A stretch of 64,000 nucleotides of DNA from an uncultured Thermodesulfobacterium sp. (GTDB lineage: Bacteria; Desulfobacterota; Thermodesulfobacteria; Thermodesulfobacteriales; Thermodesulfobacteriaceae): positions 1 through 64,000 of the forward strand of contig CALLJG010000005.1 in NCBI GenBank assembly GCA_938091335.1. Reading direction: 5' to 3'. A program made the translations under genes and the position numbers. Positions 1 to 64,000 of this stretch are shown piece by piece. The notes under the pieces were generated by a model. That model did no database searches. It had not been told where the DNA came from and saw nothing but the letters and a program-made list of their open reading frames with translations. Positions within the stretch are counted from its first letter, which is position 1. Every line of letters starts with the position of its first letter.

Positions 1-144
1 AATAGTTGTTGTTTCCTTAGCATCCTTAATCTTAAGCTCTTTTGCATAAGCTTTAATTGAGTCTAAATTAATCCCAATAGAACTTAAAACTAAAGACCCT
101 ATAGATAACTTCAAAAAATCTCTTCTACTTAATTTTCTTAATAT
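1..144 (-). CDS. fdhA: Formate dehydrogenase alpha subunit, N-terminal part (runs off the window)
   Basis: Only the first 48 codons are visible. They contain a twin-arginine motif (SRRDFLKLS) followed by a hydrophobic stretch, then a segment ending KETTTI. In the molybdenum/tungsten formate dehydrogenases of the FdnG type this leads into the first 4Fe-4S motif (CPYCxVGC), which lies outside the window. The product would be exported by Tat and oxidise formate in the periplasm. A strong Shine-Dalgarno GGAGGT (151-156) sits 6 bases before an in-frame AUA at 144-142. No ATG, GTG or TTG is in frame near it, so the start is non-canonical or the gene is damaged. It follows a pseudogene of an electron-transfer subunit on the same strand. 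The family call rests on the leader and the KETTTI context alone. Confidence 0.6.
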   Translation of the reverse strand, partial: MLRKLSRRDFLKLSIGSLVLSSIGINLDSIKAYAKELKIKDAKETTTI

Positions 145-168
145 ATTTACACCTCCTTTAATTAGTTT

Positions 169-1375
169 CTATAGTTTATGGATAATATCATGAATACCTA
201 CATGACAATTATGACAAGGTGTAATTACTATTTTTGCGCCAGTGTCTTTTATTTGGTTAGCTTTAATTTTATTATTTTGAACTCTTAACTTTTTCCAAGG
301 AGGACCTGCAGCAATTCCCCTCCCCTGCATTACAACAATATATCTAAATTTTTCTGCAGCTCCTGCCCTTCTTATAATATTACAGGGATCTTGCAAAGTA
401 ACAGGTTCTTTTATTTTTCTTTTTATTTTTAATTTCCCATTTTTTATTAATTCATGATAAAATTCTGTAGCATGTAAAATTTCAAAAGGTAATTCTTTAT
501 AACCAAGTAAAGGCGGAGCTATTTTGCATAAAGCAAAAGTAGCATGCCCACACTCAGTAACTATTATTCTTTTTGCCCTTAATTTAATTGCCTCCTCAAA
601 AACCTCCCTTACAATTCGTTGCATAGTAAAATAATCTTGAACAAACATAGCCATATTAGCATAATCTTTTAAAGAGTAACTCCAACTAACATTGCCATAA
701 TACATTATTTTACCAATGATTTGTATATATTGAGGAGCTCTTGCAGGTTCAGTTCCTAAGGTTACAAATAAAAAATCTACTCCTTCTTTATTAAAAGGTG
801 TTTTAAAATTCTCTATTTCAGAAGAGGTTTCTTCTTCCATCCACTGAAGGGCATCTATCCAATCAGCCTGAGAAATCCAAAGCTAAGTTAATGTAGCACT
901 CAAACTATATACATAATCCAATAAAATATAAGGAACAATACCAAGCAAAAAGCAAATTCTTCTTACTTGCCCTATTAAAAAAGCAATATCTAATCCAAAG
1001 GGACAATATAAACTACAACGATGACACATATTACATTCTGTAAAAAACAATGCGAGCACATTGTCTTATAAATTCTCTATCTACTTTTCCTTTTCTTTTT
1101 AACATTTCCCAAATGGTCATTTTTACTTTACTAACAGGAGAATAAGTTGGGTCTCTATCATTAGATAAATACCACTGACAAGCCTCAGCACAAAGGCCAC
1201 AATGTATACAAGTTTCTACAATGGCTTTAATTCTTCCTGATTTACGCCCTAATACTTCATTTATAGTTTTTTCTATCTTTTCCAAAGAAAGTAGATTTAT
1301 TTTTTCATCTATTCCAGGATCTTGCACTAAATCTCTTATATACTCAGGAAAATATTGGCTCATATATTTTTTCAT
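169..1375 (-). pseudogene. Decayed HmcF/HdrD-like iron-sulfur subunit (paralogue of the gene at 28132-29553)
   Basis: Conceptual translation matches the intact gene at 28132-29553 nearly end to end. It keeps a good ribosome site (AAGGAG before ATG 1375), the first ferredoxin motif (CIHCGLCAEAC), the TECGH motif (Cys codon 552-550) and the terminal PCHNC. It is broken in at least four ways. One extra base in an A run at 1042-1047 shifts the frame just before the second ferredoxin motif. An in-frame TAG lies at 883-885. About 57 bases plus an indel are lost near 335-350, removing the first Cys of the CCNAGGG motif. The C-terminus stops about 30 residues early. It lies directly upstream of fdhA and may once have coupled formate oxidation to the cytoplasm. 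The region around 300 (GGGIAAGPPWKK) differs from the intact copy, so this is an old paralogue, not a recent duplicate. Confidence 0.85.
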
Positions 1376-1472
1376 TTATTATCTCCTTTTTAATATAATG
1401 ATTTTTTAAAGTTGATTTTTTATAAAAGTGATATAAAAAGATTTTTTAAAATTTTTGACCTAAAGAGGGTAT

Positions 1473-2456
1473 ATGAAAAAAACTAAAATTATAGTAACTG
1501 GTGGAGCAGGATTTATCGGTTCCAATTTAATTTTAGCATTAAATCAAAGAGGTGAAGATAAAATTATAATAGTAGATCAATTAAAAGAAGGAATAAAATG
1601 GAAGAATCTATTAGATTTAAAATTTTTAGATTATATAGAAAAAGAGGAATTCTTACAAAGAATTGAAAAAGGTGAATTTAAAAATGTTTTAGCTATTGTT
1701 CATCTTGGAGCATGTAGTGACACTACTGTAAAAGATTTACATTATCTTTACTTTAATAATTACAAATACTCACAAAAATTAGCTATTTTTGCTTTAGAAA
1801 ATAAAATAAACTTTATTTATGCATCTTCTGCTGCCACTTATGGAGATGGATCAATGGGATTTTCTGATGAAGAAAAATTGCTTCCTTATCTTAAGCCTTT
1901 AAATCCTTATGGATTTTATAAATGGCTCTTTGATATATGGCTTTATAATAACAAGTTTTTAAACAAAGTAGTAGGATTAAAATATTTCAATGTGTTTGGA
2001 GAAAAAGAATTTCACAAAAAAGAAATGAGAAGTGTGGTATTAAAAACTTATGAATATATTAAAGAAGAAGGCAAGGCAAAACTTTTTAAATCTTATAATC
2101 CCAATTATAAAGACGGAGAACAGCTGAGAGATTTTATTTATGTAAAAGATGCAGTTGAAGTAACTCTATTTTTTTTAGAAAATCCTCAAATTAAAGGTAT
2201 TTTTAATGTAGGAACAGGAGAAGCAAGAACCTTTAAAGACCTTGTTTTAGCTATTTTTTCTGCTTTAAATATACCTCCAAATATTGAATATGTAGATATG
2301 CCTGAAAATTTAAAAAAACAATATCAATATTTTACTCAAGCCGATATTACTAAATTGAGAAAAGCAGGTTATAATAAACCTTTTTGGAAATTAGAAGACG
2401 CAGTTAAAAATTATGTAGCTTATTTAGAAAAATATTATAATTATTTTTATGTATAG
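1473..2456 (+). CDS. hldD: ADP-L-glycero-D-manno-heptose 6-epimerase
   Basis: Short-chain dehydrogenase fold enzyme that converts ADP-D-glycero- to ADP-L-glycero-manno-heptose for the LPS inner core. The N-terminal Rossmann motif TGGAGFIGSN covers residues 9-18, the catalytic YxxxK is Y146-K150 and the preceding serines are S118-S119. The AIVHLGACSDTTVKD segment (residues 74-88) is typical of HldD rather than of GalE or RmlB. At 327 residues it has the usual length. It starts with an AGAGGG ribosome site at 1463-1468 and opens a plus-strand run with the corC-like gene and lnt. The last 8 bases overlap the next gene. Presence of HldD implies heptose-containing LPS and so a Gram-negative envelope. 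Confidence 0.92.
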   Translation: MKKTKIIVTGGAGFIGSNLILALNQRGEDKIIIVDQLKEGIKWKNLLDLKFLDYIEKEEFLQRIEKGEFKNVLAIVHLGACSDTTVKDLHYLYFNNYKYSQKLAIFALENKINFIYASSAATYGDGSMGFSDEEKLLPYLKPLNPYGFYKWLFDIWLYNNKFLNKVVGLKYFNVFGEKEFHKKEMRSVVLKTYEYIKEEGKAKLFKSYNPNYKDGEQLRDFIYVKDAVEVTLFFLENPQIKGIFNVGTGEARTFKDLVLAIFSALNIPPNIEYVDMPENLKKQYQYFTQADITKLRKAGYNKPFWKLEDAVKNYVAYLEKYYNYFYV

Positions 2457-3267
2457 TTTTTCAATATTGGATTTTATAAAATCCTTTTTTCAAAGAAAAT
2501 CAAAAAATCTTTCACAAGCGGAAGAAGAAATAAAAGGAGTCTTAGAAGATTTTAGAGAAAGAAAAGTTTTAGGTAAATTTGAAGAAAAATTAATTTTATC
2601 AATTTTTGATTTTAAAGAATTGAAAGTTAGAGAACTTACTATCCCAAGAAATATACTTGTGGGTTTAGATATTTCTTTAAATTGGGAAGAGGTTAAAAAA
2701 ATTTTGATAAATCACACTCATTATTTTTATCCTGTTTATAAAAAAAATTTTGATAATTTTTTAGGCTATGTAGCTTTAAGAGATTTAATAAAAGGCTTTA
2801 ATGAAATTTCTTTTAATTGGACTCATTTCATAAAACCATCCTTAATAATTCCTGAAAATATTTCTTTTCTATCTGCTATAGAAAAAATGCTAGAAAAAAA
2901 AGTAGAAATAGCTTTTGTTGTAGATGAATTGTCAGAATTAACAGGAATTCTTAGACTGAAAGATATCTTAAAGGAGTTGATAAAAACTGAAATAAAATGT
3001 CCTCATCCAGATGAAGAGGGCTGGCTTCTAATACATGGAACATATAAAATAAGAGAACTTAAAGAGTGTTTGGGAATTGATTTACCAAAAGGAGATTTTG
3101 AAACCATTTCTGGTCTTATAATAGATCAAATTAAAAGAATTCCAAAAACTGGAGAAAAAATTAAACTTTCCTCTTTAGAAGTTGAAATTATAAAAGCTGA
3201 TGAAAAAAGAATACATATTTTAAAAATTCGTCCTTTGAATCTTAATAAAAGTGAAAAATCCAATTAA
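2449..3267 (+). CDS. corC: CBS-pair protein of the CorC/HlyC (TlyC-like) family
   Basis: A soluble 272-residue protein with a tandem CBS pair (about residues 67-180) and a C-terminal CorC_HlyC domain (about 190-265, with the typical DFETISGLI core). The N-terminal transmembrane DUF21 domain of longer relatives is absent, as in E. coli CorC. CorC proteins are linked to magnesium and cobalt efflux and often sit directly before lnt, as here. The gene overlaps hldD by 8 bases and lnt by 17 bases, so the three genes are probably translated together. The exact substrate cannot be read from sequence. Confidence 0.85.
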   Translation: MYSFSILDFIKSFFQRKSKNLSQAEEEIKGVLEDFRERKVLGKFEEKLILSIFDFKELKVRELTIPRNILVGLDISLNWEEVKKILINHTHYFYPVYKKNFDNFLGYVALRDLIKGFNEISFNWTHFIKPSLIIPENISFLSAIEKMLEKKVEIAFVVDELSELTGILRLKDILKELIKTEIKCPHPDEEGWLLIHGTYKIRELKECLGIDLPKGDFETISGLIIDQIKRIPKTGEKIKLSSLEVEIIKADEKRIHILKIRPLNLNKSEKSN

Positions 3268-4864
3268 TTGGTTTACAATCATTTTTTCAGCCCTTCTTTT
3301 AACTTTATCTTTCCCTAAATGGAATTTATGGTTTTTTGGTTTTTTTGCTTTGGTTCCTGTTATGTTTGTTTTTGTTCACATTAAAGAAAAAAAAGATATA
3401 ATCATTTTTTCCGCAATTTTTGGAATAATACATTTTTTAACCCTTATTTACTGGATTATTTATACTCTTGTCAAATATGGAAATCTTTCTTTTATATTTG
3501 CCTTTTTTATTTTACTTTCTCTATCTTTTTATTTAGCCTTATACTATGTAGTCTTTTTTTATTTAAATTTTATATTGGGAATTTTTAAAAATCCTTGTTT
3601 TTTAAAAGGTTTCCTTTTTGCCCTTAATTTTACTGGAATAGAATATCTAAGAAGTAAATTATTAAGTGGCTTTCCTTGGGGACAAATTGGATATGTTTTA
3701 AGTGATTTTTCTTTCTTTTTACAATCTGCTGACTTTTGGGGAATATGGGGATTATCTTTTACGGTAGCTTTAATTAATTACTATTTATTTTTTGTTATTT
3801 ATTCCTTTTTTCTTACCCAAAAGCCTTTTAAATTTTCTCATTTTTTGTTTTCTAATTTACCTTTTATTGTTTTTTTTGCTTTTCTTTTAGGTTATGGAAT
3901 TTATAAAAAAAATTTGTGGGAAAATCTTTTATCTCAACAAAATAAAAAAATAAAAGTTTCTCTTTTACAAGGAAATATTCCTCAAGAAATGAAAGAATTA
4001 AATGAAATTGAATTTTCTCTTAAAATATACCAAAATATGAGTTTTTTAGCTTTAAAAGAAAAACCAAACATTATTTTTTTTCCAGAAACTTCTTTTCCCT
4101 TTTTCTTTCCTTATGAAAAAAAATCCATTCTTGAATTCTTAAATTTTTTAGAAAACTTCAAAGATTATTCAAAAAAATTTGATCATCTTCCTATTTTAGT
4201 TTTTGGAACCTTTAGACTCAGTTATATCAAAGGAAAACCCCATGTTTATAATAGCTTAATTGTTTGGGATGGTAAAGGGTTTGTAGATTTTTATGATAAA
4301 GAAAAACTTGTTCCATTTGGAGAATACATTCCTTTAGAAAAATATCTTTCTTTCCTTAAAAAAATAACTGTAGGACTTGGAATTTTAAAATCTGGTATTT
4401 CAAAAAATCTCATAATTCCTTTTGAGCATAAAAACATAACAATTACTCCTCTTATTTGCTTTGAAAGTGCTTTTTCTGAAATATTGCAGAAAAGACTAAA
4501 ACAAGGATCTCAACTAATAATAATCACTACTAATGATGCTTGGTTTGGAAAAACATCTGCTCCTTATCAACATTTTCAAATGGCAAAAATAAGAGCTGTA
4601 GAGGCAAGAAAATATGTTATTCAAATAGCTAATACAGGGATTACAGGTATCATTGATCCAAAGGGAGAAATAGTTAAGAAAACAGAATTAGAAACTCGGG
4701 AAATTTTATCTGGCTATATTAAACCATTTTATGAGCCTACTTTGTTTATAAAATACGGGAATTACATAGGTATACTAGGGGCGAGCTTAATAATATTTGA
4801 ATTATTTTATTTTCTTTTCATAAATATTTTGCCAAGAATGAAATCCTTCTGGAGTAAGTTTTAA
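3251..4864 (+). CDS. lnt: Apolipoprotein N-acyltransferase
   Basis: Inner-membrane enzyme that adds the third acyl chain to lipoproteins, needed for their transfer to the outer membrane. The N-terminal half has six or more hydrophobic segments (about residues 5-215); the periplasmic nitrilase domain follows. The catalytic triad is visible as E279 (FFPETSF), K350 (YDKEKLVPFGEY) and C403 (PLICFES). A last membrane helix lies near residues 500-525. Length 537 is normal. The gene overlaps corC at its start, and its last 63 bases overlap the convergent ubiX gene, so the C-terminal tails of both proteins are encoded by the same DNA. Confidence 0.93.
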   Translation: MKNPINWFTIIFSALLLTLSFPKWNLWFFGFFALVPVMFVFVHIKEKKDIIIFSAIFGIIHFLTLIYWIIYTLVKYGNLSFIFAFFILLSLSFYLALYYVVFFYLNFILGIFKNPCFLKGFLFALNFTGIEYLRSKLLSGFPWGQIGYVLSDFSFFLQSADFWGIWGLSFTVALINYYLFFVIYSFFLTQKPFKFSHFLFSNLPFIVFFAFLLGYGIYKKNLWENLLSQQNKKIKVSLLQGNIPQEMKELNEIEFSLKIYQNMSFLALKEKPNIIFFPETSFPFFFPYEKKSILEFLNFLENFKDYSKKFDHLPILVFGTFRLSYIKGKPHVYNSLIVWDGKGFVDFYDKEKLVPFGEYIPLEKYLSFLKKITVGLGILKSGISKNLIIPFEHKNITITPLICFESAFSEILQKRLKQGSQLIIITTNDAWFGKTSAPYQHFQMAKIRAVEARKYVIQIANTGITGIIDPKGEIVKKTELETREILSGYIKPFYEPTLFIKYGNYIGILGASLIIFELFYFLFINILPRMKSFWSKF

Positions 4865-5383
4865 AAAATTCATAAGTCTTTTTACAAATTGAGTTATAAG
4901 CTCATCTAGAGTTTTAGGCTTATGATAAAATCCTGGCATAGCAGGAAATATAATTGCTCCTGCTTGGCTACAAATTTCCATATTTTTTATATGAACTAAA
5001 CTTAAAGGTGTCTCTCTTATTACAAGAACTAAAAGTTTTTTTTCTTTCAACATAACATCTGCAGCTCTTTGTAAAAGATTTTTTGCAGTCCCATAGGCAA
5101 TAGCAGAAAGGGTTCCCATACTGCAAGGAATAATAACCATTTCTGAATAAAAAGACGAACCACTTGCAGGAGGAGCTAAAATTTCATCTTCTTTATATAA
5201 CTTTTCAGCAAAATTTAAAATTTCATCTAAAGATTTATCTAATTCATACTTCCAAACTGTTTCCCCTGCTTTAGTTATTATAACTTCAGCAGGAATTTGT
5301 AATTTCTTTAGTTCTTTTAAAAATGTATATCCATATAAAGCTCCGCTTGCCCCAGTAATTCCTACTAAGATTTTTCTTTCCAT
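4802..5383 (-). CDS. ubiX: Flavin prenyltransferase
   Basis: UbiX/Pad1 family enzyme that makes prenylated FMN, the cofactor of UbiD-type decarboxylases. The N-terminal GITGASGALYG loop (residues 8-18) binds flavin phosphate and the segment IIPCSMGTLSAIAYG (about 86-100) is diagnostic, as is the RETPL motif. Length 193 is typical. It overlaps rnhA by 19 bases and its 3' end overlaps lnt by 63 bases in convergent orientation. No ubiD is seen in the window, so the client decarboxylase (menaquinone or aromatic metabolism) lies elsewhere. Confidence 0.92.
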   Translation of the reverse strand: MERKILVGITGASGALYGYTFLKELKKLQIPAEVIITKAGETVWKYELDKSLDEILNFAEKLYKEDEILAPPASGSSFYSEMVIIPCSMGTLSAIAYGTAKNLLQRAADVMLKEKKLLVLVIRETPLSLVHIKNMEICSQAGAIIFPAMPGFYHKPKTLDELITQFVKRLMNFLKLTPEGFHSWQNIYEKKIK

Positions 5384-5826
5384 TTTTTTGCACTCAGCTT
5401 AGCAAGTTTATCTACTTTTTCATTATATAAATTTTTACTATGAGCTGAAACCTTTTCCCATGTTATTTGATGAAAATTATTTAATTTTTTTAAAATTTTC
5501 CACAGTTCCCTATTTTTTATAGACTTACCTTCATAAGTCTTAAAGTCTCTTTTTTCCCAAATTTTTAACCATTGAGTAACTCCTTTAAAGACATATTCTG
5601 AATCTGTATAAACTTTTATTTTTTTCGGTTTCTTAAAATAAGAAAGAGCTGAAATTACTGCTTGGAGTTCCATTTGATTATTAGTGGTAAACAATTCTCC
5701 TCCAGTTAAAATTTTTTCTTCATTACCCATTTTTATTAAAGCTGCCCATCCCCCAGGTCCAGGATTACCTAAACATGAACCATCTACATAAATTTCAATT
5801 TCTTCAAAATTATTAACTATTCTCAT
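5365..5826 (-). CDS. rnhA: Ribonuclease HI
   Basis: Degrades the RNA strand of RNA-DNA hybrids. All catalytic acidic residues are visible: D15 (YVDGSCLGNPGPGG), E53 (MELQAV), D75 (YTDSEYV) and D139 (KVDKLAK), together with H129 in the flexible loop. At 153 residues it is a standard bacterial type 1 enzyme with the basic handle region (about residues 83-108). It lies between the MidA-like methyltransferase and ubiX in a minus-strand run; the functional link to these is not evident. Confidence 0.95.
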   Translation of the reverse strand: MRIVNNFEEIEIYVDGSCLGNPGPGGWAALIKMGNEEKILTGGELFTTNNQMELQAVISALSYFKKPKKIKVYTDSEYVFKGVTQWLKIWEKRDFKTYEGKSIKNRELWKILKKLNNFHQITWEKVSAHSKNLYNEKVDKLAKLSAKKWKEKS

Positions 5827-5834
5827 GCCAAACT

Positions 5835-6938
5835 TTAAAGTAAATAAATTCTATTACTCAAATTGAACCCGGTTAATTCCTTTTTTAATTCTTTTTCTTT
5901 TATTCTTCCTTGAATTAAAACCCAATGAGAACTACCAAATCCTTCTGGAAAAACTAAAAATTTTAAAGCATTTATATCTTTTAGATTAGGCTTAGAAATT
6001 TCATACAATACCTCATGAATTCCTAAAGAAACTAAAAAAGCTCCTTGTTGAGTAAAACCAATATTTAAAAAATTATATTTATCTCCTAATTCTTTAAGCA
6101 ATGTAAAGTCTAAATGAGAAGTAATATCAACCTCCCCTGGTCTGAAATATGGATCCTCAATAACTTTATGTTGATAATAACATATGAGAGTTCCTTTCTT
6201 TCTATTAGCAGAGTAATAATCTGATCTGGGGTATCCATAATCTATAGTAATTATAAATCCCTCTTCCATTTTTTCAGAAAGTACTTGATAAATTTTATCA
6301 ATTCTCATACATACTTCAGTTCTGTATCCTTCTTCCCATAAAAAATAATAACCTCCCAATCTTTTCAAAATATTTTCATCTTTAATATCTTTTCTTATTT
6401 CTAAAATTTTGTTTTCTTTTATCTCTAACCATATTTCTTTTATTCTCCCATCATTTTTTTCAATTAGTCTAACAGGAAAGGAATCAAAAAGTTCATTGGA
6501 AATAAAAACTCCTCTAAATTTAGGAATTTCCTCTAAACTATTGAACCATTTAATTTTATCTTTAAAATTATATAAAGTATTTTCTTGAATTGATTTTATC
6601 TTTGAAAATGGTTCTATTATAAAATAATTAAATTCATATTTTTTCTTTTCTAAATATTCTAAGATATCCAAAGCCAAAAAACCTTGTGCTGCTCCAGCTT
6701 CTACAATAACAAAATTTTCTGGCTTTTCTAATAAATGATACATTTCTATTATTTGCCTACCTAAGGTTGCTCCAAAAACCTTATGAATACAGGGAGAAGT
6801 TATATAATCTCCCCTTTTACCAGGAAGATTGGCCTTGGCATAATACCCATACTCAACATGATAAAGACAAAGTTCCATGTATCTTTCAAAAGATAAAGGG
6901 GATTCTTTAGCTAAAACTTCCCATAACATTTTAAACAT
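5835..6938 (-). CDS. MidA/NDUFAF7-like SAM-dependent methyltransferase
   Basis: A 367-residue member of the SAM methyltransferase 28 (formerly DUF185) family. The glycine-rich SAM motif is VIVEAGAAQGFLALDIL (about residues 77-93), preceded by the family-typical N-terminus (PLSFERYMELCLYHVEYGYY) and a GDYITSP motif (about 43-49). ITIDYGYPR further on is another family signature. The eukaryotic relative methylates a complex I subunit (NDUFS2 Arg); bacterial substrates are mostly unknown. It is followed by rnhA after 8 bases. Family call is sure, substrate unknown. Confidence 0.85.
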   Translation of the reverse strand: MFKMLWEVLAKESPLSFERYMELCLYHVEYGYYAKANLPGKRGDYITSPCIHKVFGATLGRQIIEMYHLLEKPENFVIVEAGAAQGFLALDILEYLEKKKYEFNYFIIEPFSKIKSIQENTLYNFKDKIKWFNSLEEIPKFRGVFISNELFDSFPVRLIEKNDGRIKEIWLEIKENKILEIRKDIKDENILKRLGGYYFLWEEGYRTEVCMRIDKIYQVLSEKMEEGFIITIDYGYPRSDYYSANRKKGTLICYYQHKVIEDPYFRPGEVDITSHLDFTLLKELGDKYNFLNIGFTQQGAFLVSLGIHEVLYEISKPNLKDINALKFLVFPEGFGSSHWVLIQGRIKEKELKKELTGFNLSNRIYLL

Positions 6939-6989
6939 TAAATTTTTTACAGCTTTTTAAAAAAATCTGATTTTATTTATTATTTAAAA

Positions 6990-7466
6990 TTATTTCTTAA
7001 TTAAACCGAATTCTATTATAATAAAATTTGATGACTCTCCTATTTGATATATAAATGCTATTCGAGGTATTTTACTAGGCATTTCTATTTTATGATTTTC
7101 TCCTGTTACAATAGAAGGAGTAGATCCTTGTAAACTTATACCAGCTTTTTCAAATTCTCTTCTAAATACTCCACATATTTGGTTAGTAAGTTCTCCACTT
7201 GCATCAATAACATCTTTATTAATTTGGTCAGTGTATTCATTAAGAATTTCTTTCATAAATTCAAAAATTATTTCTTTATCATAACTTACTATAAACACAC
7301 CCTCTAGTTTCTCAGAAGCTAATCCTATTATCACTGAAATATCTCTTAGTCCTTTATCTTCTTTTTTAACTTGAGTTTCTTTTAATATGGGAATTTTTTT
7401 TAAGTAGGTTCCTATTACTTCTTTAACTGCTTTTTCAATAGACTCTGAAATACTATGAGCTTGCAT
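6990..7466 (-). CDS. cheX: CheX-type chemotaxis phosphatase
   Basis: A 158-residue protein of the CheC/CheX/FliY group, which removes phosphate from CheY~P. The active-site helix has the expected D-x3-E-x2-N pattern (DASGELTNQICG, about residues 87-98), present once as in CheX. Strong ribosome site AGAGGAGG precedes the ATG. It is the last gene of a cheA-cheW-cheX run on the minus strand, with no receptor, CheR, CheB or CheY gene alongside, so it may act on the receiver domain of the adjacent CheA or on a distant CheY. Confidence 0.85.
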   Translation of the reverse strand: MQAHSISESIEKAVKEVIGTYLKKIPILKETQVKKEDKGLRDISVIIGLASEKLEGVFIVSYDKEIIFEFMKEILNEYTDQINKDVIDASGELTNQICGVFRREFEKAGISLQGSTPSIVTGENHKIEMPSKIPRIAFIYQIGESSNFIIIEFGLIKK

Positions 7467-7487
7467 TTTTTCCTCCTCTTAATTATT

Positions 7488-7976
7488 TTAGAATTCAATT
7501 ATTTTTTCTATGTCAAGAATAAGCAAAAGCTTCTCTGGTAGTTGATATATATTTTTTATATATTCCTTATTTAAACCTTCTATTTTTTCAGGTGGTTTTT
7601 CGAGCTTTGTCACAGAAATTTCCACAATCTCTCCTATTTCTTCTATCATAAAAGATATTGGAGCTTCTCCTTCTTTTTTTATTATTAACCCTAGTTTAGG
7701 AATAATTTCTTTATCAAGTCCTATTTTTTTTGCAAGATTCATTACAGTAACTATTTGACCCCTTAAATTTATTATTCCCAATATATAATCCTGAGAAAGA
7801 GGAACAGGAGTTACATCAATATCTTTATTAATCTCCATTACTATTTCTGCAGGGAGCCCAAAAAGAAAATCACCCAAATAAAAAGTTACTATAGTTAAAG
7901 TTTTTTGAATAGCTACTTTTCTTTCTTTTTCTTCCTTTTCAGGAAATATTTCTTCTCTTTTAACTAACTCCATCAT
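7488..7976 (-). CDS. cheW: CheW-like coupling protein
   Basis: Single CheW domain (about residues 25-155 of 162) with the typical segments FLFGLPAEIVMEI, DYILGIINLRGQIVTVMNLAKKIGL and SFMIEEIGEIVEI. It bridges chemoreceptors and the CheA kinase. The N-terminal 25 residues are a charged extension. The ATG at 7976 lies inside the cheA 3' end (17-base overlap), which points to translational coupling. There are two adjacent ATGs; the first was chosen because it has the better distance from a GGAG. Confidence 0.9.
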   Translation of the reverse strand: MMELVKREEIFPEKEEKERKVAIQKTLTIVTFYLGDFLFGLPAEIVMEINKDIDVTPVPLSQDYILGIINLRGQIVTVMNLAKKIGLDKEIIPKLGLIIKKEGEAPISFMIEEIGEIVEISVTKLEKPPEKIEGLNKEYIKNIYQLPEKLLLILDIEKIIEF

Positions 7977-10530
7977 TCTCCTCCAGTTTTTCTATTTGAG
8001 CAAAAAGTCTTTCTCTATTTAACTTCACTTCATATCCATTGACACCTAGTTCTAAAATCTTTTTTCTTATTTCTTCTCCTGCTAAAGCAGAAATCACTAT
8101 AACTGGGATTTTTTCATAATCAGGTGTTGACTTTATAATTTTGATAAATTCAAATCCATCCATTTCAGGCATTTCAGTATCTGTAATTATAAGATCAAAA
8201 TGCCTAGTAGCAGTAAGTTTTTCCAATGCTTCCTTCCCGTTTTCGGCAGTTTCCACTTCATATCCTTCTAATTCAAGATAATTCCTGATCATATTTCTAA
8301 AAAAAGAAGAATCTTCTATAAGTAGTATCTTCTTTTTCTTTATTTTTTCTTTTTTCTTTAGAATAAACCATTCAGGATCATACATTTCTATTATTTTGTA
8401 AATATCTATAAAAAGCACCGTTTTATTGTTAATTATCTTATGTCCTAATATTCCAGGATAATTATATATGCCTTCTTCAACATCCAAACTTGTTTCTATA
8501 GTATCTACAATTTGAGAACAAAGTATCCCACAAGTTTTTTCTCTTTCTGTAAAAAATAAAACTATATATTCATCTTGAGGAGGAATTTTCTCTATAGGTA
8601 AGTAATTATCTAATCTTATAATAGGTACCACTTCATTTTTATAAATAATTACTTCTTTTCCTCCTGAAATCTGAATTTCATTTGCTTTCACTTTATCAAG
8701 CCTTGAAATTAAAGCTATAGGAAGCGCTATCCTTTCTTTCCCTATATCAAAAAGTAAAATAAAATAAGTTTCTTCAGCAAAACTTTTTACTTTTTTACTA
8801 ACTTCATATTTTTTTTCTACTTCTTCAACACTTATACCTACAAATTGAGAAAGACCAACAACATCAAGAATTAACGCAAGCTTTCCATCTCCCATAATAG
8901 TTGCACCTGAGTAGATAGGAATATTTTTGAACCACTTCCCAAGAGGCTTTACTACTATTTCTTCTGAAGCAAAAATTTTATCTATCAAAAGACCCATAAA
9001 TTTTTCCCCAGTAGTTAAAATTACCAAATTTTTTTGAACTTCTTTCCCATTAGTTTTTAATATTTCAGAAAGTCTTAATACAGGTATTACTTCTCCTCTT
9101 AATCTATAAAATTCAGTATGACCTATCTTAAGAAGTTCTTTTTCAGGTTGAATAATTATCAATTCTTTAAGATTTATTTGTGGTATAGCATATCTATATT
9201 CTCCTGAAGTTACTATAAGAGCCGGAATAATGGCAAGTGTAAGAGGTATTTTTATTTTAACTGTGGTACCCTTTCCATAAATGGTATTGAGTTCTATAGA
9301 ACCACCCAGTTTTTCAATATTTGCTTTTACTACATCCATTCCTACACCGCGTCCAGAAATTTGGGTCACATTTTCTGCTGTTGAAAAACCTGGTTTAAAA
9401 ATTAAAGATAATAGTTCTTTTTCTGAAGAAGAAATAGCCTCTTCATAACTTAAAATTCCTCTTTCTACTGCTTTTTGCCTTATTTTTTCTACATCTATTC
9501 CTTTACCATCATCTTCAACTTCTATTACTACCTGCCCTCCTTCTTGATAAGCTCTTAAAATAAGTGCCCCTTCCTGAGGTTTACCTCTCTGAACTCTTAT
9601 TTCAGGAGTTTCAATTCCATGATCTATAGCATTTCTTATTAAATGAGTAAGAGGATCTTTAATAGCCTCTATTATTGATCTATCAAGTTCAGTTTCTGTT
9701 CCTTCAAGATGAAGATTTACTTTTTTACCAAGGGATTTTGCAAGATCTCTTACAATTCTTGGAAATTTATTAAAAACTGTCCCAATAGGTTGCATACGAG
9801 TTTTCATTATAGTTTCTTGCATTTCAGTAGTTATCATTGATAAAGCTTGCACACTTCTTGATAATTCTTCATCTGTGATCTTTTGAGCAAGTTGAACCAC
9901 TCTATTTCTAGCAAGAACTAATTCTCCCGCAAGATTCATTAACTGATCAAGTAATTTCACATCTACTTTTATATGAGTTTCCACAAGCTCTATTGACGGA
10001 ACTTCTTTTACATCTTTTTCTTCTGTTTTTTCTATCAATAACAATTTTTCTTCTTCAAGCTTTTTTTCTATCTTTTGCTCAATCTCTCCTTTAACTTCTT
10101 CAACCTTTTTTTCAACTGAAAATTCTTTGATTTTTTTATTAAGAATTTCATTAAAATTGGAAAGTTCTACTAAAAAATCTAAAATATTATTTTCTATTGG
10201 TTCCATTTTATTTTCTTCTATAAATTTAATGATGTATTTAATGTAATCTAATGCTTTTAATAAAATATCTATCACATTCTCTTCTGGTTCTATTAAACCG
10301 TCTCTAAGTTTAGAAAGAATATCTTCAGAAAAATGAGCTATACTTTCCATAGTTTTAAAACCAAAAAATCCAGAAGCTCCCTTTAAAGAATGCATAGTAC
10401 GAAAAAGTAATTTTAATACTTCTATATTTTTTCTATCTTTTTCAAGTTCTAAAAATCCTTCTTCAAGATTGGCTATCCCTTCTTTTGCTTCTACTAAAAA
10501 ATCTTGTAAAATATCTTCCTCAAAATTCAC
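7960..10530 (-). CDS. cheA: Hybrid chemotaxis kinase CheA with two CheW domains and a receiver
   Basis: Domain order over 856 residues: Hpt domain (about 1-110, phosphorylatable His in TMHSLKGASG near residue 47), a charged linker, dimerisation helices (about 190-250), HATPase (N box HLIRNAIDHGIE, G boxes DDGKGID and GRGVGMDVV), a CheW domain (about 430-570), a second CheW-like domain (about 585-710) and a C-terminal receiver (about 730-850, phosphoacceptor Asp in LIITDTEMPEMDG). A separate P2 CheY-binding domain is not evident. Ribosome site AAGGAGGTGAT precedes ATG 10530. CheA-receiver hybrids are common in systems that steer type IV pili (ChpA/PilL), and pil genes are found in this window, so twitching control is a reasonable inference. 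Confidence 0.92.
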   Translation of the reverse strand: MNFEEDILQDFLVEAKEGIANLEEGFLELEKDRKNIEVLKLLFRTMHSLKGASGFFGFKTMESIAHFSEDILSKLRDGLIEPEENVIDILLKALDYIKYIIKFIEENKMEPIENNILDFLVELSNFNEILNKKIKEFSVEKKVEEVKGEIEQKIEKKLEEEKLLLIEKTEEKDVKEVPSIELVETHIKVDVKLLDQLMNLAGELVLARNRVVQLAQKITDEELSRSVQALSMITTEMQETIMKTRMQPIGTVFNKFPRIVRDLAKSLGKKVNLHLEGTETELDRSIIEAIKDPLTHLIRNAIDHGIETPEIRVQRGKPQEGALILRAYQEGGQVVIEVEDDGKGIDVEKIRQKAVERGILSYEEAISSSEKELLSLIFKPGFSTAENVTQISGRGVGMDVVKANIEKLGGSIELNTIYGKGTTVKIKIPLTLAIIPALIVTSGEYRYAIPQINLKELIIIQPEKELLKIGHTEFYRLRGEVIPVLRLSEILKTNGKEVQKNLVILTTGEKFMGLLIDKIFASEEIVVKPLGKWFKNIPIYSGATIMGDGKLALILDVVGLSQFVGISVEEVEKKYEVSKKVKSFAEETYFILLFDIGKERIALPIALISRLDKVKANEIQISGGKEVIIYKNEVVPIIRLDNYLPIEKIPPQDEYIVLFFTEREKTCGILCSQIVDTIETSLDVEEGIYNYPGILGHKIINNKTVLFIDIYKIIEMYDPEWFILKKKEKIKKKKILLIEDSSFFRNMIRNYLELEGYEVETAENGKEALEKLTATRHFDLIITDTEMPEMDGFEFIKIIKSTPDYEKIPVIVISALAGEEIRKKILELGVNGYEVKLNRERLFAQIEKLEENDGVS

Positions 10531-10557
10531 TTTTTATCACCTCCTTAAAACCTTAAT

Positions 10558-11418
10558 TCATATTAAAAAATTTTTTTGAAAAAGTGTAGCTTTTCCATTT
10601 TTTACTATTAATTGAGTTTTTTCTCCTATTATTAGAGAGAAACTATCTTTTATATGACCTACTTTGAAATCATATCCTATAGGAATTTTTTCTGGCAAAA
10701 AGGAAGATAATATTTTTAAAAACTTTACAGGATCTTCTTTTCCAAGATCTCCTATAGCCACACCTTTTATTTTATTTAAACCTAAGGAAAAGATTATTTG
10801 TAAAAAAGCTCTTTCAAGTTTATAAGTCTTTTCTTTTGTATCTTCTATAAACAAAATATATAATTCCTCTAAAGGAAAATAGGGGGTGCCACACAAACTT
10901 GCAAGAGTGACCAAATTTCCTCCTAAAAGGATACCTTCTGCTTTACCTTCTTGATATCCTTTTCCTTTAAGATATATATCTTTTCTCTCAAAAATAATCT
11001 GCAAAAGATTATTTAAAGCATCTTTACTTAAAAAGGGTAAGTTTACAATCATAGGAGCATGAATTCCCCTTTTCTTGAATTTCTTATAAAAATAGATATG
11101 TAATACCGTAATATCACTAAACCCTATTAAATAAGGAAAAATTTTATTTTTTTTATTTTCTAAAAAAAAATCTTCCAGATAAGGTATTAATCTGATAGAT
11201 CCAAACCCACCTCTTACAGCCCAAATAAAATCATATTCTTTTTGAGTAACAAGTTCATATAATAAAAAGGCTTTCATTGAAGGAGAAGACTCAGAAAAAT
11301 CAACAAAAGATTTGAAAGAAATTTTGTATTTTTTTAATACATTTATACCTCTTCTATAAGCTTGTAAAGAAGGAATACTAGCTGGTGAAAATAATGCAAT
11401 CTTTATTTCTTTTTCCAT
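10558..11418 (-). CDS. ldcA: Muramoyltetrapeptide L,D-carboxypeptidase (peptidase S66)
   Basis: Cytoplasmic murein recycling enzyme that trims the terminal D-Ala from tetrapeptides. The nucleophile motif is VRGGFGSIRLIPYL (Ser about residue 71), and the other conserved S66 blocks GFSDIT, AEGILLGGNL and FIEDTKEKTYKLERA are in the usual order. Length 286 is near the family norm. It overlaps coaX by 16 bases, again suggesting coupling. The name LdcA versus MccF-like cannot be settled by reading, but the murein enzyme is the more likely role. Confidence 0.87.
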   Translation of the reverse strand: MEKEIKIALFSPASIPSLQAYRRGINVLKKYKISFKSFVDFSESSPSMKAFLLYELVTQKEYDFIWAVRGGFGSIRLIPYLEDFFLENKKNKIFPYLIGFSDITVLHIYFYKKFKKRGIHAPMIVNLPFLSKDALNNLLQIIFERKDIYLKGKGYQEGKAEGILLGGNLVTLASLCGTPYFPLEELYILFIEDTKEKTYKLERAFLQIIFSLGLNKIKGVAIGDLGKEDPVKFLKILSSFLPEKIPIGYDFKVGHIKDSFSLIIGEKTQLIVKNGKATLFQKNFLI

Positions 11419-12167
11419 AAATAATAAAGTCCTTCTAAAGTTAAATAAGGTTCAATTTTTTTTATTTTATTAGAATAGGGTACTACAAATTTGGCTAGTC
11501 CACCTGTAGCTAAAACTTGTGGAGAAATCCCCATTTCAGCTGATAGTTTATCTATTAAAGTATCAGTCAAGCCTGCAAATCCATAAAGCAATCCACTTTT
11601 TAAGGCAGATACAGTATCTTTCCCTATCGCTCTTTCAAGAGGCTCACTTAAATCTATTTTCGGAAGCTTTGCTGTTTTCTTAAATAAAGCATCCATAGAA
11701 ATAGTAAGACCCGGAGCAATAGCTCCTCCTAAATAAATACCTTTTTCTGAGATACAATCAAAAGTAATAGCTGTACCAAAATCCACTATAATTAAAGCAC
11801 TTTTATATTTTTCCCAACCTGCTAAAGCATTAACAAGCCTGTCTGCTCCTATCTCAGAGGGATATAATAAATCAATATCTATCTTAACAGTTTTATAATC
11901 GGCTATTACTACTTCTCTTGAGAGAAGTTTTTTGCCCATTTCAACCCACCAATAAAGTGCAGGAGGTACCACACAAGCTATACATAATCCTTTTATGTCC
12001 TTTAACTCAATTTTATAAATATCTAAATAACTTTTTACTTTTACCAAAATCTCATGAGAAGAAACAGGAATTTCAGTTCTAAAACTAAAAACTGCTATTA
12101 AATTGCCATTTTCTTCAAAAATTCCACATACTGTAGAAGTATTACCTATATCTACAGCAAGAAGCAT
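11403..12167 (-). CDS. coaX: Type III pantothenate kinase
   Basis: First step of coenzyme A synthesis. The ATP-binding motif is AVDIGNTSTVCGIF at the N-terminus, and the acetate-kinase-fold motifs GADRLVNA, VDFGTAITFDCIS and GLLYGFAGLTD follow. At 254 residues it has the usual CoaX length. Type III kinases need a monovalent cation and resist CoA feedback. The gene sits between prmA and ldcA with a 16-base overlap with ldcA. Confidence 0.95.
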   Translation of the reverse strand: MLLAVDIGNTSTVCGIFEENGNLIAVFSFRTEIPVSSHEILVKVKSYLDIYKIELKDIKGLCIACVVPPALYWWVEMGKKLLSREVVIADYKTVKIDIDLLYPSEIGADRLVNALAGWEKYKSALIIVDFGTAITFDCISEKGIYLGGAIAPGLTISMDALFKKTAKLPKIDLSEPLERAIGKDTVSALKSGLLYGFAGLTDTLIDKLSAEMGISPQVLATGGLAKFVVPYSNKIKKIEPYLTLEGLYYLWKKK

Positions 12168-12183
12168 TTTACACTCTTATTAG

Positions 12184-13029
12184 TTAAAAATTTTTTATCA
12201 ATAAACATACCCAATTTTCACTTTCTTTTCTCTGAATAATTTTTTTATTAATAATTTTTAATTTTCTTAAAATTTCTTCTTCCATTTCACATAAAAACCC
12301 AGAAATTAAATAATATTTTCCACACCAAAAAGATGGTAATTCAAACAATTCTTCTAAAAGACCCTTATAAAGGTTTGCTAAAATAAGATCTACCTTAATT
12401 GGTAAAAGTTTTTTTATATCTCCTTCTATAACCTTTCCAGAAAGATTATTTAAAGCTAAATTATTTTTGGTTACTTCTATACATAAAGGGTTAATATCCA
12501 CAGCTATAATATTTGACCCAAGCTTTGCCCAAAAAAGGCTTAATATACCTGTACCACATCCTATATCTAAAACCTTATTAGGAATCCCAAAATTTTGACA
12601 AAATTCCCAACCTAATTCAAGGAGCATAAAAGTAGTCGGATGAGTACCCCCTCCGAAAACTACGCTTGGATCAAAAATAAGATCCCATTTACCTTCACAC
12701 CACACAGGAGCTATAGTAAAAGGACCTATCCTTAAAGGCTTAGGAACTTTTTTTTCATTCCAATGTTCATAAGAAATAATCTCTTTACTTTCTAACTCAA
12801 GCCGATATCTTTCTATTAATTCTTTTATAAGTCCCTCTTTAGGTTTATGAAAAAAAAGAATATTTATACCATCTTCTTCCCAAACCCCTATTAAATCCTC
12901 ATCTTTAAGTGTTCTTAAAACTGAATGAGAATTTTTAAAAGTATATATATATAAAATATCATACTTCTTATATTTTCCTCTTAACATTTTTTGAACATTT
13001 ATTTTAACGAAATTTTTAAAATTTCTCAA
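12184..13029 (-). CDS. prmA: Ribosomal protein L11 methyltransferase
   Basis: SAM-dependent enzyme that trimethylates L11. The conserved KPLRIGPFTIAP block leads to DPSVVFGGGTHPTT, then the SAM motif VLDIGCGTGILS and the post-motif LILANL (NPPY-like position), in the order typical of PrmA. Length 281. The N-terminal substrate-recognition domain is present but diverged. It overlaps the upstream M48 protease gene by 14 bases. Confidence 0.92.
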   Translation of the reverse strand: MRNFKNFVKINVQKMLRGKYKKYDILYIYTFKNSHSVLRTLKDEDLIGVWEEDGINILFFHKPKEGLIKELIERYRLELESKEIISYEHWNEKKVPKPLRIGPFTIAPVWCEGKWDLIFDPSVVFGGGTHPTTFMLLELGWEFCQNFGIPNKVLDIGCGTGILSLFWAKLGSNIIAVDINPLCIEVTKNNLALNNLSGKVIEGDIKKLLPIKVDLILANLYKGLLEELFELPSFWCGKYYLISGFLCEMEEEILRKLKIINKKIIQRKESENWVCLLIKNF

Positions 13030-14308
13030 GAAAAATTTCCATCAAAGTTTTAAATATTTCTTGAGTATAAAGGGAAAGAAAAATAAAGATAGAATTTAAA
13101 ATCACCCAAAATATTAGAAGCATTTTTATTATCCTTAATCTTTTTTTAATTTTTAAAAACTCTTTTTTCTCAAAAGATACCCGATTCAAAAAGTTAATCC
13201 TTTCAACAATTCCATAATGATGCCAACTTTTTTTATGAAGTTGTCCTGTAATTTTGCCTATTTTAAATAAAGCCGAAATTATAGGCTGGGGTGAATTCAA
13301 AGTATAAAACGAATAAAGATCTGCTTCTCTTTCAAATTGTCTTAAGAAAAAAGCAAAAATATATCTCAGATAGATATAAGAAGAAAAGATCAAAAATAAA
13401 GCAAAAAATATACTTTTCTCTTTAGAAAAATTTTTAAACATTAAATAAAATTGAGGATAAAATTGGTTCCCAATAAAAAAAACAAAAAGAAGAAAAATTA
13501 AAATAAAAAAGGGAAGATTAAATAAAAGCAATAAAAGCCATAGATTGTGTTTCTTTTTTAAATGCCCTATCTCATGAGTAACTACTCCTAAAATTTCTTC
13601 CTGCGAAAGAATATCCAATAAAGGTTGAGAAAAAAATAAATATCTAAAAGGAGGTAAAAAACCTAATATTCCAGCAGTATAAACCTTTTTCCCTAAATCT
13701 TTTAAAATATAAATTTTATTAATTTTTATTCTGTTTTGTTTCAAAAAATCATAAATCAATTTCTCTAATTCTTTATCATTAAGTGATTTAAGTGGCCATA
13801 TCTTTACCATAAAATAAGGTGAAAAAAATAAAACAAGAAATAAAAAAATAAAAGTATCTCCTGTAAAATTTAATCTCCATATATTAAAAATCTCCTGTAA
13901 ACCTATTAACACAAATACAGGAAAAATTATTCCTAATAAAATTTTAAAATAATTAAAAGAAAATTTTAAAAAGAAAATCTTAATTATAAAGAAATAATGT
14001 AAAAACCATAAAATTGCTAATAAAGATGAAAAATAGAAATCTTTTATATAAAACTTTAAAGAAAAAAAACTTAAATCTAATATATACAAAGTAAATATTA
14101 GTATTAAAAAAAATTTTTCTAAAATCATATTAAATTCTAATCTCTTTTTAATTAGTTTTACTCTAATAAAAATTATAAGAAAGAAAAATAGAGATTCCTT
14201 TAATAAAAAGATAGGAATTAAAGAAAAAATAGAAAAATTTTGAGATGATGGTAAAAACTCATAAATTATAAAAGCCATCCATAAAAAAATGAGATCTTCA
14301 TAAAGCAA
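13016..14308 (-). CDS. Membrane-bound M48-family zinc metalloprotease
   Basis: A 430-residue, very hydrophobic protein with about six or seven membrane segments. The zinc motif HExxH is seen as VTHEIGHLKKKH (about residue 245), with the third ligand likely in the FEREADLYSF segment (ExxxD), as in HtpX/Ste24 proteases. The C-terminal WHHYGIVERINFL (HP.. R-I-x-x-L) block fits the M48 family. HtpX-type enzymes degrade damaged membrane proteins; Ste24-like ones process peptides. It overlaps prmA by 14 bases. Family call is sound, exact role is not known. Confidence 0.85.
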   Translation of the reverse strand: MLYEDLIFLWMAFIIYEFLPSSQNFSIFSLIPIFLLKESLFFFLIIFIRVKLIKKRLEFNMILEKFFLILIFTLYILDLSFFSLKFYIKDFYFSSLLAILWFLHYFFIIKIFFLKFSFNYFKILLGIIFPVFVLIGLQEIFNIWRLNFTGDTFIFLFLVLFFSPYFMVKIWPLKSLNDKELEKLIYDFLKQNRIKINKIYILKDLGKKVYTAGILGFLPPFRYLFFSQPLLDILSQEEILGVVTHEIGHLKKKHNLWLLLLLFNLPFFILIFLLFVFFIGNQFYPQFYLMFKNFSKEKSIFFALFLIFSSYIYLRYIFAFFLRQFEREADLYSFYTLNSPQPIISALFKIGKITGQLHKKSWHHYGIVERINFLNRVSFEKKEFLKIKKRLRIIKMLLIFWVILNSIFIFLSLYTQEIFKTLMEIFLEKF

Positions 14309-14369
14309 AATTTAAACACCCTTTAAATTTGATTCTGCTTAAGTTTTCTAAATTTTTATTCTATAAAAA

Positions 14370-14621
14370 TTATGCTTTTTCAGAAGCAATATCCTTATCT
14401 TTTTCTTTAGAGTTTTTATCTTTTTTATCTTTCTCTTTTTTTGCATAATCGGTCACATACCAACCAGTACCTTTTAATATAAAGCTACTTTCACTAATAA
14501 GTTTTAATAGTTCTCCTCCACATTCTTTACAAATTTTCAAAGGTTCTTCCGTAATTTTTTGCCATACTTCAAAATATTTCTTACATTTTTTGCATTCGTA
14601 TTCATATATAGGCATTTTCAC
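14370..14621 (-). CDS. FmdB-family zinc ribbon protein
   Basis: An 83-residue protein with two CxxC knuckles (CKKCKKYF and CKECGGEL) that form a zinc ribbon, followed by a family-typical [11 protein letters not shown]-like block and a highly charged Lys/Asp-rich tail (about residues 60-80). FmdB-like proteins were named after a formamidase regulator, but their role is mostly unknown. Good ribosome site AAGGAGGTG ahead of the start. The second codon pair offers two ATGs (14621 and 14615); the second gives the common MPIYEYEC start. Confidence 0.85.
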
Positions 14622-14641
14622 ACCTCCTTTTGAAAGAATTT

Positions 14642-15202
14642 TTAAGAATAAACTCTATCAAAGTAGCTAAAAACTTTTTTTATATGGGGTAAAAAATAAA
14701 AATCTTTTAAAACTTTTTTAGTTAGAATATGAACTTCTTTTTCTTCTTTCCAATTGTTTATAAAATAAAAATTGCTCTCATATCTTATAAATCTTATTAA
14801 ATGAATCAATTCATGAGTTAAAATATAAAGCAGAAGTTCTTTTAGAGAAGGTGTTTTTCTGTAAAAAATTTTGGGTTTATTGAGACAAATAAAATAAAAA
14901 TCTTTTCTTTTAGAAGGAAGATCATGATAAGATTCTACCTTAATTATAGTAGCAAAACTATTTTTCAAAAATTTCTTTAAAATATATTTATCTTCTATTA
15001 AGTAAATTTCGTAACATAAAAGTTTAGCTTCTCTTGCTGAAATTTTTAATTTTTCAATAAGATTGGATTCACAAATGGAGAACAGATTTTCTATTTCAGA
15101 AAGATGTAAATTTTCTTTTAAAAATGTCTTTATTGTTGTCCCCTTGGATAAGATCCTAACCAAACTACTTGGAGACAACAATTTCGCATCTCTTCTAAAC
15201 AT
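14642..15202 (-). CDS. Putative small zinc-dependent protease (HExxH), unnamed
   Basis: Not a family I can name. The 186-residue reading frame carries a zincin-like motif [14 protein letters not shown] near the C-terminal third, with a possible third ligand in the EEKEVHILT segment. There is no signal peptide or membrane helix. The ATG at 15202 would overlap the pheA 3' end by 73 bases. An alternative start is the in-frame AUA at 15133, 6 bases after AAGGGG, which would make a product of about 163 residues beginning right at the pheA stop. It lies between pheA and the FmdB-like gene. Coding is supported by length and frame continuity only. Confidence 0.6.
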
Positions 15203-16206
15203 AACTTTATTTTTTCATCCTTTATATGTCCTTCACAATCTAAAAAAAACAAATATTTCCAAGGTTCTTCTTTGGATGGTCTACTTTCTATTTTAGTTAA
15301 ATTGATTTTTCTTTGAGCAAAGCATTTTAAAACATTATAAAGAGCGCCTGGTTTATCTGCTACACTAAAAAGTAAAGATGTTTTATCATTCCCTGTAGGA
15401 CTCATTTCTGTCTTCCCAATAACCCAAAATCTTGTAGAATTATCCTTTATATCTTCTATATTTTTAGCTACTATTTGTAAATGATAAAGCTTAGCTGCCA
15501 TTAGACTTGCAATAGCTCCTACACTTTCATCTACAGCTGCCCATTTAGCTGCTAAAGCTGTAGATGGAACTGTTTCTATAGGTATAGAGGGTAATTTTTT
15601 TCTTAACCATTTTCTACATTGAGAAATAGCTTGAGGATGGGATAATATTTTTTTAACATCTTCTAATCTCCCAGTTTGATTCATAAGATGATGTGAAATA
15701 GATTCATAAATTTCTCCACATACCTTAAGGCCATATTCATAAATAGCATCAAGTGTGGTAGCTACCACTCCTTCTATAGAATTTTCAATAGGTACTACTC
15801 CAAAATTTACTCTTTCGCTGCTAACTTCTTCAAATACATCCCACAAAGTTTCAACAGGAATAAGCTCAGCTGAAGTCCCAAAATAGTTCAAAGCAGCAAT
15901 ATGACTAAATGTCGCTTCAGGTCCTAAATATGCAACCCTTATTTTTTGTTGGACAACACGACAAGCTTTTATTATTTCAGAATAAATAACTTTTAAAGCA
16001 TTCTCAGGGAACCCTCCTTCATTTATTTTTATAATTCTATTAAGTACCTCTTTTTCTCTTGTTAAATCAAAACCTCCAGATCCTATATTTTGTTTAATTT
16101 TCCCTATCATTTTAGCTACTTCTATTCTTTCTTTAAGAAGATTAACAATTTTTTCATCTATTTTATCAATTCTTTTTCTTAATACCTCAAGCTTGTCCTT
16201 TTTCAT
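15130..16206 (-). CDS. pheA: Bifunctional chorismate mutase / prephenate dehydratase (P-protein)
   Basis: Makes phenylpyruvate from chorismate for phenylalanine synthesis. The AroQ chorismate mutase domain covers about residues 1-85 (LRKRIDKIDEKIVNLLKERI), the dehydratase domain about 90-265 (starting VAYLGPEATFSH, with the TRF motif in DNSTRFWVIG) and the ACT regulatory domain about 275-355 (ESRPSK motif that binds phenylalanine). Length 358 is standard. The gene follows ylxR with a 4-base overlap, an unusual place between translation genes. The aromatic precursor genes aroDEAK lie at 38849-42165 in this window. Confidence 0.95.
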   Translation of the reverse strand: MKKDKLEVLRKRIDKIDEKIVNLLKERIEVAKMIGKIKQNIGSGGFDLTREKEVLNRIIKINEGGFPENALKVIYSEIIKACRVVQQKIRVAYLGPEATFSHIAALNYFGTSAELIPVETLWDVFEEVSSERVNFGVVPIENSIEGVVATTLDAIYEYGLKVCGEIYESISHHLMNQTGRLEDVKKILSHPQAISQCRKWLRKKLPSIPIETVPSTALAAKWAAVDESVGAIASLMAAKLYHLQIVAKNIEDIKDNSTRFWVIGKTEMSPTGNDKTSLLFSVADKPGALYNVLKCFAQRKINLTKIESRPSKEEPWKYLFFLDCEGHIKDEKIKLCLEEMRNCCLQVVWLGSYPRGQQ

Positions 16207-16427
16207 AAATTTATCCTCAAAGCATAAAGCAACTTTCTTTTTACTTTTTTATTTTCTATTCTAAGAAAACACTCTTCACAAAGATATGCTCCTCTACCCA
16301 TCTCTTTTTTAGATTCATCTAATATTATCTCACCATTTTTAAAACAAAATCTTATCAAATCTTTCTTAGGAATTTTTTTTCTACACATTATACAGGTTCT
16401 TTCTGGAATATGTTTCTTTTTAGGCAT
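16203..16427 (-). CDS. ylxR: YlxR family RNA-binding protein (RNase P modulator type)
   Basis: A 74-residue basic protein with the family motif ERTCIMCRKKIPKKDLIRF at the N-terminus and GRGAYLCEEC in the middle. In Firmicutes the orthologue (RnpM) binds RNase P RNA. It sits directly after nusA (8-base overlap), the classic rimP-nusA-ylxR order. The usual next gene, infB, is missing and replaced by pheA. Confidence 0.92.
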   Translation of the reverse strand: MPKKKHIPERTCIMCRKKIPKKDLIRFCFKNGEIILDESKKEMGRGAYLCEECFLRIENKKVKRKLLYALRINL

Positions 16428-17679
16428 TTATTTCTTTTTTAACTTTTTCTAAAATCTTTTCTACTTCTTCAAAGGAGAGTTTGGTTAATTCTATAATTTT
16501 TTCTACACTTGTATTTACCAAGGTTTTTAGATCCTTGATATTTGCTTCATAAAGATATCCTGCCACTTCATCAGAAAGTCCTGTTACTTTAATCAACTTT
16601 AAAAATTCTGGTTCCTGGCGTCTAAGATATTGTGTTTCATTAATAATGTCTATTTTCCATCCTACTAATTTAGAAGCTAATCTTACATTTTCTCCTTTTT
16701 TACCAATAGCTAGAGATAATTGATCATCAGGCACTACAACTTCTAAAGTTCTATTTTTTTCATCAACGATTATTTTACTACACTCAGCCGGAGCTAAAGC
16801 ATTGTATACAAACTTAGCAGGATCTGGATCCCATAAAACTACATCTATTTTTTCTTTTGACTCTTTTTTATCTGCTTTTGAAATATTTAACTCTTCTAAA
16901 ATAACCGAAATTCTTGATCCCCTCACTCCTATACAAGCCCCAACTGGATCAATATTGGGATTAATTGAAGTAACTGCTATTTTGGTTCTTGAACCAGGCT
17001 CTCTGGCTATAGCCATTATTTTCACTATCCCCTCTTGAATTTCTAAAACTTCTTTTTCAAAAAGTTTTTTCACAAAAGCTGGGTGAGATCTAGAAACTAT
17101 AATTTGTGGTTCATGTTGTCTATATACTTCTATTATCAAAGCTTTTAATCTATGACCTCTTATATATTTTTCTCCTGGAACTTGTTCTTCTTCAGGTAAA
17201 AGTGCCTCAGCTCTTCCTAAGGAAAGAATCACCCCTCTTTTATCAAATCTATGTATATATCCACTAACTATTTCCCCTAATTTTGATTTATATTCTTCAT
17301 ATATAATCTGTTTTTCTGCAAGTCTTAATTTCTGAGAAAAAAGTTGTTTAACAATCTGAGCAGCAATTCTCCCTAAATCTTGAAGCTCCATTTTTTCACC
17401 AATAATATCCCCTATTTTAATATCTGGATAAATCTTCTTTGCTTCATCTATAGAAATCTCTATTTTAGAATCATTTATCTTTTCTACCACCTCCCTTAAC
17501 CTATATATTTCTAATTCACCTTTTTCTTCATCATATTTTACCTCAACTTTTGCCTTATTACCTAATTTTCTTTTTGCAGCAGTTTTTATTCCTTCTATTA
17601 ATGCTGAAATAACTATCTCTTTAGATAACCCTTTTTCTTTACTTAAATTTTCTATTATTTTTTTTAATTCTACTTGCAT
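16420..17679 (-). CDS. nusA: Transcription elongation/termination factor NusA
   Basis: Order of domains over 419 residues: N-terminal RNAP-binding domain (1-125), S1 domain (about 132-200), KH1 and KH2 (about 200-345, with the PVGACIGVRGSRI and LAIGKKGENVRLA loops) and a short helix-hairpin-helix tail (about 365-415). The acidic AR repeats of E. coli NusA are absent, as in many other phyla. It binds the paused polymerase and assists termination and antitermination. Together with rimP upstream and ylxR downstream it forms the usual translation/transcription operon. Confidence 0.96.
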   Translation of the reverse strand: MQVELKKIIENLSKEKGLSKEIVISALIEGIKTAAKRKLGNKAKVEVKYDEEKGELEIYRLREVVEKINDSKIEISIDEAKKIYPDIKIGDIIGEKMELQDLGRIAAQIVKQLFSQKLRLAEKQIIYEEYKSKLGEIVSGYIHRFDKRGVILSLGRAEALLPEEEQVPGEKYIRGHRLKALIIEVYRQHEPQIIVSRSHPAFVKKLFEKEVLEIQEGIVKIMAIAREPGSRTKIAVTSINPNIDPVGACIGVRGSRISVILEELNISKADKKESKEKIDVVLWDPDPAKFVYNALAPAECSKIIVDEKNRTLEVVVPDDQLSLAIGKKGENVRLASKLVGWKIDIINETQYLRRQEPEFLKLIKVTGLSDEVAGYLYEANIKDLKTLVNTSVEKIIELTKLSFEEVEKILEKVKKEINA

Positions 17680-17700
17680 AAAATATCTCCCAAATTTTTT

Positions 17701-18168
17701 TTATTTAAATTTAATTTCAGGTTGCAGATAGGCTTTTTTAATGTTATTTAAATGAAATTCCCAAATTTTTTTATCTACTTCTATTTGGACCAGCTCACCT
17801 TTTAAACCTAAGATAATACCTTTAAAATTTTTTCTTCCAGAGATAGGTTCTTTTAAAATTATTTTAGCCTTTTCTCCTTTAAATCTTTCATAATCTTCTT
17901 TTTTTATCAAGGGCCTTTCTATTCCAGGAGAGGAAACTTCAAGAATATAGAAATGATGAATAAGGTTTTCTTTATCCAATATTTTACTTACCATTTCGCT
18001 GATCTTAGCACAATCATTTACAGTAACTCCACCTAATTTATCTATAAAAATTCTCAAAACCCATCCGTTTCTTTCCCTTTTCCACTCTAAATCTACCAAT
18101 TCCATATTTTTTTTCAAAATAGGAATTTCTATAATTTCTCTAATTCTTTCTTTAAGTTCTTTTTCCAT
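17701..18168 (-). CDS. rimP: Ribosome maturation factor RimP
   Basis: A 155-residue protein needed for 30S assembly. The N-terminal domain contains GGVTVNDCAKISEMVSKIL and the diagnostic LEVSSPGIERPL (about residues 80-91); an SH3-like C-terminal domain follows. It starts the rimP-nusA-ylxR run, with only tRNA-Gly upstream, so the tRNA promoter may also read into this operon. Confidence 0.95.
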   Translation of the reverse strand: MEKELKERIREIIEIPILKKNMELVDLEWKRERNGWVLRIFIDKLGGVTVNDCAKISEMVSKILDKENLIHHFYILEVSSPGIERPLIKKEDYERFKGEKAKIILKEPISGRKNFKGIILGLKGELVQIEVDKKIWEFHLNNIKKAYLQPEIKFK

Positions 18169-18194
18169 TTTAAATTAGCCTAAATAAAAATAAG

Positions 18195-18266
18195 AGCGGG
18201 CGACGGGATTCGAACCCGCGACCCCCAGCTTGGGAAGCTGGTGCTCTACCCCTGAGCTACGCCCGC
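18195..18266 (-). tRNA. tRNA-Gly(CCC)
   Basis: Folds as a full cloverleaf of 72 nt: acceptor stem GCGGGCG/CGCCCGC with discriminator U, D arm GCTC-AGGGGTA-GAGC, anticodon stem CCAGC/GCTGG with loop TTCCCAA (anticodon CCC, positions 34-36), a 5-nt variable loop and T arm GCGGG-TTCGAAT-CCCGT. The 3' CCA is not encoded. It reads GGG codons. It lies between rimP and the divergent FAD enzyme. Confidence 0.96.
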
Positions 18267-18304
18267 CTCTATTACTATTTAAATACTAATCCTTTCCAAA
18301 AGCT

Positions 18305-18332
18305 ATTATAATAAATTTCACAAATTTTACAA
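18305..18332 (-). promoter_or_regulatory. Probable sigma-70 promoter of tRNA-Gly and perhaps rimP-nusA
   Basis: On the minus strand TTGTAA (18332-18327) and a perfect TATAAT (18310-18305) are separated by 16 bases, and transcription would start about 30 bases before the tRNA. In such AT-rich DNA TATAAT arises by chance, but the spacing and place make it credible. Confidence 0.55.
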
Positions 18333-18380
18333 GTTTAATACTTTAAAAAAGAAAAATAGCTTTGAAAAATTATATAAAAG

Positions 18381-19790
18381 ATGTATTATTTTAGTAACTT
18401 CATGAGTTATTCCTATTTATATTATGATGTAATAATTGTTGGAGCTGGTCCTGCTGGAATATTTACTGCTTTAGAACTTATTTCTAAAAAAAATCTAAAA
18501 ATTTTAATAGTAGAAAAAGGAAAGGACATAGATAAAAGAACATGCCAAGCAAAACAATTAGGTAAATGTTTAAATTGTAAAGTTTGTGACATGCTTAATG
18601 GTTGGGGAGGTGCTGGTGCTTTTAGTGATGGAAAATTAAATCTTTCTGCAGAGATTGGAGGATTTCTACTTTCTTATTTATCCAAAGAAAAGTTAATGGA
18701 TATAATTGATTATGTAGATAAAATTTATGTTTACTTTGGAGCTCCTAAAAAAATTTTTGAACCTAATCACCAAAACATTGAAAAAATTAAAAAAATTGCT
18801 TCAAAATATGGGTTAATTTTCATTCCCACTAAATTAAGACATATTGGTACAGAAAAATGTAAGGAAATTTTAAAAAACATTAAACATCATATTTCCAAAA
18901 AAGTAGATATTATTTTTGAAAATCCTGTAGAAAAAATTCTAGTCTCCAAAAAAGAAGCTAAAGGAGTTTTATTAAAGGATGGAACTGAGATCTTAACAAA
19001 ATATTTGGTTATTGCTCCTGGAAGAGCAGGAAGTGAATGGTTAGAAAAAGAGGCAAAAAGACTTAAATTAACTACTGAAATTAATCCAGTAGACATTGGC
19101 GTAAGAGTTGAAATCCCTGCCTCAATAATGGAAGACTTAACCTCTATTTGTTATGAACCTAAATTTCTTTATTATTCTAAAACCTTTGATGATTTAGTAA
19201 GAACCTTTTGTGTAAATCCTTATGGAGAAGTAATAATAGAAAATGTAGATGGAATATGGACTGTAAATGGCCATAGTTATCAATATAAGAAAACTAATAA
19301 TACTAATTTTGCTATATTATGTAGTACTTACTTTACTGAACCCTTTAAAGAACCTATTCTTTATGGAAAAAACATCGCTAAACTTGCTAATTTTTTAGGA
19401 AAAGGGGTTATAGTTCAAAGATTAGGAGATATTAAAAAAGGTAGAAGATCTACTAACCAGAGAATCCTTAAAAATCCTGTTAAACCCTCTTTAAAAATTG
19501 CAACACCTGGAGATCTTAGTTTTGCATTGCCTCATAGATACTTAACTAATATTTTAGAAATGATAGAAGCATTAGACAAAATTGCTCCTGGTATAAATTC
19601 ACCTTATACTTTACTTTATGGAGTGGAAGTCAAATTTTATAGTATGAGATTAAAATTGAGTAGTGTTTTAGAAACAGAAATCAAAAATCTTTTTGCTGCA
19701 GGAGATGGAGCAGGAATTACAAGGGGTCTAGTTCAAGCTTCAGCCTCAGGAGTTATAGTAGCAAGAGAAATAATAAAAAGAAGTAGTTAG
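18381..19790 (+). CDS. FAD-dependent dehydrogenase of the COG2509 type
   Basis: A 469-residue flavoprotein. The N-terminal dinucleotide motif is YDVIIVGAGPAGIFTALEL, and a C-terminal FAD motif (LFAAGDGAGITRGLVQASASG) closes the fold. The first 120 residues carry a Cys cluster (CQAKQLGKCLNCKVC) and the GWGGAGAFSDGKLNLS block that marks the NAD(FAD)-utilizing dehydrogenase group. The reaction is not known. Two close ATGs (18381 and 18402) are possible starts; the second leaves a leader of only a few residues before the Rossmann motif and is about as likely. Confidence 0.8.
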   Translation: MYYFSNFMSYSYLYYDVIIVGAGPAGIFTALELISKKNLKILIVEKGKDIDKRTCQAKQLGKCLNCKVCDMLNGWGGAGAFSDGKLNLSAEIGGFLLSYLSKEKLMDIIDYVDKIYVYFGAPKKIFEPNHQNIEKIKKIASKYGLIFIPTKLRHIGTEKCKEILKNIKHHISKKVDIIFENPVEKILVSKKEAKGVLLKDGTEILTKYLVIAPGRAGSEWLEKEAKRLKLTTEINPVDIGVRVEIPASIMEDLTSICYEPKFLYYSKTFDDLVRTFCVNPYGEVIIENVDGIWTVNGHSYQYKKTNNTNFAILCSTYFTEPFKEPILYGKNIAKLANFLGKGVIVQRLGDIKKGRRSTNQRILKNPVKPSLKIATPGDLSFALPHRYLTNILEMIEALDKIAPGINSPYTLLYGVEVKFYSMRLKLSSVLETEIKNLFAAGDGAGITRGLVQASASGVIVAREIIKRSS

Positions 19791-19812
19791 TTATCAAAAT
19801 TTATGATATAAT
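19784..19812 (+). promoter_or_regulatory. Candidate promoter of the dnaN-gyrB-hpt run
   Basis: A perfect TATAAT (19807-19812) lies 17 bases after TAGTTA (19784-19789, three of six matches to TTGACA), and 30 bases before dnaN. It overlaps the last codons of the FAD enzyme gene. The AT-rich background lowers the weight of this match. Confidence 0.45.
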
Positions 19813-19841
19813 TTAAAAAATAATCAAAAGGAGGTTTTTTA

Positions 19842-20963
19842 ATGGAAGCCAAAATAGAGACCCCAAGATTAGAAAAAATTCTAAAAAAAATTGAAGGGGT
19901 GGCAGATAAAAAAGCATCAATGGCAATTTTATCTATGGTATTAGTAGAATATAAACCTCCAGAAAGTTATCTACATTTAATTTCTACAGATTTAGAAATA
20001 GGATATAAAGGAAAAATCTTTGCTGAATTAAAAGGAGAAAAAACCTCCTTTTGTGTACCTGCCAGAAAATTTTATGAAATTATTAAAAATTTTCCTGAAG
20101 ATGAAGTTTACCTTATTAAAGAAGACAATAGATTAATAATAAAGGATAACCAAGAAAAAATTGTTTATAATCTAGCTATTACAGATAGTGAAGAATTCCC
20201 AAGTCTTCCAGAATTTATAGAAGAAAATGCTATTGAAATACCTGGTAAAACATTGGCAGAACTTATTTCAGAGACTATTTTTTGTACATCTAAAGAGGAA
20301 AGTCATTTTGTATTAGGAGGTATTTATTTTGAAACCATAAAAGAGCAAGGTATTTTAAGAGCTGTTGCTTCAGATGGTCATAGACTTGTTAAACTTGATA
20401 GAGAAGTAATTGGAATAGAAAATGTTTATTTTGATGAAGGTTTTATTGTAGGGAGAAAAGCAGCTAAACAAATGGAAGAAATTGCAGAGGATGAATTGAT
20501 AGTAAAGTTAGGATATATAAATAACTATGTAGTTATATGGACTCCTAATTCTACCTTTTTTGCAAGACCAATAGAAGGAACCTATCCTGATTATAAAAGT
20601 GTTATCCCCTCTTCTAATAAAAATATTTTAAAAGTAGATAGAAAGCTTTTAATAGATGCCTTAAAAAGGGTTTCTTTAGTTATTCCTGAAAGATTTAAAC
20701 CTGTTACTTTTGATCTTAAATCTGATGAATTAATTCTTTCTTCTCAGGAAGGTGAATTAGGTAAAGCTAAGATAAAATTAAGTGTCCAGTATGAAGGCAA
20801 ACCATTATCTATAAATTATAATGCTGATTACATTTTAGATGCATTAGAAGTAATGAAATCAGAGGAAATTGAGATAAAAATAGGAGAGGAAAGAACTCCT
20901 GCAATAATTACAGGTTATAGAGATGAAGGATTCCTTTATCTTGTAATGCCTATGGTTTTATAA
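19842..20963 (+). CDS. dnaN: DNA polymerase III beta subunit (sliding clamp)
   Basis: Three clamp domains over 373 residues; typical landmarks are the N-terminal hydrophobic LEKILKKIEGVADKKASMAILSM segment (residues about 10-32), EEFPSLP near residue 120, ASDGHRL (about 180) and the C-terminal YLVMPMVL (normally MPMR-L). Strong ribosome site AAAAGGAGGT precedes the ATG. gyrB follows after one base. No recF or dnaA is present here, so the classic origin cluster is broken up. Confidence 0.95.
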   Translation: MEAKIETPRLEKILKKIEGVADKKASMAILSMVLVEYKPPESYLHLISTDLEIGYKGKIFAELKGEKTSFCVPARKFYEIIKNFPEDEVYLIKEDNRLIIKDNQEKIVYNLAITDSEEFPSLPEFIEENAIEIPGKTLAELISETIFCTSKEESHFVLGGIYFETIKEQGILRAVASDGHRLVKLDREVIGIENVYFDEGFIVGRKAAKQMEEIAEDELIVKLGYINNYVVIWTPNSTFFARPIEGTYPDYKSVIPSSNKNILKVDRKLLIDALKRVSLVIPERFKPVTFDLKSDELILSSQEGELGKAKIKLSVQYEGKPLSINYNADYILDALEVMKSEEIEIKIGEERTPAIITGYRDEGFLYLVMPMVL

Positions 20964-20964
20964 T

Positions 20965-23379
20965 ATGCAAGCCCCTTCAGAAAATTATCAAGCCTGTAGT
21001 ATAAAAGTTCTATCTGGATTGGAAGGTGTCAGAGCTCGGCCCGCAATGTATATTGGCTCCACAGATATTTCTGGATTCCATCATCTTTTGTGGGAAGTTC
21101 TTGACAATTCAGTTGATGAGGCTTTAGCTGGTTATGCTACAGAGATTAAAATAATTTTACATAAAGACGGGTCTGCAAGCTGTGAAGATAATGGAAGAGG
21201 AATTCCTACAGAAATTCATCCAGAAGAAAAAATTTCAGCTTTAGAATTGGTGATGACAAAGCTGCATGCTGGAGCAAAATTTGATCATGGAGTTTATAAA
21301 GTTTCTGGTGGGCTTCATGGAGTTGGAGTTTCTGTAGTTAATGCACTTTCTGAATGGTTAATAGTTGAAGTATACAGAGAGGGCAAAATTTATCGACAAA
21401 CTTATAAAAGAGGGATTCCGGATAGTCCTGTAAAAATTACGGGAGATACTAAAAAAAGAGGTACTTTTGTTAGATTTAAGCCAGATACCAAAATTTTTGG
21501 AAATTTAGAATTTGATTTAGAAATAGTTCAAAAAAGATTAAAAGAATTAGCTTATTTAAATCCAGATATAAAATTTTACTTAATCGATGAACGAATTGGG
21601 TTTTCAGATAAATATCATTATAAAGGAGGAATTGTTGAATTAATAAAAAATTTAAATATTAAAAAAAGTCCTATCCATTCAAAGGTAATTTTTATTAATG
21701 GAGAAAAGGATAATATAAAGGTAGAAGTAGGGATCCAATACAATTCAGGATATACTGAGACTATTTATAGCTATGTAAATAACATCTATACTAAGGAAGG
21801 GGGAACTCATGTAATAGGATTTAGAAGTGCCTTAACTAAAGCTATTAATAGATATATTTCAGATGACAAAGTTTCTAAACAATTTAAAATAAAGGTTGAG
21901 GGAGAGGATGTAAAAGAAGGTCTTTGTGCAGTTATTTCTTTAAAAGTTCCTAATCCTCAATTTGAAGGACAAACAAAAATGAAACTTGGAAATAGTGAAA
22001 TAAAACCTATAGTAGAATCTATTGTTTACGAAGGGTTACTTAAATTTTTTGAAGAAAATCCTAATGAAGCTAAAAAAATTCTTCAAAAAATTACTATTAC
22101 AGCTAAGGCAAGAGAAGCATCTAAGAAAGCAAGAGAACTTGTAAGAAAAAGAACTGAAATAGAAGAATTTTTAGTGGCTGGAAAATTAGCTGATTGTACT
22201 GAAAAAGATCCAGAAAAAAGAGAGCTTTTTATTGTAGAAGGAGATTCAGCAGGTGGATCAGCTAAACAAGCTCGCGATAGAGGATTTCAAGCTATCCTCC
22301 CTTTAAGAGGAAAAATTTTGAATGTAGAAAAAGCTAATATTGAAAAAATGCTTGCTTCTGAAGAAATAAAAAGTATAATTGCTACCTTAGGCGCTGGAAT
22401 TGGACCAGATAACTTTAATCCTGAAAAATGTAGATACCATAAAGTAATAATTATGACTGATGCAGATATAGATGGTGCACATATCAAAACCCTTCTTCTT
22501 ACTTTTTTTTATCGTCAAATGCCTGAGATAATAGAAAGGGGATGGCTTTTTATAGCTCAACCTCCTCTTTATCGAATAGTTGATGGAAAAAAGGAGATTT
22601 ATTTAAAAAATGATGAAGAATTAGATAAATATATCCTTAATAAAATTTCTGAAAATGTAAAAGCTTATTTTATAAGAGATATACCTAAGGAAAAATTAGA
22701 AATTAAAGATTTTTTAACCTTCTTTCTAAATTGTGCCATACTAGAAAAGATTCTCCTAAATCTTTTTAAGAAAACTTACCACCCTAAAGTGGTTTTGATT
22801 CTTTTAAAAGTAGGTTTAAATAATCTTTCAATGTTTGAAAATCTTTCATATATGGAAAAACTAGCTCAAGAATATATAAAATTGGGATTTAAAATTTCTA
22901 AAATAAGACCTAGTGAATATAATCCAAAGTATTATGAATTTTCTATATATTCAGAAAAAGAAAATTTCATAAATTCTCGAATAGGACCAGAGATCATATT
23001 GGAAAAAGATTATCGTGAAGCATTTAAGTTATTTGAAAATTTGAAAAAATTTTTAAACTATAAATTACAAATTTTGTGGAAGGATTCTATAAAGGTTTGG
23101 GAAAATTGGCTTTTCAGTTTAAATGAGATTCTTGAATATCTCAGAGAAGAAGGTAGAAAAGGGATTTTTATCCAAAGATATAAAGGTTTAGGGGAGATGA
23201 ACTTTAAACAATTGTGGGAAACTACTATGGATCCTAAAAAAAGAGTATTAAAAAAAGTATACATTTATGATGCAGAAAAGGCTGATGAACTTTTTTCTAT
23301 TCTTATGGGAGAAAATGTAGAATCGCGTAAAGAATTTATCTCTCGACATGCCTTAGAATATAGAGAGCTAGATATTTAA
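20965..23379 (+). CDS. gyrB: DNA gyrase subunit B
   Basis: ATPase and TOPRIM subunit of gyrase, 804 residues. The GHKL motif is EVLDNSVDEALAGYA near residue 50, the GVGVSVVNALS loop near 115, the TOPRIM motif EGDSAGGSAKQARDR near 420 and the DADIDGAHI metal site near 500. Between the TOPRIM part and the C-terminal QRYKGLGEMN block there is an insert of about 170 residues (approximately 550-725), as in Gram-negative GyrB of the E. coli type. No GyrA gene in the window. The gene starts one base after dnaN and hpt follows after 5 bases. Confidence 0.95.
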   Translation: MQAPSENYQACSIKVLSGLEGVRARPAMYIGSTDISGFHHLLWEVLDNSVDEALAGYATEIKIILHKDGSASCEDNGRGIPTEIHPEEKISALELVMTKLHAGAKFDHGVYKVSGGLHGVGVSVVNALSEWLIVEVYREGKIYRQTYKRGIPDSPVKITGDTKKRGTFVRFKPDTKIFGNLEFDLEIVQKRLKELAYLNPDIKFYLIDERIGFSDKYHYKGGIVELIKNLNIKKSPIHSKVIFINGEKDNIKVEVGIQYNSGYTETIYSYVNNIYTKEGGTHVIGFRSALTKAINRYISDDKVSKQFKIKVEGEDVKEGLCAVISLKVPNPQFEGQTKMKLGNSEIKPIVESIVYEGLLKFFEENPNEAKKILQKITITAKAREASKKARELVRKRTEIEEFLVAGKLADCTEKDPEKRELFIVEGDSAGGSAKQARDRGFQAILPLRGKILNVEKANIEKMLASEEIKSIIATLGAGIGPDNFNPEKCRYHKVIIMTDADIDGAHIKTLLLTFFYRQMPEIIERGWLFIAQPPLYRIVDGKKEIYLKNDEELDKYILNKISENVKAYFIRDIPKEKLEIKDFLTFFLNCAILEKILLNLFKKTYHPKVVLILLKVGLNNLSMFENLSYMEKLAQEYIKLGFKISKIRPSEYNPKYYEFSIYSEKENFINSRIGPEIILEKDYREAFKLFENLKKFLNYKLQILWKDSIKVWENWLFSLNEILEYLREEGRKGIFIQRYKGLGEMNFKQLWETTMDPKKRVLKKVYIYDAEKADELFSILMGENVESRKEFISRHALEYRELDI

Positions 23380-23384
23380 TTTCT

Positions 23385-23906
23385 ATGTTAAAAGAAGTTA
23401 TTTCTAAAAAAGAAATCTTAAAAAAGATTAGGGAATTAGCTAGAAGAATTGACAAAGATTATAAAAAAGAACCCATTATTTTAATAGGAACTTTAAAAGG
23501 TGCTTTTATATTTCTTGCTGATTTAGTAAGAAATCTTAAAAATCCAAATGTTCAAATTGATTTTGTTAGAGTAAGAAGTTATGGAACTTCAGATAGACCT
23601 TCTGAAAAAGTAGAAATTACTAAGGATCTTGAAATTTCTATAGAAGGAAAGAATGTAATTTTAGTGGAAGATATTATAGATACGGGAATTACTTTAAAGT
23701 TTCTTTATGAACATCTTAAAAAATTTAATCCTAAAAGTCTTAAGATTTGCACTTTAATTGATAAAAAAGAAAGAAGAAAAGTTAATGTTCCTATTGATTA
23801 TAAAGGATTTGAAATAGAAAAGGGATTTTTAGTAGGTTATGGGCTTGATTTTGCAGAAAATTACAGACATTTACCTGAAATAAAAGAGATCATAAAAAAT
23901 GAGTAA
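23385..23906 (+). CDS. hpt: Hypoxanthine phosphoribosyltransferase
   Basis: Purine salvage enzyme that makes IMP (and GMP). The PRPP-binding motif is NVILVEDIIDTGITL (about residues 87-101), preceded by the conserved LIGTLKGAFIFLADLVR and the flexible-loop RVRSYG (about 65-70). C-terminal FLVGYGLDFAENYRHLPEI is typical. Length 173. It overlaps the following small membrane peptide gene by 8 bases. Confidence 0.95.
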   Translation: MLKEVISKKEILKKIRELARRIDKDYKKEPIILIGTLKGAFIFLADLVRNLKNPNVQIDFVRVRSYGTSDRPSEKVEITKDLEISIEGKNVILVEDIIDTGITLKFLYEHLKKFNPKSLKICTLIDKKERRKVNVPIDYKGFEIEKGFLVGYGLDFAENYRHLPEIKEIIKNE

Positions 23907-24018
23907 GAAAAGATTTATTTTAAACTACTTAAAAAATAGTCCTTGGTATCTTTGGGTTTTAAGAATTTCCGGAGCTGTGCTTATAACCTATATTATAATA
24001 AAAGCTCTTAAAATTTAA
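23899..24018 (+). CDS. 39-residue putative membrane peptide
   Basis: A short frame starting ATG at 23899 inside the hpt 3' end (8-base overlap, a common coupling geometry) and ending at TAA 24016-24018. It has a basic N-terminus (MSKKRF), a WYLWVLRISG segment and one hydrophobic stretch (about residues 20-35) ending in lysines, so it would be a single-span peptide. Its stop overlaps the end of the convergent hmcC gene by 4 bases. No homologue is recognised; the placement and clean membrane profile are the only support. Confidence 0.45.
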   Translation: MSKKRFILNYLKNSPWYLWVLRISGAVLITYIIIKALKI

Positions 24019-25229
24019 TGTTCAGATTTATATTTAGGATGTTCATAAAGAACAGGCATCCTGTTAAGAACAAATCTATAAACAAGAACTAACATAGTAA
24101 TTACTCCAGCACTAAGTGCTATTTCAGTCCAAGCAGGATAATATTTTTGAGAAAAAGGTATATACCATTTATAAGCAAGTAAACATATATTTAACCGATT
24201 CACAATAACTCCAAAAGCAGTCAAAAGGGCTCCTAATTTTACAAGCCATACCTTGTTTTGCCTAAAAGCTGAAGTAAAAATAAGAGCAGGAACAAGTACA
24301 AATCCAATTAATTCAAAAAGATACCACCACCCATAAAAACCTTTTAAATAATGCCACTTTTCATAATGGGCAAAATCAAGAAGTTTTAAAATCAAATAAA
24401 TATAAAGAGCACAAGCTGTAGCCTTACCTAAACCAATCAATTTTTTATCAAACTCTTGAGGATCAAAATCTTTTATTTGATATCTAAAAGCTTTATGAGT
24501 AATGGTTGCTTCTAAAATTACTATAGAAATACCTCCAAAAATAGCCGAAATAAGGAAAAAAGGTGGAAGCAACACTGAATACCAAAGCATATGAAGTTTA
24601 GAAGGTACAACTACATATAATCCTCCTAATGCTGCCTGATGACCACCAGCAATGATTACTCCAAAAATAGTAGCCCAGATTACAAGTTTAGCAAAAAATT
24701 CACGAGCCTTCTTTAAATCTAACCATTCAAAAAACACAGGAGCAAATTCTATCATACAAATAATAATATAAAGAAAAAAGTGCCAACCTACTAAAAATAG
24801 AATAGAGGAAAAACCCCAAGACCATATCAATAAATTATATAAATTATAATATCTTCCTAAGTCAAACAAAAGAGCAAATACAGCAAAAATGTATCCAAGA
24901 AGACTTGATAAAGCAACAGATCTTGCAAAATGATGGTATTCCTTAATTCCAAACAAGTGAATTGCAGTTCCAACTGTAAGCCCAGGTGCTGCTAAAGCAA
25001 TACCTACTAAAATATCAAATCCAATCCAAAAACCCCATGGATATTCATCAGAAAGGTTTGTGGAAGGACCTAATCCATAAATAAGTCTATATACCATAGC
25101 ATAAATTCCAAAAACTAGAATAATTAAAGCTATAATATTTCCTATAGTTATATTGTCTCTTATAAATTCATTCCAAGTTCTTCCCATTAAAATTTTTTCT
25201 TTAAACCAGGAATTAGTGCTTTTAGCCAT
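24015..25229 (-). CDS. hmcC: Hmc complex membrane subunit, NrfD/PsrC family
   Basis: A 404-residue integral membrane protein with about ten hydrophobic segments, of the NrfD/HybB/PsrC family that handles menaquinone or proton/electron transfer. Family landmarks are EYPWGFWIGFDILVGIALAAPG (about residues 65-86) and GRYYNLYNLL. It overlaps hmcB by 8 bases. In Desulfovibrio the equivalent HmcC pairs with the ferredoxin-like HmcB. The neighbouring hmcD, hmcA, hmcF and hmcE genes support this rather than a stand-alone polysulfide reductase. Confidence 0.85.
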   Translation of the reverse strand: MAKSTNSWFKEKILMGRTWNEFIRDNITIGNIIALIILVFGIYAMVYRLIYGLGPSTNLSDEYPWGFWIGFDILVGIALAAPGLTVGTAIHLFGIKEYHHFARSVALSSLLGYIFAVFALLFDLGRYYNLYNLLIWSWGFSSILFLVGWHFFLYIIICMIEFAPVFFEWLDLKKAREFFAKLVIWATIFGVIIAGGHQAALGGLYVVVPSKLHMLWYSVLLPPFFLISAIFGGISIVILEATITHKAFRYQIKDFDPQEFDKKLIGLGKATACALYIYLILKLLDFAHYEKWHYLKGFYGWWYLFELIGFVLVPALIFTSAFRQNKVWLVKLGALLTAFGVIVNRLNICLLAYKWYIPFSQKYYPAWTEIALSAGVITMLVLVYRFVLNRMPVLYEHPKYKSEH

Positions 25230-26238
25230 GGCTTTCTCCTTTTACCTCATTTGTAGAATATCTTTTTTTCTTAGCTCTAGAGATTTGATAGTAAGCCCCA
25301 AATACCAAAGGCCAGGCTCCTACTACTTCAAAAAATTTTACCGCAAATAAAAATTTTTCACTATATTCAGGAATAGGAGTCTCTCCTACATTAACAAAAA
25401 ATCCTATCTCTTCAAAAGGAACAGGCGAAATGTAAAGCCAACTTGTTCCCCCTACCTCTTTTTCTCCATATACATGATCCACATATTTTCCAGGATTTTG
25501 AGTTATCCTTTCATGAGATATTTTTAAGAGCTCACTTCTTTTACCAAAAAGTAAAGCACCTCCAGTACAAATTTCTACACAAGCAGGGACTTTACCTTCA
25601 ACTATTCTATCATAGCACATAGTACATTTTGTCACCTGAGGAGTAATAGGATCATAATATTCATAAGCAGGGATATCAAAAGGACATGCTAACATACAGT
25701 ATCTACATCCTACACATACACTGGGATTATAAATAACAGGACCTTCTGAAGTCTTTCTATAAGCCTCAACTAAACATACAGAATAACATGCTGGATGTAT
25801 ACAATGCATACATTGTTTTTTTACATAAACAGGAGTCCCATCTTTCGAATAAAATCTATTTACTACTGTAAAATTCCCAGCATGCGGTCTCCTTACTTTA
25901 TCAAAAACTGAAGGTTTTTGATGAACTGAAGCCTCAAACTCTTTTAAAGGTCTGTTAGGATTTTGATTCCATTCATTACATGCCCATTCACATCTTCTAC
26001 ATCCTATACATTTTGAAATATCAACTAATACCCCATAGGGTTCTTCCGCAGCTGGTAGACGTTTTTTCTTTCTTTCTTCATAAATTTTCCAATTTTTTGC
26101 ATTCGCTTTATTACCGGTTGTATAAATAGAAGGGGCCTCTCCTTTACTATAAGCTAAAGAAATTGTAGGTTTAGTAATTATTAAACTTCCAATTAATGCA
26201 CCTGCTCCCTTTAAAAAATTTCTTCTACTCAACTTCAT
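25222..26238 (-). CDS. hmcB: Hmc complex ferredoxin-like subunit with Tat signal
   Basis: A 338-residue periplasmic iron-sulfur subunit. It begins with a twin-arginine signal (KLSRRNFLKGAGALIG), then four Cys clusters typical of a four-cluster DMSO-reductase-type ferredoxin: CIGCRRCEWAC, CMHCIHPACYSVC, CVGCRYCMLACPF and CTMCYDRI...PACVEIC. A hydrophobic segment near the C-terminus (AVKFFEVVGAWPLVFGAYY) would anchor it to the membrane, as in HmcB of Desulfovibrio. It passes electrons between the 16-haem cytochrome and the NrfD subunit encoded next to it. Confidence 0.88.
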   Translation of the reverse strand: MKLSRRNFLKGAGALIGSLIITKPTISLAYSKGEAPSIYTTGNKANAKNWKIYEERKKKRLPAAEEPYGVLVDISKCIGCRRCEWACNEWNQNPNRPLKEFEASVHQKPSVFDKVRRPHAGNFTVVNRFYSKDGTPVYVKKQCMHCIHPACYSVCLVEAYRKTSEGPVIYNPSVCVGCRYCMLACPFDIPAYEYYDPITPQVTKCTMCYDRIVEGKVPACVEICTGGALLFGKRSELLKISHERITQNPGKYVDHVYGEKEVGGTSWLYISPVPFEEIGFFVNVGETPIPEYSEKFLFAVKFFEVVGAWPLVFGAYYQISRAKKKRYSTNEVKGESHG

Positions 26239-26273
26239 AAAAAGCCCCCTTTTTAATATTTCCTTTCTGTGCT

Positions 26274-26369
26274 AAGAAGATAATAAATAAATATAAATAC
26301 AAAGGCTGCTGTAACAGCAACCACATACTCAAAACCATGAGCTGTAAAAAGTTGTTCAAATATATACAT
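26274..26369 (-). CDS. hmcD: 31-residue HmcD-like membrane peptide
   Basis: A short frame with ATG at 26369 and TAG at 26276-26274, between hmcA and hmcB. It is preceded by AAAGGGG at a suitable distance and encodes a peptide starting MYIFEQLFTAHGFEY with one membrane helix (about residues 15-30). Hmc operons carry a very small membrane subunit (HmcD), and the place, topology and ribosome site match. Sequence similarity cannot be judged at this length. Confidence 0.6.
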
Positions 26370-26383
26370 CTTTCAACCCCTTT

Positions 26384-28120
26384 CTATCTTTTTATTCCAA
26401 GTATATCCCTTGGAATAGGTCTTGGTTCTTTTTCTTTATGACAATCAGTACATCTATGTGTAGGCTTCTCAAGTCTCATATTATCATGACAACTAATACA
26501 TTGGATATGATATGCAGATTGTAATTTCAGTTTATTGGGATTAACAGGATTAAAATATCTTGGATGACAATTCTGACAAGAAGGAGGAGTATCTTTTTTA
26601 GCTTCAGCAGGAGATTTTCTCTGATGATGACACCCTTCACAAAGCATACTTATTTCGTTATGAAAATATCTTCCTAACTTGCTTTCATTAGAAATGCTTA
26701 CTAATTTATCTATAATCTTACGATGAGGAAAACCTGCAGGTTCAAATTCTTTTTCTAATACTTTTATTTTAATATCTTTTTTAACTATATTAGGATCAAG
26801 TACAGCTGTAGAAAGGGGAGGAGGTAACACAACTTCCTTTTTACCAGTATGACATCTATCACAAATTTCTTTCTTAGGCTCTTTTGCCTTAATATCTAAT
26901 AATGGAATAAATTTATGACATCCTGCACAGTTTTTGTCTAATTTCTTTTTATTATGACATCCTGCACAACTATGATCTGAGAAAACAGCATGATAAGCAT
27001 CAACTACATTAACCCAACCTCCCTCAGCAATACCTTCTAATTTATGACACTCTTTACAAGCCTTTAGTCTTTCATGATGACAAACTCTACAATTATTATG
27101 ATAATACTCATGATTTTTATGACTAAAACCTACACCTTTCATTTTTGCATTTTCTCCTACACTTATAAATAAAGTTTCCTTTTGTTTCCTATCAGGACGA
27201 GGTATTTTTTCAAGCTCCTCTATACTTCTATACTTGCCTGTATGACATTTCCCACACTCTAAAGGAGGAAGTTTTTCTCCTTCTTTTTTGGTAACCTCCA
27301 TTTCTTTATTAATTTTTATATGACAACTAAGACATCTTTGATGAGCAGTCTTTTGGTAAGTTAGTCTTTTTTCTGAAGATATTTTAATTATCTGAGAAAG
27401 TTCAGGACCTCTTTTTTTCTTACTAATGTCATGACAATAATAACAAGACTCCTCAGTTTCATTTTGATAAATCAATTTTTTCTCTTTCAAATCATAAATA
27501 TGATGACAAAGACCACAATCTTTTTCTCCTATCCTTTCTTTAAGCTTCGTTTCATGATCATAATGAAGCTTAAAATCAAACTCTACACGAGGATACTTTA
27601 TTTTAACAAATTCTTTTTCTTTAACATGGCAATCACCACATGTAATAGGACCTGATTTTTTCTTTTCCTTTAATTTCTGTTTATGACAACCTATACATTC
27701 ATCATGATAAGCTTTTTTCATAGCTTCTTTGTCTAATTTCACTACCCTTTTAGGAAATTCAAAAACTAAAACATCTCTTATTTCTGATTTCTTTTCTTTT
27801 ATTAGTTCATCTTCTTTTTTGATTCTTATTAATTCCTCTTTTTTTGGTCTGTGACAAACATCACAAGTTTCCCATTCTTTTTTCCCTTCTTTCTTAATCG
27901 CTTCCACATGTTTTTTATGATCAAAAATAACTTGAGGTCTTTCTAAAGGACCAAATATTTCAGTATGCGCTATGGCAATTTTTTCTTCAGGTTCAGTGAT
28001 AAGTATTTCCTTAGAAGGAGGTATTGCAGGAGCTGTATAAACTTTATTTATTCCATAAATTATTAAAATTACGTAAACCAGAAGCCCTAAAATTACTAAA
28101 ATTATGGTTTCTCTTCTCAT
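26384..28120 (-). CDS. hmcA: 16-haem high-molecular-weight cytochrome c
   Basis: A 578-residue protein with an N-terminal hydrophobic signal or anchor (about residues 5-28) and sixteen CxxCH haem-binding motifs, counted from CDVCH near residue 87 to CTDCH near residue 560, plus numerous free His as sixth ligands. Sixteen haems match HmcA of Desulfovibrio exactly. The protein is Lys/Glu-rich, fitting a thermophile. It would accept electrons from periplasmic hydrogenase or formate dehydrogenase (by way of cytochrome c3) and hand them to the membrane subunits. It follows hmcF by 11 bases. Confidence 0.92.
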   Translation of the reverse strand: MRRETIILVILGLLVYVILIIYGINKVYTAPAIPPSKEILITEPEEKIAIAHTEIFGPLERPQVIFDHKKHVEAIKKEGKKEWETCDVCHRPKKEELIRIKKEDELIKEKKSEIRDVLVFEFPKRVVKLDKEAMKKAYHDECIGCHKQKLKEKKKSGPITCGDCHVKEKEFVKIKYPRVEFDFKLHYDHETKLKERIGEKDCGLCHHIYDLKEKKLIYQNETEESCYYCHDISKKKRGPELSQIIKISSEKRLTYQKTAHQRCLSCHIKINKEMEVTKKEGEKLPPLECGKCHTGKYRSIEELEKIPRPDRKQKETLFISVGENAKMKGVGFSHKNHEYYHNNCRVCHHERLKACKECHKLEGIAEGGWVNVVDAYHAVFSDHSCAGCHNKKKLDKNCAGCHKFIPLLDIKAKEPKKEICDRCHTGKKEVVLPPPLSTAVLDPNIVKKDIKIKVLEKEFEPAGFPHRKIIDKLVSISNESKLGRYFHNEISMLCEGCHHQRKSPAEAKKDTPPSCQNCHPRYFNPVNPNKLKLQSAYHIQCISCHDNMRLEKPTHRCTDCHKEKEPRPIPRDILGIKR

Positions 28121-28131
28121 ACTATACTCCT

Positions 28132-29553
28132 TTATCCTTCTTCAGGTAATAGTTCTTCTGGAATATGCATAGTATTAACTAACAACTCATCCAAAAACAT
28201 AAGTTTTACAGGGAATTTCCAGTAGCCTATAATATCTTTAAGTCCTGTATTGCAATTATGACAAGGTGTAATTACTATTTTTGCTCCTGTTGCCATAATT
28301 TGTTCCACTTTAACCCTATTTCCCCTTGCTTTATGAGAAAGCCATTGAGCTAATACCGCAAGCCCTCCCCCTGCATTACAACAAAAATTATGTTCCCTAT
28401 TAGGATACATCTCTATAAAATTTTCACAGGTTTGTCTTACAATATATCTAAATTTTTCTGCAGCTCCTGCCCTTCTTATAATATTACAGGGATCTTGCAA
28501 AGTAACAGGTTCTTTTATTTTTTTCGCAGGATCTATTTTAAGTCTCCCACTTACTAAAAGTTCGTAATAAAATTCTCCTGGATGCATAATCTCAAAAGGT
28601 AATTCCTTATATCCTAACATTTGTGGCGCCACAAAACTTGTGGCAAATCTTGGATGCCCTCACTCAGTTAAAACTAATTTTTTAGCTCTAAATTTTGCTG
28701 CATTCTCATAAAGACCCTTTACAATTCTTTGCATAGTAAAAAAATCTCTAGTAAACATAGGCATATTACTACTATCCCATGCATCATTTATAGTCACCAT
28801 TGCCCAATTCACACCAGCTACTTGAAATATCTTTGCAATACGATCTATATGATATACTCCAGCTTTTGGTTCTGCTGCTAAAGGATACCATATAACTTCT
28901 ACTCCCTCTTTATTTAAAGGTACTCTTAAATTCTTTAATTCATACATCCCCTCTTCTTCTCTCCACATAAGTGTATCAATATAATCACTTTGAGAAATCC
29001 AAACCTGATTTAAAGTAGCCATAAATGCTTGATTCATTTCAAACATTCTCTGTGGTACAACTCCCAAAAGAAAACAAAATCTTCTCACCAGTCCAATAAT
29101 AAAAGTAATATCTAATCCAAAAGGACAATATAAACTACAACGATGACATATATTACATTCTGTAAAAACTACCCGAGCAATATGATACACTAATCCAGGC
29201 TCTACTTTACCTTTTCTTTTTATTAATTCCCAAGCACTCATTTTTACTTTAGCAACTGGAGAATAAGTTGGGTCTCTATCATTAGATAAATACCACTGAC
29301 AAGCCTCGGCACAAAGTCCACAATGAATACATGTCTCTATAATAGCTTTAATTCTTGCAGTTTCTTTTCCAAAAACTGCTTGATAAGCTTTCTCTATCTT
29401 TTCAGGAGTCAACCTTTTTATGGTTTCGTCAAGACCTGGATCTTCTATTTTTGGTCTTACATATTCCGGAAAATAGGGACTTATATATACTTCTTTTTCT
29501 TCTAAAACCTGAGGTTTAACTGCCATATTTTTATCCCCCCTTATTTTTACCAA
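28132..29553 (-). CDS. hmcF: Hmc/Tmc complex cytoplasmic HdrD-like subunit, predicted selenoprotein (UGA = Sec)
   Basis: One 473-residue frame interrupted only by TGA at 28662-28660. Upstream are two ferredoxin motifs (CIHCGLCAEAC near residue 74 and CNICHRCSLYC near residue 131); downstream is a non-cubane cluster motif of the CCG type, C-x34-CC-x38-CxxC (DPCN, CCNAGGG, PCHNC), as in HdrD, DsrK and TmcB. The TGA falls in the motif TE-x-GH, which is TECGH in the decayed paralogue at 169-1375. Sequence before and after is in the same frame and equally conserved, so read-through with selenocysteine is far more likely than a split gene. The 5' end overlaps hmcE by 7 bases. It would reduce a cytoplasmic acceptor or thiol/disulfide using electrons from the membrane part. 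Confidence 0.85.
28628..28645 (-). promoter_or_regulatory. Bacterial SECIS-like hairpin just after the hmcF UGA
   Basis: In the mRNA, UGA is followed after 15 bases by GCCACAAGTTTTGTGGC (28644-28628), a perfect 7-bp stem with loop GUU, extendable by a U-G pair (28645 with 28627). The loop G lies 23 bases after the UGA, close to the place of the SelB-recognised loop in E. coli fdhF mRNA. A second overlapping palindrome (TTTGTGGCGCCACAAA) could compete. This is a by-eye fold; SelB binding is inference. Confidence 0.65.
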
Positions 29554-30218
29554 TCTTTAGTTTTCCATGAAGCTGCTTGAGAAGCCATCCAAGCTCTTGT
29601 AAAGAAAAAGTAATACATATGAGTAAGTCTTGTAAAAGGAATAGCAATAAGCATTATCTCCCCAAATAATATATGAAGATTTAACATAGCTTTATATGGT
29701 AATACCCATTGATAATGAGCTAAAAATCCTGTTAAAAAAGTAAAAAGACAGATAAAAACAAAAATAAAATCAGCATAATTTGTAACAAATCTAACAGTAG
29801 GATCAAATATCCTTCTTCCAATAAAAAAAATACAACCAATTATTACAAAAATTGTCCAAACATCTGCTACTATTTCAGGCAAAGTCCACCAAGAAATTCC
29901 CCAAGATTCATACCATAAAGCATTATGAGCATAAAGAAAAATAGGAACAAAAATCAAACCTGTATGAAAAAGAAAAGTAAAAATAGTAAAATAAGGCTTT
30001 AATCTCCAATTTCTGGAAGCAAAAGGAATAAGCCAATGAAGATAGGATTTTATAGCAGCTTTTATATTAATAAATGGTAAAACTACTTTTTCTTTCTTTG
30101 CTAAATTTATTAAAGTATAAATTCTATATATGCTTCCAAATATAAAAATTATAAAAGCCAACCATACCATAGGACCTCTTAAAAAGCTATATAGAGCAAC
30201 ACTTTCTAAAAAACCCAT
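29547..30218 (-). CDS. hmcE: Hmc/Tmc complex cytochrome b-like membrane subunit
   Basis: A 223-residue protein with five or six hydrophobic segments and several His residues inside or next to them (FLFHTG, YAHNALW, AHYQW, NLHILFGE and LTHMYYFF), as expected for a NarI-type dihaem cytochrome b. It corresponds to HmcE of Hmc and TmcC of Tmc complexes. The gene overlaps hmcF by 7 bases. It would connect the periplasmic cytochrome and the quinone pool to the cytoplasmic HdrD-like subunit. Confidence 0.82.
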   Translation of the reverse strand: MGFLESVALYSFLRGPMVWLAFIIFIFGSIYRIYTLINLAKKEKVVLPFINIKAAIKSYLHWLIPFASRNWRLKPYFTIFTFLFHTGLIFVPIFLYAHNALWYESWGISWWTLPEIVADVWTIFVIIGCIFFIGRRIFDPTVRFVTNYADFIFVFICLFTFLTGFLAHYQWVLPYKAMLNLHILFGEIMLIAIPFTRLTHMYYFFFTRAWMASQAASWKTKDW

Positions 30219-30231
30219 AAGCTATCCCTCT

Positions 30232-31506
30232 TTATTTTATAATTTCATCAACAGAAAGTATTTTTCTAAAATATTTTCCTTCTTTTATACCTCTTATAAG
30301 AATTTTTAAACCATCTGGACTGAATTGAGGATCCCACAACCAATCATAAGCTTCTTTATTCAATTTTCCATCTATCACTACATAGTAGTTTCCATCTTTT
30401 TCAGCTCTTACTGCAACTTTATCACCTGTAGGAGAAAATACAGGATCCCATACATTATCAAATGTTTCAGCCCAAGGAACTCCATCCACTGCTACAGTCC
30501 ATTTATTATTATTCTTTACTACTACTGCTATTTTTTTACTATCTGGACTAAAAACCGGATCTAAAACCATTTGATTAAACGTAATACCCCAGGGAACTCC
30601 ATCCACTGCTACAGTCCATTTCCCAGAAGCCAATGCTACAACTGCTGCTAATTTTTTGCCATCTGGACTAAATTTTTGTTTCCATACTTGCATAAAATAT
30701 GGCCATATAGGGTCTTCATTTTTAGCAAGAGTCCAGCCTTGGGGAGTAAGAACAGGTGCAATTACATCAGAGCTTTTAGGAACAAATATAGGTTCCCAAC
30801 ATCCTCCAAATTCCTTACCCCAAGGCTTACCATCTACTGCTATAGTATATTTAGAAAGATCAGTCATTATACAAGCTGCTACATGATTTCCATCATCACT
30901 GAAAATACCACCATATACACTCATAAAAGAATTATCCCAAGGCTTACCATCTACTGCTATAGTATAGTTTTTTTCATAAAACCAAAAAATATCTAATTCT
31001 CTTCTTGGATTTATTTGAACCCTTGAAGCAGTCCTTTGTCCGTCAGGACTAATAATAACATCTCTTACTTCAATAAAAGTTTCTTCCCAAGGATTATCAT
31101 TTAAACATACTCCTTGAGTCATTTCAGGTGTCCTAAAATTAACCGCTATACTTTTAGTATCAGGACTTAAAGTTAAATTCCACATCATATCAAAAGTATT
31201 TTCCCACCTGGTCTCACATTTATCTCCTATAATTACTGTCCACTGATAATCACTATATCCAAGACAAATAGGTTCATTTTCTAAATTAAACTTAAGTGAA
31301 TACATTCTGTCAAAAAGATCTTCACAGGTTTCTCCATTTACACATAAAGTAAATTTGCGAGTTTCAGGTTGTACAATAGCTGCTATCTTTTCTCCATCAG
31401 GTGATGGAGTAAGTTCTCTAATATCAATGTATTTACTTTCCCATTCCTTAATATCTGCTATTATTTTATTTTTGGTTTCCCAATCCCAACCCTCCTTTTG
31501 ATTCAT
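30232..31506 (-). CDS. tmcD: Tryptophan-rich TmcD-like propeller-repeat protein
   Basis: A 424-residue protein with no signal peptide, built from repeats of about 39 residues that contain SPDGKKLAAVV and KWTVAVDGVPW-type blocks. Tryptophans are very frequent. The repeats look like WD40/PD40-type beta-propeller blades. TmcD of the Desulfovibrio Tmc complex is a Trp-rich cytoplasmic protein next to TmcC, and this gene lies 13 bases before the cytochrome b gene. The name is therefore given on repeat type plus context, not on close sequence recognition. It is the first gene of the complex operon and has a good GGGAGG ribosome site. Confidence 0.65.
   Translation of the reverse strand: MNQKEGWDWETKNKIIADIKEWESKYIDIRELTPSPDGEKIAAIVQPETRKFTLCVNGETCEDLFDRMYSLKFNLENEPICLGYSDYQWTVIIGDKCETRWENTFDMMWNLTLSPDTKSIAVNFRTPEMTQGVCLNDNPWEETFIEVRDVIISPDGQRTASRVQINPRRELDIFWFYEKNYTIAVDGKPWDNSFMSVYGGIFSDDGNHVAACIMTDLSKYTIAVDGKPWGKEFGGCWEPIFVPKSSDVIAPVLTPQGWTLAKNEDPIWPYFMQVWKQKFSPDGKKLAAVVALASGKWTVAVDGVPWGITFNQMVLDPVFSPDSKKIAVVVKNNNKWTVAVDGVPWAETFDNVWDPVFSPTGDKVAVRAEKDGNYYVVIDGKLNKEAYDWLWDPQFSPDGLKILIRGIKEGKYFRKILSVDEIIK
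30476..30965 (-). repeat. 117-base (39-codon) internal repeat within the TmcD-like gene
   Basis: Two identical 29-base stretches (30476-30504 and 30593-30621) and two identical 30-base stretches (30819-30848 and 30936-30965) are each exactly 117 bases apart. The equal offset shows that neighbouring 39-residue repeats were copied or gene-converted recently enough to keep DNA identity. Confidence 0.85.
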
Positions 31507-31633
31507 CAGAAATTTCCTCCCTTAAAAATGGAAAGTAATTTCATACACAATTTTTTAAAATATAAATTTTTTAAAAATTTTTTAAAAATTTATCAAAAAA
31601 GTCAAGAGTATATAAACCTGTTTTTAAACTTTT

Positions 31634-33937
31634 TTAGTCAAAAATTTTCTGATAAATGGTTAAATTTTTTTTATTTATTGTTTTTTCTATTTCTTTTACC
31701 CATTTTTGGGATTCTCCTATAAATCTAGCCTTCCCATCTTGAATTTCAATTATCCAATTGCATAAAAAAATAGCTAAGGGATTAGTTTCTAAAATTACTA
31801 TAGTTTTTTCTTTTATTTTAAGATCTTCTAACCATCTTAAAAAATTTTCAACATCTTTTAAATGTAATCCTTGTAAAGGAAATTCTAAAAATAAAAAATC
31901 AAAATCTCTATTATCAAAAAGATTCTTAGCCAAAAAAAGACGGTTTTTTTCTCCTCCAGAAAGTTCTCTTATATCTTGACCTAACTTTAAGTAAGAAAGG
32001 TTAAGGTTTTTAAGGTGTAGAATTTTTTCTTTTATAGAATAAATATTATTAACTAAGGGAAAAACCATATCTATAGTAAAATCAAATATTTCTGAAATCT
32101 TAAATCCTTTATAAGTTAAATTCAATACTTCTTGATTTAATCGCTTACCTAAACATTGCTCACATAAAAATTCTATCTTTATATTTTCAGTGTCTAAAAT
32201 CTTTTTACCTCTACCTTTACATCCTGAGCAAACCCCCTCTTTAGTATAAAAACTAAAATGTCTTTTTTCTAAACCTTTTATTCTTGCAAAAGGAAGTTTT
32301 ATAAGAATCTCTCTTAAATCATCCCATATTCCTGTATAGCTTATAACTAAATCAGTTTTTTTATCTAAAAAGGTGGTTTCTATTAATAAAACTTTTTCTC
32401 CTTCTTTTTCTAAAGCTTCGCAAAGACTATAGAAAAAGGGTGTTTTTTTTGCACCTGTTTCCCCATAAATGAGATTTATATTTCCTTTTAATAAATCTAT
32501 TTTTTCTCCATTTAAATCAATACTAATAAGTTCATTTTTCTTCTCTAAAGACAAAAGAGTTCTAATTTTAAACTCACCTTCTAAATATTTGGATGTTAAA
32601 GAGTCTTTGGTTTTAAAAAATTTTTCTTTAAAATCTGCCTTTATTAAATAACCCCCTCTTTCTCCCCCCTCTGGCCCAAGTTCTATTATAAAATCTGCAT
32701 TTGAAATAATAAAAGGATCATGTTCTACTACAATTACAGAATTATCTTTTTTTATAAGTTCTCTTAAAAAAAATAACAACTTTTCTCTTCTTTTAATATC
32801 TAAACCAAGAGTAGGTTCATCTAAAACATAGATGATGTTATTTAAGTTAGTACTAAAGATAAAAAGAAGTTCTAAAAGTTTTCTTTCCCCTACAGAAAGT
32901 TTAAAAACTGGTGAAGAGATTTTAAGATTACCCATTTCTAAAAAGAAGGCTTTTCTTAGTTTATTTAGAATACTTTCTTTCCAAAGTTTTAAATTCTTTG
33001 AAAGTTTTAGCTCACTCAAAAATTTATAAAATTCTTCTAAAGTAAAATTTAATATTTCTTTAATATGCCTTTTAAACATTTTACTTTCCAATATAATAGA
33101 ATCTAATTTTAAACCCTCACATTTTTCACATTCCCTTTTTTCTTTGTATCCTAATCCTTTACAAGATTTACATTTTATCCATTTAATTTGAAGCTGATTC
33201 CCACAATTTAAACATTGTGGTTTCAAATTAAAAATATATTCCTTTCCTTCTTTCAATCTTAACTGGATTCTTCCTTGATTTAAATAAAGGCTTATTCTTA
33301 AATTTTCTACAAATCTTTCTAAGGTTGCTTTTTCTTTTATTATTCTATCAAGAACAAGGTAAACTTTTTTGAATTGGTTAGGAATTTTTTCCTCTGATAA
33401 ATCTATCTCTTTTTCATCTATTAAATACTTGGTATAACCTTGAGAAACTAAAAATTCTAGAGCCTTTGGAGAAGTCTCAACAAGTGGAAGAAGAAAATAA
33501 AATCTTTTCCCCTCTTCCAAATCTTGATACCATTTTATTACTTGATTAATTTCACTTACCCTATTAAATTCTCCACATTTTGAACATTTGTATTCTCCAT
33601 ATTCTTGAAAAAGTAAAAACAAAGTTTGGTATATATAAAGAAATTCTCCTACTGTTTTATAGGGATTCCAACCTTTAACTCCTTGAGAAATTGCTATCAC
33701 AGGAGGAGTGGGAGAGACAAATTTAGCTTGATGTAGGTTATTTAAAATAGTTTGTTGAGAATAGTTTAATATTTGATAAATTCTTCTAATTCCTTCTTTA
33801 GCAATGGTATCAATAGCTAACGAACTTTTTCCAGCTCCAGAAGGACCAGTAATAACTACTAAGCAATTTAAAGGAATTTTTAAATCAAAGCCTTTTAAAT
33901 TATTAGTGAAAATTTCTTTAATTTCTAAATATTTCAA
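31634..33937 (-). CDS. UvrA-like ABC ATPase with a degenerate second nucleotide site
   Basis: A 767-residue relative of UvrA, shorter than the usual 940. The first Walker A is GPSGAGKSS (about residue 33) with signature LSVGERKLLELL and Walker B YVLDEPTLGLD. Three zinc-type Cys groups follow the UvrA layout (CSKC, CLNC...CKSC...CEKC and CSGCKGRGKK...CEQC). The second half has the signature LSGGEKNRLFLAKNL, but its Walker A reads GETGAKKT (Lys for Gly) and Walker B reads FLFLEFPLQGLH instead of the DEP form. One ATP site is therefore probably dead. It is a paralogue of unknown role and is not expected to replace UvrA. Next to polX (5 bases apart), it may act in a repair or DNA-structure pathway (inference). 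Confidence 0.8.
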   Translation of the reverse strand: MKYLEIKEIFTNNLKGFDLKIPLNCLVVITGPSGAGKSSLAIDTIAKEGIRRIYQILNYSQQTILNNLHQAKFVSPTPPVIAISQGVKGWNPYKTVGEFLYIYQTLFLLFQEYGEYKCSKCGEFNRVSEINQVIKWYQDLEEGKRFYFLLPLVETSPKALEFLVSQGYTKYLIDEKEIDLSEEKIPNQFKKVYLVLDRIIKEKATLERFVENLRISLYLNQGRIQLRLKEGKEYIFNLKPQCLNCGNQLQIKWIKCKSCKGLGYKEKRECEKCEGLKLDSIILESKMFKRHIKEILNFTLEEFYKFLSELKLSKNLKLWKESILNKLRKAFFLEMGNLKISSPVFKLSVGERKLLELLFIFSTNLNNIIYVLDEPTLGLDIKRREKLLFFLRELIKKDNSVIVVEHDPFIISNADFIIELGPEGGERGGYLIKADFKEKFFKTKDSLTSKYLEGEFKIRTLLSLEKKNELISIDLNGEKIDLLKGNINLIYGETGAKKTPFFYSLCEALEKEGEKVLLIETTFLDKKTDLVISYTGIWDDLREILIKLPFARIKGLEKRHFSFYTKEGVCSGCKGRGKKILDTENIKIEFLCEQCLGKRLNQEVLNLTYKGFKISEIFDFTIDMVFPLVNNIYSIKEKILHLKNLNLSYLKLGQDIRELSGGEKNRLFLAKNLFDNRDFDFLFLEFPLQGLHLKDVENFLRWLEDLKIKEKTIVILETNPLAIFLCNWIIEIQDGKARFIGESQKWVKEIEKTINKKNLTIYQKIFD

Positions 33938-33942
33938 AGTTT

Positions 33943-35667
33943 TTAAGCCTGATTTCTCACTTTTTTAAGCCAGGAAATAAATTCCTCATAAGATAGAGTA
34001 TTTAAAATATCTTTTCTTTCACACCATCCTCTTCTTGCTACTGCAACCCCTAAAGGAATATACTCCATTTGGTCAATAAAATGAGCATCTGTTCCTATTA
34101 TAAGGGGAACTCCTTTTTCTTTAGCTGCCTTTGAATTTATATCATTAAGATCAAGTCTTTTATAATAGGCATTAATTTCTAAAGCTTTACCATATTTAGC
34201 TGCTAATTCTAAGATTTTTGTCATATTAACTGCATATGGCTCTCTTTCTCCTATAACTCTTCCTGTTGGATGAGCAACTGCATGAACTAAAGGATGTTTC
34301 AAAGCAGAAATTATTCTATTAGTAATTTGTTCTTCTGGCTGTTGAAATCCTGTATGGATTGCTGCAATTACAAAGTCAATTTCAGCTAAAATTTCATCCG
34401 GATAATCTAAGGTACCATCAGAAAGGATATCTACCTCTGCTCCAAAAATAAGTTTTACTTTGTCAAACCTTTTATTAAGCTCTTCTATATGTTTTTTCTT
34501 TTTAAATAGATCTTCTATAGATACTCCTCCTGCTACCTTTAAACCTTGAGAATGATCACATATTGCTACCCAAAAAATTCCTAATTTTTCAGCTTTAGAA
34601 ATTATTTCTTCCAAACTTGCTGTACCATCACTATATTTTGAATGAACATGAGCATCTCCTAAAATTTCATTATACTCTACCAATTTAGGAAGATTGCCTT
34701 GAAGAGCTGCTTCTATCTCTCCTCTATCTTCTCTCAATTCAGGAGGAATAAAAGGAAGCCCTATAGAAGCATATACTTCTTCTTCAGTTTTTCCTGCAAT
34801 TTTTTCTTCACCTTTAAATACTCCATATTCATTTATTTTTAATCCTTTTTCTAAAGCAAGTTCTCTTACTCTTATGTTATGAGCTTTAGACCCTGTAAAA
34901 TAGGCAAGGGCAGCTCCCCAAGAATCAGGTTCAACTACTCTAACATCCATTTGAATTCCTGGTCTTAGTCTTACACTAGTTTTAGTTTCTCCAAAAGCAA
35001 TAACTTCTTCTACTAAAGGAATTTCTGTAATTTTTTTCATTACTTTTTCTGATTTAAAAGATGTTATAAGAATATCTATATCTTTAACAGTTTCTCTTTT
35101 TCTTCTTATACTTCCTGCTACTGCTATATTTTCTACAGGGCTTTCCTTTTTTAAAATTTCTATAATTTCTTCAGCTAATTTTAACACCTCACCCAATGGT
35201 TTCCTTCCAGTTTTTTCCTTAAAAAGTTTTATTCCCTTTATGATATTTTCTTCAGTCTTCCATCCAAAACCAGGAAGTTTAGCTATTTTATGTTCCCTAC
35301 ATGCTTTTTCTAACTCTTCTATACTTGTAATACCCATCTTTTCATATAAAACTTTTACTTTTTTAGGTCCGAGACCAGGAATTTCTAAAAAATTTAATAA
35401 AAATAAAGGAATTTCCCTTTTTAAATCTTCATAAATTTTAAGAGTACCTGTTTTCAAAATTTCTTTAATTTTATTAGCTAAATCAGCTCCTATTCCTGGT
35501 AATATTTCAAGTTTCCCCTGATTAGCTAAACTTTCTAAATCAACTGTAAGAGCTTCAACAGTTTGAGCTGCTTTTTGATAAGCCCTTATTCTATAAGGAT
35601 TGTCTCCTTTTATTTCTAAAAGAGCAGCTACTTTATTAAAAATTTCAGCTACTTCTTTGTTTCTCAT
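33943..35667 (-). CDS. polX: Family X DNA polymerase with C-terminal PHP domain
   Basis: A 574-residue bacterial PolX for gap filling in base-excision repair. Order: 8-kDa domain with helix-hairpin-helix (about 1-130), polymerase palm with AVAGSIRRKRETVKDIDILI (catalytic Asp pair) and QMDVRVV, then the PHP nuclease/phosphatase domain (about 335-574) beginning GDAHVHSKYSDGTAS and including ICDHS, AAIHTGF, HPTGR and GTDAH metal-ligand motifs. Length and layout match enzymes of Bacillus and Thermus. It precedes the UvrA-like gene by 5 bases. Confidence 0.94.
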   Translation of the reverse strand: MRNKEVAEIFNKVAALLEIKGDNPYRIRAYQKAAQTVEALTVDLESLANQGKLEILPGIGADLANKIKEILKTGTLKIYEDLKREIPLFLLNFLEIPGLGPKKVKVLYEKMGITSIEELEKACREHKIAKLPGFGWKTEENIIKGIKLFKEKTGRKPLGEVLKLAEEIIEILKKESPVENIAVAGSIRRKRETVKDIDILITSFKSEKVMKKITEIPLVEEVIAFGETKTSVRLRPGIQMDVRVVEPDSWGAALAYFTGSKAHNIRVRELALEKGLKINEYGVFKGEEKIAGKTEEEVYASIGLPFIPPELREDRGEIEAALQGNLPKLVEYNEILGDAHVHSKYSDGTASLEEIISKAEKLGIFWVAICDHSQGLKVAGGVSIEDLFKKKKHIEELNKRFDKVKLIFGAEVDILSDGTLDYPDEILAEIDFVIAAIHTGFQQPEEQITNRIISALKHPLVHAVAHPTGRVIGEREPYAVNMTKILELAAKYGKALEINAYYKRLDLNDINSKAAKEKGVPLIIGTDAHFIDQMEYIPLGVAVARRGWCERKDILNTLSYEEFISWLKKVRNQA

Positions 35668-35880
35668 AATTTTTAAAAAAATTTTAAATTCTTTTTTAAT
35701 TTTTACAATATATCAATTTTTAACTTCAAAACCAATTAAAATATAATTTTTTACATTTTTTACATTATTTTATTTAATTTTTAAAATTTTCTTTTATTTT
35801 TTAATTTGACTTTTAAAGTAATTCTGTTATTTTAGACAAAAAATTTTTAAATTTTTTCAAAAATTATTTTTTTATTTGCT
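35668..35880. other. AT-rich divergent intergenic region between polX and dacA
   Basis: 213 bases, almost entirely A and T with homopolymer runs. The only element I can propose is the dacA promoter listed separately. No RNA gene or coding frame was seen. Confidence 0.6.
35806..35833 (+). promoter_or_regulatory. Candidate promoter of the D,D-carboxypeptidase gene
   Basis: TTGACT (35806-35811) and TATTTT (35828-35833) are 16 bases apart, 47 bases before the ATG. The -35 box is one of the few GC-containing sites in this low-complexity stretch. Confidence 0.4.
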
Positions 35881-36891
35881 ATGAAAAAATTTTTAAGAAA
35901 TTTTTTTTATTTTTTATTTTATTTTTTTATTAATTTTTCTTTAAGTTTTTCTTTAAGTAAAGCTCAGATTGGATCTAATTTTGAAAATATTGAAGCTATT
36001 TCTGCTGTTGTTTTAGATGGAAGTACTGGCAAAATACTTTTTGCTAAAAATCCTCATATAAAAATACCCCCTGCAAGTACAGTAAAATTAGTAACAGCAA
36101 TGGTAGTTTTAGATCGTTTACCTTTATCTAAGAAAATTGTAATTTCTAAAAATGCTTCACAAACTTTGAGTGTTTCACCCAAAATATATGAAGAGGAAAT
36201 TTACACAGTAAATGATTTACTTTATCTCATGCTTATGAAATCTTCTAATCAAGCAGCGGTAGCTTTAGCAGAAGCAGTTGCAGGTTCAGAAGAGAATTTT
36301 TCTATCTTAATGAACAAAAAAATTTATAGTTTAGGACTTAGAAACTCTCATTTTGTTAATTCTTCCGGACTACCTGCTTCTAATCAATATACTACTTCTT
36401 ATGAATTAGCTATTATTTTTTATGAAGCTTTAAAATATCCTCTTATTAAGGAAATTATTAATACTCCTATAAAAACTATTATTTCTAAAGATGGGAGAAT
36501 ATTAACTATTGAAAATACAAACAAACTTTTAGATGATCCTGAATTGAGTAACCATATTCTTGGAGGAAAAACAGGTTTCACAACAGCATCAAAACACTGT
36601 TTGGTAAATGGAGTATTTTTTCAGAACAAGCTATTAATTATTTCTATTTTGGGATCTCCTTCAAGAGAAACTTTATGGAAAGATGCTAAAAATTTAATTA
36701 ACTTTGCTAAATTAGTAATAAATGGTAAAATTACACCTATCTATATAACAACTGTAGTGAATACTAATACTTTAGCAAGTAAAAAATTTTTTTTTGGAAA
36801 GTATGCTAAAAAGTATAAAAGTAAAAAAGTTGTAAAAAAATCTAAAAAATTACGCTTAGCTAAAGTTAATAAATTTCGCTCAAAATCGTAA
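35881..36891 (+). CDS. dacA: D-alanyl-D-alanine carboxypeptidase (peptidase S11, DacA-like)
   Basis: Penicillin-binding protein that trims peptidoglycan stem peptides. A signal peptide (about residues 1-29, rich in Phe) precedes the serine peptidase domain. The three active-site motifs are present: S66-x-x-K69 (PASTVKLV), S121-S-N123 and K230-T-G232. The usual second beta domain is missing; instead the last 35 residues form a strongly basic tail with many Lys. No obvious ribosome site is seen before the ATG. The tail could bind the cell wall or membrane lipids (inference). Confidence 0.85.
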   Translation: MKKFLRNFFYFLFYFFINFSLSFSLSKAQIGSNFENIEAISAVVLDGSTGKILFAKNPHIKIPPASTVKLVTAMVVLDRLPLSKKIVISKNASQTLSVSPKIYEEEIYTVNDLLYLMLMKSSNQAAVALAEAVAGSEENFSILMNKKIYSLGLRNSHFVNSSGLPASNQYTTSYELAIIFYEALKYPLIKEIINTPIKTIISKDGRILTIENTNKLLDDPELSNHILGGKTGFTTASKHCLVNGVFFQNKLLIISILGSPSRETLWKDAKNLINFAKLVINGKITPIYITTVVNTNTLASKKFFFGKYAKKYKSKKVVKKSKKLRLAKVNKFRSKS

Positions 36892-36910
36892 TAGCAGAGG
36901 TGATTTCACA

Positions 36911-38218
36911 ATGCACATTGCAGTAATAGGAGCAGGCTATGTAGGAATTGTATCAGGAGCTTGTTTAGCTGACTTTGGAATGAAAGTTACTTGTGTAGAC
37001 AAAGACCAAGAAAAGATAGAAATGTTAAAAAGGGGAATTATACCTTTTTATGAACCGGGATTAGAGGAATTGGTCAAGAAAAATCTTAAAATGGAAAGGC
37101 TTTCCTTTACTACTAATCTGAAAGAGGCAGTCAAAAATTCCTTAGTAATTTTTATTTGTGTTGGAACTCCTCCTAATCCTGATGGTTCAGCAGATTTGTC
37201 TCAAATAAGGGATGTAGCTCTTTCTTTAGCAGAAGTCATTGATGAATATAAGGTGATTGTAACTAAAAGTACAGTACCTGTAGGAACAAACAGATGGATT
37301 AAGTCTCTTATTGATAGTAATAAAAAAGCAGATGTGGCTATAGATATAATTTCTAATCCTGAATTTTTAAGAGAAGGAGCTGCTATTGAAGATTTTATGC
37401 ATCCAGATAGAGTAATTATAGGAGGAGAGAGTGCTTATGCTATAGCTATTATTAAAGATATTTATCGTCCTCTTTATTTAGCAGAAACTCCTTTTATTAT
37501 TACTGATCTGGAAACAGCAGAACTTATAAAATATTCTTCAAATGCCTTTTTAGCTACTAAAATTACTTTTATTAATGAAATAGCAAATTTTTGTGAAAAG
37601 GTAGGAGCAGATGTTACTGTAGTTGCTAAAGGTATGGGACTTGATGTAAGAATTGGAGCTAAATTTTTAAATCCAGGACCTGGATTTGGAGGCTCCTGTT
37701 TCCCAAAAGATGTAAAAGCTCTTGTTCATCATGGAAGATCAGTAGGTTCCCCATTTAGAATCTTAGAAGCTGTTCTTGAAGCAAATGAAAAACAAAAACT
37801 TAGAGTGTTAGAAAAAATAGAAACTTTTTTAGAAAATGTAAATGAAAAAACTATTTCTATTTTGGGACTTTCTTTCAAACCTAATACAAGTGATGTAAGA
37901 GAAAGTCCTGCTTTAGTAATAATTCCCATTTTATTAAAAAAAGGAGCTAAAGTAAAAGTTTATGACCCAGTAGCTATGGAGGAATTTAAAAAAGCTATTG
38001 GAGACTTAGAAATTGAATATTGTTCTACTCCTTTAGAATGTGTTAAAGACTCAAATTGTTTAGTAATTCTTACAGAGTGGAATGAATTTCGTTTCTTAGA
38101 TCTTTCTCAAATTAAAAAAATTATGAAAACCCCAATTCTTATTGATATGAGAAATATCTATGATCCTTCTATACCCAAAAAACTTGGTTTTAGTTATTCT
38201 GGAATAGGAAGAGCTTAA
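36911..38218 (+). CDS. ugd: UDP-glucose 6-dehydrogenase
   Basis: Oxidises UDP-glucose to UDP-glucuronate for surface polysaccharides. The N-terminal Rossmann motif is GAGYVGIVSGACLADFG, the catalytic Cys is C263 in GFGGSCFPKD, and the C-terminal UDP-binding domain contains LSFKPNTSDVRESPA. Length 435 is standard. The substrate supplier galU lies at 48312-49196. A good AGAGGTGA ribosome site precedes the ATG. The stop overlaps the convergent MBL gene by 4 bases. Confidence 0.95.
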   Translation: MHIAVIGAGYVGIVSGACLADFGMKVTCVDKDQEKIEMLKRGIIPFYEPGLEELVKKNLKMERLSFTTNLKEAVKNSLVIFICVGTPPNPDGSADLSQIRDVALSLAEVIDEYKVIVTKSTVPVGTNRWIKSLIDSNKKADVAIDIISNPEFLREGAAIEDFMHPDRVIIGGESAYAIAIIKDIYRPLYLAETPFIITDLETAELIKYSSNAFLATKITFINEIANFCEKVGADVTVVAKGMGLDVRIGAKFLNPGPGFGGSCFPKDVKALVHHGRSVGSPFRILEAVLEANEKQKLRVLEKIETFLENVNEKTISILGLSFKPNTSDVRESPALVIIPILLKKGAKVKVYDPVAMEEFKKAIGDLEIEYCSTPLECVKDSNCLVILTEWNEFRFLDLSQIKKIMKTPILIDMRNIYDPSIPKKLGFSYSGIGRA

Positions 38219-38859
38219 AATTCTTGCAAAAATGTATTATTCCTTTTTTCCTCTCCAATAGTGGAAATTGACTTTGGTCCGTAATCATGTCCTGGATAAA
38301 TTTTAGTTTCATGAGGAAGAACTAAGAGTTTATTTTTTATGGATTCCATTAATTGAAAATAATTACCTCCAGTAAGATCAGCTCTTCCAATTGCCTCTAC
38401 AAAAAGAGTATCTCCAGTAAAAAGAATTTTATGTGTTTCGTTATAAAAACAGCTTGAACCTGGAGAGTGCCCAGGAGTGTGAATCACTCTAAAATATTCT
38501 TTCCCAAATTTTATAACATCTCCCTCTTCAAATACTTTATCAGCTACAGGATTTTCAGAAAAACCCCAAGACTTAAACATAGAAAAATTATTAGGATCTC
38601 TAAAAAATTCTTCATCTAATTTATGAACAAAATAAGGTACTTTTAATTTTTCTTTTAAATCAGCTACACCAGCTACATGATCAGGATGAGCATGAGTAGC
38701 TAAAATTGCTATTATCTTTAAATCAAGTTCTTTTACCTTAGATAAAATTCTATCATCCCTATCTCCTGGATCAATAATAACCCCTTCTTTAGTAACTGGA
38801 CAATAAACTATATAACAGCAAACTTCAAAAAGACCAACTATCAATCTCTCAATTTTCAT
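38215..38859 (-). CDS. Metallo-beta-lactamase-fold hydrolase, glyoxalase II-like
   Basis: A 214-residue hydrolase with the metal motif THAHPDH (about residues 55-61) and further ligands in HTPGHSPGS, FTGDTLF and YPGHDYGP. The single-domain length suits YcbL-type or type I glyoxalase II-like thioesterases. The substrate is unknown. It is the last gene of a long minus-strand run, overlapping aroK by 11 bases. Confidence 0.88.
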   Translation of the reverse strand: MKIERLIVGLFEVCCYIVYCPVTKEGVIIDPGDRDDRILSKVKELDLKIIAILATHAHPDHVAGVADLKEKLKVPYFVHKLDEEFFRDPNNFSMFKSWGFSENPVADKVFEEGDVIKFGKEYFRVIHTPGHSPGSSCFYNETHKILFTGDTLFVEAIGRADLTGGNYFQLMESIKNKLLVLPHETKIYPGHDYGPKSISTIGEEKRNNTFLQEF

Positions 38860-39391
38860 AATCTTCTTTTTTTATCTCTAAAAATTTTTCAATTATCATC
38901 TTTGTTGCTTCTTTAATACTTTTTTTATCTGTATCTATTTTTAATTGAGAAAATTTTTTATACAAAAAAATTCTTTCTTTCAAAACATTTTCTATTTCTT
39001 CTTTTAAGTTTGTATTTTTCAAAGGTGGTCTTTGAGAATTTGTTTTTTTATCCTTTTTTATTCTTTTTAAAATAACTTCAGGAGAAGAATGCAACCACAC
39101 TATTAAACTTTTATTTAAAAGATTTTCCATTTCTTCTTGATGCACTATGCTACCTCCTCCAAGAGCAATGACCACATTTTTAAGATTGCCAAGTTTTTTC
39201 ATTTCTTCTTTTTCTATTTTTCTAAAATAATCCCATCCCTTTTCTTTTACTATTTCTTTTATAGATTTAGCTTCTTTTTCTTGAATTTTTTCATCAAGAT
39301 CTATAAAATCCCAATTTAAACATCTTGCAATCCTCTTACCAATAGTAGTTTTTCCTGTACACCTAAATCCTATTAAAACTATTTTATCCAT
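38849..39391 (-). CDS. aroK: Shikimate kinase
   Basis: Phosphorylates shikimate using ATP. P-loop GFRCTGKTTIGKR at residues 8-20, the shikimate-binding DLDEKIQEKEAKSI and the ALGGGSIV block are all in place. Length 180 is standard. It lies in an aroD-aroE-aroA-aroK order with an 8-base overlap with aroA. Confidence 0.94.
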   Translation of the reverse strand: MDKIVLIGFRCTGKTTIGKRIARCLNWDFIDLDEKIQEKEAKSIKEIVKEKGWDYFRKIEKEEMKKLGNLKNVVIALGGGSIVHQEEMENLLNKSLIVWLHSSPEVILKRIKKDKKTNSQRPPLKNTNLKEEIENVLKERIFLYKKFSQLKIDTDKKSIKEATKMIIEKFLEIKKEDYEN

Positions 39392-40691
39392 AAAATTTTT
39401 CCATATATTCCCAAAAATTAGGAAAAGATTTAGCTACACAATCAGGATTTTCAATTTTCAATCCCATTTTTAATCCTAAAATAGCAAAGGACATAGCAAT
39501 TCTATGGTCATCATAGGTATGAATAGTAGCTGAATTATATAAAGAAGTGCCTTGAATTATAATTCCATCTGGAAATTCCTTTGTGTTTACTCCTATTTTT
39601 TTTAATTCTTGAGCCATAGCTTTTATTCTATCAGTTTCTTTATATCTTAAATGGGGAGCTCCTTTTAATATGGTTTCTCCTTCAGCAACAGCTCCCAATA
39701 CACACATAGTAGGAAATAAATCAGGAGTATCTCTCAAATTAAATTCACCTCCTTTAGCACGCCCTTTAAAACTTATTCTTATCCCTGAAGGTTTCAAAAT
39801 ATCAATTTTTGCTCCCATAGCTCTAATATAATCTAAAAACTTTATATCTCCTTGTTTGGAAAAGGGATTATAATTTTTGACTATTACCTCACCTTCCCCC
39901 AAAATTAAAGGAATAGCCAAAAAATAAGAGGCATTGGAAGCATCTGCCTCTACTTCATAAATTTTCGGTTTATAAATCCCTCTATATACTTTAAACAAAT
40001 TGTCAAATTGCTCTACTTTTACCTCAAAAAATTTCATTATTTCTACTGTAAGATCCACATAACTTTTGGAAAATAATTCTCCTTCAATTTCTATTTCCAA
40101 CCCATCAGGTAAGTAAGCTCCTATGAGCAAAAGAGCAGAAATAAATTGACTGCTTATATTTCCTGGAAGAATAATTTTTTGAGAAATAAGCTTTCCCTCT
40201 TTTATCTTTACTGGTAAGAACCCTTCTTTCTCCAGACAATCAATATTAGCAGAAAGCCTTCTTAATGCCTCAATTAATGGCTGCATGGGTCTTTCGTGAA
40301 GTCTTGGTTTTCCATAAATTTCTATATAAGAACCTTGACCAAGAGAAGATAAAGCTAGAAAAAATCTTGCTCCTGTTCCATTATTTCCTAAATAAACTCT
40401 TTGATTTGAAAGAAAAGGAGGATATCTTCCTTTTACTTCCCAAAGATTTTTCTTTTCTTTAAATATAACTCCTATACTTTCCAAAGCTGATTTTAACAAA
40501 AGGGTATCCTCACTTATTAAAGGATTAATTATTTGAGAAGTTCCACTGGACAAACTACTACATATTAAAGCTCTTTGGGTCATGCTTTTAGAAGAGGGAA
40601 GTGTTAATTCAATTTTTTTAAAATTCTTTAAAGGCTTTATTTCTTTTAGATTCATGAAAAAAATTTTTTTCAAGTTTTTTAATCTCTTCAT
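39384..40691 (-). CDS. aroA: 3-phosphoshikimate 1-carboxyvinyltransferase (EPSP synthase)
   Basis: Adds the enolpyruvyl group to shikimate 3-phosphate. Motifs: LPSSKSMTQRALICSSLSSG near the N-terminus, LGNNGTGARFFLAL (PEP-binding loop), RPMQPLIEALRRL and the C-terminal RYKETDRIKAM and YDDHRIAMSFA. The ATG at 40691 overlaps aroE by 74 bases; the next ATG (40655) still overlaps by 38 and gives the usual short N-terminus, so the true start is probably the second or later. Confidence 0.93.
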   Translation of the reverse strand: MKRLKNLKKIFFMNLKEIKPLKNFKKIELTLPSSKSMTQRALICSSLSSGTSQIINPLISEDTLLLKSALESIGVIFKEKKNLWEVKGRYPPFLSNQRVYLGNNGTGARFFLALSSLGQGSYIEIYGKPRLHERPMQPLIEALRRLSANIDCLEKEGFLPVKIKEGKLISQKIILPGNISSQFISALLLIGAYLPDGLEIEIEGELFSKSYVDLTVEIMKFFEVKVEQFDNLFKVYRGIYKPKIYEVEADASNASYFLAIPLILGEGEVIVKNYNPFSKQGDIKFLDYIRAMGAKIDILKPSGIRISFKGRAKGGEFNLRDTPDLFPTMCVLGAVAEGETILKGAPHLRYKETDRIKAMAQELKKIGVNTKEFPDGIIIQGTSLYNSATIHTYDDHRIAMSFAILGLKMGLKIENPDCVAKSFPNFWEYMEKFYG

Positions 40692-41475
40692 AGATGGCTT
40701 TTTCCATTATTTCTATAGGAGGCAAAACTCCGGTCCATATTTTAAATTGTTCCACTCCCTGATAAAGCAATATTTGCAATCCATCAATAATTTGACCATA
40801 TTTTTCAGCTAAAGTTAAAAATTTTGTTTTTAAAGGAAAATATACTATATCCACAGCAACTTTAAACCTTGAAATTACTTCTTCTTGAACTGGAGTCTCC
40901 CATGATTTTAAGCCTACACTAGTCCCTTGAATTATTATATCTCCATAAGCATTCTTTAATTCCTGCCAAGGTTTAGCTAAAATTTTAAATTTTTCTTCTA
41001 ACATTTTTGCTTTTTCAAATGTCCTATTATATACTTCAATCTCAGCTATCTCCTTTTTAATAAGTGCATATATTATTGCTTTAGATGCTCCTCCTGCTCC
41101 AATAAGCACTGCTTTTTTGTTTTTTATCTCTATATTTTTTTTTTCAAAAGCCTTTATTACTCCTATCCAATCCGTGTTATAACCCATTAAAGTTCCTTCT
41201 TTATTTAATACTGTATTTACTGCACCTATCTTTAAAGCTACTGGATCTATTTCATCTAAATATTCCATAATGGTTTCCTTATGTGGAATAGTTACAGAAA
41301 GTCCTTTTATATTTAATGCTTTTACTCCTTCTATAGCCTTTGATAAATTATGAGGACTTACTCTAAAAGCTCCATATACCGCTTTAATTCCTAATTCTCT
41401 AAAAGCTAAATTATGCATTATAGGAGAAAGAGAATGACTAACAGGATCTCCAATTATTCCATATACTTCATACAT
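40618..41475 (-). CDS. aroE: Shikimate dehydrogenase
   Basis: NADPH-dependent reduction of dehydroshikimate. N-terminal substrate motif GDPVSHSLSPIMHN, then SVTIPHKETIM with the catalytic Lys and the NADP-binding LIGAGGASKAIIYAL with NRTFEKA. Length 285 is slightly long because of a charged C-terminal tail that overlaps the aroA start. aroD ends 3 bases before its ATG. Confidence 0.94.
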   Translation of the reverse strand: MYEVYGIIGDPVSHSLSPIMHNLAFRELGIKAVYGAFRVSPHNLSKAIEGVKALNIKGLSVTIPHKETIMEYLDEIDPVALKIGAVNTVLNKEGTLMGYNTDWIGVIKAFEKKNIEIKNKKAVLIGAGGASKAIIYALIKKEIAEIEVYNRTFEKAKMLEEKFKILAKPWQELKNAYGDIIIQGTSVGLKSWETPVQEEVISRFKVAVDIVYFPLKTKFLTLAEKYGQIIDGLQILLYQGVEQFKIWTGVLPPIEIMEKAIYEEIKKLEKNFFHESKRNKAFKEF

Positions 41476-41478
41476 TTT

Positions 41479-42165
41479 TTAAGAATCTCTGAGCATATTT
41501 TTAAAAATTTTATAAATCCGTTGAGCTGATTTTATATCAAATTGTCCAGGAGCTAATTTTTTATTTTTAGAGAATGCTACATAAGTAAAAGGTGCACCAC
41601 AAAATAAAGATAAAATTCTACTAAACTTAAATTTTTCTCCCATTCCAAAACTTATTAACTCTATTCCTTTCTTTTTTGCTAAAAAAATAAGATCTAAAAG
41701 CCGAAAAGAATCTTCTAAATTTTTACACATACAAACTATTTTTGCTTTTTTTATTTCTTTTTTTTTCATTTCTTCAAGAATTTTTGCTAAAAATTGGTGA
41801 GAAGGAGTGTTTTGAAAATTATGATAAGAAACTAAAATCCGAGTAAGGTCTTTCTCCTTAAATTGAGAATAAAACTTTTTAAAAAGACTCCATTCTACAT
41901 CGACTAAATAAAATTTTTGATCTAGTGCCCACAATATCCCATCTAATCTAAACTTGTCAGAAACCTTTTTAACTCCCCCCTCTTTATGCCCTCTAAAAGT
42001 AAAAACAAATTTAAAAGGAAGTTTTAAGACCTCTTCCAATTGTTTAAAATCTATTTCATTTAAATAATCTACTCTTAATTCAAAAAGTTTAGTATAATGA
42101 GAAGCTTCTTTTATTTTTTCATAAAGATCTTTATAAGTGGTTTCAGCTAAACTGATACAAAACAT
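41479..42165 (-). CDS. aroD: Type I 3-dehydroquinate dehydratase
   Basis: Class I (Schiff-base) enzyme of the shikimate pathway. The ELRVDYL strand near residue 29, FTFRGHKEGG, the catalytic His in LVSYHNFQNTP and the Schiff-base Lys in KIVCMCK (about residue 137) are visible. The C-terminal GAPFTYVAF.K..APGQ block is typical. Length 228. It heads the aro gene block after the purH domain gene. Confidence 0.93.
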   Translation of the reverse strand: MFCISLAETTYKDLYEKIKEASHYTKLFELRVDYLNEIDFKQLEEVLKLPFKFVFTFRGHKEGGVKKVSDKFRLDGILWALDQKFYLVDVEWSLFKKFYSQFKEKDLTRILVSYHNFQNTPSHQFLAKILEEMKKKEIKKAKIVCMCKNLEDSFRLLDLIFLAKKKGIELISFGMGEKFKFSRILSLFCGAPFTYVAFSKNKKLAPGQFDIKSAQRIYKIFKNMLRDS

Positions 42166-42187
42166 TTTAAATATTAAGACAAAACAT

Positions 42188-42778
42188 TTAAATATTAAGA
42201 TTAGAAAGGTAATTATAAATTATTTGATCATATTTACTAGTTAACTTAAAAACTTTTTTAGCTAATTCAAATCTTGTTTCCAATGTTGTATTCCCATAGG
42301 CTTTAATTTCTTCTAATACTTTAGAATAATCTGAAGGATCTATTATTACAGTGACATTTTTAAAATTTTTTGCACCTGCTCTTATTAAAGTAGGTCCTCC
42401 AATATCTATATTTTCTAAGGCTATATCTAAATCTGTTTCTGGTTTTACTATCTTATCAAAAGCGTAAAGATTAACCACTATCATGTCTATAGGCTTAATA
42501 TGATGAATTTCAAGAGTTTTCCAATGTTCTGGTTTTTCCCTTTTAAAAAGAATCCCACCATGAATTTTGGGATGGAGTGTTTTTACTCTTCCTTCCAATA
42601 TTTCAGGAAAACCTGTAATTTCAGAAACTTCTATAACTTCAATTCCTGCTTCTTTTAAAAGTCTTGCAGTACCACCTGTAGAAATAATTTCTATACCTAA
42701 ATTTTGAAGTTCTTTTGCAAATTCTATTATTCCACTCTTATCTGTAACACTTATTAGTACTCTTTTTATTTTTTCCAT
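42188..42778 (-). CDS. purH: Stand-alone IMP cyclohydrolase (PurH N-terminal, MGS-like domain)
   Basis: A 196-residue protein matching only the IMP cyclohydrolase half of the bifunctional Pur[12 protein letters not shown]-type start ([15 protein letters not shown]), [35 protein letters not shown] and [17 protein letters not shown]. The AICAR transformylase domain of about 320 residues is absent; a clean stop is followed directly by aroD. The final purine step would thus need a separately encoded transformylase. It shares one base with the ahbC stop codon. Confidence 0.92.
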
Positions 42779-43932
42779 TAGGCCCTCCTTATTTCTTCAT
42801 CTGTTAAATAGCAAGCAGGATCAGAAGCCCATATGTCTCCATTTACAGCTTCTGCCCTTGCTCTAAAATTACCAGCACATAAATCCAAAAATCTACAACA
42901 AGAACATCTTCCTTTAACATATCGCTTTTTATCTTTGAGTTTTGCCATAAGAGGATTTGAAGTATCCATCCATATTTTACTAAAAGGCTTTTCTCTTATA
43001 TTACCAAAGGTATGGGTACGCCAAAATTGATCTGCATATACATATCCATCCCACGAAATACAACTTATACCTACTCCACTATTATTACCCCCATTAATTT
43101 TAAGAAGTTCATAAACTTCTTCAGCATTGGGATGATTTTCTCTTTTCATTCTAAGATAAAGATAAGGACCATCTGCATGGTTATCTACAGTTAATACTTC
43201 TACTTTAAGTCCTTTATCATATAACTCTTTTGTTTTAGTAATTATATAATCTACCCAAAAACGAGTTTCTTCATGACTTAAATCTTGTTCAATAAGGTTG
43301 GAGCCTCTTCCAGAATAAACCAGATGATAAAAACAGATTCTTGGAATTTTTAATTCTTCAACTAAGTTAAAGATTTTAGGAATTTCTTTAGCATTTAATT
43401 TACTCATAGTAAATCTTATACCAACCTTTAGATTTTGTCTTTTACACGCTTCTATAGCAGATATTACTTTTTCAAAGGAACCCTTAACCCCTCTAAATTT
43501 ATCATGAACTTCTCTCCATCCATCTAAGCTTATACCTACATAAGAAACCCCTAATTTTTTTAATTCTTTTGCTAATCCTTCATCAATAAGCATCCCATTA
43601 GTTGAGATTACTACTCTTAATTTCAATTCTACAGCTTTTTTGATTAAGTCTAAAATATCAAACCTTATTAAGGGCTCTCCTCCTGAAAAAAGAATTACAG
43701 GACATCCAAACTGCGAAAGATCTTCCAATAATTTAAATGCTTCTTGAGTGGTAAGCTCATTAGGTGCAGGGCTATTATCAGCCTTTGCATAACAATGGAT
43801 ACATCTTAAATTACAGGCTTTAGTAACATTCCAAACCACCACAGGCTTTTTATCTGAAGTAAATTTTTTCCCATATCTTAAATGATCTAACTCAGCATCA
43901 ACACCACAATAAAGCTTAGAAATACTTATCAA
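42778..43932 (-). CDS. ahbC: Radical SAM enzyme AhbC (12,18-didecarboxysirohaem deacetylase)
   Basis: A 384-residue radical SAM protein. The SAM cluster motif is C40-x3-C44-x2-C47 ([10 protein letters not shown]), preceded by the ISKLYCG start and the [13 protein letters not shown] block I associate with AhbC. The C-terminal SPASM-like Cys group reads [13 protein letters not shown]. AhbC removes the acetate side chains of didecarboxysirohaem to give Fe-coproporphyrin in the alternative haem pathway of sulfate reducers and archaea. Haem demand is shown by hmcA and hmcE in this window. A NirJ-type role in haem d1 is the main alternative. Confidence 0.82.
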
Positions 43933-44301
43933 TTAATCACCTCCAAGTTTTATCAGTTTTTCAATTTTTTGCTTTAACTCTTTATTATCAAAAGGACAAA
44001 CAATTATTTCATCCACTCCACATTCTTTAGCTTTTATTTCCTCTTCTTTGTATGAACATTTAAAAATAGATAAGATAGGAATTCTTTTTGTTTTTTCATT
44101 TGATTTTAAAACTAAAGTCACCGCATATCCATCAAGAAGTGGTAAATCTTTCTCTAAAATAATAAGGTCTGGTTTTTCTTTTTTGGAAAGTTTAAGTAAA
44201 GTTTCCCCATCCTCAATAATTCTATATTTTATCTTATATCCCTCTAAAATATTCTTAATTTTGTCAGCCAAGCTCTCAGAAAGAGCCAAATAAATCATCA
44301 A
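43933..44301 (-). CDS. Single-domain response regulator receiver
   Basis: A 122-residue receiver domain only. The phosphoacceptor is in DLIILEKDLPLLDGYAV (Asp about residue 57 as ...LEKD), and the conserved Lys is near KAKECGVDEI. The usual acidic pair near the N-terminus is not obvious (the first strand reads MIYLALSESLADKI), so phosphorylation may be weak or altered. No output domain. It is the gene before ahbC, with no kinase alongside. Confidence 0.78.
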   Translation of the reverse strand: MMIYLALSESLADKIKNILEGYKIKYRIIEDGETLLKLSKKEKPDLIILEKDLPLLDGYAVTLVLKSNEKTKRIPILSIFKCSYKEEEIKAKECGVDEIIVCPFDNKELKQKIEKLIKLGGD

Positions 44302-44304
44302 AAC

Positions 44305-45921
44305 CTATAAATAATCCCTTATAAATTTTTCAGGATCTTCTAAAGCTAATGAATTAATATAAAAAACTTCTTTCCCAGTAGTTTCTTTTAAATAATTAAG
44401 TGTATGTTCCAGTTTTGATATTACCTTTTCACAATAACTAAATATTCCTAAGTCTTTTTTAGTGGCTGTTTCCAATATATGGTCTACTGCATCTTCTGTA
44501 AAGATTATTTTAATAAAATTTTTACGTTCAAAAGCAAGCTCATAACTTTTTATTTGTCTCCATAAATATAAAATTTCTTCTAAAGCTTGATTTACTTCTA
44601 TATCTTTTTGCTTGTATAATTTAAAGATCAATTTTAATCTATAGGGAGTAATCTCCAATTTATCCTCAGAAAAAAACTTTTGCCTATAATTTAAATAATT
44701 TTCCACCCTCCTTTTTTCATCTTCCAAAGCTTTTTGGTAATTTTCTCTCCATTTAGGATGATAAGGTGATTTAATTATTTCAGAAAGTACTTTAGAAGGT
44801 TCTTTTATTAACTCTTTGGTTACTCCTAAATAATGTAAATTAAGGGATGGAAGACTTCTTTCAAAAGGGATGAGAATTCTTTCTAATATTCTTGAAAGGG
44901 CTCTTGCTCCAGTACTTTCTTTATAGGCTATTTTAGCTATTTCTTTTAAAGCCTCATCAGTAAAAGCAAGGTCTATTTCATATACTTTAAAGTCTCTTTT
45001 TTTATTGATCATAATGGGATCATTAGGATTAGCTAAAATTTCAAAAAGTTCTTCCTCTGTCAATGGATCAAAAACAGTAATTACTGAAAATCTACCTATG
45101 AATTCTTTTTCAAATCCGTAATTTACTAAATCTTCTGGTGTAACAAATTTTAAATAGTTTATTTTTATTTCTTCTTTACCTTCTATTTCTGAAACAAATC
45201 CTAACCCCTGTTTTTTAATTCTTCTTTTTATAATTTCTTCTAAGCCTTGAAAGGCCCCACTTACTATAAAGAGAATATACTTTGTATTGAGATATATTTT
45301 TTTCTTCTTAATTTTGTTTTGGGGCTCAGAAACCTCAAAAAAACTATAATTTTCTTGAGAAATTTTTATTTCTACTTCAGTTTCCTCTAAAAGTTTTAAA
45401 AGAGCTCTTTGGACTCCAGTTCTTGAAATATCAGGACCTATTGTTTCTCCTGAAGAAGCAATCTTATCAATCTCATCCAAAAACACTATCCCAAATTGAG
45501 CTTTCTCAATATCTCCATTAGCTTCCCAATAAAGGTCTCTTATTAAATCTTCTATATCTCCTCCTACATAACCTACTTCACTAAATTTAGTAGCATCTCC
45601 CTTCACAAAAGGAACTCCTAACCTTTTAGCAATAAGTTTTATCATATAAGTTTTACCAACTCCAGTAGGTCCAATGATGAAGATATTATTTTTTATAAAT
45701 TCTGTCTTAGAAAAATCCCTTTCTTTTAAAATAAAATTTTTTATCTTGTGAAAATGGGTGCATACTTTGGTAGCAATGATAGTTTTAGCCTCTTTTTGCC
45801 CAACTATATATTCATCTAAATAAGCCTCAAGTTCTGCTGGTTTAAGTTTAAATTCATAAAAATACTTTTGAATTTTGGAAGTATCTATTTTTTCAATTTT
45901 ATATTTAGGACTTCTTAACAT
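44305..45921 (-). CDS. ClpX-like AAA+ unfoldase without zinc domain, with C-terminal extension
   Basis: A 538-residue protein of the ClpX/HslU clade. Walker A is GPTGVGKTYM, the pore loop GYVG lies in KFSEVGYVGGDIEDLIRDL (HslU-like) and Walker B is GIVFLDEIDKI with ISRTGVQRALLKLLEE after it (ClpX-like). A GLGF loop (RRIKKQGLGFVSE) corresponds to the ClpP-docking IGF loop of ClpX. The N-terminal zinc-binding domain is missing and about 150 residues are added at the C-terminus, with basic coiled segments. It may serve ClpP or act alone. No clpP or hslV is next to it. Confidence 0.78.
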   Translation of the reverse strand: MLRSPKYKIEKIDTSKIQKYFYEFKLKPAELEAYLDEYIVGQKEAKTIIATKVCTHFHKIKNFILKERDFSKTEFIKNNIFIIGPTGVGKTYMIKLIAKRLGVPFVKGDATKFSEVGYVGGDIEDLIRDLYWEANGDIEKAQFGIVFLDEIDKIASSGETIGPDISRTGVQRALLKLLEETEVEIKISQENYSFFEVSEPQNKIKKKKIYLNTKYILFIVSGAFQGLEEIIKRRIKKQGLGFVSEIEGKEEIKINYLKFVTPEDLVNYGFEKEFIGRFSVITVFDPLTEEELFEILANPNDPIMINKKRDFKVYEIDLAFTDEALKEIAKIAYKESTGARALSRILERILIPFERSLPSLNLHYLGVTKELIKEPSKVLSEIIKSPYHPKWRENYQKALEDEKRRVENYLNYRQKFFSEDKLEITPYRLKLIFKLYKQKDIEVNQALEEILYLWRQIKSYELAFERKNFIKIIFTEDAVDHILETATKKDLGIFSYCEKVISKLEHTLNYLKETTGKEVFYINSLALEDPEKFIRDYL

Positions 45922-45963
45922 TTTAAAAACTTAATATACGCTCTTTTTCAAAAAAGTAAATAT

Positions 45964-48312
45964 TTATAATAACTCCTCTGGATCAATGTCTAAACTTAGT
46001 TTTAAGCCTGGAGCTTTAAATTTTTTCAAAAATTGGCCTAAAAGACTATTTATAAATTTATGTTTTTTAGCTTTAAGTATAATGTGCCATCTATAAAAGC
46101 CTTTTAATTTGGGATAAGGACAAGGAGCAGGTCCTAATATTTCTACCTCATTATTTTTTATTTCATTTTCCAAAAGATTTTTTGCTTCTATACTTTTTTC
46201 TTTTACCTTTTCTTCTTTTATTCCTTCTATTCTTATTACCGCAAGTCTTGTAAATGGAGGAAAACCAAACATTCTTCTCAGTTTTATTTCTTCTTCAAAA
46301 AACATTTCATAATCTTGTTTCAATGCATATTGAATAGCATAATGAGTTTTAAAGTTACTTTGAAAAATTACTTTACCTTTTTCTTCCTTTCTTCCTGCTC
46401 TTCCTATAGCTTGAATTAACAACTGAAAAGTTCTTTCACTAGATTTATAATGAGGAATAAACAAACCTTCTTCTGCTCTTAAAACTCCTACTAAATTAAC
46501 TTCTGGAAAATTATGTCCATGAGCTCCCATTTGGGTCCCCACTATAATTTTAGACCCACTTTCATAAATTTTTTCTAAAGTATCAATTAACTTTTTTTCA
46601 GTATTTATACTATCTCGATCTAACCGTATAACTTTTATCCCAGAAAAAACCTTTTTTATCTCTTCTTCTACTTTTTCAGTTCCTGCTCTTTGAAACCTTA
46701 TTTTATACCCCTTACACCGAGGACAAACTAATAAGGATGTAACTTCAAAATTACAGTAATGACAAAGTAAAAGGTTTTCTTCTTTATGATAGGTAAGAGG
46801 AATCCCGCAGTTGGGACAACAAAATATATACTGACATTCCTCACAACTTACCAAAGGAGCATATCCTCTTCGGTTTAAATATAGAAAAACAGATTTCCCT
46901 TCATCTAACACTTTTTCTATTTCTTTTTTAAGCTCCTCGGAAATGAGCTCAGATCTTTTATTTTCAATAAATTTTACTTCTGGCAAACTTACAAAAGGTC
47001 TTTCTTTAAGCAAAAAAAGATGATATTTCCCTTTTTTAGCCAAATAAAAGCTCTTTATACTTGGGGTTGCTGAACCAAGAATAACAGGAATATTTTCCAG
47101 TTTAGCTCTTATTAAAGCTAAATCTCTTGCATGATATTTACAAATTAAATTTTCTTCTTTATAAGAAGGATCATGCTCTTCATCTACAACAATAAGACCT
47201 AAATTCACAATTGGGGCAAAAATAGCTGATCTTGTTCCTATCACTATATCTACTTCATTTTTTAATATCCTTATCCATTCATTAAGTCTTTGAGCAGGAG
47301 GAATCCCACTATGTAATAAAGCTATTCTTTCTTTAAAATAGTTTAAAAGCAATAGCTCCATATAAGTAGTTAGAGCTATCTCTGGCACTAATATTAAAAC
47401 TTTTTTGCCCTTTTTTAAAATCTCTTTAATAATTTCTATATAAATAAATGACTTTCCGCTACCTGTAATTCCATAAAGAAGAATAGGATAAAATCCTCCA
47501 TTTTCTATTAACTTTTTTATTCCTTCAAAAATCTTTTTTTGAGTATGAGTCAATTCATATTCCTTAGGTATTTCTATAGAAATTAATATTTTTCTGATTT
47601 TAGGATATTCTACCCTCTCTAATGCACCCATTTCTATTAAATTTTTTATCTTTTTAAACTCAAACTTTTTTTTTAAAATTTTTTCAGGAACCTCAATTTT
47701 TTGTTCCAAATATTCCAATATTTTTCTCTCCATAGGATCTTCCAGTAACTCTATCCTTTTTTTAAATCTAATAAAAATTTCTACAGAAATTTGAGTTTTT
47801 GGAAATTGAGGTTTAATTAAAATCCAGTCTCTTTTAATAAACTCTTTTATTTTTTTAAATTCAATTTTTGTCTTTTTTAGAAATTGTTTTAAATTATATC
47901 CATTCTTTTTAATCAAGGAAAACTCTTCAGGAAGGTATCCTTTTTTTAAAGCTGATTTACCTTTTTCTGTAATAAAAATCCTTTTTTGAGGTAAAGTAAA
48001 AACATTAGGAGGAAGGGCTATCTTATAGACTAATCCTATAGGGGTTAAATAATAATTTGAAATCCATTCCAAAAAAAGAAAAAGATTAGTAGAAATTAAA
48101 GGAAAAGAGTCAATTACTTCCTCTACTTTTTTGTATTTAATTTCTGAGGATAGCTCTTTTTCAGTTACAGTTAAACATTCTTTTACTATTCCTATTAATT
48201 TATTGTTCCTAAAAGGAACAATTACTCTTATACCAGGAAAAATAAAATTTTCACTTAAATAAAAAAAAGTTTGATATAAAGGAAGAGGTAAAACTACTTC
48301 AACAAGATACAT
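45964..48312 (-). CDS. priA: Primosomal replication restart helicase PriA
   Basis: 3'-5' helicase that reloads the replisome at stalled forks. Helicase motif I is YGITGSGKSFIYIE, motif II VVDEEHDPSYKEE, and motifs V/VI include GTQMGAHGHNFPEV and QAIGRAGRKEEKG. Between them two zinc sites are formed by Cys groups (CEEC, CCPNC, CHYC and CPRC). The N-terminal DNA-binding region (VVLPLPLYQTFFY) fits. Length 782. It overlaps galU by 1 base. Confidence 0.95.
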   Translation of the reverse strand: MYLVEVVLPLPLYQTFFYLSENFIFPGIRVIVPFRNNKLIGIVKECLTVTEKELSSEIKYKKVEEVIDSFPLISTNLFLFLEWISNYYLTPIGLVYKIALPPNVFTLPQKRIFITEKGKSALKKGYLPEEFSLIKKNGYNLKQFLKKTKIEFKKIKEFIKRDWILIKPQFPKTQISVEIFIRFKKRIELLEDPMERKILEYLEQKIEVPEKILKKKFEFKKIKNLIEMGALERVEYPKIRKILISIEIPKEYELTHTQKKIFEGIKKLIENGGFYPILLYGITGSGKSFIYIEIIKEILKKGKKVLILVPEIALTTYMELLLLNYFKERIALLHSGIPPAQRLNEWIRILKNEVDIVIGTRSAIFAPIVNLGLIVVDEEHDPSYKEENLICKYHARDLALIRAKLENIPVILGSATPSIKSFYLAKKGKYHLFLLKERPFVSLPEVKFIENKRSELISEELKKEIEKVLDEGKSVFLYLNRRGYAPLVSCEECQYIFCCPNCGIPLTYHKEENLLLCHYCNFEVTSLLVCPRCKGYKIRFQRAGTEKVEEEIKKVFSGIKVIRLDRDSINTEKKLIDTLEKIYESGSKIIVGTQMGAHGHNFPEVNLVGVLRAEEGLFIPHYKSSERTFQLLIQAIGRAGRKEEKGKVIFQSNFKTHYAIQYALKQDYEMFFEEEIKLRRMFGFPPFTRLAVIRIEGIKEEKVKEKSIEAKNLLENEIKNNEVEILGPAPCPYPKLKGFYRWHIILKAKKHKFINSLLGQFLKKFKAPGLKLSLDIDPEELL

Positions 48313-49196
48313 TAAGTAATTTTTTGTTCATTCACAAATTTCTTCAACACCTCTCTTAAATTTTTATCCTTAATAGCATAATGTAAAACTGTTTTAAAAA
48401 ATCCTTCTTTATTACCAGTATCAAATCTTATTCCCTTAAATAAATATCCATATACTTCATACCCATTTTCTATCATCAATTGGATAGCATCTGTGAGCTG
48501 ATATTCTCCACCTTTGGATTTAGGAATTTTTTTTAGAAATTCAAAAATTACAGGACTAAAGATATACCTCCCAATAATAGCTAAATTAGAAGGTGCTTCT
48601 TTTACAGAAGGTTTTTCTACTACTTTTTTAATTTTTATTAGATTTTTATTTATTTGCTCTCCATCTATGATACCATATTTTGAAACTTCTTCCCTTGAGA
48701 CTTTTTCTACTGCAATAATACTATGGTTTTTAGTCTTTTCTGAAAGTTTCTCATAAGCCTCTATTAATTGTTTTAAACAAGGAACTTCTCCATCAACTAA
48801 ATCATCACCCAATACCACAGCAAAAACTTCATTTTCTATAGCTCTTTCAGCCATAAGAACTGCATGTCCTAATCCTTCAGGAATTTTTTGTCTCACCTCT
48901 ACAAGGTGTTCTATTTTTTCTTCTACTTGTTCCACTTTTTTAAGCAAATCTGTTTTATTTCTCTCCCTTAAAAAACTTCTCAAATTTAAATTAGTATCAA
49001 AATAATCAATTATACCTCCTTTCCCCTGAGATATTATAAATATCAAAGTATTTATACCTGAAGATATAATCTCATCTACTACATATTCTATAATTGGTCT
49101 ATCTATTATATTAAGCAGTTCCTTAGGAACAACTTTAGTAATAGGAAGCATTCTTGTTCCTAGTCCAGCAACAGGAATAACTGCTTTTCTTATCAT
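48312..49196 (-). CDS. galU: UTP-glucose-1-phosphate uridylyltransferase
   Basis: Makes UDP-glucose. The nucleotidyltransferase signature is PVAGLGTRMLPITKVVPKELLNI at the N-terminus (given here in part; residues 7-29), with VVLGDDLVDGE around the metal site and RFDTGNKEGFFKT near the end. Length 294 is standard. Its product feeds ugd at 36911-38218. Confidence 0.94.
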   Translation of the reverse strand: MIRKAVIPVAGLGTRMLPITKVVPKELLNIIDRPIIEYVVDEIISSGINTLIFIISQGKGGIIDYFDTNLNLRSFLRERNKTDLLKKVEQVEEKIEHLVEVRQKIPEGLGHAVLMAERAIENEVFAVVLGDDLVDGEVPCLKQLIEAYEKLSEKTKNHSIIAVEKVSREEVSKYGIIDGEQINKNLIKIKKVVEKPSVKEAPSNLAIIGRYIFSPVIFEFLKKIPKSKGGEYQLTDAIQLMIENGYEVYGYLFKGIRFDTGNKEGFFKTVLHYAIKDKNLREVLKKFVNEQKIT

Positions 49197-49207
49197 ACAA
49201 TCTTTTA

Positions 49208-49663
49208 CTAAAATTCTTCCCTAAGTCTTTCTGAAACAAAATTAAACTCTTTATAGAGATCTGACCAATATTGAAGGCTTCTTTGATATAATCTTTCAAA
49301 ATCTAAAAGATGATCCTCTGCAATAACTAAATTGGCACTTATTCTAAAAGTTTCCTTAGGATCTAAAGTCTTAGCTTGAGGCAAAATAAGAATCAAAAAA
49401 ATTTTTCTTCTTTTCTCTATTGGAAGTTTTTCATTAAGGAAATTAAGCATCTCTTTTTGTATTTCTAATTCCTTTATTCCTAAAATTATTATCCTTACTT
49501 CAGAAATTTTTAACCAATAAATTAAATCTTTTGTATTATTAATTTCTTTTATTTCAAAAATTTCAGAAAAAATTTTTTTAAGTGGTTCAGGAGATTTTAA
49601 AAGCTCCCAAAAAATTAAACAAAGAGGTTTTTCTAAGAGGTAATCTTTATAGCTCTCTATCAT
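49208..49663 (-). CDS. Uncharacterised 151-residue protein after the PilT pair
   Basis: No family recognised. The predicted fold alternates hydrophobic strands (RIIILGIKEL, KIFLILILPQ, ANLVIAEDHL) with helices, which recalls a diverged receiver-like domain without a recognisable phosphorylation site. It ends in a helical, acidic tail. The start overlaps the pilU-like gene by 4 bases, so a role with the pilus retraction ATPases is plausible but unproven. Confidence 0.6.
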   Translation of the reverse strand: MIESYKDYLLEKPLCLIFWELLKSPEPLKKIFSEIFEIKEINNTKDLIYWLKISEVRIIILGIKELEIQKEMLNFLNEKLPIEKRRKIFLILILPQAKTLDPKETFRISANLVIAEDHLLDFERLYQRSLQYWSDLYKEFNFVSERLREEF

Positions 49664-50823
49664 CTAACTCCTTTTTCACCTAATTCTAAGAGGGAACCTT
49701 CTTCTTCCTTTCTTCTTTGTTTTTTAATAAGATCAATCTGTCTTCCTACTATGTCTTTTCTAATTGCATTAGCAATAGCTATTTCTTCTTCTATAAGACC
49801 TTCTTTAAAAAGCTCAACCAAATTTTGATCAAAGGTCTGCATACCAAAAGCACTTCCTTGAGTCATTACATCATAGAAAGTTCTTCCTTCTTGCTCACCT
49901 GTCATTATTATTTCTCTTACTCTTAAAGTATTATATAAAATATCAAATACAGGAATTCTTCCTCCTCCAATTTTAGGAAGTAACTTTTGTCCTATAATCC
50001 ATTTTAAACAACCTGCCAATCTATATCTAATAGAATATTCTTCATCAGGAGCATAAAAACCTATTATTCTATTTAAGGTATGAGAAGCTCCTATAGTATG
50101 AAGTGTGGAAAACACTAAATGACCTGTTTCTGCAGCAGTTAAAGCTATATCCATAGTTTCTCTATCTCTTATTTCTCCTACTAATATTACATGAGGTGCT
50201 TCTCTCAAAGCTGATCTTAAGCCTTCAGCATATGAACTAAAATCAACTCCCAATTCTCTTTGTGTAATAGTTGCTTTAATAGGAATATGAACATACTCTA
50301 TAGGATCTTCTAAGGTAATAATATGAACATTTTCCTTTTTATTTATTTCATGAAGTATAGCAGCAAGGGAGGTAGTTTTCCCTTGACCAGTGGCTCCTGT
50401 AACTAATACTATTCCAAACCTCTCTTGAGCAATTTTATAAAAAACCTTTGGAAGTTCTAATTCTTCTATAGATTTAACCCTACCTTCAAGTTTTCTCATT
50501 ATTATGTTATAAGTTCTTTGACGAGAAAAGATATTTACCCTAAATCTTGTATAATCATCTAAAGAAAAAGATATGTCTACATATCCATCTTTAAGAAGTT
50601 TTCTAAAAGCCTTTGGTCTTTCTTTTAACATATTAAAAGCAATAGTTTCTGTTTGAAAGGGGGTAAGCTTTTCTATAAAAAAATCTTCAAAAAAAACAGG
50701 CTTTAATCTTCCATAAACCATTATTTGAAAGGGATATCCAGAAAGTATGAAAATATCTGAAATTCCTGGCTCTAAATGAGCTAATCTTCCAATTAATTCC
50801 TTAATTTCAAGTTCTCTTACCAT
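49660..50823 (-). CDS. pilU: PilT/PilU-type twitching ATPase, second copy
   Basis: Cytoplasmic hexameric ATPase of type IV pili, 387 residues. Walker A GATGQGKTTSLAAIL, the Asp box ITLEDPIEYVH, Walker B HVILVGEIRDRETMDIALTAAETGHLVFSTLHT region (read in parts) and the C-terminal region with MTQGSAFGMQTFDQNL. It is a paralogue of the adjacent upstream gene; Walker A (GQGKT versus GAGKS) and a longer C-terminus tell them apart. The name PilU is by position as the second of a pair. Spacing to pilT is 2 bases. Confidence 0.82.
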   Translation of the reverse strand: MVRELEIKELIGRLAHLEPGISDIFILSGYPFQIMVYGRLKPVFFEDFFIEKLTPFQTETIAFNMLKERPKAFRKLLKDGYVDISFSLDDYTRFRVNIFSRQRTYNIIMRKLEGRVKSIEELELPKVFYKIAQERFGIVLVTGATGQGKTTSLAAILHEINKKENVHIITLEDPIEYVHIPIKATITQRELGVDFSSYAEGLRSALREAPHVILVGEIRDRETMDIALTAAETGHLVFSTLHTIGASHTLNRIIGFYAPDEEYSIRYRLAGCLKWIIGQKLLPKIGGGRIPVFDILYNTLRVREIIMTGEQEGRTFYDVMTQGSAFGMQTFDQNLVELFKEGLIEEEIAIANAIRKDIVGRQIDLIKKQRRKEEEGSLLELGEKGVR

Positions 50824-50825
50824 TT

Positions 50826-51917
50826 TTAACCTGGTATTTCTGTAAAATCTTCAATTTCTCTATCCTGAATAAAAGGTAAAAATCTTGTTTTATCTATAGC
50901 CTTAATAAAGGCTTCTTCAGGAGAAATTAACCCTTTTTTTAAGTAATCCATTATACAATCATCTAAAGACATCATCCCAAACTTTTTACCAGTCTGAATC
51001 ATACCAGGAATTTGATGAATTTTATTTTCCCTAATTAAATTTCTTATAGCTGGGGTAGCAATCATTATTTCTGTAGCTACTATTCTTCCAGGTTTATCAA
51101 TTCTTTTAAACATAGTTTGAGATACTACTGCTCTTATAGCTTCTGAAAGAGAAACCCTTATTTGATCTCTTTCCTGAGGTGGAAAAGCATCTATTATTCT
51201 AGAAACAGTTTGAGCAGCTCCAATAGTATGCAAAGTAGAAAATACTAAATGTCCAGTAAGAGCTGCTTCAATAACAAGAGATATGGTTTCTAAATCTCTC
51301 ATTTCACCCACTAATATAATATCTGGATCTTCTCTTAATGCAGCTCTTAAGGCATTAGCAAAACTTTTTGTATGAATCCCTATCTCTCTTTGATTAATTA
51401 AACAATTTTTTGGCTCATGAACAAATTCAATAGGATCCTCAATTGTTATAATATGATCATATCTCATTCTATTAGCATAATCTATAATAGCTGCAAGAGT
51501 GGTAGATTTACCAGCACCTGTTGGACCTGTAACTAAAATAAGTCCCCTTGGCAAAAGTGCAAGTTTATTTAAAAGTAAAGGAAGCCCTAATTCCTCTACT
51601 GTTTTAATTTTATTAGGAATAAGTCTAAAAGTTGCTGCTATACCTCTTCTTTGACGAAAATAATTAATTCTAAATCTTGCAAGCAAAGGAACTTCATAAC
51701 CAAAATCAACTTCTCCTTCTTCTTCAAATTTTTTTATTATTTCTTCTGGAGCAATTTCATAAAGCATCTCTCTTAATTCATCTTCTTCAAGAACTTTATA
51801 TTTTATTCTTTGAAGATCTCCATGAACTCTTAAAACAGGTGGACTCCCTGCTGAGAGATGAAGATCAGAAGCTTGAGTATCTACCATCAATTTAAAAAAA
51901 GGATCAAGCTTTGCCAT
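50826..51917 (-). CDS. pilT: Type IV pilus retraction ATPase PilT
   Basis: A 363-residue motor that disassembles pili and drives twitching. N-terminal PAS-like domain with DLHLSAGSPPVLRVHG, Walker A GPTGAGKSTTLAAI, Asp box ITIEDPIEFVH, Walker B DIILVGEMRDLETI and the AIRNLIRE retraction motif (AIRNLIRENKIHQIP), which is diagnostic of PilT. First gene of the PilT-PilU-like pair. Confidence 0.93.
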   Translation of the reverse strand: MAKLDPFFKLMVDTQASDLHLSAGSPPVLRVHGDLQRIKYKVLEEDELREMLYEIAPEEIIKKFEEEGEVDFGYEVPLLARFRINYFRQRRGIAATFRLIPNKIKTVEELGLPLLLNKLALLPRGLILVTGPTGAGKSTTLAAIIDYANRMRYDHIITIEDPIEFVHEPKNCLINQREIGIHTKSFANALRAALREDPDIILVGEMRDLETISLVIEAALTGHLVFSTLHTIGAAQTVSRIIDAFPPQERDQIRVSLSEAIRAVVSQTMFKRIDKPGRIVATEIMIATPAIRNLIRENKIHQIPGMIQTGKKFGMMSLDDCIMDYLKKGLISPEEAFIKAIDKTRFLPFIQDREIEDFTEIPG

Positions 51918-51970
51918 AAAAAATTAAAGTTATCCTAAAATCCATTAAAATCAATCTATATTTAAAAATT

Positions 51971-52405
51971 TTATAAAGTTTTTTCTGTCCTACCTTCTAT
52001 ATGTACTTCCATAGCCTTGGTAATACAAACTGCTACACAAAATTCACAGGCAGTACATTTTTGAGAGTCAAAAAGAACATTAAAAGATTCTCTATCCACA
52101 TATAAAGCCCCTGTAGGACAAACTACTGTACAACTTCCACAATGAATACAAATATCTTCATTTTTTATAATCTGCTGTTCTAAAGGTCTAACCTCTACTC
52201 TCATCTCCCTTAGATATTCCAAACCCCTTTTCACCTTTTCAGGAGTACCCTCCAATTCCATAATCATTATCCCTTCTTTCCCAGGAGTGATAGTTGCTTT
52301 TAATATGTTAAATATTAAATCATATTCCTTTACCAATCTATATACTATCGGTTTATCTACAATTTCTGGAGGAAATTTTAAATATAAACCCTTTTTGTAT
52401 ATCAT
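51971..52405 (-). CDS. NIL domain-ferredoxin protein
   Basis: A 144-residue protein. The N-terminal NIL domain (about residues 5-75; YLKFPPEIVDKPIVYRLVK start) is the ligand-binding fold also seen after methionine ABC transporter ATPases. Two 4Fe-4S motifs follow (CIHCGSCTVVCP and CTACEFCVAVC). Archaeal proteins of this layout act in sulfur insertion for homocysteine formation together with a DUF39 partner. Here the upstream neighbour (10 bases) is a YcaO-TPR gene, so a shared sulfur or thioamide role is possible (inference). Confidence 0.85.
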   Translation of the reverse strand: MIYKKGLYLKFPPEIVDKPIVYRLVKEYDLIFNILKATITPGKEGIMIMELEGTPEKVKRGLEYLREMRVEVRPLEQQIIKNEDICIHCGSCTVVCPTGALYVDRESFNVLFDSQKCTACEFCVAVCITKAMEVHIEGRTEKTL

Positions 52406-52414
52406 TTTACATAC

Positions 52415-54157
52415 TCAGTTTTCTATATTTAAAATTGTCTTACAATATTCTAAACCTATTTTAGCTATAGTCAATTCTGGATCAAGTTCTAAAGCTTTTT
52501 TAAAATATATATGAGCTGCTGATAGATAATTAATAGCTTTTAAGCAATAACCTATATTAGCATAATCTATAGCTGAAGCAGGATTTAGATCAATAGCTTT
52601 TAAAAAGGCATCCATAGCCTTCAAATAATCTCCTAATTTATAATAGGCTCTTCCTATTATATTATATATCTCGGGTGTCTCTCCAATTTCTAAAATTTTT
52701 TCACCTATTTTTAAAGTCTTTTCATATTCACCTTTTCTAAAATAAGTATCTGCTAAATAAGAAAGTATAGCTATTTTATCATATTCAGGCGGATTACACT
52801 GTAAGGCTCTCTCATAACAAAATATAGCAGTAAGATCTTTATCTAACTCCTTATAAATGTTTCCTAAATAAGCCCAAAGATAATATCTATCATCTATCTC
52901 TTTTATTATCTCTTCAATAATTTCTTTAATTTTATCCTTTGGAAGATATAAAAATAAAGTCCTTATCATTTGATATAAATAAGAAATATATGTTCTTTCT
53001 CTAAAAAGAAAACCTGGAATAATAGCATAAACTGAAGGAATATTTAATTTAGGATGGGTTATATCTATCAAATAAATCTCATAATTTAGGTCTTTCAACT
53101 TTTTAGAAAGATTTAACAACTCTTCCACATGGTCTTCAGAATAAAGATTAGGTAAATCATCTAAATTTATTTCATGAGAATACTCAACTACATTTTTAGC
53201 CTCTTCTAAAGTGGAAAACTTAGGAAGCCCGCTTTCTACATATTTCCCCTCTGTATCAAAATCTCCTGCAAGTTGAGCTACCTCAGTTAAAGCCCTTATA
53301 ATGGCCCTCTGAGGAGAAGTTCCAGTTCCTGCTGCATAAACTATCTCACTTCTTTTAGGATAAGTAGAAGGATCCATAGCCATTATTGCAACTGTGGGAA
53401 CAGGCATATTAAAAGTCATATCTCTAATCCATAGATTAATTTTTAATTTTTCATAACACCTCACTAATTCATCTGCCTCTCCTTTTATAGATTCTCTTCT
53501 AATTGCAGGCATAGAAGAATTATTTTTAATAGAAATAGCATTTACATGTCTTTCTATTAATTCACATACTGCTTGAACACTTGCTTCAGCATAGGTATTT
53601 CCTCCCGCAGAACCATTATATTCGTAAAGGAGCCAAAACCAATGAAAAGGAATAAATCTTGTCTTTTTTGTTCTTACCTCAAAGGCTTTAACAAAATAAA
53701 AAGGAACTTTCTTAAGATAATTAATGGCAATCTTTTTTATTTTCTCAGGTTCTTCATCTTTAACAGAATTTAAAAATATCTCAAAAGGTAAAGCCTCTTT
53801 TTCTAATTCTTCAAAACTACTTAAAATGCCCATATGAGAAATTCCTTTATAAAAGGAAAATAAAGAAAATCTTTCTACTAATTCCATTAAAGCACTTGCT
53901 TGAGAAAGAGCTTCTGTTACTCCTTTCCCCATTTGCTTATAATTTCCCGTAATCTTTTGTCCTTCAACATCATAAAGACTTATATATACAGGTATCCCAA
54001 GCCTTCCTTTGTCAATCCTTTTAAGCCCCTTATAAATCTTCATCCCTAAAGACCTAAGTCTTTCCTCTACTTCCTTTATAGTATCTTCAGGAAATTTAGC
54101 TTTATCAGCTATAACCTTCTTTGAAGATTCTAAAAACTTTCTTTCTAAATCTTGCAT
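52415..54157 (-). CDS. ycaO: YcaO-domain protein with C-terminal TPR repeats
   Basis: A 580-residue protein. The ATP-dependent YcaO cyclodehydratase-type domain (about residues 60-400) shows the Glu-rich ATP site segments ALSQASALMELVERFSLF, GGNTYAEASVQAVCELIERH and RALTEVAQLAGDFDTEG. Three or more TPR units follow (about 430-575: YLWAYLGNIYKELDKDL, EIYNIIGRAYYKLGDY and AIDYANIGYCLKAINY). E. coli YcaO has the same layout and is tied to S12 beta-methylthiolation. No precursor peptide or oxidase gene is visible beside it, so peptide natural-product synthesis is unlikely. Confidence 0.85.
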   Translation of the reverse strand: MQDLERKFLESSKKVIADKAKFPEDTIKEVEERLRSLGMKIYKGLKRIDKGRLGIPVYISLYDVEGQKITGNYKQMGKGVTEALSQASALMELVERFSLFSFYKGISHMGILSSFEELEKEALPFEIFLNSVKDEEPEKIKKIAINYLKKVPFYFVKAFEVRTKKTRFIPFHWFWLLYEYNGSAGGNTYAEASVQAVCELIERHVNAISIKNNSSMPAIRRESIKGEADELVRCYEKLKINLWIRDMTFNMPVPTVAIMAMDPSTYPKRSEIVYAAGTGTSPQRAIIRALTEVAQLAGDFDTEGKYVESGLPKFSTLEEAKNVVEYSHEINLDDLPNLYSEDHVEELLNLSKKLKDLNYEIYLIDITHPKLNIPSVYAIIPGFLFRERTYISYLYQMIRTLFLYLPKDKIKEIIEEIIKEIDDRYYLWAYLGNIYKELDKDLTAIFCYERALQCNPPEYDKIAILSYLADTYFRKGEYEKTLKIGEKILEIGETPEIYNIIGRAYYKLGDYLKAMDAFLKAIDLNPASAIDYANIGYCLKAINYLSAAHIYFKKALELDPELTIAKIGLEYCKTILNIEN

Positions 54158-54231
54158 TTTTAGGATTTTAAAATAAAAAGATTTATAATATAATTAATTT
54201 TTCTAAACTATTATAAATCTATTTTTTAAAA

Positions 54232-55251
54232 ATGAAAGTAGCAGTAGCTATAAGTGGTGGTATAGATAGTGCAGTTAGTGCTTACATTTTACAACAAAAG
54301 GGTTATCAAATTATAGGAATAACCTTAGAACTTTTTGAGTCTCAAAAAGAGCAAATTAACAGGGCTAAAGAAATTGCTAAAAAACTTGAAATACAGCATA
54401 TTATTTTGGACTTAAAAGAGGTCTTTAATAAAATTATCATTTCTAATTTTGTAAATTCTTATTTTGAAGGAAAAACTCCAAACCCTTGTTGCTTATGTAA
54501 CAAAGAAATAAAGTTTGGAAAAGCCTTAGAATTTATGATAAAAAATTTTAATATAGAAAAATTTGCAACAGGACACTATGTAAGAATAGAAAAATATAAA
54601 GATTATCCTCTTCTTAAAAGAGCAAAAGATAAAGCTAAAGATCAATCTTATTTTTTAGCCTTGATAAATAATAAAATCATTCCTTATTTAATCTTTCCCT
54701 TAGGTGAGTTATATAAAGATGAAGTTATAGAGCTTGGCAAGAAAATATTTGATTTTTCTAAACATGAGGAATCTCAGGATATTTGTTTTTTAAAAAACAA
54801 ATCCCTTAAGGAATTTTTGTCTCTTTATCTTCCTAAAAAAGAAGGTCCGGTAATTTATAAAGATAAGGTAGTAGGAACCCATCCAGGAATTCATTTGTTT
54901 ACCATTGGACAGAGAAAAGGATTAAATCTCCCATTAGGGAAACCTTTATATATCATAAAATTAGATCCTAAAGAAAATAAAATTATTTTAGGAGAAGAGA
55001 AAGAGCTCTTTTCTAATGGGCTTATTTTAGAAATCCTAAACTCTCATCTTCCTTTAAACTTATGGGAGAGCCCCTCTGCTCAAATTAGATACAAAACTAT
55101 CCCCCATAAAATAAAAAATATTATAAAAAAGGAAAAAGAATATGAAGTCTTTTTTGAAACTCCGGTTAAAAGTATAACACCTGGCCAAATATGTGCCTTT
55201 TATGAAAAGGACCTTTTATTAGGTGGAGGAATTATAAAATCTCCAATTTAA
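54232..55251 (+). CDS. mnmA: tRNA-specific 2-thiouridylase
   Basis: Adds sulfur to U34 of tRNA Lys/Glu/Gln. PP-loop SGGIDSAVSAYIL (residues 8-20), the first catalytic Cys C86 in KTPNPCCLCNKEIKFG, then SQDICFL with the persulfide-forming Cys, and the AQIRYKT-P and ITPGQICAFYEKD blocks near the end. At 339 residues it is slightly short. The CCxC arrangement around C86 is a small variant. Single gene, divergent from ycaO. Confidence 0.93.
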   Translation: MKVAVAISGGIDSAVSAYILQQKGYQIIGITLELFESQKEQINRAKEIAKKLEIQHIILDLKEVFNKIIISNFVNSYFEGKTPNPCCLCNKEIKFGKALEFMIKNFNIEKFATGHYVRIEKYKDYPLLKRAKDKAKDQSYFLALINNKIIPYLIFPLGELYKDEVIELGKKIFDFSKHEESQDICFLKNKSLKEFLSLYLPKKEGPVIYKDKVVGTHPGIHLFTIGQRKGLNLPLGKPLYIIKLDPKENKIILGEEKELFSNGLILEILNSHLPLNLWESPSAQIRYKTIPHKIKNIIKKEKEYEVFFETPVKSITPGQICAFYEKDLLLGGGIIKSPI

Positions 55252-55293
55252 AGTTAAGTAAAAAAATTCCGAAAAAATAAAATAGATAAAACT

Positions 55294-55746
55294 ATGAAAC
55301 AGAAAAAAATAATTATAAGAGTAAAAAGAATAAATAATAAAGATGAAGAATATCTGATTGAGCCCTTAGAAGATCCAAAAATAAGAAAAACTGTTTTTTT
55401 TAGGTGGAAAGTTATAAATTTTCATCAAAAATATGGAACAAAGGCAACTATTGAGAATTTTAAAATCTCAAAGGCTACTTTATATAGATGGAAGAAAAAA
55501 TGGAAAGAAGCTGGCTGCAGATTAGAGGCTTTAATTCCTAAAAATTTTAACAGAAAGAAAAAGTGGTATCCTCAAATACTGGATTTTATCCTAAATTTCA
55601 AAAAAACTCATCCAAAAGCAGGGAAAAAAAACATAAAGTTATTTTGCGACAAATTTTGTAAAGAAAAAAATTTAGAATCTCTTTCAACTTCTACTATAGG
55701 AAGAATCATAAAATATCTAAAAGAAAAAAAACTAATTGAAAAATGA
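55294..55746 (+). pseudogene. Transposase/integrase remnant (HTH part only)
   Basis: A 150-residue frame with two helix-turn-helix regions (ATIENFKISKATLYRWKKKWKEAG about residues 50-73, given in part, and STSTIGRIIKYLKEKKLIEK at the end). This is the N-terminal DNA-binding half of IS481/IS3-like integrases. The DDE catalytic core (about 200 residues) that should follow is absent: the frame stops and noncoding AT-rich DNA leads to the pilin promoter region. No inverted repeats or target duplication were found. It is most likely a truncated element, or a domesticated DNA-binding protein. Confidence 0.65.
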
Positions 55747-55902
55747 ACCCCAAAGTCTCAAAATATGGAACTAATCTCTTGATTTTAAAAAATTTAATGA
55801 TAAATATCTCTCTAAAACACTAAAAACACTAAAAAGGGGGTGAGAAGGAAGATAAAAAGGATATTAGCCTATAAGTAAAATAAATTAAAAAGGAGGTAGA
55901 AG

Positions 55903-56298
55903 ATGAGGAAAAAAGGTTTTACCTTAATTGAATTAATGGTTGTTATTGCTATTATTGCTATTCTAGCAGCTATTGCTTTAACTTCTTATCGTGCATATCA
56001 AAGAAAAGCTCAAGCAAAAGAACTTATGACCTTCGCAAGGGCATGTATACAGGAAGCTATATCTCAGTGCCTTACAAACCCTAATTTTAATGCTTTTAGC
56101 ACTCTTGATGCTTGTCAGGCTCCGACACAAGGCACACAATATATTACTGGTATTACGATTACACCACCAAATAGTTGTAGTGAAAATTATATTGCAAAAG
56201 CAAGTGGCACAGTTGGAGGACAAACCTATGAAGTAACTTGTACTTATGATAAAACTACAGATGATGTAATTTGTGAAGCTCCAAAACGCACAGGTTAA
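55903..56298 (+). CDS. pilA: Type IV pilin (PilA-like), major pilin candidate
   Basis: A 131-residue prepilin. The class III leader is very short (MRKKG^FTLIELM) with Glu at +5 of the mature protein and a hydrophobic helix to about residue 30. Four Cys in the globular part allow disulfides (two likely pairs). The strongest ribosome site of the cluster (AAAGGAGGTAGA) suggests high expression. It is a tandem duplicate of the next gene, sharing QRKAxAKELxxxxRACxQEA and the C-terminal TTDDVICEAP/STDEIFCTPP region. Confidence 0.9.
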   Translation: MRKKGFTLIELMVVIAIIAILAAIALTSYRAYQRKAQAKELMTFARACIQEAISQCLTNPNFNAFSTLDACQAPTQGTQYITGITITPPNSCSENYIAKASGTVGGQTYEVTCTYDKTTDDVICEAPKRTG

Positions 56299-56310
56299 TG
56301 CTATAAAAAT

Positions 56311-56706
56311 TTGACCAAATCTGGGTTTAGCCTAATTGAATTAATTATAAGTATAGCCATCCTTGCAATTCTTGCAGGGATGGCTATTATTTCTTATACT
56401 TATTATCAGAGAAAAGCTAAAGCCAAAGAATTAATTATTCTATCAAGAGCTTGCCTCCAAGAAGCTCTTGCTAAATGTATTGAAAATTCCTCTTTTAATG
56501 ATTTTGAAAGTCTTTCTTCTTGTAATTTTCAGACCCAAAACACAACTTATCTTGAAAATATTCAAATAACTTTAACTGGAACCTGTAATAGTGAAATAAG
56601 TATTACCACTTCTGGGAAAATCAAAGGAACTGATATGACTTTTTCTGTGATTTGCTTTTATAATCACTCAACTGATGAAATTTTCTGCACCCCACCCACC
56701 TCTTAA
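56311..56706 (+). CDS. Second PilA-like pilin, tandem paralogue
   Basis: A 131-residue prepilin similar along its full length to the preceding gene, with leader LTKSG^FSLIELIIS. The only fitting start is TTG at 56311, 12 bases after the first pilin and without a recognisable Shine-Dalgarno, so it is probably translated by coupling at a low level. Four Cys are kept at matching places. It may be a minor pilin or an antigenic variant donor. It ends 16 bases before a hairpin element. Confidence 0.8.
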   Translation: MTKSGFSLIELIISIAILAILAGMAIISYTYYQRKAKAKELIILSRACLQEALAKCIENSSFNDFESLSSCNFQTQNTTYLENIQITLTGTCNSEISITTSGKIKGTDMTFSVICFYNHSTDEIFCTPPTS

Positions 56707-56722
56707 ACTACCAGGATTTTCC

Positions 56723-56749
56723 CACTTCGTAAGTGCCACTTACGAAGTG
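56723..56749. repeat. Inverted 13-bp repeat, probable bidirectional terminator between convergent pilins
   Basis: CACTTCGTAAGTG (56723-56735) and its exact complement CACTTACGAAGTG (56737-56749) are separated by one base. Each arm is itself a small hairpin (CACTT...AAGTG). The plus strand continues CTTCTTTATT, a weak U tract. It lies between the stops of two convergent pilin genes. The same 13-mer occurs twice more at 57169-57195. Confidence 0.75.
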
Positions 56750-56754
56750 CTTCT

Positions 56755-57132
56755 TTATTCACAATTTTGGCTTCCCGATTCAAACTCTGTACTCTCAGTA
56801 GTAAGAATACACTTACTATCACTTATTATACCTTTTCCATTACAAGTACATTGATAAACTTCTTCTCCAATAGGACTTACACTACAGCTTTGGGTATATC
56901 GGGAAATCCGTGTTGTACAATTATCAAAATTAGGGCTTCCCCCTGTTAAAGCAATTCTTGCAAGTTCAGCAGCAACACATGTAATACAGTTTCTTGTATC
57001 TGTTTGTAAAGAAGAACGAGCTGTTTTTCTTACATAACCCCTATAAACTGAAATGACCACTGCTGCCATAATTGCCATTATAGCAAGTGCAATTAAAAGC
57101 TCTGTAAGAGTAAAACCCCTCTTCTTTTTCAT
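56755..57132 (-). CDS. Third type IV pilin-like protein
   Basis: A 125-residue prepilin with leader MKKKRG^FTLTELLIA and a helix to about residue 30. The globular part is not similar to the two plus-strand pilins, has several Cys (CITC, CTTR, CSVS, CTC, SKC, NCE) and lacks charged segments. It lies on the opposite strand and is bracketed on both sides by copies of the 13-bp hairpin repeat. Ribosome site AAAGGGGGTG precedes the ATG. It could be a minor pilin or pseudopilin. Confidence 0.85.
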   Translation of the reverse strand: MKKKRGFTLTELLIALAIMAIMAAVVISVYRGYVRKTARSSLQTDTRNCITCVAAELARIALTGGSPNFDNCTTRISRYTQSCSVSPIGEEVYQCTCNGKGIISDSKCILTTESTEFESGSQNCE

Positions 57133-57166
57133 AAAACACCCCCTTTAAAATAATTTTCCCACCTTT

Positions 57167-57197
57167 CCCACTTACGAAGTGGCACTTACGAAGTGGG
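57167..57197. repeat. Tandem 13-bp hairpin repeat between holB and the third pilin gene
   Basis: Two direct copies of CACTTACGAAGTG (57169-57181 and 57183-57195) with flanking CC/GG, so the whole block can fold with a CCCACTT/AAGTGGG stem. The holB stop codon (57188-57186) lies inside the second copy. It may end holB transcription. The same 13-mer occurs in the element at 56723-56749. Confidence 0.75.
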
Positions 57198-58148
57198 AGA
57201 AGGTTGAAATATGGTATTAATAAGGTGGTAAAATGAAAGTTCTGGGTAGGCATAATTTTCTAAAGCAATTTTAGTCTGATAAACATTTTTAATAGCCAAA
57301 TAGGGATCTCCTTTAAAGGTCTCTTCTGGAAAAGCTTCAGGATAAGGATAATTTATTTTTTCTTTTAAATAGGATCTCCATATCCATATAATAAGAAGAT
57401 TTAAAAAATCTTCCCAATCTTGAAATAAAAAATTAGAAAGCCTTTCTGCAACTTTAAATCTTTTTTGAGCACTATTTAGGAATCCTGCTTTGACAAAGCT
57501 ATTAAGCTCTTCCAAAAGACCTTTCTCAGCTATGGTGATAGCCTTACCAAGACTTCCAAAAGATACCTCAGCAATAGTATCTGCTACTTTTTCTTCAAAC
57601 AAAAACCTTTTTTTCAAAACCTCCTTTATAACTGATTTAGGAAGGCTTCTAAATCTTATAATCTGGGAACGAGAAATTATAGTGGGTAATAATTTAGAAA
57701 AATTTTCCGTAAGTAATATAAAAAGAGCATAAGGAGGAGGTTCTTCTAAAGATTTAAGCAAGGCATTTCCTGCTTCTAAATTTATTCTCTCAGCTTCCTT
57801 AATAAAAATAATCTTATAATTTCCTTCAAGAGGTCTATATCTTAAAAAATTTATTAATTCCCTTATTTGACCAATAGTTATTTCTTTTTTTTCTGGGGTA
57901 ATTACAAATATATCTGGATGAATTTCTTTTTGTATTTTCTTACAAGCTTTGCATTCTCCGCAAGGATTGGTTGTATTTTCTAAACAAAATAAATGAAACA
58001 AAAAAGCCCATGCAGTAGTTTCTTTACCAACTCCTTTAGGACCTGTGAAAAGATAAGCATGATAAAGTTTCCCTTTTTTTAAAGAAAGTGTTAAAAGATT
58101 TATAGCTGGTTCTTGTTTTAAGATCTCTCCTAAGTTTTTAACTTTCAT
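57186..58148 (-). CDS. holB: DNA polymerase III delta' subunit
   Basis: Clamp-loader subunit, 320 residues. AAA+ domain with GPKGVGKETTAWAF, a zinc module (CLENTTNPCGECKACKKI) and LLKSLEEPPPYALFILLT. The sensor motif reads IISRSQIIRF, with Ser where delta' usually has Cys (SRC). The helical collar follows. The last codons run into the hairpin repeat, so the terminal SPTS is repeat-encoded. It overlaps murA by 11 bases. Confidence 0.88.
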   Translation of the reverse strand: MKVKNLGEILKQEPAINLLTLSLKKGKLYHAYLFTGPKGVGKETTAWAFLFHLFCLENTTNPCGECKACKKIQKEIHPDIFVITPEKKEITIGQIRELINFLRYRPLEGNYKIIFIKEAERINLEAGNALLKSLEEPPPYALFILLTENFSKLLPTIISRSQIIRFRSLPKSVIKEVLKKRFLFEEKVADTIAEVSFGSLGKAITIAEKGLLEELNSFVKAGFLNSAQKRFKVAERLSNFLFQDWEDFLNLLIIWIWRSYLKEKINYPYPEAFPEETFKGDPYLAIKNVYQTKIALENYAYPELSFYHLINTIFQPSPTS

Positions 58149-59406
58149 CTTCTACCACCTTTATATCTGCCCCAAGAGCTGATAATTTTTCTACTAAATT
58201 TTCATATCCCCTTTCTATCAATTTTATGTTATAAACAGTAGTAGTATTTTCAGCTATTAACCCTGCTAAAACAAGAGCTGCTCCTGCCCTAAGATCTGTA
58301 GCCTTAACTGGAGAACCAGAAAGAAATATTGGTCCATTTATGATAGCAGTTTTATCTTCTACCTTTATCCCTGCACCCATTCTATTTAATTCAAATATAT
58401 AAAGAAATCTATTTTCAAAAAGATTTTCTGTAATAAAGGAAATACCATTTGCTTGAGTTAAAAGCACTGCAAAAATTGGTTGAAGATCTGTGGGAAATCC
58501 TGGATAAGGAGCAGTAACAATTTTAGTAGGTTTCAATTCCCCTTCTCTTTTTACTTTGACAACATCTTTATCTAATTCTTCTAAAATAATTCCTATTTCT
58601 TGAAGTTTAAGAATTGGTGTTTCAAGGTGAGATTTTTTAATATTTTTTATTATTATCTCATTTTCTTCATTTAAGGCTGCTAAAATAAGAAAGGTTCCTG
58701 CTTCAATTCTATCAGGAATAACCTCTATCTCAATTGGTTCAAGTTTTTTCTTTCCTTTTATGTAAATAGTATCTTCTCCTAAACCTTTTATATCAGCTCC
58801 CATTTTTTTTAACATCTCTCCAAGGAAAACCACTTCAGGTTCTTTAGCAGCATTTTTTATAATGGTTTCACCCTCAGCTAAACTTCCTACCATCATCAAA
58901 TTTTCTGTAGCAGTAACAGATGGAAAATCCAAAACTATTATATCTCCTTTTAGTGCCTTAGTTTTTACTACAATGTTTCCTTTTTCTAAAGAAATCTCTG
59001 CTCCAAACTGAGATAAACCTTTAATATGAAAATCAACAGGTCTTTTACCTATAGCACATCCACCTGGTAAAGGAACTTGTGCTTCTTTAAAAATTCCTGT
59101 AAGGGCACCTAAAAAAAGAATAGAAGCTCTCATCTGACTTGCAAGCTCATAAGGAACTGAATTTAAATTCACATTAGAAGTATTTATCTCCAAATAATCA
59201 TTTTTAAACTTATACTTTGCTCCAAGATGCTCCATAATCTTTAATATATTAAAGACATCTCTTACCTTTGGAACTTTTTTTAATTTATAAGTTCCAGGAG
59301 CTAAAAGTGTAGCACATATAGCTGGAAGGGCTGCATTTTTAGCCCCACTTACTTCTATTTTCCCTTTTAAAGGAATTTTTCCTCTTATTACATATTTTTT
59401 TTCCAT
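58138..59406 (-). CDS. murA: UDP-N-acetylglucosamine 1-carboxyvinyltransferase
   Basis: First committed step of peptidoglycan synthesis. The N-terminal GAKNAALPAICATLL block carries the catalytic Lys-Asn, and the active-site Cys is C117 in PLPGGCAIGKRP, so the enzyme should be fosfomycin-sensitive in principle. Other blocks: DFPSVTATENLMM, PDRIEAGTF and PYPGFPTDLQP. Length 422 is typical. It overlaps prmC by 19 bases. Confidence 0.95.
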   Translation of the reverse strand: MEKKYVIRGKIPLKGKIEVSGAKNAALPAICATLLAPGTYKLKKVPKVRDVFNILKIMEHLGAKYKFKNDYLEINTSNVNLNSVPYELASQMRASILFLGALTGIFKEAQVPLPGGCAIGKRPVDFHIKGLSQFGAEISLEKGNIVVKTKALKGDIIVLDFPSVTATENLMMVGSLAEGETIIKNAAKEPEVVFLGEMLKKMGADIKGLGEDTIYIKGKKKLEPIEIEVIPDRIEAGTFLILAALNEENEIIIKNIKKSHLETPILKLQEIGIILEELDKDVVKVKREGELKPTKIVTAPYPGFPTDLQPIFAVLLTQANGISFITENLFENRFLYIFELNRMGAGIKVEDKTAIINGPIFLSGSPVKATDLRAGAALVLAGLIAENTTTVYNIKLIERGYENLVEKLSALGADIKVVEDES

Positions 59407-60227
59407 GCTAAAACAGCTCTCTCATATCCTTTCAAATCTTTATAAATCTTGAAATTCCATTGATAGATCTCTAATAACTCTTTAATTCTTTTTCCTTGAT
59501 TATATCCCATTTCAAAAATTAAAAAACCTTCTTTTTTAAGATATTGATGGGATTTTTTTAAAAGCTTTTCTTGAAATTCAGTTCCTTTTTCTCCTGAAAC
59601 AAGAGCTTCTTTAGGTTCAAAAAGTCGCACATCTTCTTCTAAGTCTTCCCACTCTCTTAAGGAAATATAGGGTGGATTTGAAATTATCACATCAAAAAGA
59701 GGAAATTTTTTAACACAAAAAAAGGAATCTCCTTTTATTAAAAACAGTCTATCTTGCACTCTATATTCTTTGGCATTTTTTTTAGCATTATCTAAAGCTT
59801 TTTTGCTTATATCAATTCCAAAGACCTTTAAATCTTTATTTTCAAGAAGTAAAGTTATAGCAATATTGCCTACCCCAACCCCAATTTCCAAAATAAGCCC
59901 TTTTTTAAAAGGAAGTTCTAAAAAAATAGAAATTAAAAGTTCAGTATCCTGTCTGGGAATTAAAGTACCTTCATCCACATAAAATTTTCTTCCCCAAAAG
60001 TAACAATAGCCAAATATATAGGGTAAAGGTTTTTTTGTTTTTCTTTCTTTAAGGATTTTTAAGAATTCCGGTTCAGGAATATCTTCTTCTAAGTGCAAAT
60101 ATACTTGAAGTGGAGGTATATTTAAAAAATGAGAAAGAATTAATAGTGCTTCCCACTTAGCATATTCTTTATCTTCTATTTCTGAAAGTGTTTTTTCAGC
60201 ATATTTTAATGCTTCTAAAACTTTCAT
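59388..60227 (-). CDS. prmC: Release factor glutamine methyltransferase
   Basis: Methylates the GGQ glutamine of release factors. The PLPYIFGYCYFWGRKF block, IPRQDTELL, SAM motif ILEIGVGVGNIAITLL and the catalytic NPPY (ISNPPYISL) are all in order. Length 279. Adjacent to a second methyltransferase gene (4-base overlap) and murA. prfA, its common partner, is not in view. Confidence 0.93.
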   Translation of the reverse strand: MKVLEALKYAEKTLSEIEDKEYAKWEALLILSHFLNIPPLQVYLHLEEDIPEPEFLKILKERKTKKPLPYIFGYCYFWGRKFYVDEGTLIPRQDTELLISIFLELPFKKGLILEIGVGVGNIAITLLLENKDLKVFGIDISKKALDNAKKNAKEYRVQDRLFLIKGDSFFCVKKFPLFDVIISNPPYISLREWEDLEEDVRLFEPKEALVSGEKGTEFQEKLLKKSHQYLKKEGFLIFEMGYNQGKRIKELLEIYQWNFKIYKDLKGYERAVLAWKKNM

Positions 60228-60871
60228 TCACTTTTTTTAAGTTTAAGCCTGTTTAAAATTATTTCTATAACTCTTTCTTCTTCTCTCAATTTTCTTATAC
60301 TTGTTAAAATTTCAAATTTTTCTTGAGCCATATATAAAAAAGGAATTAAAACCCTTTTTCTTTCTGAAGGATGAGATAAGACTACCTCTCCTTCTTTTTT
60401 TAAGTAATTTTTAAAAAGCTCAATTAAAGGTTCAAAAAGACTTTTCCTAAAAATTATCTCTGAGCCTATGATTAAATCAAATTTTTCAGAAAGCTTTGGA
60501 TTTCTCCAGTCAAGAAGCTGGGTTTTTATTTTTAAATTATTTTCTTTAGCTGAGAGTTCTATAAATTTAAGAGGTAATTCCTCATAGTCTGTAGCCAAAA
60601 CATCATGTCCAAAGCTTGCAGAAACAAGACTTGGAACTCCAAGTCCTGCCCCAAGTTCTAAAATCTTTTTTGGTGGTTCAATAGTTGCTAAATAATCAGC
60701 AAGAATTAAACTTGCTTCCCATACTTTTGACCAAAAAGGAAATTTTTCTACATCTAAAAAGGGATCCCCTTGGAATATTTCTTCAAGCTTTGCTGGAAGA
60801 AAAATCTTAAGAATTTTACCTCTAACATTAATTTCTTCTTTTTCTAAAGTGAGTTTTTCTAATTCTTGCAT
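60224..60871 (-). CDS. Class I SAM methyltransferase, METTL21/lysine-methyltransferase-like
   Basis: A 215-residue protein with SAM motif ILELGAGLGVPSLVSASFG (about residues 65-83), a following ATDYEEL acidic loop and LIIGSEIIFRK. The VWEASLILADYL segment before the SAM motif is typical of the METTL21/NNT1-like group, which methylates protein lysines. The substrate is unknown. It overlaps prmC by 4 bases. Confidence 0.78.
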   Translation of the reverse strand: MQELEKLTLEKEEINVRGKILKIFLPAKLEEIFQGDPFLDVEKFPFWSKVWEASLILADYLATIEPPKKILELGAGLGVPSLVSASFGHDVLATDYEELPLKFIELSAKENNLKIKTQLLDWRNPKLSEKFDLIIGSEIIFRKSLFEPLIELFKNYLKKEGEVVLSHPSERKRVLIPFLYMAQEKFEILTSIRKLREEERVIEIILNRLKLKKSE

Positions 60872-60892
60872 AATTGACTCCTTTGTAATTTT

Positions 60893-61633
60893 TTACATTC
60901 CTAAAAGAATAATTATTCCCAATAAAATTCTATAACCTATAAAAGGATATAAACTATATTTTTTTAAAAAAGACACTAAAAAAGCAATAGCTAAAAAGCT
61001 AAAAAGAGCTGAGGAAAAAAAGCCTGCTACAGCAAGATTAAAAGAAATTTGAGTTTCTCTAAAAAGCTTAAATCCTTCATAAACTCCTGCTCCAAGGATA
61101 AGAGGAGCACCTGCTAAAAAAGAAAATTTAGCTGAAATATCCCTTTTTAAACCTACAAGAAGTCCTGCTGAAATAGTAATTCCACTGCGAGAAGTTCCAG
61201 GAATTAAAGCTAAAGCCTGGAAAATACCTATTAATAATGCCTTGGTATAACTTAAATCCTTAATTTCATCTCTTTTTTTTCCAAAAATTTCGCCTAAAAT
61301 CATAGGTAAACACATAATTATAAGAGTTAAAGCCACTGCTAAAGAACTTCTGAAATAGGTCTTTATAATATCTTCCAAAAATAACCCAGCAAATGCTCCT
61401 GGTAAAGCAGAAATTAATATAAACCATTTATTAACCCATATTTCTCTTAAATCCTTAAAAAAATAAACTACTATAGCTAAAAAAGAACCTAAATGAATAA
61501 AAGCATCAAAACAAAGAAAAGAGGGAAAATTGAAAAATTTTTCAGCTATTATTAAATGACCTGTGCTTGAAATAGGTAAAAATTCAGTTAATCCTTGAAT
61601 AAAACCAAGTAATATTATCTCAAATAGATTCAT
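60893..61633 (-). CDS. uppP: Undecaprenyl-diphosphatase UppP
   Basis: Integral membrane phosphatase (246 residues, about seven or eight helices) that recycles the lipid carrier for wall and surface polymers. The two active-site motifs are GLTEFLPISSTGHLII (about residues 15-30) and LIPGTSRSGITI (about 155-166). It gives basal bacitracin tolerance in many bacteria. Confidence 0.95.
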   Translation of the reverse strand: MNLFEIILLGFIQGLTEFLPISSTGHLIIAEKFFNFPSFLCFDAFIHLGSFLAIVVYFFKDLREIWVNKWFILISALPGAFAGLFLEDIIKTYFRSSLAVALTLIIMCLPMILGEIFGKKRDEIKDLSYTKALLIGIFQALALIPGTSRSGITISAGLLVGLKRDISAKFSFLAGAPLILGAGVYEGFKLFRETQISFNLAVAGFFSSALFSFLAIAFLVSFLKKYSLYPFIGYRILLGIIILLGM

Positions 61634-61642
61634 TGAAAAATT

Positions 61643-62599
61643 TTATAAATATCTTTTTTTGCGAAGAATAAATAAAAGGGAAAAGCATAAAAATGCAGTA
61701 AAAAGATTGATAAAATAAAAGGCATGGGGAGAATGTTTAAAGGGAGGAAGCTCTTGAAAAGGTAAAGGAATATTCATTCCATACATACTATAAATTATAT
61801 TAGGAATAGCAAGAATAATAGCAATACTTGCTAAAAGTTTCATAATAAGGTTTAAATTATTATTAATAACCGAAGCATAGGCATCCATTGTTCCAGCTAT
61901 AATATTTAGAAAAACTTTAGTCATTTCAATAGCTTGCCTGTTTTCAATTTGTACATCCTCTAAAAGCTCCATATCCTCTTCAGTTAATCTAATATATCTT
62001 CCACTTTGAATTTTGGTAAGTACAGTATCATTTCCTTGAAGAGAAGTATTAAAGTAAGTAAGGGTCTTTTCAATACTTAGCATCTTTAAAATTTCTTCAT
62101 TCTCGATAGATTTAAATACTTCCTCTTCATATTCTTCTAAGGTTTTATCAATTTGGCGAAGAAGTTTAATATAAAGGGAAGTTACTGCTAACATAAAGTT
62201 CAAAATAAAATAAACAGGCTTGTTTAAATCAAAGGCTTTACTCCTATTAGCAAGAGCTATAAATTCCTCAAAGATAGGATGATCCTTTAAACAAACTGTT
62301 ATAATATTTTCTTCAGTTAAAATGATACCAATTGGAATAGTTTCATATTTAATAAAAAGACCTCTTGTAACCACATCAGGAATTCTTAATATTATTAAAA
62401 TTTGTTGTTCCTCTTTTTCTATTCTAGGTCTTTCTTCTTCATCAAGTGGATATCTCAAGAACTCGGGAAAGATGTGAAATTTTTCTTCTATATAGGATAT
62501 TTCTTCTTCTGTGGGATTAAATAGACATACCCAAACATTGGGCAAAATTTTTTCTGCAGGAATAAGAAGTCCTTTTTCAGATTTATAAATTCTGAACAT
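61643..62599 (-). CDS. corA: CorA-family magnesium/divalent cation channel
   Basis: A 318-residue protein with a large cytoplasmic domain (1-255), a long helix and two C-terminal membrane helices. The signature YGMN is found in SMYGMNIPLP (about residues 281-284) just after the first helix. The charged KKRYL end is typical. It moves Mg2+ (or Co2+/Ni2+). It precedes uppP by 9 bases. Confidence 0.92.
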   Translation of the reverse strand: MFRIYKSEKGLLIPAEKILPNVWVCLFNPTEEEISYIEEKFHIFPEFLRYPLDEEERPRIEKEEQQILIILRIPDVVTRGLFIKYETIPIGIILTEENIITVCLKDHPIFEEFIALANRSKAFDLNKPVYFILNFMLAVTSLYIKLLRQIDKTLEEYEEEVFKSIENEEILKMLSIEKTLTYFNTSLQGNDTVLTKIQSGRYIRLTEEDMELLEDVQIENRQAIEMTKVFLNIIAGTMDAYASVINNNLNLIMKLLASIAIILAIPNIIYSMYGMNIPLPFQELPPFKHSPHAFYFINLFTAFLCFSLLFILRKKRYL

Positions 62600-62620
62600 T
62601 CACCCATTTTCCTATTAATA

Positions 62621-63832
62621 TTATTTTATTGATCCTACCACTTCTCCAAGTTTAAATATGGGTAGATAAAGTGAAACCAAAATTCCTCCTACCACTACTC
62701 CAAGTACAATAACAAGAAAAGGTTCAATAAGAGTTGAAAGGGTATTAACCATTCTATCAACTTCTTCTTCAAAAAAATCAGCTACTCTATTTAACATATC
62801 CTCAAGTTTACCAGTAAGTTCACCAACTCTTACCATTTCCACTAAAAGATAGGGGAAAACACCTGTATAAAACATAGGTTCTGCAATAGATTGACCAGCA
62901 GAAACATTTATTTTAATTTCTTCCATAGCTTTTCCAAAAACTCTATTACCTGAAGTTTCTCCTGCTACAGTAAGTGCTTGAAGCAAAGGAACTCCTCCTC
63001 CTATAAGACTTGCAAGAGTGCGAGCTATTCTGGAAGTAGCTGCCTTTTGAAATAAAGATCCAAAAAGAGGTAGCTTCAAAATTAATTTATCAATTTGATA
63101 TCTCCCTTTTTCAGTCGTTCGATAATATCTTATACCTATGAAAAGACCTATACAAAGTAAAATTAAAACTAAAAGAATCCATCCAAAATTGCGACTGATA
63201 TTAATTAAAATCTGAGTAGGAAGTGGCAATGCATGTCCTGCTCCTTCATAAATCTCTGCAAACTTAGGAATTACAAAAAGCATTATTATAGAAATAACTG
63301 CTATAGTAACAAGAACTATTACTGAAGGATAAACCATGGCATGTTTTATTTTACTTTTTAAAGAAGCTATTCTTTCTAAATGAAGAGCTAATCTTTTTAA
63401 TACTATATCAAGATTCCCACTTGCCTCCCCAGATCTTATCATTTGCACATAAAGATTATCAAAAACTTTAGGGTATTCTGCCATAGCATCACTTAAAGCA
63501 GTTCCAGTTTCTACTTTTATTTTGATTTCCTGAAGAACCTTCTTAAAATAAAGATTTTTTTGTTGTTCAGCAAGTAGCTCCAAACTTTTTATCATCGGAA
63601 GTCCTGCCTCTAAGACTACTGCAAATTGACGTGTAAAAGTAGCAAGATCTTTTTCTGAAACAGATTTTCTGGTAAATAGTTTAAAAGTAAATTCTTTTTT
63701 AGGTTGGATTTTAATAGGAATTATATTTAAACGTCTCAAGTATACTTCTACTAATTGAGAACTAGGTGCTTCTAAAACCCCTTTTCTAACTTCCCCTGTT
63801 ACTGATTTTCCTTGCCATTCAAATAAAGGCAT
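62621..63832 (-). CDS. pilC: Type IV pilus inner-membrane platform protein PilC (GspF family)
   Basis: A 403-residue protein with two GspF repeat domains (about residues 65-190 and 270-395) and three membrane helices (about 165-190, 215-240 and 370-395). Typical motifs: FTRQFAVVLEAGLPMIKSLELL, YPSVIVLVT and the repeat copy IARTLASLIGGGVPLLQALTVA. It organises pilus assembly under the PilB/PilT motors. No pilB or pilM-Q genes are in the window, so the pil genes are scattered. Confidence 0.9.
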   Translation of the reverse strand: MPLFEWQGKSVTGEVRKGVLEAPSSQLVEVYLRRLNIIPIKIQPKKEFTFKLFTRKSVSEKDLATFTRQFAVVLEAGLPMIKSLELLAEQQKNLYFKKVLQEIKIKVETGTALSDAMAEYPKVFDNLYVQMIRSGEASGNLDIVLKRLALHLERIASLKSKIKHAMVYPSVIVLVTIAVISIIMLFVIPKFAEIYEGAGHALPLPTQILINISRNFGWILLVLILLCIGLFIGIRYYRTTEKGRYQIDKLILKLPLFGSLFQKAATSRIARTLASLIGGGVPLLQALTVAGETSGNRVFGKAMEEIKINVSAGQSIAEPMFYTGVFPYLLVEMVRVGELTGKLEDMLNRVADFFEEEVDRMVNTLSTLIEPFLVIVLGVVVGGILVSLYLPIFKLGEVVGSIK

Positions 63833-63833
63833 T

Positions 63834-64000
63834 TTATTTACCTATCCAATAGTTTGGTGCTTCTTTTAAAATAGTAACATCATGCACGTGACTTTCTCTA
63901 TATCCTGCATGTGTAATTTTAATAAATTTAGCTTTTTTTCTCAGTTCTTCAATATTCTTACACCCACAATATCCCATCCCAGACTTGAGCCCTCCTATAA
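63834..64000 (-). CDS. guaB: IMP dehydrogenase, C-terminal end (gene runs off the window)
   Basis: The last 54 codons, with [19 protein letters not shown] and [14 protein letters not shown], then APNYWIGK and TAA at 63836-63834. These match the final part of bacterial GuaB (substrate-site GLRSGMGY and the E-S-H-P/V-H-D-V stretch). The catalytic Cys and CBS domains would lie beyond 64000. It ends just before the pilC start. Confidence 0.9.

Follow-up and report, generated by a model that had tools for sequence, protein, structure and literature searches.

Our analysis of a 64,000-nucleotide stretch of DNA from an uncultured Thermodesulfobacterium sp., a thermophilic sulfate reducer (the window), asks whether a single in-frame TGA in a gene for an iron-sulfur subunit ends the protein or encodes selenocysteine (Sec), and what a Sec residue might do at that site. 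The reverse-strand frame from 29553 to 28132 is interrupted only by the TGA at 28662-28660, and it carries Fe-S cysteine motifs both before this codon (C66/C69/C72/C76 and C124/C127/C130/C134) and after it (C347, C382-C383, C422, and C425; numbering from ATG 29526). The TEUGH motif occurs together with Pfam CCG and Fer4 domains. An earlier note, made from the sequence alone, had described this frame, its coordinates, and the motifs on both sides of the UGA accurately, and its proposal of Sec at TE-U-GH was right in substance, with sel genes, a conserved UGA, a bacterial SECIS (bSECIS), and selection in agreement. Its 473-residue product should be shortened, since the ATG at 29526, which is preceded by AAGGGGGG, is probably the start in preference to the TTG at 29553, giving 464 residues with Sec at position 289. 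On the genomic and comparative evidence set out below, we take the UGA to be a Sec codon in a real, intact gene. We hold with high confidence to the overall explanation of a full-length selenoprotein in which UGA is decoded as Sec, forming a TmcB-like cytoplasmic subunit, most likely with a redox-active selenolate. Standard annotation would split such Sec genes into two. Features of the locus are collected in Table 1.

Table 1. Features of the selenoprotein locus and its neighborhood in the window
Feature	Position	Strand	Basis or remarks
Broken Cys (TGT) paralogue of TmcB-like gene	169..1375	-	Frameshift, TAG, deletion
HmcC-like NrfD membrane subunit	24015..25229	-	NF045714, 400 bits, under cut-off of 550; Pfam NrfD
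HmcB-like 4Fe-4S protein, TAT-like signal (weak)	25222..26238	-	NF045715, 349 bits, under cut-off of 420
HmcA hexadecaheme cytochrome	26384..28120	-	NF045713, 491.7 bits, above cut-off; 16 CxxCH counted
TmcB-like (HmcF/DsrK family) Fe-S subunit, 464 aa, Sec289	28132..29526	-	NCBIfam, alignment, AF2 model
Domains of TmcB-like subunit			Two ferredoxin-type clusters and one CCG noncubane-cluster domain
Bacterial SECIS hairpin inside coding sequence	28627..28645	-	8-bp stem; GUU apical loop at 28637-28635; 22 nt from UGA to loop
Sec-coding UGA, motif TE-U-GH	28660..28662	-	UGA at identical codon in ten further homologues, two phyla; Cys codon in others
TmcC membrane anchor (NarI/HmcE-like)	29547..30218	-	NF045723, 247.2 bits, above cut-off
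TmcD (beta-propeller-like)	30232..31506	-	NF045725, 463.5 bits, above cut-off

The ten other homologues with TGA at the identical codon share 60 to 88% identity with this gene and come from Thermodesulfobacterium (three more genomes, one of them closed as one contig) and from Nitrospirota (seven sequences). Within the genus, dN/dS values after the UGA (0.12, 0.09, and 0.21) are similar to those before it (0.07, 0.07, and 0.21), and the downstream part is therefore under equal purifying selection. Across about 90 homologues the residue aligned with Sec289 is only Cys or Sec, so that U aligns with C at E[CU]GH in every homologue, a check that the earlier note had called for; E-[CU]-G-H and the CCG cysteines are invariant in an alignment of 40 sequences. 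A tree of 92 sequences requires at least seven Cys/Sec changes, a count that holds for the present sample, since sampling favored close relatives. The Thermodesulfobacterium and Nitrospirota Sec forms group together on this tree, which suggests that the operon may have been horizontally transferred between them. The genus also has a third Tmc/Hmc operon, distinct from the others (L093, 4236-5612; G013:C8); its TmcB contains Sec, shares 42% identity, and comes with a different SECIS of its own, whereas the nearest relatives of this TmcB in the genus carry Cys. Sec also occurs in a more distant TmcB/HmcF-like branch at 35 to 37% identity (L088, L090, L091, and L092), where the genes adjoin a TmcC-like gene and HmcA-C are absent from the stretch examined.

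The hairpin UGCCACAA-GUU-UUGUGGCG begins about 15 to 16 nt after the UGA. The earlier note's description of 7 bp, a GUU loop, and a start 16 bases downstream was correct as it stood, and an outer U-G pair extends the 7-bp stem (GCCACAA/UUGUGGC) to 8 bp. With 8 bp, GUU, and 22 nt, the hairpin satisfies the published bSECIS model, given in the corresponding part of a 2026 review as a stem of 4 to 16 bp, a loop of 3 to 9 nt with G in the first two loop positions, and a distance of 16 to 37 nt from the UGA (PMC13188914). The single-sequence fold is unremarkable (z = -1.09) and, because this value is nonsignificant, was left out as evidence; the significance we attach to the hairpin rests on conservation and covariation, not on single-sequence stability. 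Where the two phyla share a residue in the SECIS stretch, they use the same codon in 92% of comparisons, compared with 42% elsewhere, and the highest other interval (of 388) reached 77%. Four of the eight stem pairs have changed in a compensatory manner on both sides, slid registers fail, and the covariation score of 0.184 (0.083 when shuffled) was reached in 0 of 500 shuffles. Furthermore, bSECIS-like hairpins scoring 14 or higher were recovered in 18 of 21 Sec genes versus 6 of 72 Cys genes; in a simple scan, two of the 21 showed a weak perfect stem only and one showed none, and bulged folds exist. The divergent Sec relatives L093 and L088 have hairpins of different sequence in the same place (GAGCCUC-UGUUUAU-GAGGCUC and GCGCUUCG-GUU-CGAAGCGC, respectively). 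An Rfam search of the gene returned nothing relevant. One of the six Cys genes that reach this score (L119) has a SECIS-like hairpin 23 nt after its TGC codon, at the position of the hairpin in its Sec sister L117, and this is possibly a SECIS fossil.

These patterns bear on the reading of the UGA as a genuine stop codon or a nonsense change of recent origin, which would leave a pseudogene or a truncated protein of 288 residues. UGA does serve as a normal stop in the window, where it ends 6 of 59 listed open reading frames (ORFs). However, eleven genes from two phyla retain the UGA in question, with synonymous sites saturated, the dN/dS downstream is low, the SECIS codons are frozen, and the SECIS covaries. 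The window also shows what decay of such a gene looks like, in that the paralogue at the contig end has shifted frame near 1040, contains a TAG in frame, and has lost an internal segment at the CCG motif, whereas the Sec gene shows none of these defects. We therefore rejected a nonsense mutation, which we consider very improbable, on the basis of UGA conservation across two phyla and purifying selection downstream.

The codon aligned with Sec in this paralogue is TGT within TECGH, so the earlier note was correct about both the Cys codon and the shared TE-x-GH. Patches of the paralogue are nearly identical to the Sec gene, and its orthologue in the single-contig genome G010 is intact; the near-identical patches suggest either that gene conversion took place or that the contig end was misassembled. 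Next to the paralogue, positions 1 to 144 (reverse strand) encode the N terminus of a TAT-exported protein that ends in AKETTTI, where it is cut by the contig end. We take this TAT-type N terminus to be typical of the periplasmic formate dehydrogenase alpha subunit (FdhA), in line with the formate dehydrogenase start that the earlier note had placed here; the FdhA profile match to this region is weak (22 bits), and the Sec site falls outside the contig.

The source genome (1.39 Mb, 92% complete) encodes the Sec machinery that the earlier note had supposed of the host: profile searches recovered SelA (538 bits), SelB (363 bits), and SelD (337 bits; its gene likewise contains an in-frame TGA, at KASGUAAK), and a tRNA-Sec with anticodon TCA was found at 80 bits. 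SelA is present in 13 of the 14 genomes of the genus. Among five tested Nitrospirota genomes with a UGA homologue, four have a tRNA-Sec at 70 bits or more, and the fifth is a small assembly of 1.7 Mb. We found no support for a reassignment of UGA (to Trp, for example) or for its readthrough by a suppressor, and we rejected this as having next to no chance of being correct, since 214 TGG codons serve for Trp in ORFs of the window, TGA ends normal ORFs, homologues invariably have Cys and never Trp at the aligned position, and the Sec machinery is complete. A single-base sequencing or assembly error might be entertained for a draft of 17 contigs, but its chance is likewise negligible and it was rejected, given independent records with TGA at the same codon in G010, Thermodesulfobacterium geofontis, and Nitrospirota metagenome-assembled genomes (MAGs).

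Which complex does the selenoprotein belong to? The earlier note called it an HmcF/HdrD-like redox subunit. An Fe-S redox subunit it appears to be, but by profile score TmcB is a closer match than HmcF or HdrD: the best family match is TmcB (NF045724; 498.9 bits over 428 positions, below the cut-off of 735), followed by HmcF (NF045711; 346.4 bits, cut-off of 750) and DsrK (NF045796; 163.5 bits, cut-off of 400), likewise below their cut-offs. Of the two complete CCG cysteine sets that would mark an HdrB/HdrD protein, only the C-terminal set (C347, C382, C383, C422, and C425) is complete. TmcC and TmcD adjoin the gene, each above its family cut-off, and the result is a hybrid operon, TmcD-TmcC-TmcB(Sec)-HmcA-HmcB-HmcC, whose order recurs in the Sec clade of both phyla. 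In one Nitrospirota genome (G413; L055, 4289-15379), a TmcD-TmcC-TmcB module with Sec and another with Cys stand in tandem ahead of just one HmcA-HmcB-HmcC set, an arrangement that looks as though a selenium-dependent and a selenium-independent form of the module shared one complex. In another Thermodesulfobacterium genome (G020; L025), HmcA is 81% identical to that in the window while the adjoining TmcB, a Cys form, is only distantly related (46%), and an exchange of the TmcDCB module within the operon therefore seems to have taken place.

An AlphaFold2 model of the TmcB-like protein (pLDDT of 92.3) has its best PDB fold matches in mycobacterial EtfD (9ojn; TM score of 0.68) and then HdrB (5odc; TM score of 0.40), both by query length. 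Searched by sequence against the PDB, the protein by itself matched only EtfD, and a profile search was no better for the CCG part. Sequence alignments place Cys581-Pro-His583-Cys584 of EtfD against U289-G-H291-P. In EtfD, Cys581 holds a linear [3Fe-4S] cluster together with Cys503, Cys538, and Cys584, while His583 ligates the noncubane cluster (PMC13083937). Sec289 and His291 would accordingly sit in the loop that holds the noncubane cluster in EtfD. The counterparts of Cys503, Cys538, and Cys584 are not Cys here, and all five noncubane CCG cysteines are kept. Because the other cysteines of this D1 cluster are absent, Sec289 most probably does not serve as a structural ligand of a cluster, and with the noncubane set complete the simplest view is that its selenolate is free and lies next to the noncubane cluster.

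The main alternative for its function is that Sec289 coordinates the noncubane cluster directly through its selenolate instead of attacking substrate. That the aligned Cys581 is an Fe-S ligand and that His583, equivalent to His291, ligates the noncubane cluster speak for it (PMC13083937). We nevertheless consider it unlikely, since Cys581 binds the other, linear cluster, whose remaining cysteines lack Cys counterparts here, and the noncubane cluster retains its own five. Repeated exchange of Cys and Sec is typical of catalytic thiols, and Sec289 is probably catalytic because evolution has repeatedly swapped Cys and Sec only. A version in which the selenolate ligates the CCG noncubane [4Fe-4S] cluster permanently or transiently, and the tandem Sec/Cys TmcDCB modules of G413 act as a switch, seems to us quite unlikely. 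If true, it would mean a natural selenium-ligated Fe-S cluster in a Tmc/Hmc complex and a selenium-responsive switch for respiratory electron entry.

We lean toward Sec289 as the substrate-attacking residue and propose the following scheme. SelB would read the UGA as Sec, aided by the in-frame SECIS hairpin. Periplasmic HmcA/HmcB and membrane HmcC/TmcC would pass electrons to the cytoplasmic TmcB-like subunit, where two cubane clusters could relay them to the one noncubane CCG cluster. The selenolate of Sec289, next to this cluster, would then attack a disulfide or trisulfide of a partner, for which DsrC is the leading candidate. The genome encodes a DsrC with both C-terminal cysteines (CX10C); TmcB is predicted to reduce DsrC (PMC10553843), and DsrK reduces it (PMC8076601). 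We infer the chemistry, the partner, and the direction of electron flow, as well as, from homology to EtfD, the position beside the cluster; a selenolate there may affect the potential and thiol chemistry of the site, as the earlier note supposed. Since the Cys/Sec residue is invariant in all TmcB, HmcF, and DsrK relatives sampled, it provides a starting point for asking with what the cytoplasmic subunits TmcB/HmcF/DsrK react.

Sec at a UGH motif is already catalogued and is not new at the family level. A "Fe-S oxidoreductase (GlpC)" family with predicted Sec was reported in 2006 from five sequences, according to the portion of that report dealing with it (PMC1794560), and the corresponding entry in the 2026 review equates Fe-S oxidoreductase-like (GlpC) with PTHR43551, with the motif UGH and WP_174406253.1 as an example (PMC13188914). 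By motif and domains the present protein, a CCG-type Fe-S protein in which GH follows the Sec, belongs to this type, and it shares with the family, as described in those portions, occurrence in Thermodesulfobacteriota, Cys homologues, and a bSECIS. Unlike our assignment, the same portions of the two sources name neither TmcB/HmcF nor a Tmc/Hmc complex (PMC1794560, PMC13188914), and we found no link between TmcB/HmcF and selenocysteine in the literature searched, which consisted mostly of papers outside subscription. Two points may be new, namely the placement in a Tmc/Hmc complex and the alignment of Sec and its neighboring His to the noncubane loop of EtfD. They would assign a family of selenoproteins that has long been catalogued, yet lacks a functional explanation, to a sulfate-reducer respiratory complex.

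Compared with known systems, the protein resembles TmcB of the Tmc complex in its best family match and in its flanking TmcC and TmcD but differs in having Sec for Cys, HmcA-HmcB-HmcC downstream, and an operon without TmcA. It resembles HmcF of the Hmc complex in architecture, E[CU]GH, and the presence of HmcA, HmcB, and HmcC in the operon, although the match is weaker. DsrK of DsrMKJOP is homologous, with ECGH kept in all DsrK-like relatives, and a separate Cys relative is encoded at C12:81865 in the genome. Sec-containing HdrD4 and HdrF2 were reported in 2009 from Desulfobacterium autotrophicum and, judged by their published description, are likewise HdrD-like CCG selenoproteins, with HdrF2, unlike the present protein, having fused membrane helices (PMC2702500). 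Finally, each of the two fold matches retains a second cluster, a linear [3Fe-4S] one in mycobacterial EtfD and a noncubane one in HdrB, whereas the first CCG domain here keeps only the Sec/Cys and the His.

Follow-up and report, generated by a model that had tools for sequence, protein, structure and literature searches.

The four copies of a 13-bp repeat that bracket a type IV pilin-like gene in Thermodesulfobacterium are best explained as REP hairpins, arranged in two REPIN-like doublets, of a single-copy REP/RAYT system. We put the probability of this reading at about 0.92. The repeat is real and its cause is ordinary, namely the REP elements of a RAYT; what is less ordinary is the non-GTAG hairpin core found across phyla. 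The first-pass annotation had offered "REP-like" as one guess, which was right in kind: the elements are of the REP type and have a cognate RAYT, as judged by its fold, its PDB match and its flanks. For the pilin the outcome is deflationary, with no switch and no cassette. REP/RAYT biology gains a thermophile lineage whose repeat population is small and tractable, with 11 hairpins and one enzyme.

The genome under study (G000) comprises 1.39 Mb in 17 contigs, and the window, the whole stretch of DNA analysed, is bases 1–64000 of contig C5. The 13-mer CACTTACGAAGTG occurs in four exact copies at 56723–57195, as two doublets around the third pilin gene. The outer copy of the left doublet, L1 (56723..56735), lies on the minus strand and reads CACTTCGTAAGTG on the plus strand; it was assigned by exact match and by membership in the genome-wide family. 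The inner copy, L2 (56737..56749, plus strand), is 5 bp away from the pilin stop. The right doublet consists of R1 (57169..57181, plus strand), the copy closest to the pilin start, and R2 (57183..57195, plus strand). The two copies are inverted relative to each other on the left and direct on the right, with a period of 14 bp in both doublets. When up to 2 mismatches were allowed, no copy beyond those four was found in the 64-kb window; four were observed against 0.32 expected, and 0 of 100 shuffles reached four. A single 13-mer forms a hairpin with a stem of 5 bp and a loop of 3 nt, and within the window the repeating unit is the doublet. RNA folding of 51–56 nt stretches containing each doublet was far better than that of shuffles (z −3.75 to −5.3).

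Two tandem pilin genes of 131 aa each, at 55903..56298 and 56311..56706 (the second listed with a TTG start), are encoded on the plus strand. The third pilin-like gene (56755..57132, 125 aa, Pfam N_methyl) is on the minus strand, directly downstream of holB (57186..58148, minus strand), which was identified by NCBIfam as the DNA polymerase III delta' subunit. The last codons of holB lie inside R2 together with the stop TAA, 57186–57188 on the minus strand. HolB is an essential gene in E. coli. The first-pass description of this locus holds in its details: the four copies, inverted on the left and direct on the right, are exact and beyond chance, the holB stop is inside one of them, and the enclosed pilin is convergent to the tandem pilins and dissimilar to them (36% and 29% identity, partial alignments). 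A separate hairpin of 16 pairs (G-T allowed) with a T-rich tail is found at 56353–56387 on the plus strand, within the beginning of the tandem pilin 2 coding sequence.

The genome search for the 13-mer, as suggested earlier, gave 9 exact copies, with none for the reversed control. The pattern CACTTNNNAAGTG, with the 3-nt loop free to vary, occurs at 11 places in the genome, and its control at 1. These copies group into seven clusters: both doublets of the window, two further ones at C5:323983–324697, and three singlets at C7:15112, C8:20980 and C10:46353. By crude ORF calls none of the seven is wholly inside a gene, and one overlaps the end of holB.

The second bracketing pair of doublets encloses an ORF of 206 aa (C5:324018–324635), a HuH/Y1 transposase of the RAYT/TnpA_REP type. 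It is present in a single copy, about 267 kb from the window repeats on the same contig, with an argH-like gene on one side and a porin-like gene on the other (both named by eye). The protein matches NCBIfam NF047646 REP_Tyr_transpos with an E-value of 2.7e-18, its 66.3 bits falling short of the curated cut-off (80). Its Pfam match is Y1_Tnp, with 3.9e-6 and 27.4 bits (cut-off 23). The sole match of a PDB sequence search with E up to 0.1 was 4er8, E. coli TnpA_REP (8.2e-6). The structure used was the AlphaFold model of the T. hydrogeniphilum RAYT orthologue (pLDDT 91.8), whose best fold match is also 4er8, which shows a RAYT in complex with a REP hairpin (Foldseek 3.2e-7). VIA-align of this model with 4er8 gives Z 15.2 over 148 aligned residues with rmsd 2.8; the next best Z is 9.9, for IS608, and ISDra2 gives 8.8. 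The HuH pair and the tyrosine align, and the aligned residues span 1 to 202 of the model. The RAYT differs from E. coli TnpA_REP in the low identity in the fold alignments (14–15%) and in being about 40 residues longer. Residues H76, H78 and Y136 are invariant in all six aligned RAYT sequences, and Pfam detects no HTH domain in any of the 8 RAYT proteins scanned.

Orthologues of this RAYT (66–72% identity) are found in 5 of the 14 genomes of the genus, G000, G002, G005, G009 and G012, with one match each. All five carry palindromes on both sides of the gene: G000 and G005 have a doublet on each side, G009 and G012 a doublet on one side and a single on the other, and G002 a single on each. The RAYT gene adjoins the argH-like and/or the porin-like gene in all five (by eye; the G012 contig ends just past the RAYT). 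The same neighbours in all five indicate that the RAYT is a single-copy, "domesticated" resident and not a jumping IS. The exact 13-mer is present in the same five genomes and in none of the other nine (Fisher 0.0005, kinship not taken out). A loose hairpin pattern gives 9–23 copies in the genomes with RAYT, versus 0–4 in those without. The RAYT-minus genomes have 17 loose-pattern sites, of which five were examined. Among the three in G004, two still have a TAC/GTA foot that pairs and resemble relics; the other three examined sites have no such paired foot. The absence of RAYT from nine of the 14 genomes implies loss or later gain.

Outside the genus, the exact 13-mer occurs in G016 (2 copies) and G027 (1 copy), and the protein search of 30 family genomes found no match to this RAYT in G016. 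G027, from the same order, has 22 Y1_Tnp matches, many of them split hits in frames of about 300 aa, and thus an expanded Y1 family of a different make-up from the lone RAYT of G000. A more distant RAYT, with 48% identity and an NHFH motif, was seen in G020. It is flanked by CACCT-GTC-AGGTG-like palindromes (L131 1150–1175 and 2080–2103), with a similar stem and a different loop.

The hairpin anatomy was compared in 79 hairpins from the five RAYT-carrying genomes. The loop contains CG in 78; the exception, in G012, has the loop AAA and lies inside an ORF, and it was counted in the gene context and excluded from the foot analysis. The foot sequence varies by genome yet often pairs. TAC/GTA is the foot of 14/20 hairpins in G002, 12/23 in G005, 10/16 in G009 and 3/9 in G012, and TCG/CGA is that of 3 hairpins in G005 and 1 in G009. 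The outer arms in G000 are TCC/GGA, paired across whole doublets and in one singlet. Judged by the loop, the two copies run in opposite directions in the left doublet of the window and in both doublets at the RAYT, with a 1-bp spacer. A REPIN is two inverted REPs with a short spacer, and the direct right window doublet is unlike it in this respect.

A GT[AG]G tetranucleotide 0–2 nt 5′ of the foot was found for 6 of 78 hairpins, and the four such matches in G000 probably stem from the neighbouring hairpin of a doublet. With so few matches, the element is not a textbook REP. The available text of PMC6006769 describes non-GTAG "atypical" structures in subclass 2.6 and class 3; the missing GTAG therefore bars the term canonical REP, not that of a REP-like element of a RAYT. 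A second REP family is seen in G005 and G009 (L120, L127, L130), with a TCG/CGA foot and an ACG/CGC loop, in addition to the TAC/GTA family found on either side of the single RAYT. Members of this second family are paired in places, at a distance of 42 bp with AT-rich DNA between them, and an enzyme of its own is not evident.

The pilin locus in the sister genomes bears on the proposal of the first-pass annotation that the pilin is a mobile or invertible cassette. In such a cassette the doublets would be the ends or inversion sites, and the pilin would be carried by the RAYT or by a recombinase. Doublet layout is much the same at the pilin and at the RAYT, and the segment could in principle pass as a two-ended unit. 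Orthologues of pilin 3 occur in G005 (81%), G009 (62%) and G012 (62%), in each directly downstream of holB, in unchanged orientation and facing the tandem pilin(s); in G002 and G004 holB is present and pilin 3 does not adjoin it. The left doublet is absent from G005, G009 and G012 and was seen in G000 alone. The pilin thus keeps its place and orientation in all three sister genomes with an orthologue, none of which has the left doublet, and the mobile or invertible reading fails on this count. The arms of such a cassette would be 13 bp only, and at E ≤ 0.001 pilin 3 has no further copy in G000 besides the tandem pilins. No site-specific recombinase was seen by eye among the ORFs at 50000–62000, where the one transposase-like item is a 150-aa HTH protein. 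Altogether a cassette is very improbable. That HTH protein (55294–55746, plus strand) lies between mnmA and the pilins, matches HTH_32 and weakly the N-part of IS481/IS630 transposases, and is possibly a domesticated transposase part. A 173-aa look-alike lies beyond the pilins in G005 (L112 4847–5368; by eye).

The bracket is instead explained by two REP sites of different history. The left doublet sits in a 48-bp spacer (56707–56754) between the stops of pilin 2 and pilin 3, and this spacer is missing in G012, which has a 4-bp overlap of the two stops, and in G009, which has 4 bp between them. Most simply, the left doublet would be an insertion between the convergent stops, a direction read from the gene coordinates (a spacer against an overlap or a gap) and not from an empty-site alignment. 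Loss in the relatives is possible as well, and pilin 2 in G005 has itself decayed. By eye, the second tandem pilin of G005 seems cut to an N-terminal remnant beside the pilin 3 stop (L112 ~4165–4290). At the end of holB, G005 carries TACCACTTCCGAAGTGGTA, G009 a hairpin with one mismatch and G012 a hairpin in decayed form. R1 has a counterpart at its position in all three, altered or decayed in G009 and G012. The holB stop codon is thus supplied by a REP in G000 and by an altered hairpin in G009, there as TGA. Comparison of these sequences suggests that the right-hand REP site probably predates the divergence of these species. The left doublet being private and the right site shared with relatives, the bracket is two separate REP sites and not a cassette.

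The gene context of the clusters bears on two other readings, in which the hairpins are bidirectional terminators or mRNA-stabilising structures with no tie to transposition, or operators of a DNA-binding regulator with the pilin and the RAYT as regulon members. The 63 clusters of the five genomes, by crude ORF calls, comprise 28 between tandem genes, 18 between divergent genes, 11 in ORFs, 4 between convergent genes and 2 at contig edges; 52 are not wholly within an ORF as called, the coding share of these loci being 91%. The left doublet does fold as a 12-bp hairpin between convergent genes, with a terminator-like score on the plus strand and a weak T-rich tail, and a secondary terminator or 3′-end role for it is possible. 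A pure terminator repeat is unlikely on gene context, given the excess of divergent over convergent sites. The earlier alternative of just a terminator repeat at convergent gene ends genome-wide is not what the genome presents: of the seven clusters in G000, 1 is convergent, 3 are divergent and 3 tandem (crude ORF calls). Moreover, repeat presence within the genus tracks RAYT, and the bracket around the RAYT would be left unexplained. We regard hairpins of this kind without a tie to transposition as quite improbable. Operators find some support in the near-palindromic 13-mer and in the same 18 divergent clusters. Against them, the same core flanks RAYT genes of other phyla, and the bases outside the core differ among genomes, yet pair in many copies, so that a hairpin fits better than a fixed operator. 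The regulon reading is very improbable.

On the model of E. coli TnpA_REP, the REP/RAYT reading implies the following course. The RAYT would bind the hairpin in single-stranded DNA, would nick and rejoin hairpin DNA via Y136, and may rarely copy doublets into intergenic DNA. The singlets elsewhere in the genome would be decayed remnants of doublets. At the pilin locus, the right doublet would occupy an old REP site at the holB 3′ end, shared with sister species, and the left doublet would be an insertion; two separate REP events would then have bracketed a gene that stayed put. Should the repeats affect the pilin mRNA, for instance by protecting its 3′ end or by termination, this would be a secondary effect.

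The system resembles known REP/RAYT systems, as described in the available text of PMC2817692, PMC6006769 and PMC8049555, in its single-copy HuH/Y1 gene with a Y---NP motif and palindromes on both sides. The likeness extends to palindromes that recur in intergenic DNA as doublets and singlets and are commoner where the gene is present, and to a gene that keeps the same neighbours in sister species. The accessible part of PMC8049555 describes RAYTs as single-copy genes with vertical inheritance and most REP singlets as REPINs in decay, and the pattern here agrees with this. Unlike the known systems in these partial texts, 72 of the 78 hairpins here have no GT[AG]G guide at the foot; the hairpins have a short 5-bp core stem, a CG-containing 3-nt loop and few copies, and the enzyme has THxH in place of DHuH or NHuH, the HuH motifs given for the subclasses in Table 1 of PMC6006769. 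REPs are GTAG- or CGTC-tagged in the available portions of PMC2817692 and PMC3733652. Those of the E. coli TnpA_REP subclass are mostly long, bulged and GTAG-tagged, as far as the accessible text of PMC6006769 goes. IS200/IS605 elements share the Y1 transposase family and subterminal hairpins; the present gene differs from them in its one copy per RAYT-carrying genome of the genus, its class 2 Y---NP motif and the presence of the repeats also without the gene.

Several observations weigh against the REP/RAYT reading. The copy number is low, 11 in G000 versus 37–427 perfect copies per genome for Stenotrophomonas REPs in the available part of PMC2817692; the NCBIfam score is under the cut-off, and GT[AG]G is rare. 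Further points against it are G016, which has 13-mers without a RAYT match, G027, with one 13-mer and numerous Y1 genes built differently, the hairpins left in RAYT-minus genomes, and the direct right doublet. No mention of the hairpin 13-mers was found in published text, supplements being outside the search, and nothing relevant was found in the literature on REP/RAYT in this lineage. The available portions of PMC2817692 and PMC3733652 hold no mention of Thermodesulfo, Nitrospir or Desulf(o).

Relatives of the RAYT outside the genus extend the association of enzyme and hairpin. A scan of named genomes from many phyla gave 270 relatives, of which the best 80 were taken, 77 of these loci being outside the genus. 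Within 300 bp of the RAYT, the 80 loci hold 93 CACYT hairpins with a CG loop in 46,780 bases, and farther out 13 in 357,675 bases. The core CACYT-NCG-ARGTG is near the RAYT at 38 of the 77 non-genus loci, on both sides in 32. A looser core, with CACC-N5-GGTG allowed, is found at 54 loci, on both sides in 49, and at none of the remaining 23. A motif-free count of 5-bp stems with 3-nt loops near the gene gave CACCT as the commonest (32/77 loci), followed by CACTT (9); farther out these stems occur at 7 and 4 loci.

Genome-wide counts are in line with this for RAYT genomes outside the genus, 17 of the 20 having been picked since a hairpin beside the RAYT had already been seen. Here CACYTNCGARGTG occurs in 19 of 20, with 2 to 51 copies against 0–1 for the controls. 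The median core density of these 20 genomes is 3.8/Mb. It is 0.38/Mb in 58 other genomes from the phylum to which the window belongs, a background of one phylum whose member G114 seems, since the coordinates are identical, to be the genome of L193, a RAYT carrier. Of the 59 genomes of this phylum, 39 have some copies, the maximum being 8 save for G000 (11). The three of the 20 without a strict core beside the RAYT have 31, 27 and 0 copies, and the assemblies with 31 and 27 appear to hold another RAYT locus with the core (L205, L232). Ten further genomes with a RAYT and no nearby core have 0.77/Mb, a group not above background (p 0.12); six of them have any copy, three with 10, 12 and 25. The repeat-RAYT link is thus looser outside the genus.

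The stem type follows the RAYT phylogeny. On a tree of 82 RAYTs, in which 21 of 78 inner branches are well supported, it requires 25 changes versus 37.9 when shuffled, with 0 of 200 shuffles as low; this clustering fits co-evolution, and near-copies contribute to it. The THxH motif is present in all 82 sequences, which are near relatives of one query, and THuH in 81. These data incline us, by a narrow balance, towards a distinct THxH RAYT clade that keeps one non-GTAG core, CACYT-NCG-ARGTG, with enzyme and hairpin matched across phyla. Its members come from Thermodesulfobacteriota, Omnitrophota, Nitrospirota, Campylobacterota (Hippea), Planctomycetota, Elusimicrobiota and others. If this is true, recognition would proceed through the stem and the CG loop in place of a GTAG guide. 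The core of the clade lacks the E. coli-type GTAG guide, making guide-independent recognition directly testable. This cross-phylum core together with the THxH RAYT clade may be a new point.

The placement of the clade among the described RAYTs can be taken in two ways. The Y[IV]HLNP motif in the sequences points to subclass 2.1 (Bertels group 1), with which the clade shares the Y[IV]HLNP and W[EQ] motifs. Subclass 2.1, in the available text of PMC6006769, is without REP-like flanks and has NHuH motifs and C-terminal HTH-like domains, unlike the present proteins with their REP-like flanks, their THxH motif and no Pfam HTH. The THxH clade may be a new subclass, or it may be group 1 with REPs after all. 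Beside an Omnitrophota RAYT (L186, upstream of 3001), nested palindromes of up to 77 bp were observed that contain several REP cores.
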